This document shows positions 1-23,833 of a DNA stretch of 23,833 nt, one piece after another. Numbering within the stretch: position 1 is the stretch's first letter; the number at the start of each line of letters is the position of its first letter. The translations under genes and the position numbers were made by a program. The stretch is from a virus, in the IMG/VR virus record IMGVR_UViG_3300037357_000149, positions 1-23,833 of that record; one strand, 5' to 3'. Below the pieces are notes generated by a model. That model ran no database searches. It was not told the DNA's origin and worked only from the letters and a program-made list of their open reading frames with translations.

Positions 1-3000
1 CGCCGCGATCCGCCGCTCTGCCGCGCGCTGCGCTTTCAAAAAATCCGTCCGAGCCTTCGCATTCGCCGCCGCTCCCACCAACTGCGGTACCGCCAGGTCG
101 GTCACCATCTTCAGCCAGCGATCGCCCTTCACCTCGTACTCCGGGTCTAGCTTCCCGAATCCCGTCGCCGAGCCGATGTTCGCGTACAGGCTGTTCATCT
201 GCCGCACGGCCGCGCCCACGTGCGGCGCAGCGTCCACTTCTTTCGATGCCGGCAGGAACGTCATCCCCGGCTTCGCGTTGCGATCACGCAGCCCCGTCAC
301 ATAGGCTTCATCGCCAGTCACTCCCGCGAACAGCGCCCGCGCGCCTGGTCCCATCACCGGATGCGAGGCCGAGTTCAGTGCGCCCGCCATTGCCGACTCT
401 CGAATCTGGCCCGCGTTCCCGCCGGCGCGCCACGTGTTGTACGCGCCATCGACGCCCAGCGCCCGCACGCCGCGTCCCACCATCGGATTGAAGAACGCAA
501 AGTTGATGAAGCCGTCCTCCGGCCCGTGCCCCCACAACTGCGCGCCGAGTTTCGAACGCCGGTCTTCAGGCTTCGCCCGGATCTGCAGCAGCTTCCCCTT
601 CTTGTCTTCCCACGGCCACTCGCCGCGATACAGCTTGTGAACGATCGCCCACGCCAGCACCAGGCCGCCGGCGCCGCGCGTCAGCCACTGCGCGATTCTC
701 GCTCCCGTTCCGCCGCCCGGCAGCGGTCCGCTGCCCAGCAGCGAGTGGATCCCATTCTTCACGCCCGTCGATCCCGCCGTGAAAAACGGAGCGATGCCGG
801 TTCCCTTCACCGCCCGTTCGATCGTGCTCTGTAGCGCTGTCGTGTAGTTGGGCAGCCAGGTCCCGAATTTGTACATCTCCGCCGGCGTCGCCTCCGGATA
901 CGCTGCCTTCGCCAACCGGTACAGCGCCAGGCGCGTCCGCACGTCGATGCCCTGGGGCCCGTACAGCAGCGGACTGAAGCTGGTCCGGCTCAGCTCCGCG
1001 CCCGTCGACTCCGCCACCTTGCGGCTGAAAGTCTCGGCTCCATAGGCTGGCGGAATCCAGCCGCCTTTGGCCATCTCCTCGATGTCCGCCGCGCTTTCGG
1101 CCGACGTCGTGTCCGTTCCGATCACTTGCATCATCGCCGCGAATTTACCGGCCAGCGGAATCGCTCCCAGCTTGCTCAGCGCATCCTTCCCCGCAAACGG
1201 CGTCGCCACCTGAAGCGACCCCACCAGCGAGTAGCTATGCATCACCAACTCCGTCGGCCCCGAGAGCGCGATCCGGTTCACCACCGCCAGCGCGCGCTTG
1301 ATCATCCCCGGCTCGGTCAGGTCCTTCGCCTTCAGGATCGGATCCACTTCGCGCTGCAGCCACTGCGGCATGATGCCGCCCTCGGCCGGCAGATATTCGT
1401 TTTTTCCGCCTTTCACCGTCTCCCGGCCGCCGCGCGTCTCCACCGGTACCGCTTTGAACGGCACTCCATTCACCACCATCGTGTCCGGGCGCCGCTCATT
1501 GCTCTCGAAGCGATGGAACAACCCCTCGTCCTCCAGCGTCTGCAAAAATGCTGCCTTGTTGTTCGCCCGGAACGACAGCACCACTCGCTCCCGCAGCCCC
1601 TTCATCGACGTGTCGTATTCGCCCAGCCCCGTCGCGAACTGGTTCGCGAAATTCTCCGGCTTCTTGTACGGCCGGTTCATTCCGATGGTCTGCTGCGCCA
1701 GTTGCGCCTTCTCGATCGGCACCAGCGGGTAGTAGCGATTCAGCGGCCCCAGTGCGTCCGAGAAGACGCCTTCGTTGCGGGCGTGGCTCTCGTTCAGCGG
1801 CTTCTCGATCAGTCGGCCATAAGCGCGATCCGCCGCGGCGAAGTTGGGATGATAGCGGACCGCGTCGAACTCATCGGGCGTCATTACGTGCGCCGTGGAG
1901 TCCCGTGCCTGCTCGAACGTTCGCTTCAGGAAATCGCGAAGCGCGTCCCACTTCCCGCCTTTGCCCGTCTCTGCGTTGGCGCGCAGCGCCGTCGCCGTCT
2001 GCGCTGCATCCTGCGGGACATCGCCCTTTTCCTCGATGTCGCGCAGCAGGTCCATCCAGCCGCCCTCGAGTTTTTGCTCCAGCTCCGCCGGCGATGCCGC
2101 GCTCGCCTGCGCCGCGAAATTGCCCCACCGCTGGCGGATGCCCTGCAGCCGGCTTTCCATGTACGCCTTCCGCAGGTCCGCCCACTTCGGACCCTCCGGC
2201 CCCAGCGCCCTCTCGATCTGCGGAACCGCCGCGTGGATCATCGCCGAGGCCTGCGCGTTGCTGGCCGCCAACCGCACGGCCGCTTCATGCGCCGCCGGCG
2301 ACGCCTCTTCTAACTGCGACAGATTGCGGATGAACTTGTCTTTAAATTTTCCGGTGCCGAACTTCGCCGATCCCGGAAACCGCTCGGTGCCCAGCGTCCC
2401 GGTCAGCCCGCTGTAATTCAGCCGCGGCTCGGCCAGTCCCAGTTTTTCGGTCGCGTACCGGTCCAGGTCCTCCAGATTCACCGCGCCGCGTTCGCCGCCG
2501 CGCGCGTCCGGATCGATTCCCCGCGCCTTCAGCAGCTCTCGCTGTGCCGGTGTGTACTTCGACCGCGACCGCGGCGTCTCCGTTGCCTTGATGGTAGACG
2601 GCACTCGCAACTCCGCTCCATGCTCCGCGTCCTTCGCCTGCGCCTTCAGCTCATTCCGGATCTGGTAGCCCGCCGTGCGCGCATGCGCCTCGCTGAGACC
2701 CGTGTGGTCCATCACAAATTGGAGATAGGCCGCGTCCCGCTTCGAGCGCGTCTTCTGCGCGGTGATGTACGCTGCTTTGTCGAGGTCGCTGTCGAACGCA
2801 ACTGTGAACTGCTTGGGCCCGTAACCGTACCGCGGCTCCGCGGCCGCCAGCTCCCTCGGAAGAGTCGGCTTGCGGGCTAAGCCGTCTGCCGGGGATTTCT
2901 CCGTATTGTGAAATTGCCGGAAGATCGGTCCGTGCGGCCCGGTTAGTTCGGCTCCGGCGCCGGCCCCTGGCCGCTGGCCGCTGACCCCTGGCTGCTGCTG

Positions 3001-5130
3001 TCGATCGAGTTCCCCTCCGCCGGCTTCACCTGTCCCGCCGCCGCCATCGCCTTGAGGTCGCTCAACAGTTCCTTGGCCCGTGCCGGTGAGGCGAGCTGCC
3101 TGCCCCAGGAGTTCTTGTTTGATTTGCCCATACGCCCGTTCCTTGACCTTAGCCGAATCCTCGCCCGTCGCCAGGCCGGCCGCCGCGACATCCAGCGCGT
3201 CGTTCACCGGTCCCGCCGTCGTCGACAGCTTCTGATACAGCGCCTGCGCCTGCCCCATCGAGCTGGCCACCTGGGCGTTCTCGCCGGCCTTGATCACATT
3301 GCCCGACTCGCCCATCCGCGTCGCCGCCCCTTCATTCCCGACCGCTTTGAAAAGGCGCTGCTCTTGTAGCATGCGCCGCTGCACGTAGTCCGAAACCTCG
3401 GATTTCTCCGGGATCAGGCTTCGCGTCATCTCCTGCGACCCGAACAGATTCTCCTGCGTCTCGGTCTGCTTCGGCGCCGCGTTGGTCAGCCGGATCATCT
3501 CGCCCACCTGGTCGTTGGTGAGCCGCTTTCCGTTCTGCTCCCGCTGATTCAGTAGATCCACCAGCGCCCGCTGATCCTCCGGGCTCTGCACCCCGGCGCC
3601 GATCACCGCCGCGCGCTCCACCGGCAGCTCGCCCGACACCACCTGGCTGAACAAATGCGGATCGAGATTGGCCAGCGCCAGCCCCTGTTGAGCCTTCTGC
3701 CCCTTCAGCGAAACGCCTTCCCGCTGCAGCGCCGCTTCGTCGAGCCCCGAATCGCGAAACACCTTGGCGGCGTCCACCGCGTCGCCGCGCCCTTCCGCGA
3801 TGTTGATCAGCGCTCCCTTGGTCCGCGCCTCCGTGGCATCGGCCGCATTCAGATACCGAGCCGTCACGTCCGGCTCGCCGGTGCGCTGCGCCAGCTCCAG
3901 CCGGTGATGCCCGTTCACCACGTACGTCTCGCCGTCGGCCGGATCTTTCCACACGCTCAGAATCCCGGACTTCTCCGGGTCGAACTTCGTGACCTGCTTG
4001 AATTCGTCCCCCACCCCGCCCTGCCCCACGTTCGATTTGAACTGGAACTGCGGCGCGTCGACCTTGATCTGGTCGGTGGGAATTTGCGCCACATCCCCCG
4101 GCTCCGAGGGCCACGCAGGCTCCGCCTGTTTTGCTGCCGACGCCTCGACGCCTGGCGTCGGAGCTACGTCGCGTACTGCATTCTGCTGTACAGGCCCCGG
4201 CGCGGGCGCTTCCTTCTCCGCCATGAAACGGTCGAAGGCCTCCGGCTGCCCCGCTTGCGGCTCGCCCTTCGCCTGCATGAACTGATCGAAATCCGAGGCC
4301 TCGGCTTTCACATCGATCGGTTCTCGAACTGGCGGCAGCGCCGCCGTCGGCTGCGGCTGCGCCTCCGGAGGAATCACTTCCCCCTCCAGCGGCGAGCCGA
4401 ACCGCGCGCCCGGCTTGAACGGAGCCATCGCGGCCTTCCCCGCGTTCACCAGGTCCTTCACCGTCCAGCCGGCCGCCGCAACCCCGGCCGTGTCTCCCGC
4501 CAGGCGCGCATATTCCTCCGGCACACCCGCTTCGCGCAACGCCGCCTGCGTGCCCTTCTGCGCCAGCATCGCCGTAACCACCGCTCTCGCGGCCACGATC
4601 GGATTCGCCGCCGCCGCGCCCACCATCAGCGGCTGAGCGGCAGTCAATGCGCCCTCGATCGTCTGCGCGGCCCCTCCCGCTTTCGAGCGCATTCCTGGCT
4701 CGGCCATTTGCTCGACGCCCTCGGCCATCTGGCCGCCGCCTACCATCGGCGCGTCCAGCGGTCCACGTTCCAGCCGGTAATGGGAGACGGCGCCCGTCCT
4801 GGGATTTTGAAAGCCGCCGCGCGGATTGTCGGCGTAGTGACCGGCCAGGTCCTCGCCGGTCCACGCGTTCCTCGGCAACGGCGCGGCAGGATACGGAGGC
4901 AGTCCCGTCTTCTCCGCTCCCACCGGAACCGCCGGCGGAGCGTACTGATCCACCAGCGCCTGCGCGCGGTCCGTCGCGTTCTGCACCGCTTGCCCCGGAG
5001 TCGGAAGCGTGTCCGCCGCCGTCTTCGGCTTGGCCTGCATGAACGCGTCGAAGTCCGGAGCCGGCGTCGCAGCCCGATCGTTCATGAACGCGTCGAACTG
5101 GTCTCCCAGCGGTTGAGCATTCGAGCCCAC
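1..5130 (-). CDS. Giant phage polyvalent/ejection protein with ParB-type domain (3' end off left edge)
   Basis: An uninterrupted frame of 1710 codons runs from GTG at 5130 to base 1 with no stop. GTG is the first possible start after an in-frame TAA, which is also the stop of the upstream gene, 3 nt away. The next in-frame ATG is codon 16. Visible parts: FDxFM motifs at residues 12-16, 27-31, 281-285 and 299-303; an Ala-rich hydrophobic stretch near 158-195; a ParB-type domain at about 350-470 with FQFKSNVG, VWKDPADG, NGHHRLEL (406-413) and NIAEGRGDAVDAAKVFRD (443-460); an FxxDLDKAxYITA segment near 770-810; a short hydrophobic segment near 1488-1498. ParB-type domains with this NGHHRLEL/NIAEGRG pattern occur in phage polyvalent proteins carried into the host with the DNA. 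Its place last in the structural operon matches T7 gp16 or other ejection proteins. Around 3110-2943 the coding signal moves to another frame, so this may be two genes or a damaged one. Confidence 0.75.
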   Translation of the reverse strand, partial: MGSNAQPLGDQFDAFMNDRAATPAPDFDAFMQAKPKTAADTLPTPGQAVQNATDRAQALVDQYAPPAVPVGAEKTGLPPYPAAPLPRNAWTGEDLAGHYADNPRGGFQNPRTGAVSHYRLERGPLDAPMVGGGQMAEGVEQMAEPGMRSKAGGAAQTIEGALTAAQPLMVGAAAANPIVAARAVVTAMLAQKGTQAALREAGVPEEYARLAGDTAGVAAAGWTVKDLVNAGKAAMAPFKPGARFGSPLEGEVIPPEAQPQPTAALPPVREPIDVKAEASDFDQFMQAKGEPQAGQPEAFDRFMAEKEAPAPGPVQQNAVRDVAPTPGVEASAAKQAEPAWPSEPGDVAQIPTDQIKVDAPQFQFKSNVGQGGVGDEFKQVTKFDPEKSGILSVWKDPADGETYVVNGHHRLELAQRTGEPDVTARYLNAADATEARTKGALINIAEGRGDAVDAAKVFRDSGLDEAALQREGVSLKGQKAQQGLALANLDPHLFSQVVSGELPVERAAVIGAGVQSPEDQRALVDLLNQREQNGKRLTNDQVGEMIRLTNAAPKQTETQENLFGSQEMTRSLIPEKSEVSDYVQRRMLQEQRLFKAVGNEGAATRMGESGNVIKAGENAQVASSMGQAQALYQKLSTTAGPVNDALDVAAAGLATGEDSAKVKERAYGQIKQELLGQAARLTGTGQGTVERPQGDGGGGTGEAGGGELDRQQQPGVSGQRPGAGAGAELTGPHGPIFRQFHNTEKSPADGLARKPTLPRELAAAEPRYGYGPKQFTVAFDSDLDKAAYITAQKTRSKRDAAYLQFVMDHTGLSEAHARTAGYQIRNELKAQAKDAEHGAELRVPSTIKATETPRSRSKYTPAQRELLKARGIDPDARGGERGAVNLEDLDRYATEKLGLAEPRLNYSGLTGTLGTERFPGSAKFGTGKFKDKFIRNLSQLEEASPAAHEAAVRLAASNAQASAMIHAAVPQIERALGPEGPKWADLRKAYMESRLQGIRQRWGNFAAQASAASPAELEQKLEGGWMDLLRDIEEKGDVPQDAAQTATALRANAETGKGGKWDALRDFLKRTFEQARDSTAHVMTPDEFDAVRYHPNFAAADRAYGRLIEKPLNESHARNEGVFSDALGPLNRYYPLVPIEKAQLAQQTIGMNRPYKKPENFANQFATGLGEYDTSMKGLRERVVLSFRANNKAAFLQTLEDEGLFHRFESNERRPDTMVVNGVPFKAVPVETRGGRETVKGGKNEYLPAEGGIMPQWLQREVDPILKAKDLTEPGMIKRALAVVNRIALSGPTELVMHSYSLVGSLQVATPFAGKDALSKLGAIPLAGKFAAMMQVIGTDTTSAESAADIEEMAKGGWIPPAYGAETFSRKVAESTGAELSRTSFSPLLYGPQGIDVRTRLALYRLAKAAYPEATPAEMYKFGTWLPNYTTALQSTIERAVKGTGIAPFFTAGSTGVKNGIHSLLGSGPLPGGGTGARIAQWLTRGAGGLVLAWAIVHKLYRGEWPWEDKKGKLLQIRAKPEDRRSKLGAQLWGHGPEDGFINFAFFNPMVGRGVRALGVDGAYNTWRAGGNAGQIRESAMAGALNSASHPVMGPGARALFAGVTGDEAYVTGLRDRNAKPGMTFLPASKEVDAAPHVGAAVRQMNSLYANIGSATGFGKLDPEYEVKGDRWLKMVTDLAVPQLVGAAANAKARTDFLKAQRAAERRIAA
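2943..3108 (-). other. Segment where coding signal leaves the giant ORF's frame
   Basis: Between about 3108 and 2943 the frame of the giant ORF reads as low-quality Gly/Arg-rich sequence with mixed third positions. The frame shifted by +1 reads as good protein with GC-rich third positions: residues like ASPARAKELLSDLKAMAAAG, then a Ser/Gly/Pro-rich tail ending in TAA at 2945-2943. After that stop the giant frame again carries clear coding signal, but it has no ATG, GTG or TTG until about 2718, inside a domain that already looks coding. Either two compensating indels or assembly errors lie here, or two genes meet here and the second has lost its start. Confidence 0.55.
2966..2995 (-). repeat. 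Heptamer element, in-gene copy
   Basis: Read on the + strand this is CCTGGCC GCTGGCC GCTGACC CCTGGCT plus GC: four 7-mers plus two bases, the same 30-nt layout as the four intergenic copies at 7697, 18465, 20170 and 23316. It sits inside the giant ORF, about 20 nt upstream (in the minus sense) of the out-of-frame TAA at 2943. Thirty bases is a multiple of three, so an insertion would not break a frame. Its presence suggests an ancestral gene junction here. Confidence 0.7.
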
Positions 5131-5133
5131 GGC

Positions 5134-6444
5134 TTACTGCACCGTGCCGATCTTGTAGCCCTTCGCCTGTGCCGCTTTGATCGCCTGCGCCCTGGTGATC
5201 CTCTGTTTCGCCGCGAATGCATCGATATCGGCCATGGTCGCAATCTTCGGACCCGCAGCCGCTGGAGCCGGCGCCTTCGGAGCGTTGGCCGCGGGCGCGG
5301 CCGGAGCCGCAGGAGCGGCCGCCGCACGAGGTGGCGCCGCGGGCGCACCCGTTCCAGGTTGAGCCGCCGCGGCAGCCGCCGCATCGTCCGCCCACGAATT
5401 GTGACCAACGTCTTGCCCGGACAGCTCGCTGCGCCGCGCCTCGTAAGTCAGCTGCGCCTGCTGCATCCGCGCGTAGTGATTCGCGTAAGCCTGTTTGATG
5501 GCACCCACTCGGTCGAAGGTGTCGTCCTTCGCGTAGTTCTCCTGAGCAGTCTTCAGCTCGTCATTCAAGCTTTTCTGCGAATTCGCCAGCGCCGCGGCCT
5601 TGTCTTTTTCGACGCCCGCAAACTGCCCTGGCGTCGCCGTCTTCGGAGCCGCCTCCGCCGTCCGACCGATCCCCGGAGTCTTCGTCGTCTTCACCAGCTC
5701 GCCCGAGGTCGGATCGTAAAACTGGTCCGTCGCGTTGCCCTTGTCGTCCTCCCGATGCACTCCCACCAAACTCTTAGGAGCTGCCACCACCGGCTCCGGC
5801 GGATTCATCGCCTGGTGGATCTGCGCCAGCGCGTTCAGATGATCCGGCAGAATCTTCTGGCCCGGGTCCATCCCGAACTCGTCAGCCAGCGCCGGCGGCA
5901 GCGTCACGCCGTACTTCTTCAGCTTCACGTCGTCCGCCGCGCTTCCGATCACCGACTGCCGTCCCGCCTCCGCCATGGTCTGCTCGTCCATCGGAGGGAT
6001 GCGGTACAGCTTTCCCCCGAAATGCACCGTCATGTCCGACGAGTCCGGCTGCACCTGCACCTGGCCGGCCGGCATCGCCGGCGCCGGCGTCAACGGCATG
6101 TTGTTCAAGTCGCTGGTATCCTGCGGCCCCATCGTCGGAGCAACCTTCAACGGAACCGCTGCCGGCATCGGCATCGTGTACGTGCCGTCGCTTGAGAGCG
6201 GCTGCGCTCCCTGCGCGTTCAGGCTGAGCGTGTTCTGGAACTCGTCCTGCTGCTCCTTATCGCGCTGCGCGTTCGCGGCGATGTCGGCATGCCGTCCCGC
6301 GATCGCTTCATTCGCCTGCGCTGCCCGCTTCTGTTCCGCGAGCTCGTCCTGTTGCTGGGCCGCCGCCTGGATATTTTTGAAAATCCCCGCCATCTGAGCC
6401 ATGCTCGAAAATGCCGGCTCCAGAAAACTCAGATCCGTCGCCAT
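5134..6444 (-). CDS. Putative internal virion/ejection-module protein, 436 aa
   Basis: I do not recognise a named family. The ATG at 6444 lies 4 nt after the stop of the 183-aa gene. The N-terminus (about 1-75) is helical and rich in Gln, Ala and Glu, suggesting a coiled coil. The middle (about 120-340) is mixed, with repeated charged and Pro-containing stretches. A long Ala/Pro linker covers about 350-400. The last 35 residues form a compact helical tail beginning ADIDAFAAKQ, which faintly echoes the FDxFM motifs at the start of the next protein. Its position between a gp13/gp14-like pair and the giant ParB-bearing protein fits the slot of T7 gp15, an internal core protein. That is inference from order only; no sequence similarity was tested. 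Only 3 nt separate it from the giant gene, suggesting coupled translation. Confidence 0.8.
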   Translation of the reverse strand: MATDLSFLEPAFSSMAQMAGIFKNIQAAAQQQDELAEQKRAAQANEAIAGRHADIAANAQRDKEQQDEFQNTLSLNAQGAQPLSSDGTYTMPMPAAVPLKVAPTMGPQDTSDLNNMPLTPAPAMPAGQVQVQPDSSDMTVHFGGKLYRIPPMDEQTMAEAGRQSVIGSAADDVKLKKYGVTLPPALADEFGMDPGQKILPDHLNALAQIHQAMNPPEPVVAAPKSLVGVHREDDKGNATDQFYDPTSGELVKTTKTPGIGRTAEAAPKTATPGQFAGVEKDKAAALANSQKSLNDELKTAQENYAKDDTFDRVGAIKQAYANHYARMQQAQLTYEARRSELSGQDVGHNSWADDAAAAAAAQPGTGAPAAPPRAAAAPAAPAAPAANAPKAPAPAAAGPKIATMADIDAFAAKQRITRAQAIKAAQAKGYKIGTVQ

Positions 6445-6448
6445 AGTC

Positions 6449-7000
6449 TTAGCTGCTGCTCCCGCCGCTCCCGCTGCTACCGAGCGCCGCCAGCAGCGAG
6501 TTCTGACCCGAGCTCAACCCCGTCAGCCCCGCCGCCAGGCCTCCCGCCGTCGCCGATCCCGCCGCCGTCGAGCTGGTGGTTTTGCCCGGACTCGCGAAGC
6601 CGAAGATCTCCGCATCGCCCAAAATATTCTGATCCTGCTGCAGCGCGTATTCGTCCAGATTGCTCTGCAGGCTGCCCTTCGCTCCCGCCTCCGCCAGCGC
6701 CGACTGCTGCTCCGCGCTTCCCACCACTCCGCTCTCGCCGAACCCTCGCGCCGCGTCCGCCTGCGCGATCTGCGCGTTCGCTCCCGCGTAGCTTTCATTA
6801 ATCGTGTTGGCGCCCGAGGTCATCATCGGCGTGGTGTTCACGCCGTTGGTCAGGTCGCTCTCTAAGGTGCTCGCCAGCGTGTTCTGCACTCCCGTCTGCG
6901 CCTGCGTGTAGGTCGGTGTCGTCGTCCCCGTGCTGGTTCTTGCCCCCGCCGAGTTGCCCAACGTTCCCGCCAGTGATGCGATCGCCGTGGTCAGTCCCAT
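6449..7000 (-). CDS. Putative small internal virion protein, 183 aa
   Basis: Function not recognised. The frame opens 9 nt further upstream with TTG at 7009, but ATG at 7000 is preferred because a purine-rich Shine-Dalgarno (GAGAGGA, 7018-7012) is spaced correctly for it and almost touches the TTG. The protein is low in charge and rich in Ala, Ser, Gly and Thr. It has a hydrophobic N-terminus (residues 2-15, like GLTTAIASLAGTLG) and a Gly/Ser-rich tail. Such small Ala/Gly-rich proteins with an amphipathic or hydrophobic N-terminus are typical of phage ejection modules, and its position just after a gp13-like gene matches T7 gp14. That match is positional inference. The first 203 nt lie inside the C-terminal end of the GNAT ORF in another frame. 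Confidence 0.75.
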   Translation of the reverse strand: MGLTTAIASLAGTLGNSAGARTSTGTTTPTYTQAQTGVQNTLASTLESDLTNGVNTTPMMTSGANTINESYAGANAQIAQADAARGFGESGVVGSAEQQSALAEAGAKGSLQSNLDEYALQQDQNILGDAEIFGFASPGKTTSSTAAGSATAGGLAAGLTGLSSGQNSLLAALGSSGSGGSSS

Positions 7001-7514
7001 AAAATTCAAATTCCTCTCTCGTCATCCCGAGCATGACCATGTCGACCGGCTTCCCACCCCGCATCGTCTGCCCCGTCAGCACGCCTTCTTCGCGTCCCCC
7101 GCCTCGCCTGGCCAGCGCCCGCACCGCGTGATTGTCCTTGAACACCACTCCGCAAATCTTGGTGATTCCCGAATCGAACACCTGGCGGTACACTGCATGC
7201 AGCGCCGTCAGCGTAGTTGTGGGTCCCCAGAAGCTCTTTCGGAAGACCACGTGCGTCGCGCCCATCATCGGGCTTTCCCTGGCGAACACAATCAGGCCGC
7301 CCAGCTCCCCCTCCCGCCACACGCCCCACGTCCGCGATCGCTCGCTCATCCGCAGCGCCCAGGTCACGAACTCGCTCAGCGTCTGCGGCCCGAAGTCGTC
7401 GACGATCCGGTTCCGTATGTCCCGCATCCATCCCCACACCTCCGGCCATGCGTACTCCGGAAAAGGTTCGGACACAGTGACATCGCCGCGCGGCTCAGCC
7501 TGTCTCTGAATCAT
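6798..7514 (-). CDS. GNAT-fold protein resembling T7 gp13 (DUF2833-like)
   Basis: ATG at 7514 overlaps the stop of the upstream 54-aa gene as ATGA. Residues about 40-165 show a GNAT-like layout: a GVWREGELGGLIVF strand pair, a GATHVVFRKSFWG segment, then a helix and CGVVFKDNHAVRALARRGG followed by EEGVL, the usual 'N..A...l...G' C-terminal part of acetyltransferases. A clear Q/R-x-x-G-x-G/A acetyl-CoA loop is not obvious, so enzymatic activity is doubtful. T7 gp13, an internal virion protein, belongs to a family with this fold, and the location before two small proteins and a giant protein supports that role. The last 67 or so codons run out of phase through the start of the next gene and look non-coding, so the functional protein probably ends near residue 172. 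Confidence 0.75.
   Translation of the reverse strand: MIQRQAEPRGDVTVSEPFPEYAWPEVWGWMRDIRNRIVDDFGPQTLSEFVTWALRMSERSRTWGVWREGELGGLIVFARESPMMGATHVVFRKSFWGPTTTLTALHAVYRQVFDSGITKICGVVFKDNHAVRALARRGGGREEGVLTGQTMRGGKPVDMVMLGMTREEFEFYGTDHGDRITGGNVGQLGGGKNQHGDDDTDLHAGADGSAEHAGEHLRERPDQRREHHADDDLGRQHD
7012..7018 (-). promoter_or_regulatory. Ribosome binding site deciding the 183-aa start
   Basis: On the minus strand GAGAGGA lies 11 nt before the ATG at 7000 and only 2 nt before the TTG at 7009. The spacing favours the ATG. The site lies inside the GNAT coding sequence. Confidence 0.5.
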
Positions 7515-7675
7515 CCAGCCGCGGGAGGAGTTGGTTGCACCCTATTGGCATGCACCAGCGTGATCAGGTCGCCAATCAGTCCCACAAAGCCGCTCCCCGC
7601 CGTAGCCAGCTGGTTGGCCACCGCCTGCCCCGCCGGAGTGCTCAAAAAAGTAAAAACCGCCGTTACTGCCCCCAT
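7511..7675 (-). CDS. Small hydrophobic protein, 54 aa
   Basis: The ORF starts at ATG 7675 behind a strong Shine-Dalgarno (GAGGGGGGAACGAG just upstream) and ends in a TGA that overlaps the GNAT start as ATGA. The protein is largely hydrophobic, with one segment near residues 4-12 and another near 28-43 (FVGLIGDLITLVH), and a Pro-rich tail. It could be a small membrane protein, a holin-like peptide or a minor virion component. I do not recognise a family. The strong ribosome binding site and the coupling to the GNAT gene argue that it is translated. It is the first gene after a heptamer spacer, so it begins the ejection-module block. Confidence 0.7.
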   Translation of the reverse strand: MGAVTAVFTFLSTPAGQAVANQLATAGSGFVGLIGDLITLVHANRVQPTPPAAG

Positions 7676-7696
7676 CTCGTTCCCCCCTCTTCGTTC

Positions 7697-7726
7697 ACTG
7701 GCCACCGGCCACTGACCACTGGCCGC
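7697..7726 (-). repeat. Intergenic 30-nt heptamer element
   Basis: On the + strand: ACTGGCC ACCGGCC ACTGACC ACTGGCC plus GC. It lies 17 nt after the stop of the 981-aa gene and ends just before the ribosome binding site of the 54-aa gene. Adjacent units can pair as TGGCC-loop-GGCCA. It may act as a spacer, an mRNA hairpin or a recombination boundary. Confidence 0.85.
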
Positions 7727-7743
7727 TTCTTCCCGCCGCTTCT

Positions 7744-10689
7744 TCACGCAGTGACCTGCGCGGTCGGAACCAGCACCGGCTCCTCCACGCTCCACGCAAA
7801 CAAACACACGTGGTCGAACGCGAACGGCGTCACGTACAAAATCCCCGCGTACACCGCCGACAGATACTCCGCCTGCCACGGACACCCGCCGTTGAACACC
7901 GGAAACAGGTACCGCACCGAATCGAGCGGCCAGCTCAACACCGTCGGAAACGCGATCGCGATGGCCGCCAGGTCCAGACTCCGGGTACCGCTTCCGAAAT
8001 CCAGCGCCTCCATCTTGAAGCGATCCAGACCGCTCGTTACTTTCGCCGTCCACACCGGCGGCAGGTTCACCGCGAAGTTCAGCCGCCCACCTAAGCTCTC
8101 TCTTCCTATCGGCACCGGATAATTCACGTCGTAAGGCCACAGCAGCTCCAGCAGTACGTCGGGATACGCCGCGCGAAGCGCCGCTCCAATGCTGTTTACG
8201 TGCGCCGCCAGGCGCGCCTGCAGGAACGCCACGTCCGCGCCACCGTTCACCGTCGGATCGTCGGTGGGTTCGACAAACGTGTACAGTGGACGCCCCAGCG
8301 CGGCCTCCGCCGCCGCATTCGTTTCGTTGTCGTAATACGCCATCCCGCCGGTCAGATTCGCTTCCGTGCCCGTCGGCCGCGATAAGCTTCCGTAAGGAAT
8401 CGCCCCGCCCGTCCCGCTCGCCGGCGGAGTCTCGGTGCCCGTCAGCACGCTCGTGGATCCGGCGCCGTGCGCGTCGCTGAAAAACCACCACAGAAATTCG
8501 CCGAACTGGAACTCGGGTGTCAGCCCCGCCGCCACCGCCAGCGCCGCGGTGTCCAAATAGACCCTGGTCTGGTACGCCAAAAACTCTGAAGCGCCCGGCG
8601 CGCATTGCGTCGAGTTCAAGGTTCCGAATCCCGTCGCCGTCTCCACCACATAGCCGTCCGCGTATCGCGCGGCCCACACATGCCCGTTCACCGGATCGTC
8701 CGGCGGATTCACCAGCTCCATCGAGTACGCCGTGGTCACACTCAGCCCCGCCGCCGCGGCCAGCGTATAGAAATCCGTGAACCAGGCCGCCGCCGCCGCG
8801 TTCAACGTCGGCGTCTGCGTCGGATCGATGTTCCAGTTCCCCTCCACGCCTCCCGTTGCGAGCGATCCCCCGAACGTCAGCTCGACGATGGTCCCGTCGA
8901 CCTCTTCTTTGAACACCGTCAGCGGGAACTGGTATTGCGCCGACAGCGCCCGCGCCGTCAGCGTCAGCACGCTTCCCTCTGCCGAAGCCCACACGCCCAC
9001 CGAGTTCGCATTCACCCGGTACATCAACCGCGCAGCGAGCGACGTCGCGTCGTCGGTAGTCCAGACCGTGATTCCGATGGTGTTCGCCGAAACCGCCGAA
9101 TCTCCAAACGCCAGAAACACCTGGTCGCCGTCCGCTACCGGCGAGCCGCCCACATAGGTCATCTGCGAAAAATCCACCGAGGCCGACGGGAACGTCGCGC
9201 CCGCCAGCGTTTTCTGCATCCACCAGAACACGCCCGCATACAGATCGATCGGTCCCTGATATCCGAGCTGCAACAGCATCCACAGCAGGCGCTCCGGCGG
9301 CAGCCGGTACCCGTGGTCCGTGTCGTAGTCGATTGCCGGCGACCTGTTCAGCCACGGCCCCGCCGGCGCCGGAACGTCGGACGTAACCGCCGCTTCGATG
9401 AAATCGAAGTACACCCCGCCCGTCCCCGTCGACGCCGCGCTGGGCGCCCGCACCGTCAAGGTCACGGTGTGCGCCCCAGGCGCCAAAGAAGTCCGCAGGA
9501 CTCTCCGCGCCACCACCTGCGGATCGGTATTCAAATAGCAATCGAGCAGCGTCTCCGCATCGCCGTCCACCGAAACGCCCCACTGCATCCGGTCGATGTA
9601 CAGGGCCGTCCCCAGGTACAGGTCGTGCGTGAGCTGGCAATTGTAGGTCATGGTGACCGAATCGCCCACCGTCGACGCCTGGTTCGCAAACCCCTGCGAG
9701 TAGAATCCCGCCTCGCTCGCCCAGCTCTGCCCGGTGTACACGCACGCCCAGTCCGTTTCCTCCATCCGCACCGAGTTCGGTCCCGCCACCTGCAGCGGCC
9801 GCACATTGTCCGGATCCGTCACCGTCCAATTTGAAAAGGTCGCCGACCACTCGACATCCACGAACGCCGACCCGTCGGGCAGTCGAGGCGCGAACGTCAT
9901 CCAGATCTGCCGGATGCTTTCCTGTGGACCGCTGAACGTCGCTCCCGTCGTCAGATTGTTCCCCGTCAGCTCCGTGAAATCGACGGTCACGTGAAGCGTC
10001 CGGTCCGTCGGCGCGCCCGAGAATTCGGCCGTTGCCGGATCGAAGGTCACGTCCGAGGCCTGCGACTCGCAATAGACGTGCGCCAGGTTCCCCGACGGGC
10101 TGTTCGCCACCGTGGTGATGAGGATCGCGGCGCCCGATGCCGTGGCCGTCAGCGTACTCCCCGTGTTGATCGCCGCCGCCAGGCCTGCCGCGATCACCTC
10201 CGCCGTGTCGCCCGTCGCCGTGGTGTAGCTGTAGGCATTGTTCTCCTGCCAGATCACCAGGTAATTTCCGCCCACGGAATCGGTGCCCTCCACCGTTACC
10301 GTCAGCGTCGGCGCCGGGTACGCCGAGGCGTCGCTCGTGACCGGCTGCACCTGCAATGCGTCTCCGGCCGCGGTGATCATGTCCACATAGAGCCAATCGA
10401 TCGACGGGTACCAGGTGTCGTCGAAGGTCATCAGGTTGTGGAAGGCGATGTCGAACTCCAGCACTATTTCGGTGAAGTCGAAGTCCGGCAGATACTTCAC
10501 CAGCGGATGCCCCCAGAAGTCGTCCGCATCGAACAGCGTCAGCACCGTGAAGTCGTCGGTTGCCCGGAACACGCCGCTCACCGTGAACCCGGTCTCCGTC
10601 GCCTGCGTGATCGCCGCCGCGGCCCCGAACCCGTCGAACCCACGTAGGCTGATGGTCCGGTTCGGCTGCAATTTATTTATCTGTTCCAT
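7744..10689 (-). CDS. Large tail/receptor-binding candidate with glycosidase-like barrel, 981 aa
   Basis: ATG at 10689 follows a purine-rich GCGGAAAG; the ORF ends in TGA at 7744. The N-terminal half (about 1-440) is beta-rich. A stretch near 125-215 resembles virion beta domains, and one near 280-435 ends in GGVYFDFIEAAV, a pattern like a carbohydrate-binding jelly roll. From about 450 the sequence changes to alternating helices and strands with many aromatics: LPPERLLWMLLQLGYQG (463-479), IDLYAGVFWW (481-490), FQFGEFLWWFFSD (727-739), ALGRPLYTFVEP (797-808), ELLWPYDVNYP (848-858). This looks like a glycoside-hydrolase-type TIM barrel with Glu731 as a possible acid and a beta insertion at about 500-615. 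It is likely the protein that touches the host envelope polysaccharide. The barrel assignment is inference; a structural tail protein without enzymatic activity is the alternative. Confidence 0.85.
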   Translation of the reverse strand: MEQINKLQPNRTISLRGFDGFGAAAAITQATETGFTVSGVFRATDDFTVLTLFDADDFWGHPLVKYLPDFDFTEIVLEFDIAFHNLMTFDDTWYPSIDWLYVDMITAAGDALQVQPVTSDASAYPAPTLTVTVEGTDSVGGNYLVIWQENNAYSYTTATGDTAEVIAAGLAAAINTGSTLTATASGAAILITTVANSPSGNLAHVYCESQASDVTFDPATAEFSGAPTDRTLHVTVDFTELTGNNLTTGATFSGPQESIRQIWMTFAPRLPDGSAFVDVEWSATFSNWTVTDPDNVRPLQVAGPNSVRMEETDWACVYTGQSWASEAGFYSQGFANQASTVGDSVTMTYNCQLTHDLYLGTALYIDRMQWGVSVDGDAETLLDCYLNTDPQVVARRVLRTSLAPGAHTVTLTVRAPSAASTGTGGVYFDFIEAAVTSDVPAPAGPWLNRSPAIDYDTDHGYRLPPERLLWMLLQLGYQGPIDLYAGVFWWMQKTLAGATFPSASVDFSQMTYVGGSPVADGDQVFLAFGDSAVSANTIGITVWTTDDATSLAARLMYRVNANSVGVWASAEGSVLTLTARALSAQYQFPLTVFKEEVDGTIVELTFGGSLATGGVEGNWNIDPTQTPTLNAAAAAWFTDFYTLAAAAGLSVTTAYSMELVNPPDDPVNGHVWAARYADGYVVETATGFGTLNSTQCAPGASEFLAYQTRVYLDTAALAVAAGLTPEFQFGEFLWWFFSDAHGAGSTSVLTGTETPPASGTGGAIPYGSLSRPTGTEANLTGGMAYYDNETNAAAEAALGRPLYTFVEPTDDPTVNGGADVAFLQARLAAHVNSIGAALRAAYPDVLLELLWPYDVNYPVPIGRESLGGRLNFAVNLPPVWTAKVTSGLDRFKMEALDFGSGTRSLDLAAIAIAFPTVLSWPLDSVRYLFPVFNGGCPWQAEYLSAVYAGILYVTPFAFDHVCLFAWSVEEPVLVPTAQVTA

Positions 10690-10817
10690 GAGAACTTTCC
10701 GCTCGTCGCCGCACTATGTGGGAAAGTGCTTCGCGACAACCCATATCTGGCGCTGTTCCTCAAACGCCTGGCGCTCTCACTCACGCTGCTGGCGCTGATC
10801 TCGCTTTTCACTCACTG
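10690..10817. other. 128-nt gap without a convincing minus-strand gene
   Basis: No minus-strand ORF here has both a start and a good ribosome binding site; the best is a 35-codon GTG frame rich in Arg and Ser. The gap holds the Shine-Dalgarno of the 981-aa gene at its left end and an open + strand frame listed separately. Confidence 0.5.
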
Positions 10818-10821
10818 CTAG
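10726..10821 (+). CDS. Possible antisense small membrane peptide, about 31 aa (doubtful)
   Basis: A + strand frame with stop TAG at 10819-10821 reads as a convincing single membrane segment: basic LFLKRLALSLTLLALISLF near the end and GC-rich third positions. The only usual start is GTG at 10726, with no good ribosome binding site. The frame stays open upstream to a TAG at 10645, and that part also reads protein-like (FPLVAALCGKVLRDNPYLAL), but without an ATG. It is the only + strand candidate in an otherwise minus-strand window and fills almost exactly the gap between two genes, meeting the 162-aa gene tail to tail. It may be a remnant of an inserted gene or chance. Confidence 0.2.
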   Translation: MLRDNPYLALFLKRLALSLTLLALISLFTHC

Positions 10822-11306
10822 AAGCGCAAGAGGACGCTGAGATCCGACCCGGGAAACGTCGTCCCAACCTGCGTGATGTTCAGCGTGATTACCGCGTTCG
10901 CCGTGATCGCGCCGCCCAGCGATCCCGTAATCACCACCACCGCCGAGCTTCCCGCCGGCAGCGTCACCGACGTATAGGTCGACCCCGCCACCAGAACGTT
11001 CACCACCACCGGATTCCCTTGCGGAGGCTGCTTCAGCATCGCCAGCAGTCCCACCGGCGTCGCCGCCGTTTCGAGCGCAATCAGCGCCGCCGCGTTGGTC
11101 TGCACTCCCAGCGTCCCCGGCACCGAGAGGGCCACCTGGCCGCCGCTCGACGAGCTGGTCGACACCGGGCTCTTTGCCGCGGCCGCCGCCGGCGTCATCC
11201 CCGCCGCGATGGTTCGGAAACGATCGTTCAGCGCCTGCAGCGCCTGGCCCGAAACCCCCGGCAATGCCGGCAGCTCCAGCCACGTCGATGCGTTCGGATT
11301 CGGCAT
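10818..11306 (-). CDS. Beta-rich virion-associated protein, 162 aa
   Basis: ATG at 11306 directly follows the TAA of the 45-aa ORF (TAAATG), so translation is probably coupled. The N-terminus contains a WLELPALPGVSGQALQALN pattern, a short helical anchor of the kind seen in tail-attached proteins. A Ser-rich linker follows at about 45-60, and the C-terminal 70 residues form alternating hydrophobic beta strands (VVVNVLVAG, SVTLPAGSSAVVVITG). Lying between the nozzle-like protein and the 981-aa receptor-binding candidate, it may join tail and fibre. No family is recognised. Confidence 0.7.
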   Translation of the reverse strand: MPNPNASTWLELPALPGVSGQALQALNDRFRTIAAGMTPAAAAAKSPVSTSSSSGGQVALSVPGTLGVQTNAAALIALETAATPVGLLAMLKQPPQGNPVVVNVLVAGSTYTSVTLPAGSSAVVVITGSLGGAITANAVITLNITQVGTTFPGSDLSVLLRF

Positions 11307-11444
11307 TTAGTTCAACCCGACCTTGATGCTCATCTCCAAGCCGCTTCCCAGATCCCAAACCACCATCCAGTAGTTCCGCGCGCAGTTCACGTGACAGCCC
11401 GGATAACCGTGCCGCTGCGACCGAAACTCGAGCATCCGTCTCAT
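11307..11444 (-). CDS. Coupled micro-ORF, 45 aa, Cys- and Trp-containing
   Basis: The start ATG (11444-11442) overlaps the TGA of the 1393-aa gene as ATGA, and its TAA is followed at once by the ATG of the 162-aa gene. Such end-to-end packing favours real translation by re-initiation. The peptide is basic at its N-terminus (MRRMLEFRSQRHG), has two cysteines in GCHVNCARN and an aromatic stretch YWMVVWDLG, then a short strand-like end. No family is recognised. The two cysteines spaced by three residues could bind metal or form a disulphide. It could also act only as a coupling leader for the 162-aa gene. Confidence 0.6.
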   Translation of the reverse strand: MRRMLEFRSQRHGYPGCHVNCARNYWMVVWDLGSGLEMSIKVGLN

Positions 11445-14400
11445 GACGATCCCATCGGGACGTCGACCCACGTCCAGTCCGTCGGCGTCTCCTCTACCGG
11501 AAACACCGCCCAGTCCCATTGCTGGCCCGTCGGCAACACCGAAAACTGCATCCAGGTGAACTCCGGAGGCGTCGCTTCCACCGGCAAATCCGCCCAAGTC
11601 CACTCCGCCGCCGTCGGTGCCACCGGCAACGCCACCCATGCCGCTAGGCTCTCCGATTTCTCCACCGGAAATTCCGCCCAGTCCCACGTCGACGTCGCCG
11701 ACTCGCCCACCGTCTTGGTCCAGCCCCGCACCATGTACAGCCGCGCCGAATTCGCGCCGCCGCCGATCTCCACGCGCGCGATCTTGCCGCGTATGTTCCC
11801 AGGCAGCCGCAGCCGCAGCGCCTGCCGCCGCCCATTCGTCGACAGCACCGTCTGATAGCGAGCCGCCGAAATGTAACCCGGCTGGTCGGTGTACAGCGTC
11901 AGCGGCACGCCCGTGCCGTCCGTCTGGATGTCCACCTCCAGGTACTTGAAGATTTTCACGCGCTCGCTTCCGAAGTCCTGGTCGAGCGATCGATAAATGT
12001 CATTCTGGCCCGCGGAAATGTATCGCCCCAGGATGCGCTTCGACAGCTGCCCCTGGTAGAGCCGGAAGGCCTGCGTGCTCGATACCGTCACTTTGATCAG
12101 CCGCCCGTGCGTGTTCGCCGGCAGCACCATCGTCACCCATCGCCGCCCGAAACCCGTGGTCGAGATCACCTGCGTGTAGCGCACCGTCAGCGTCTCACCC
12201 GGCAAATCGGTCCACACCGTAACGCTGCATGCCCCGTCCGCATCCATCTCAAAGCGGAGCTGATCGAACACCTTATCCTGCGGCTGACCCAGATCCAGCG
12301 GCGAAGAGTCCCACACCGCGCCCGCGGCCGCCTCGTACGCTTCCACGTACGTGCCCACCGCCCTATACTCCACTCGCGCCCCGAACAGCTTGTAAGCCGA
12401 GGTCCCCGCGATCATCACTTGCATCAGCTTCCCGTACAGGTAGTTGTCCGGCACCGCGCCCTGCGGCAGCGGAATCTGGAACGTCCTGCGCCCCGATCCC
12501 GTCGTGTCGATTACCTGGCTCAATTGAGCCGCCAGCGAGTTCTGCGGCAAGTCCGTCAGCAGCGTCAGCGTCACTGGACCCATCGTGTCCAGCTCCACTT
12601 CGAGCGTCCGGAATTGCTTCACCATCGACGGTGCGATCGCCAGCGGAGTCGAATCGTAAACCGACGCTCCCGTCGCCGCGTCCGTGTCCACATACACCCC
12701 GATCGCGCGCACATGCAGCGCCGCCGCATACAGCCGGAACGCACTCGTCCCGCTGATCACCAGTTGCCACAGCCGTGCATCCAGCTCCGGAGCTTGCCCC
12801 GCCGCCGTCAGCGGAATATTTACCTTCCGACGCCCCGGCGTCGTGAGTGTCGTGTCGACCGTCGTAGTGAACCGCAGCGTCATGGTCCCATGCACGTCGC
12901 CGTACACCTTCACCGTCACCGCCCCGCTGGTCTCGATGTCCAGCTGCAGCTCCCGCGCGTCCTTCACTTTCGAAACGCCGAAGTCCATCTCGCGCGAATC
13001 GTACACCGCCCCGCCGGCCGCTTCGTATGCTTCGAGGTAGACCCCGATCGGCAAAATCTCGAGTCTGGCGCCGTACAGAATGTACGTCGAGGTGCTCCCG
13101 ATCCGCAGTTGGAAAAGCCGCCCCTCCACCGCCGCCGCGTTCAGCGGCTGCCCCGGCACGCTCATCGGCAAGGTGGCCCGGAAAATCTGCCGCCCCTGCA
13201 TCGACGGCCCCGTGCTCTGCGGCACCACCACCGTGAACCGGATCTCCATCTCCTCGCCCGGCAAGTCCGTCATCAGGTACGCGGTCACCGTCGACCCGCG
13301 CGTTTCGATGTCCAGCTCCAGCGTCCTCGCCCGCTTGATAGGGTTCTCATGCAGGCTGATCAGCATCCCCTTCGGGATATGCGTGATGTGGCTGCTGAAA
13401 TCGTGCTCCTGCGAATCCCACAGGTACCCCGCCGACGCCTCGTAATCCTCCACGTACACGCCGATGGTGCGCATCAGCAGCCGCGCCCCGTACAGCCGGA
13501 AATTGTTGGCCGACTCGATCGACAGCCGCAGCAGGCGCCCTTCATAAGTGGTTGGCACTCCGTCGTAGGTGAACGGCAGTTGAAAATTCCTCCGACCGTT
13601 GCTCTCCGCGATCGGCAATTCTGCCTGGACCGCCAACTGGTTCCCCGGCAGATCCGTCGACACCTGCGCCGTCGCCACTCCGTCCGAGGTGTCGATGTCC
13701 AGCTCCAGCTCGCGCACCTGCTTCACTTTGTTCGACCCGAGGTCCAGCGGGATGGTGTTCAGCAGCGTCGCCAGGCGCGCTTCGAGATAGTAGTACAGCG
13801 TGATCGAGTGGATCAGCACTTCGTTCAGCGCCGAGCATTCCAGGCGCACTGAAATGCTGCGCGCCGTCACGCCTTCGTTGTCCTCGCCGCCCAGCGCGAA
13901 TTGCGCCGACTGCCGTCCCATTCCCAGCCCCGTCAGTGTTCCCACCGCGCCATCGTACGGACTCCCCGCCGCCGCGTTGAAGTACGTCAGCACCGTCACG
14001 TTGTCGCCCGGTTGCGCCTCGAATTCGATCACCAGACTCGTATAAACTTTGTCGGTGTCCCAAGCGCCCTGGTTGTAGTAAGCCGACTGGAAGGCCAGAT
14101 CGATCGCCGTACCGAAATCCGTAGTTCCCTGGTCGATCACCACCATCCCGCAGTTGTCCTGGTTGACCCAGAAGGCCCCCCAGAAATCCTGCGTGTTCAC
14201 CGGGTAGAACATCGCGCTCCACGAGGTGGGAGTGAAAGCGTCGAAGAAGCTCGCTCTCCCCCAGCGGTCGTAAGCGATGTGATACAGCAGCGTGTTCGAC
14301 GGCGTCGCGCTGCCCACGTCCGGGTATGCGATGTAAACGATCCCGTTCACCAGCGCCATGGCGATCGTCGCTCGCGAAGCCAGCTCAATCGGGTTGATGC

Positions 14401-15622
14401 TGACGCCCGGCGCGATGGTGGTGTACACTCCCTGGAAAATCGGATCCAGCCGCGGGCTGATCTTGGTCAGCGTGTCCATGTCGAAACTGAACACGCCATC
14501 CGGACTCACTCCGTAATCCGTGCCGCCGCCATTCACCACCGCCATCGGCCCGATCAGGCCCACCGTCGCCTTGGTCTTCTCCAACGTCCCCGTATCCGGA
14601 TCGCCGATCAGCCGCCAGATCGACCGCTCTTTGTAGATGATGGCCAGGCGCGTGTGCACCGTGATGTTGAGGATCGCCTCGCCATCGTCGCCCACGTCCA
14701 CCCATTGCCCGTTATCCGGATCGGCCGAGCCTGGGAAAAACGCCGGCTCATCCGGCCGCGTCCACCACATCCGATTGATGTTCGTCGCGCTCGACCATGC
14801 CAAAATTCTGCTGAAGTACGGGCCCACGATTCCGCTCGCCGGCGGAGGCGGGTCCTGCTGCGTCGGAGGCGTCACCCCGTTCAGCGTCGCTTGCAGATCG
14901 CTCAGGTTGTCGTTGACGTCGGTGGTCACGTTATCGTTGATCGCCAGCACCAGGTAGGCCTGCCCCAGCGTTCCGCCGGTGCGATACAAATTCCGCCCCG
15001 TGGTCCCCCCCGGCCCTGTGACTATTTGCAGATTCGCCGACTGATTCAACATCGGGAGCGGATTGCCCAGCGCGTCAAATCCCCCATAGGAAGCCGTGCT
15101 CGCCGGGCTCAGATTGCTCTCATTCCCACCCACCAGGAAGCTGATGTACCAGTTGTACACGCCGGTGAGGTTCCCGTTCGCCTCGTACCCTTCGTACGTC
15201 GGCGCCGTCTGCGGCGCCGTGACGCCCCACTGCCCGAAGGTGGTCCCGTCGTCCGCGCCCTGCACCCCGCGATTCATCACCCACATGAACCCCTGCATGG
15301 CCACGAAGAAGAACGGATTGCCGTCGCCCGCGTCGGTGATGTCGACGCTGCCGTTGCGAAACAGCGAGGGGCCGGCCCCGATGTACATCGTCGATCCGAA
15401 CCGCCCGAAGCCGTTGTACGGCCCCGCCAGGCTGCCCACCCCGCCGATGTCCAGCGGGTCCGACGTGTTCACCGCGACCCCGCGCCGCGATCGCAGCAGC
15501 CCCTGCTGATCCACCCGCCAGTTGCTCAGCTCGAGGCAGTCCCCTTCGGGAATCTTGTCCCCGGGCGCCAGCAGGTTCAGGCTGCCCGCGAGAATCTGAT
15601 GGGACTCCAGTTTGTAGCTCAT
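11441..15622 (-). CDS. Tail nozzle/propeller-like protein with six repeated domains, 1393 aa
   Basis: ATG at 15622 overlaps the methyltransferase TGA as ATGA. Residues 1-610 have the look of phage tail-nozzle or DNA-stabilisation beta-propellers (T7 gp12 or P22 gp10 type): ELSNWRVDQQGLLRSRRGV (31-49), NLYRTGG (211-217), INRMWWTRPDEPAFFPGS (282-299), ERSIWRLIGDP (332-342), GVSPDGVFSFD (371-381), HIAYDRWGRASFF (448-460). Residues about 618-1306 hold six tandem domains of roughly 100-140 residues. Shared marks are ExxDFG/LDLG, LELDIET, TDLPG, GRRxFxxPL, GRLxxLxIxGTSxxRLYGARL and IGVYVExYEAxxG. The C-terminal 80 residues are six Trp-centred repeats. Family nozzles are usually about 500-800 aa, so the repeats roughly double the length. 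They probably project from the tail and may bind host or fibre proteins (inference). Confidence 0.85.
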   Translation of the reverse strand: MSYKLESHQILAGSLNLLAPGDKIPEGDCLELSNWRVDQQGLLRSRRGVAVNTSDPLDIGGVGSLAGPYNGFGRFGSTMYIGAGPSLFRNGSVDITDAGDGNPFFFVAMQGFMWVMNRGVQGADDGTTFGQWGVTAPQTAPTYEGYEANGNLTGVYNWYISFLVGGNESNLSPASTASYGGFDALGNPLPMLNQSANLQIVTGPGGTTGRNLYRTGGTLGQAYLVLAINDNVTTDVNDNLSDLQATLNGVTPPTQQDPPPPASGIVGPYFSRILAWSSATNINRMWWTRPDEPAFFPGSADPDNGQWVDVGDDGEAILNITVHTRLAIIYKERSIWRLIGDPDTGTLEKTKATVGLIGPMAVVNGGGTDYGVSPDGVFSFDMDTLTKISPRLDPIFQGVYTTIAPGVSINPIELASRATIAMALVNGIVYIAYPDVGSATPSNTLLYHIAYDRWGRASFFDAFTPTSWSAMFYPVNTQDFWGAFWVNQDNCGMVVIDQGTTDFGTAIDLAFQSAYYNQGAWDTDKVYTSLVIEFEAQPGDNVTVLTYFNAAAGSPYDGAVGTLTGLGMGRQSAQFALGGEDNEGVTARSISVRLECSALNEVLIHSITLYYYLEARLATLLNTIPLDLGSNKVKQVRELELDIDTSDGVATAQVSTDLPGNQLAVQAELPIAESNGRRNFQLPFTYDGVPTTYEGRLLRLSIESANNFRLYGARLLMRTIGVYVEDYEASAGYLWDSQEHDFSSHITHIPKGMLISLHENPIKRARTLELDIETRGSTVTAYLMTDLPGEEMEIRFTVVVPQSTGPSMQGRQIFRATLPMSVPGQPLNAAAVEGRLFQLRIGSTSTYILYGARLEILPIGVYLEAYEAAGGAVYDSREMDFGVSKVKDARELQLDIETSGAVTVKVYGDVHGTMTLRFTTTVDTTLTTPGRRKVNIPLTAAGQAPELDARLWQLVISGTSAFRLYAAALHVRAIGVYVDTDAATGASVYDSTPLAIAPSMVKQFRTLEVELDTMGPVTLTLLTDLPQNSLAAQLSQVIDTTGSGRRTFQIPLPQGAVPDNYLYGKLMQVMIAGTSAYKLFGARVEYRAVGTYVEAYEAAAGAVWDSSPLDLGQPQDKVFDQLRFEMDADGACSVTVWTDLPGETLTVRYTQVISTTGFGRRWVTMVLPANTHGRLIKVTVSSTQAFRLYQGQLSKRILGRYISAGQNDIYRSLDQDFGSERVKIFKYLEVDIQTDGTGVPLTLYTDQPGYISAARYQTVLSTNGRRQALRLRLPGNIRGKIARVEIGGGANSARLYMVRGWTKTVGESATSTWDWAEFPVEKSESLAAWVALPVAPTAAEWTWADLPVEATPPEFTWMQFSVLPTGQQWDWAVFPVEETPTDWTWVDVPMGSS
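11453..11692 (-). repeat. Six 14-residue tryptophan repeats at the nozzle C-terminus
   Basis: Tryptophans at residues 1315, 1329, 1343, 1357, 1371 and 1385 are spaced exactly 14 apart. The consensus is WxWAxxPVExTPxx (for example WTWADLPVEATPPE). This is a 42-nt period at the DNA level, with synonymous drift between copies. Confidence 0.9.
11705..13771 (-). repeat. Six tandem ~115-residue domains in the nozzle-like protein
   Basis: Approximate units in protein residues: 618-732, 733-871, 872-985, 986-1101, 1102-1206 and 1207-1306. Each has LxLDIxT near the start, a D-x-PG turn, GRRxF, then GxLxxLxIxxxxxxRLYGA and GVYVExYEAxxGxxxDS. The second copy carries a roughly 20-residue insertion. The copies are clearly divergent, so the expansion is old. 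Confidence 0.85.
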
Positions 15623-16362
15623 GCCGCGAGAATCCTTCGCGCGGCGATTTCGCAGTTACGCCGGTCGAGCTCGATACCGACCCCGCGCCGCTTCTGCTTC
15701 ACCGCGGCCACTAGCGTCGTGCCGCTCCCGGCGAAAGGATCGAGCACCGTCGCCCCTTCCGGAACGCACTGCACCAGCTGCTCCATCAGCCGCGTCGGCT
15801 TGCCCGTCAGGTGGTGCTTGTCACTTTGCAGCACCGGGATCGTGAAGCTGCCCGGCCACGGACCGCCGTGCGTCGCAATTTTGCAGCGCCCGTTCGTGCC
15901 CCACAGCACGTACTCGCACTGATGACGGAAGTAACCCTTGTGCGGCGCGCGCGCTGCGCCCGTCTTGTCCCAGCTGACCAGGCCGCGCCAGAGCCACCCG
16001 CCGCCCTGGATCGCATCCGACGCGGTAGGCAGCTGCCGCCAGTCCGAGAACATCAGGATGTAGCCGCGATCGGCAGTCAAACCCCGGCAGTCCGAGAGCC
16101 ACAGGTTGCACCACCGCGCCCAGCTCCGCGCGTCGCGATTATCGCCGCTGAAGGTGCTCCGCCGTGCCTTCGTTCCTGAGTGCTTGTATTTTTTGACGGG
16201 ATCTCCCATGCGATCGCCGCGCGTGAAGCCGCCGCTCGAATACGGTGGGTCCGTGATCACGGCGTCGACGGGAAGGCCGCCCAGCTCGCCGGCCACGCGC
16301 AGCACGTCGCCACAGTACAGCGTGATGCCGCGGCCCCGGAAGAACGGCTGCGGCTTATTCAT
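15619..16362 (-). CDS. Orphan beta-class DNA methyltransferase, 247 aa
   Basis: It probably transfers a methyl group from S-adenosylmethionine to adenine N6 (or cytosine N4) in DNA. Catalytic motif IV DPPY is at residues 38-41, preceded by DAVIT. Motif I, DPFAGSGTT, lies near the C-terminus at 208-216, followed by GIELD (229-233). HLTGKPTRLMEQLV (184-197) sits before motif I as in the family. Motif IV before motif I defines the beta order. The length is normal for a complete stand-alone enzyme with a small recognition region around 45-75. No restriction endonuclease is adjacent. It overlaps the upstream adaptor gene by 8 nt and the downstream nozzle gene by 4 nt, so it is translated within the virion operon. 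Likely roles are protecting phage DNA from host restriction or marking it for packaging (inference). Confidence 0.93.
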   Translation of the reverse strand: MNKPQPFFRGRGITLYCGDVLRVAGELGGLPVDAVITDPPYSSGGFTRGDRMGDPVKKYKHSGTKARRSTFSGDNRDARSWARWCNLWLSDCRGLTADRGYILMFSDWRQLPTASDAIQGGGWLWRGLVSWDKTGAARAPHKGYFRHQCEYVLWGTNGRCKIATHGGPWPGSFTIPVLQSDKHHLTGKPTRLMEQLVQCVPEGATVLDPFAGSGTTLVAAVKQKRRGVGIELDRRNCEIAARRILAA

Positions 16363-17041
16363 CCGGGCCCCAGTACTTCAACATCACCTGCTCGTACATC
16401 GCGACCCGCTGGTCGAAGTGGTCCGCCATCTCTGGCATGGCCCCTTCGCTCTGCTTCCTCCGAGCCTCGGCCAGCATTCCGTACTGGAAGTAGTCCCCGA
16501 TCGGCGACGCAATCTGCACCACCGAGCTGCCCAGCGCAATCGCCGCCGGAAATTGGTGAAAGATCACCGCCAGCATCCCCGCGTTCCCGCTGCTCGATGG
16601 GTTCTGGTAAAGCGTGATCGTCCCCACCCCGCCGGCGTCCATGCTGTACCTGGTCACAATTCCAGTCGTCGTCGGCCACGTCGCGTCCAGCGCATTCAAA
16701 TCCCGCACCGTCGAAGGCCTCAGCCTCAGCGGAGTCCCGTCCCCTCCCGACGTCGTGATCGAAACGTGAATCGTATCGATGTGCCCCTCCGGAACCGGAT
16801 ACACGGCCGTTCCCGGCTCTACCGTCGTCAACGTGTCCCGCTCGACGAACACCCCGCACCGGTGCGCCAGGCGCTTCGCGTATTCATCCGCCCACTGATA
16901 GAATTCGCTTCCATCCGCCAGGCACCAGCTCACGTCCCCCAGGCTCGTCGCCCCCAGCGTGGGCAACATTTCGTCGATCACCTGCGCGATGTCGACGCCC
17001 GCGATCCCGGCGCCTTGCGGATTGAAAAAAAGTAGCAGCAT
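16355..17041 (-). CDS. Head-tail adaptor/tail tube-like protein, 228 aa
   Basis: ATG at 17041; TAA at 16355 overlaps the methyltransferase start by 8 nt. The sequence has the pattern of phage tail adaptor proteins (T7 gp11-like): an N-terminal helical region with YQWADEYAKRLAHRCGVF, then YPVPEGHIDTIHVSI, TPLRLRPSTVRDLNALDATWPTTTG, a strand pair ending in ITLYQNP, and a C-terminal helix bundle with YFQYGMLAEARRKQS and DQRVAMYEQVML. The 'Y-x-x-P..H....V', 'L..LD..W....G.P/I' and 'l.lyP.P' pattern is common in these connectors. It precedes the nozzle-like gene, as gp11 precedes gp12 in T7, with only the methyltransferase between them. No strong ribosome binding site is seen, only AAGG close to the ATG. 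Confidence 0.8.
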   Translation of the reverse strand: MLLLFFNPQGAGIAGVDIAQVIDEMLPTLGATSLGDVSWCLADGSEFYQWADEYAKRLAHRCGVFVERDTLTTVEPGTAVYPVPEGHIDTIHVSITTSGGDGTPLRLRPSTVRDLNALDATWPTTTGIVTRYSMDAGGVGTITLYQNPSSSGNAGMLAVIFHQFPAAIALGSSVVQIASPIGDYFQYGMLAEARRKQSEGAMPEMADHFDQRVAMYEQVMLKYWGPDE

Positions 17042-17071
17042 GCCTTATTCGCGTTCATTCACGGCCGGAAC

Positions 17072-18427
17072 TTATGCGTCGTATCCCCAAGCCAGGATGT
17101 CGCCCACCACGCTCGCCCCCGTGTCGTAGCGCAGCACGTTGTTGATCGCGCTCAACGGAATCGGCCGCGACGGCGTGTAAATCTGGTTCAGATACCCCCA
17201 CGTCACCGTCGACGCCCACAGCCGGTTTGCCGCCGAGCTCGTCCCGTCGTAGATGTACAGAATGCCCGCGCCCGCCGAAAGGATCACCTGAATCCCTTCG
17301 ATGAACGCCGTCTTTCCGCTGGCCGGCGTGTGGATCGCCTGCGAAGTCTGGCTGGCGCTCAGAATCGCATGCGCGCGCCACGGCGTCTGCGTCGCTCCGC
17401 CTCCGCCGCCCGAAGGAACATTCTGCACCGGCAGGCATCCCGCGGCCGCCGCCGTGATCGAGACGGTGTTGATCTGGGTGATATTGTCCACCCACGCCGT
17501 CGCCCCTTGGTTCGCCGTCACCGTTCCGCTCACCGGCTGCGTCGTCGTTCCCACCGGGTCGACCCGCAGCGGAGTCGCCGTGATCCCCAGCTCCGCTCCA
17601 TCCGCGTTGCGCCGCAGGTTCACATGGAATGCCCGGAAGCTGGTGATGCGCGCATACCCCGCCTGGCCCGCGCCCGGCGCGGTTGCCGAATCGTTGAATA
17701 CCCCGCCCACCACCTCCGTGGGACTGGCGCCGTCCGTGTACGCCGAGCGGTCCACCTGCGAATACCCGCCGCCCACCTGCTTCACCACGTCCACCTTCAG
17801 CGCGTACACCGGCCCGCTCAAGGTGGTGATGTTCGCGAAATTCGTCCCGTCCGTCACCTTGATCGGCCACGCGTTGGCAATCGCGGCCGCGGTCCCCTGG
17901 TTCGCCGTTACCGTTCCGCTCACCGCCGAAGTCCCGCTCAGCGCCACCGTGCCCGCCACAGTGACCGTATTCGTAATGGTGGTGACGGTTCCGATATTCC
18001 ACGCCCCCGATTGCGTCGCAGCCACCGTGCCCGACACCGCCACCGTCCCGGCCACCGTAACCGTTCCCGCGATCGACACCGGAATAGTGTCGACGAACGC
18101 GGCTCCGTTCGACACCCGCACAGCCACCGGAGTAGTGGCTCCAGCGCTCACCGCCAACGTCGTCGCCGAGGCGTTCACCACCGGTACATTCGCGCCCGAT
18201 GCGTCCACGCACAGATTTGCGGCCGTCGGATTGTTGACGATCACCGCGGCCTCGACGCTGGTCACATACACCCCGAGGCCGCCGTCCACCGTCGCCGGCA
18301 GGTAATTCTCGTCGCCCTCGATCCCCGTCGAGAGCTTGATCACCTGCATGTGCGAGCCCGACGTCGACCCCTGGCTGGTCTTAACCGTCGCCCCCGCGCC
18401 CTGTGTGTACCCTAAATTGTCAGCCAT
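17072..18427 (-). CDS. GTV-repeat virion protein, 451 aa
   Basis: ATG at 18427 has AAGGGAAA about 10 nt upstream and follows a heptamer spacer. The protein is almost all beta and poor in charge. Two blocks of hexad repeats are visible: GTV at residues 121, 127 and 133, and GT at 159, 165 and 171, followed by VSGTVTANQG; VSGTVTANQG returns at 299-308. Such 'VSGTVxVxGTV' tracts are common in phage and prophage surface or tail proteins and probably form a narrow beta solenoid. The C-terminal 110 residues (about 345-451) form a compact beta domain with GKTAFIEGIQVILSAGAGILYIYDGT, resembling small decoration or fibre-head domains. It probably sits on the virion surface or tail; the exact place is unknown. 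Confidence 0.75.
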   Translation of the reverse strand: MADNLGYTQGAGATVKTSQGSTSGSHMQVIKLSTGIEGDENYLPATVDGGLGVYVTSVEAAVIVNNPTAANLCVDASGANVPVVNASATTLAVSAGATTPVAVRVSNGAAFVDTIPVSIAGTVTVAGTVAVSGTVAATQSGAWNIGTVTTITNTVTVAGTVALSGTSAVSGTVTANQGTAAAIANAWPIKVTDGTNFANITTLSGPVYALKVDVVKQVGGGYSQVDRSAYTDGASPTEVVGGVFNDSATAPGAGQAGYARITSFRAFHVNLRRNADGAELGITATPLRVDPVGTTTQPVSGTVTANQGATAWVDNITQINTVSITAAAAGCLPVQNVPSGGGGGATQTPWRAHAILSASQTSQAIHTPASGKTAFIEGIQVILSAGAGILYIYDGTSSAANRLWASTVTWGYLNQIYTPSRPIPLSAINNVLRYDTGASVVGDILAWGYDA

Positions 18428-18464
18428 GGTGTTGTGTTTCCCTTCGGCTTACGCCTTTTCCGTA

Positions 18465-18494
18465 ACTGGCCACCGGCCACCGGCCACCGGCCAC
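18465..18494 (-). repeat. Intergenic 30-nt heptamer element
   Basis: On the + strand: ACTGGCC ACCGGCC ACCGGCC ACCGGCC plus AC. It begins 7 nt after the stop of the second adaptor-like gene. The flank TTTTCCGTA before it matches the flank of the copy at 20170, so the element is longer than the heptamers alone. Confidence 0.85.
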
Positions 18495-18501
18495 TTCTTC
18501 T

Positions 18502-19212
18502 TCAACGCAGCATGATCAGTTTCGACCGGTCGAACAGCTCCATCTCGAACGGCTCTTTGTCGTACCCGCTGCCGATATTCCGCGCCCGCACGTAATTGCC
18601 GTAGGCCTGCGCCCCGTCCAGAAAGCGGTTGAAATAAGTCAGCACCTTCTGGAATTCCTGGCCGCCTTCCTTCATCCGCAGCCGGTACACCGCGTAGTCC
18701 ACCAGGTCCGGATGATGTTCCTCCGGAATTTGCGGCACGTCCGTGTCGCTCACCAGCGGCACCGGTGCCTGCGCGTAAGTGATGTTGATGGCCAGCTCTT
18801 CTTCCACCTGCGGGTACACGACCATGAAGTCGAACCCCAGCGCCGCGTACCGCAGCGGAGCCGTAGCCGTCGTCGTCTGCCATCCCGAATCGAACAGGTC
18901 CAGGTCCTGTATCCGCGTCGGCCGCACCCGCGTCCCGGTCAGCAGAGTCACCCGCAACGGCAGCAGCCAATCTGGATAACTAGACCGCATGTGATAAAAG
19001 GGCGTCGTCACGTCCACTCCGTAGGCCGGCAGTGTGAACGTCGCCGTAGTCTCCAGCGCCAGGGTCAGCAGCACGAAAAAACGCTGTGCCTCATTCAGCG
19101 CAGCCGTCACTTCGCCGCCGGCTCCGTAGTACACCGCCGACGGAGCCGTGTCGCCGGCATCGATTTCGTCCAACCGCTCCAGCGTGCGATTGCTCATGTC
19201 CTCCAGGTTCAC
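18502..19212 (-). CDS. Second head-tail adaptor-like protein, 236 aa (231 from the ATG)
   Basis: Two starts are possible. GTG at 19212 has GGTGA about 6 nt upstream; ATG at 19197 has GGAGG, but only 2 nt away. I give the longer form. The sequence follows the adaptor pattern: N-terminal helices (TLERLDEIDAGD, ALNEAQRFFVLLTLALE), central strands with LPLRVTLLTGTRVRPTRIQDLDLFDSGWQ, a strand pair MVVYPQVEEELAINITYAQAP, and C-terminal helices VDYAVYRLRMKEGGQEF and LDGAQAYGNYVRARN. It shares this layout with the 228-aa and 292-aa proteins, although direct identity looks low. Probable role: part of the ring joining the portal to the tail. The gap to the upstream gene is 52 nt. Confidence 0.7.
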   Translation of the reverse strand: MNLEDMSNRTLERLDEIDAGDTAPSAVYYGAGGEVTAALNEAQRFFVLLTLALETTATFTLPAYGVDVTTPFYHMRSSYPDWLLPLRVTLLTGTRVRPTRIQDLDLFDSGWQTTTATAPLRYAALGFDFMVVYPQVEEELAINITYAQAPVPLVSDTDVPQIPEEHHPDLVDYAVYRLRMKEGGQEFQKVLTYFNRFLDGAQAYGNYVRARNIGSGYDKEPFEMELFDRSKLIMLR

Positions 19213-19264
19213 GTTGCTTCACCATGCCCCTGCGCCGGAGGCGCGCTGGCCGCCACGCAGTGGC

Positions 19265-20143
19265 TCATCGGACCACCCGCCGTATCCGGTACCCCACCAA
19301 TCCCGCCGGCATCCGTATCTCCGGAGGCCTCCGCCGCATTCCATCCAGCCGCATCATCTCCGCCAGGTCTTCGTGGAACAGCGCCTCGTACCCTTCGGCC
19401 GAATTGAAATCTTTCACCTGGAGAGCGATACTCGCGCGCACCCCGTCCAGAATGGCTTTCTGTGGCACCCACGGCATCGGGCCGCCGCTGGTGTTCTCTC
19501 CCGAAAAGCCCAGCGCCGCCTTCGTGTACCGCAGCGGAAATCCCCAGGCCCACAGCGGAGCCGGAACCAACTGCACCACGTGCAGCACCGGCGGATTCGC
19601 TTCGCTGGTGTCCGCCGCCATCGCCCAGGCCTCCGCGCATCCCGGATCCCTCAGCGGCCAGTACGACTCGATGGCCCCCTTCTTCGACCAGTCCGCCAGC
19701 GGCCGCCCGGTGACCGGATTCTGGATGCTCAGCACGTCCTTGCAATCCGCCGGCAGCTCGTACTCGTCCTGGTAAATCCAAAAGCTCGCCGCCGCGTTGG
19801 TGCATCCCTCATACACCCGGTCGAGTGTTCCCGCCGTCGCGCTGACGAACGTGAAAGTGTATTCCGCCGCGTCCGCCATCGCCCGGAACATCATCCCGGT
19901 CATCGCCGGGGTGAACGTCGTCCCCGTGCCCGTCACCGTGTTCACGCCCTGCGTCAGGCTCACGGTCCCGGTCGAATAGGCCGCCACGCTCTCGAACAGC
20001 GTCTCCACTTCCAGGCCCTTCCATGGACAGTGATCCAGGATCTGTCCGTACCGGTTGGCAATGTACTCGTCGATCAGGTCCGTCGAAAATCCCGGCGCAC
20101 TGACCGAAAGCGAAAGCCGTATCTGTCCCCAAGTCGTCGACAT
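19265..20143 (-). CDS. First head-tail adaptor-like protein with inserted beta domain, 292 aa
   Basis: ATG at 20143 with a purine-rich GGGGCTGAGGA directly upstream. Residues 1-50 are helical (LSVSAPGFSTDLIDEYIANRYGQIL). Residues about 58-105 hold a beta insertion with VSLTQGVNTVTGTGTTF, a motif often seen in phage connector and tail proteins. Then come YQDEYELPADCKDVLSI (a Y/E-x-x-LP-x-D/H pattern of adaptors), strands VLHVVQLVPAP, and C-terminal helices ILDGVRASIALQVKDF and GYEALFHEDLAEMMRLDGM. Read as a connector protein, it would bind the portal or the next ring. It follows a heptamer spacer and starts the connector block. Confidence 0.7.
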   Translation of the reverse strand: MSTTWGQIRLSLSVSAPGFSTDLIDEYIANRYGQILDHCPWKGLEVETLFESVAAYSTGTVSLTQGVNTVTGTGTTFTPAMTGMMFRAMADAAEYTFTFVSATAGTLDRVYEGCTNAAASFWIYQDEYELPADCKDVLSIQNPVTGRPLADWSKKGAIESYWPLRDPGCAEAWAMAADTSEANPPVLHVVQLVPAPLWAWGFPLRYTKAALGFSGENTSGGPMPWVPQKAILDGVRASIALQVKDFNSAEGYEALFHEDLAEMMRLDGMRRRPPEIRMPAGLVGYRIRRVVR

Positions 20144-20169
20144 TCCTCAGCCCCGTGGTCCCTTCCGTA

Positions 20170-20199
20170 ACTGGCCACCGGCCACTGGCCACTGGCCGC
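20170..20199 (-). repeat. Intergenic 30-nt heptamer element
   Basis: On the + strand: ACTGGCC ACCGGCC ACTGGCC ACTGGCC plus GC, beginning 3 nt after the stop of the 390-aa gene. The upstream flank CTTCCGTA equals that of the copy at 18465. Confidence 0.85.
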
Positions 20200-20202
20200 T
20201 TC

Positions 20203-21375
20203 TCAATAGCGGTACCAGCAAAGAATCACATCCCCATTCGACAGCGGCGCGGTCAGCTCGCTGTAGTAGCTCACGAAGGTGACCGTGTTGCTGCTCCCGC
20301 CGGTAATGGTGTAGTCCACCCCCCGGTTCATCAGCACGCCATTTAGGAACACCTGCAGGCTCGCCGCCGGATTCGGCGTGTGCGCAAGTGTGTAATCGAG
20401 CGCATCCACCTGCGTCGGCGTCTCGTCGTCGCTGAAGTTCGCGCCGGCTGCTCCTGGAGCGCCAGGGGCCCAGGAGGTCCCGTTCCACGCCAGCACCTGC
20501 GCCGTCGTCGCGCCGTTCTGTGCAATCTGCCCCGGCAGCAGCGATCCGCTGATCGATGACAGCCCCGGAAGCTGCGCCGCCGTCGCAAGTCCGGAGATCA
20601 GACTGAACGAATAATCCCCGCTCTTCGGCGTGATGATTCCGGTGCGCCCGAACACGCTGGTGACCGCCCCGCCGCTGCCACCCCCGCCGGCCGCGCACGC
20701 AGCCGGCCCCCAGTCCGACCCGCTCCAGATCAGACACTGCGCGGCCGTCGCGCCGCCTTGTGCGATCTGCGATAGGTTCAGCGATCCATTCAACCCCGAC
20801 AGGTTCGGAAGCTGGCCAGCCGTAGCGCTGCCCGAAAGCTGGCTGAACGCGTAATCGCCATTCGCCGCGGTGATCGTTCCGGTGCGCCCGAAGACGCTGG
20901 TGATCGTGCCGGCGCAGTCCCCAGGCGCCCAGGCCGACGTGTCCGCGCTCCAAACCGGGCATTGCCCGTCCGTCGCCGCGTCCTGCGCCAGTTGCGACAA
21001 ATTCAGGACGCCGTTGTATCCGGCCAGGTCCGGAAGCTGGTCTGCCGTCGCCGTGCCGCCGATTAGGCTGAACGAGTAGTCGCCGCTGGTCGCCACCACC
21101 ACACCGCTGCGTCCGAACACGCTCGTCACCGAGCCCGAAGCTCCGCACGGCGCGCCCGTCCCATTCACCAACACGCAATCCGTGCCGGACCCATCGGTAA
21201 CACCGTCCAACAGGCCAAGCGAGTTAATCACAGCCGCGCGCGAAAGCTGGAACGCCGCGCCCTTGCCTACCGCGACCTGGCCGGCCGCCGGTTGCGGCCC
21301 GTTCACCTGGCTCTGCCCCATCAGCAGCAGCGCCAGCGCCACCAGTCCCGCCAGCACAACACGCGCCTGGCGCAT
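20203..21375 (-). CDS. Fibre-like protein with signal-peptide-like N-terminus and three long repeats, 390 aa
   Basis: ATG at 21375 lies 4 nt after the stop of the 101-aa gene. Residues 1-22 (two Arg, then VVLAGLVALALLLMG) look like a Sec signal peptide or membrane anchor, which is unusual for a virion protein. Residues 82-308 hold three repeats of about 75 residues, each starting TSVFGRTGxIT..GDYSFS and continuing with QLPxL, G.LNLSQIAQ..AT..Q and W...WAP. The SVFGRTG..GDY motif is well known in phage tail-fibre and knob proteins. The C-terminus (about 320-390) contains PAASLQVFLNGVLMNRGVDYT and ends GDVILCWYRY, a common small fibre-tip domain. It may be a fibre, or a protein exported to the host surface. 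It sits among head genes, not tail-end genes. Confidence 0.8.
   Translation of the reverse strand: MRQARVVLAGLVALALLLMGQSQVNGPQPAAGQVAVGKGAAFQLSRAAVINSLGLLDGVTDGSGTDCVLVNGTGAPCGASGSVTSVFGRSGVVVATSGDYSFSLIGGTATADQLPDLAGYNGVLNLSQLAQDAATDGQCPVWSADTSAWAPGDCAGTITSVFGRTGTITAANGDYAFSQLSGSATAGQLPNLSGLNGSLNLSQIAQGGATAAQCLIWSGSDWGPAACAAGGGGSGGAVTSVFGRTGIITPKSGDYSFSLISGLATAAQLPGLSSISGSLLPGQIAQNGATTAQVLAWNGTSWAPGAPGAAGANFSDDETPTQVDALDYTLAHTPNPAASLQVFLNGVLMNRGVDYTITGGSSNTVTFVSYYSELTAPLSNGDVILCWYRY
20452..21132 (-). repeat. Three ~75-residue SVFGRTG repeats
   Basis: Protein residues 82-157, 158-237 and 238-308 of the fibre-like gene. DNA similarity is still visible: the + strand has three near-identical tracts around GTGCGCCCGAACACGCTGGT near 20641, 20881 and 21109, which points to fairly recent duplication or gene conversion. 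Confidence 0.85.
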
Positions 21376-21379
21376 GGGC

Positions 21380-21685
21380 CTACACCGCGAAGCGCGCGAT
21401 CGGCGTCGCTCCGGATCCCTGCAGGTAGCAAACCGTGTCGCCCACCTGGAACCCGGTGACCTTCTTCGCGCCCAGCGTGATCACGTAAGTCCCGCCGGCC
21501 GGAATCGTTTCCGTGGTGCCTGCGGGATCGTCCGGGTCCGTAGCCAGCAGCAGGTTCTCGGAGATGTCCGGATTCACAATGGTCACCTGCCGCGCTTCAA
21601 TGATCGGATTGATCACCGCGGTCCAGCCGACCCCGTTCACGCCGGCCTGCGCGTAGATTTGAAAATTGTTGTTCGCCTGCGCCAT
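21380..21685 (-). CDS. Small beta-rich head-region protein, 101 aa
   Basis: The frame is open upstream inside the capsid-like gene, but the natural start is ATG at 21685, 4 nt after that gene's TAA. It encodes MAQANNNFQIYAQAG and an almost all-beta body (RQVTIVNPDISENLLLATD, GGTYVITLG, VGDTVCYLQGSG). The spacing suggests re-initiation after the capsid-like gene, since no strong ribosome binding site is seen. By position it could be a capsid-binding decoration or head-fibre anchor protein. I do not recognise a family. Confidence 0.75.
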   Translation of the reverse strand: MAQANNNFQIYAQAGVNGVGWTAVINPIIEARQVTIVNPDISENLLLATDPDDPAGTTETIPAGGTYVITLGAKKVTGFQVGDTVCYLQGSGATPIARFAV

Positions 21686-21689
21686 GGGA

Positions 21690-22673
21690 TTAGGTGCTGA
21701 ACTGCACCGCGTAGCTGCTTCGCGAGGCGCCGGCACCGTAAACCATCCGCAGCGCGACGTACGGGGTGTCGGTTCCGTCGAACTCCAGCATCACCAGCAC
21801 CGCCAGGTCTCCGTTGTTTGAGAACGAAACCTGCTGCACATGAGTCGAGTCGTTCAGTGGGAGCTGGTACGTCGATGCCAGCATCATAGCGCTCCGCGTG
21901 AAGGCCAAGTTATGCATCGTTGCCGGATCGCTCCCCGTCACTCCGACGAAACGGGAAGGCAGCACGTGAAACCCGCGGTACGAAATCGGAGCCCGGTTCA
22001 GATACTCCGCCTCCACCGTCGGCGTCCCCATGATGGCCGGATTCACCACGTTTGTCAGCGCCAGGAAATTGTCCCAGGTGTTGCCGTTGCTCGCATTTGC
22101 CGTCGTCCGGCCCTTGGCCAGGACAAGATAGCGCGCCTCGTTCTCCGCCGCTGGTATGTTGCTTGCGTCCAGCTCCTGAGCGGCCAGCAGAATATGCGCG
22201 TCCGTGATCGCCGTCCCTGCGGTGCCCACCGCGGCGTTCGTCGTAAAAACCGGGTAAAGCCCCAGCAGATCGCTATCCGTTCGGGCCGCCAGCATCAACG
22301 CCATGATCCGCGTGACGTTCTCGAGCGCGCCCGGATTCGCCAGCATAAGGGCCACAGGAGCGACAGCGGCCGTCTCAATGCAACCAAAATAAACGGAGAC
22401 CCCGGCCCCCGTCTCATCGGTCGTCCCCGCCGAGATCGAGCCTGGGGACGCCCCCCCTCCGTCGGTGGTGAACGCGAAATTATTCGCACCGTCGTCCAGC
22501 GAACCGCCGATGTCGTTCAGAATCGTGCCCGTCGTGTCGGCCGCGACAGCCACCTCCGGGTGATACTCCCGATACACCAGGTTGCCGACCACCATCTCTT
22601 CGTCGACGTACTGCGCCGCGACCGCCGCGATCGCGGTCACCAGTTCCTGGCACTGTGTAAGGGTCGTTGACAT
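21690..22673 (-). CDS. Second major-capsid-like protein, 327 aa
   Basis: ATG at 22673 with AAGGGGG about 5 nt upstream. The C-terminal half shows patterns of HK97-fold coat proteins: ITDAHILLAAQELDASNIP near 155-174, then NEARYLVLAKG, EAEYLNRAPISYRGFHVLPS and HNLAFTRSAMMLAS followed by QLPL. The N-terminus includes NLVYREYHPEVAVAADTTG and a Gly/Ser-rich loop that could be the E-loop. I am fairly sure it is capsid-like. The complication is that the partial gene at the right edge also reads as a major capsid protein, from a different subfamily. One may be the main coat and the other a vertex or minor coat protein. Confidence 0.7.
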   Translation of the reverse strand: MSTTLTQCQELVTAIAAVAAQYVDEEMVVGNLVYREYHPEVAVAADTTGTILNDIGGSLDDGANNFAFTTDGGGASPGSISAGTTDETGAGVSVYFGCIETAAVAPVALMLANPGALENVTRIMALMLAARTDSDLLGLYPVFTTNAAVGTAGTAITDAHILLAAQELDASNIPAAENEARYLVLAKGRTTANASNGNTWDNFLALTNVVNPAIMGTPTVEAEYLNRAPISYRGFHVLPSRFVGVTGSDPATMHNLAFTRSAMMLASTYQLPLNDSTHVQQVSFSNNGDLAVLVMLEFDGTDTPYVALRMVYGAGASRSSYAVQFST

Positions 22674-22682
22674 TCGGCCCCC

Positions 22683-23291
22683 TTAGGCGTTCTGCGCCAC
22701 GATGTAGTACACGAAAATCTCGATCAGCCCCGCCGTCAGCGCCGCCGTCCCCACCGTGATGTTGATCGACCCCGCCGCGCTCATCTTCACCGGACTCGCC
22801 AGCGTCACCGCGCCATTCACCAGCGCGTCGATGGTCAGCGAAGTCTTCGCCGTCGCCCCCAGGATGGAGGTCGCGCTCGATCCCGCCGTGGTTCCGACTG
22901 ATACCGTTGCCGAGCCGCCCGACGTCACCGCAGTCGTCGGGTTGATGGTCGCCCCGATCAGGATCGCGTTCGCGGGAATCGTCGCCGTCAGCTTCGGCGT
23001 GATCGCGCCCGCCGCTCCGCCGTCATTCGCGAAATTGTAGATCGCATGCGCGCACCGCAGCGGCATGATGCCCACCCGGTCGCCCACCACGTCGACGCCG
23101 TACAGCACATTCGGAATCGGCTTGGTCTGGTCCGTGATGTTGAACACGTCGCCGCCCGCCGCCACCAGCGTCGGATTCGCCTCCACCGTGCACGGCACAA
23201 ACGGAGCGCCATTGGACTCCGGCGCCAGGTCCGGAATGTTGTCCGGCGGCTTCACGGTCAGCCCGTACAACTTCGTTTTCTTCACCGCCAT
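22683..23291 (-). CDS. Probable head decoration/stabilisation protein, 202 aa
   Basis: ATG at 23291 follows a strong GGAAGAGGAG ribosome binding site about 9 nt upstream, just past a heptamer spacer. The first 20 residues are basic and extended (MAVKKTKLYGLTVKPPDN). A middle segment has VLYGVDVVGDRVGIMPLRCAHAIYNF. The last 100 residues are Ala/Thr/Gly-rich strands (IPANAILIGATINPTTAV, ATVSVGTTAGSS, GSINITVGTAAL, IEIFVYYI), a pattern common in phage head decoration or fibre proteins. It lies directly downstream of the coat gene, where such proteins usually sit. Exact function is inferred from this position and the beta content. Confidence 0.7.
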   Translation of the reverse strand: MAVKKTKLYGLTVKPPDNIPDLAPESNGAPFVPCTVEANPTLVAAGGDVFNITDQTKPIPNVLYGVDVVGDRVGIMPLRCAHAIYNFANDGGAAGAITPKLTATIPANAILIGATINPTTAVTSGGSATVSVGTTAGSSATSILGATAKTSLTIDALVNGAVTLASPVKMSAAGSINITVGTAALTAGLIEIFVYYIVAQNA

Positions 23292-23300
23292 GGTTTCGTT

Positions 23301-23310
23301 CTCCTCTTCC
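23301..23310 (-). promoter_or_regulatory. Strong ribosome binding site of the 202-aa gene
   Basis: Minus strand GGAAGAGGAG, 9 nt before the ATG at 23291, is among the best Shine-Dalgarno sequences in the window. It lies directly after a heptamer element, fitting a fresh and strong translation start for an abundant head protein. Confidence 0.55.
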
Positions 23311-23315
23311 TTTTA

Positions 23316-23345
23316 ACTGGCCACTGACCACCGGCCACTGGCTAC
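23316..23345 (-). repeat. Intergenic 30-nt heptamer element
   Basis: On the + strand: ACTGGCC ACTGACC ACCGGCC ACTGGCT plus AC. It lies within a few bases of the stop of the right-edge capsid gene and is followed, in the minus sense, by the ribosome binding site of the 202-aa gene. Confidence 0.85.
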
Positions 23346-23346
23346 T

Positions 23347-23833
23347 TTAGGAGGGAATCCCGTAGATCCCGTAAAACCCGTTGAACCCGCAGGAAAACCG
23401 CATCCAGCCAGCGGTCATGATGCTCCGGCTCATGAACTCGATGTCGTGGACCACGTTGAACGCCTCGCGGTTGTAGAACCGCAGCTCCGTCTCGGCCGGA
23501 TCGCTCTCGATCATCCACGCGTTCGGGTCCGTCAGGTAATCCCACACCATCCACGAGTCGAACGAAGGCAGCCCCGCGCGCCGCTTGAAGCTGTTGATCG
23601 CCCGGTTCGCCGTGTCGCTGCGATCCTGGCCGCCCAGCAGCTCCGCCGCGATGAACTCCAGCGCCGGCGGCACAATCATCTGCTTGGGAGGAATGCGCAG
23701 CCGCTTGCCCCGCGCATCGAGCGTGGTCCGCATCGCCGTCAGCGCCAACTGGATACTGGTCACGTCCGGATCGCTCGCCACCGAAGCCACGTTCGACTGC
23801 ACTCCGCCGCCGAGCAGCGGATGAGACGAGCTG
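23347..23833 (-). CDS. Major capsid protein, C-terminal part (5' end off right edge)
   Basis: The frame is open to the right edge with no stop. The GTG at 23802 is only an internal codon, because HPLLGGG upstream of it already belongs to the coat-protein pattern. The visible 161 residues read like the C-terminal half of an HK97-type major capsid protein: HPLLGGGVQSN, then IQLALTAMRTTLDARGKRLRI, PPKQMIVPPALEFIAAELL, a short loop with DTANRAINSF, DYLTDPNAWMIES, ELRFYNREAF and a final GWMRFSCGFNGFYGIYG before the stop. The pattern 'sHp...SN......D.rGk.L.i.P..l.VPp.LE..A' is typical. It forms the icosahedral shell. A heptamer element follows its stop. Confidence 0.85.
   Translation of the reverse strand, partial: SSSHPLLGGGVQSNVASVASDPDVTSIQLALTAMRTTLDARGKRLRIPPKQMIVPPALEFIAAELLGGQDRSDTANRAINSFKRRAGLPSFDSWMVWDYLTDPNAWMIESDPAETELRFYNREAFNVVHDIEFMSRSIMTAGWMRFSCGFNGFYGIYGIPS

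Follow-up and report, generated by a model that had tools for sequence, protein, structure and literature searches.

The viral contig that forms the window, the whole stretch of 23,833 nucleotides analysed, is incomplete, and its main genes all lie on the minus strand. It carries a gene (11441..15622, minus strand) for a tail nozzle-type protein of 1393 amino acids (P0001), in which a β-propeller region is followed by six sandwich domains and a Trp-rich C-terminal arm. The propeller region (aa 278-458; 14249..14791, minus strand) matches PHROG 3287 (E=3.6e-12), a family into which the tail nozzle gp17 of SU10, a protein of known structure (PMC9509320), also falls (E=8e-116) and which 17/22 relatives match. 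Judging by this common PHROG membership, the 1393-aa protein is an SU10-like, nozzle-type tail protein; SU10 gp17 alone gave no significant match to the profile of the whole family, the link running through PHROG 3287.

The sandwich domains, of ~110 aa each, were located by an HMM built from the window protein itself and are predicted to be all-β (AF2). They are D1 (aa 623-736; 13415..13756; domain HMM E=1e-40), D2 (aa 755-875; 12998..13360), D3 (aa 876-990; 12653..12997), D4 (aa 991-1105; 12308..12652), D5 (aa 1106-1205; 12008..12307) and D6 (aa 1212-1309; 11696..11989), all on the minus strand. A short segment (aa 839-878; 12989-13108, minus strand) weakly matches PHROG 6534; this family of 122-aa phage proteins, whose function is unknown, may represent the sandwich domain as a protein of its own.

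Upstream of the nozzle gene lies the gene of an SU10-type head-tail adaptor (18502..19212, minus strand; PF24175, 62.6 bits against a cutoff of 27). The gene order 151-aa, 292-aa, adaptor, 451-aa, 228-aa, nozzle ... GNAT is broadly kept among relatives, some loci being without some of the genes. An N6/N4 DNA methylase gene (15619-16362, minus strand) has a 4-base overlap with the start codon of the nozzle gene; since 0 matches to it were found among the 28 related loci checked, it appears to have been inserted into the tail operon recently. Downstream of the nozzle gene, and kept only in some loci, are the genes for a 162-aa protein (10818-11306, minus strand) and a non-contractile tail sheath-like protein (7744..10689, minus strand; PF23845, 57 bits, cutoff 27), in which the TIM-barrel domain of the family (PF23845/PF23844) was matched. 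Homologues of the PF23845 protein in L007, L013 and L015 are found on contigs with tape-measure-like genes and are preceded by a 1264-1512-aa protein; the sheath name may be unsuited to them. The C-terminal half of the 162-aa protein has a VGTTFPGSDL motif and resembles the end of 1200-1500-aa fibre-like proteins that other contigs encode upstream of their sheath homologue; from this resemblance it looks like a mobile tip module. The idea of a Trp motif common to the N-terminus of the 162-aa protein (ASTWLELPALPG) and the arm was dropped, because the gene is missing in many arm-bearing relatives. An ORF of at least 1710 aa (1-5130, minus strand) runs off the contig end; the matching place in L002 is taken by a 2134-aa ORF, which suggests a large virion or ejection protein.

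The 1393-aa protein has no match among the cultured phages in the collection or among PDB sequences. About 40 relatives were found in IMG/VR and four in the bacterial genome collection. All four of the latter are in Bryobacterales (Acidobacteriota) MAGs, hence the hosts are probably Acidobacteria, with the proviso that the binning of viral contigs can mislead. We regard the arm-bearing proteins as tail-tip proteins of soil phages.

The C-terminal arm

The arm comprises the final 81 residues of the protein and consists of six units of 14 residues, the last having only 11: u1 (WDWAEFPVEKSESL; 11645..11686), u2 (AAWVALPVAPTAAE; 11603..11644), u3 (WTWADLPVEATPPE; 11561..11602), u4 (FTWMQFSVLPTGQQ; 11519..11560), u5 (WDWAVFPVEETPTD; 11477..11518) and u6 (WTWVDVPMGSS; 11444..11476), all on the minus strand. 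A preliminary description of this DNA had pointed out, at the end of a tail protein, six Trp residues with an exact period of 14, and the positions (W1315, W1329, W1343, W1357, W1371 and W1385) were confirmed. W1301, on the final strand of D6, keeps the phase as well, which extends the run to 7. Runs of equally spaced Trp never exceeded 4 in 5000 shuffles of the whole protein, and among 20000 shuffles of the last 100 aa a run of 6 occurred in 6 and a run of 7 in 0. The consensus first given, WxWAxxPVExTPxx, holds for the phased W (6/6 units) and is otherwise looser: at the first aromatic position of W-x-W, u4 has F, u2 has A and the remaining four have W. Nor is the exact spacing kept everywhere, because the step between units in relatives, mostly 14, is 15 at u5-u6 and up to 14+9 at u4-u5.

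At the DNA level no tandem repeat is detectable in the array of the window, which argues that the units are old in this lineage. Between phages, orthologous units resemble each other more closely (54%) than the units within one protein do (29%); therefore the units of the window lineage appear to be individually kept. The unit-by-unit expansion postulated earlier is borne out in relatives, where 42-nt DNA repeats were found in the arms of L053, L047 and L073.

An AF2 run on aa 616-1393 with 31 aligned sequences resulted in a model with a mean pLDDT of 86 (arm mostly 84-92) and a pTM of 0.57, as against a pLDDT of 41 when the single sequence was used without alignment. Each unit is predicted to form one strand of 4-5 residues (aa 1314-1318, 1328-1331, 1342-1345, 1356-1359, 1370-1373 and 1384-1387), the phased Trp being the second residue of the strand. 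The extended form suggested earlier for the arm is the likely one. An extended 14-mer spans ~46 Å, about the length of one sandwich domain. A Foldseek search with the 31-sequence model returned no close structure, only generic β-sandwich proteins with TM <0.2.

The repeat was described as an unnamed one, and so it stands. The arm of the window has no Pfam or PHROG match at E up to 10, the arms of two relatives yielded weak, chance-level matches only in these collections, and the best hit of a PDB profile search with the arm had E=0.61; an arm-only alignment is too variable for scanning collections. No description of the arm was found in the open literature, which is weak evidence of absence.

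Unit number and domain number

In relatives, the domains were counted by HMM, the length of the arm was measured from the end of the last domain, and the units were segmented by eye; the sole adjustment concerned L064, where the HMM split D1 into two pieces that were counted as one. Across 37 members in which the nozzle protein is encoded by a single gene, arm length equals 14.0 (13.97) × domains + 7.5 (r=0.98). The correlation is retained in 34 phylogenetic contrasts on a tree of the N-terminal region (r=0.97, slope 13.6), in 20 of which the domain number changes, and the domain architecture changed at least 8 times on this tree; paired sign tests on the tree comprised 2-3 pairs each, too few for significance. 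Counting copies in relatives, a check proposed in the preliminary description, gave from 2 to 8 units. Units and domains number 2/2 in L125, L129 and L132; 3/3 in L036-L043, L086, L103, L123, L127 and L135; 4/4 in L033, L034, L064, L066, L068, L077, L075 and L094; 6/6 in the window and 11 others; and 8/8 in L073. Hence, in single-gene members the number of arm units equals the number of domains.

The domains and the arm are apart in the gene, therefore each change in number needs two DNA events. L073 carries a D4 array that is recent at the DNA level (342 nt, 94% matches) and, elsewhere in the gene, an arm array of 42 nt x3. The separate places of the two arrays imply separate events that were kept in step.

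Not only the number but also the type of the units follows the domains. D1-D6 served as references for typing the domains of the shorter proteins, and u1-u6 profiles (leave-one-out accuracy 67/72) for typing their units. In D1-D5-D6 proteins the combination u1-u2-u6 ranks top of 20 in 8/8 scored, and D1-D2-D5-D6 proteins have u1-u2-u5-u6, an arrangement compatible with either direction of pairing. In L073 both D4 and u3 are tripled; the reverse register ranks 1/1287 and the parallel register 12, while copy-by-copy pairing within the triplication is uninformative. The D1-D2-D3-D6 class deviates: of 15 combinations, u3-u4-u5-u6 comes first, and u1-u4-u5-u6, which the rule in its simple form predicts, has ranks 3-5. 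In these proteins the last domain starts D4-like (WDSTPLDLG) and continues with a D6-like body, and the first unit is u3/u1-like, so its type apparently goes with the strand at which the last domain begins; only if this domain is taken as a D4/D6 hybrid is the misfit to the reverse register accounted for. A parallel register (u1 on D1) was rejected as the poorer fit wherever the two directions differ. As judged from these profiles, unit identity tracks domain identity in reverse order, the putative partners being u1-D6, u2-D5, u3-D4, u4-D3, u5-D2 and u6-D1.

Split-gene relatives

In five relatives (L046, L047, L049, L053 and L130) the nozzle gene is in three pieces: one domain stands at the end of the big protein, a free domain of ~110 aa has a gene of its own, and a third domain is found together with the arm on a small protein. 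In L047 and L049 an unrelated ORF of 218 aa lies between the nozzle pieces. The arms of the five have 5, 6, 6, 8 and 6 units, respectively, against three recognisable encoded domains, and their inner units, which hardly differ from one another in most of these arms, are 58-82% alike compared to 33% in six-unit single-gene arms. A strict rule of one unit per domain therefore failed as a prediction for these relatives, the unit number exceeding that of the encoded domains. Two readings are left: several copies of the free domain are used, one for each unit, or the rule does not apply to these relatives. It is conceivable, though we consider it doubtful, that the arm is a molecular ruler which in split-gene relatives sets the copy number of the free domain stacked at the tail tip, one copy per unit.

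Discussion

We propose, with a probability of roughly 0.7, that the arm folds back along the stack of sandwich domains and, by giving each domain one strand, acts as a splint or zipper. Past the last sandwich domain the chain would turn back toward the propeller, running along the stack of its own chain or that of the neighbouring subunit of the ring, and each 14-residue unit would give one short β-strand and its Trp to one domain. The pairing would be reversed, from u1 on D6 to u6 on D1, and the strands would stiffen or lock the row of domains. Direct contact between unit and domain, placement in cis or in trans and the splint role are inferred from the tracking of domains by units and from the AF2 model, in which the predicted arm strands could pair with adjacent units instead. 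In SU10 the row of four nozzle domains is L-shaped at first and straightens in the course of infection (PMC9509320); by analogy, the brace could hold an SU10-like row of domains straight or locked until triggered.

The same correlation is expected if the arm is a fixed-length tether along the stack, held by its last unit alone in the neighbourhood of D1 or the propeller, with the inner units as spacers. Arm length would then scale with domain number as well, and the last unit is indeed among the best conserved and is found in all types. A tether, however, does not call for the phased aromatics that are retained in nearly all units, nor for a unit type that tracks the domain type, nor for the strand that AF2 predicts in every unit, and we consider it unlikely.

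In SU10 short-fibre docking, three Trp residues of a nozzle loop (Trp839, Trp847 and Trp857) form a quasi-threefold star that holds the fibre trimer (PMC9509320). The arm could likewise be a docking strip for trimeric fibres: the SU10 nozzle, which uses three Trp in such a dock, is also a member of PHROG 3287, and three or six units would suit one or two trimers. Arms of 2, 4 and 8 units exist as well, the spacing is 14 in the arm versus 8 and 10 in SU10, and the arm is C-terminal while the SU10 dock is in a propeller loop. Moreover, the genes downstream vary while the arm persists, and a dock leaves the match of units and domains in number and type unexplained, all of which makes this explanation quite improbable.

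A Trp-rich surface binding glycan, lipid or the sheath, which an aromatic-rich arm at the tail tip might suggest, is very improbable, as it does not predict the unit:domain rule, the arm has no family match, and most arm-bearing relatives lack the sheath-like and 162-aa genes. Two suggestions of the preliminary description are weakened by the same evidence: binding of another virion protein as the main role of the arm, given that neither the sheath-like protein, which the arm does not require, nor the 162-aa protein can be the partner when their genes are so often missing, and binding of glycan or lipid, which is unsupported because it leaves the tracking of domain number by unit number unexplained.

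A fold-back arm of the kind proposed here from sequence comparison and a predicted model would count as a novel structural device of phage tails. If our reading is right, it implies a countable rule of architecture, by which each extra domain needs one extra, distant 14-residue strand in the same chain, and it would show how phages can lengthen or shorten the tail tip yet keep its rigidity. It would then also represent a natural design principle for the bracing of tandem domains, and the length of the tail tip of uncultured soil phages could be read from the arm units.

Comparison with known systems

The window protein and the SU10 nozzle have in common the homology of the propeller region, a row of Ig-like or sandwich domains and a nearby gene for an SU10-type adaptor. 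SU10 has its four nozzle domains inserted between blades 2 and 3 of the propeller (PMC9509320), whereas in the window protein the extra domains (aa 623-1309) come after the propeller match; the C-terminal arm is present on the window nozzle and SU10 gp17 is without one. The SU10/T7-type nozzle is a hexameric ring on a dodecameric adaptor; in the window the adaptor gene (PF24175) is present. At the tail tip of crAss001, the muzzle protein gp44 is likewise a propeller protein of the nozzle type with Ig-like domains, two of them inserted in the propeller, and it has a crass fold (PMC10172136); the parts of that account available to us describe no repeat arm.

Repeated Trp-bearing segments that are offered to protein partners on a nozzle protein are shared by the arm and the SU10 dock loop, the latter having three Trp at spacings of 8 and 10 in a propeller loop and the former 2-8 units at a spacing of 14, in a C-terminal position and in a number tied to the domains. 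Tape measure proteins contain 11-residue W/F repeats with a period of 11 or 11-11-18 (PMC3271669) and resemble the arm in that Trp units of fixed period are tied in number to a structural length in the tail (PMC3271669). Those repeats operate inside the tail tube of long-tailed phages, while the arm is made of predicted period-14 strands on the nozzle. The Trp star of SU10 and the W/F repeats of tape measure proteins are the nearest ideas to the arm, which differs from both in spacing, place and number.
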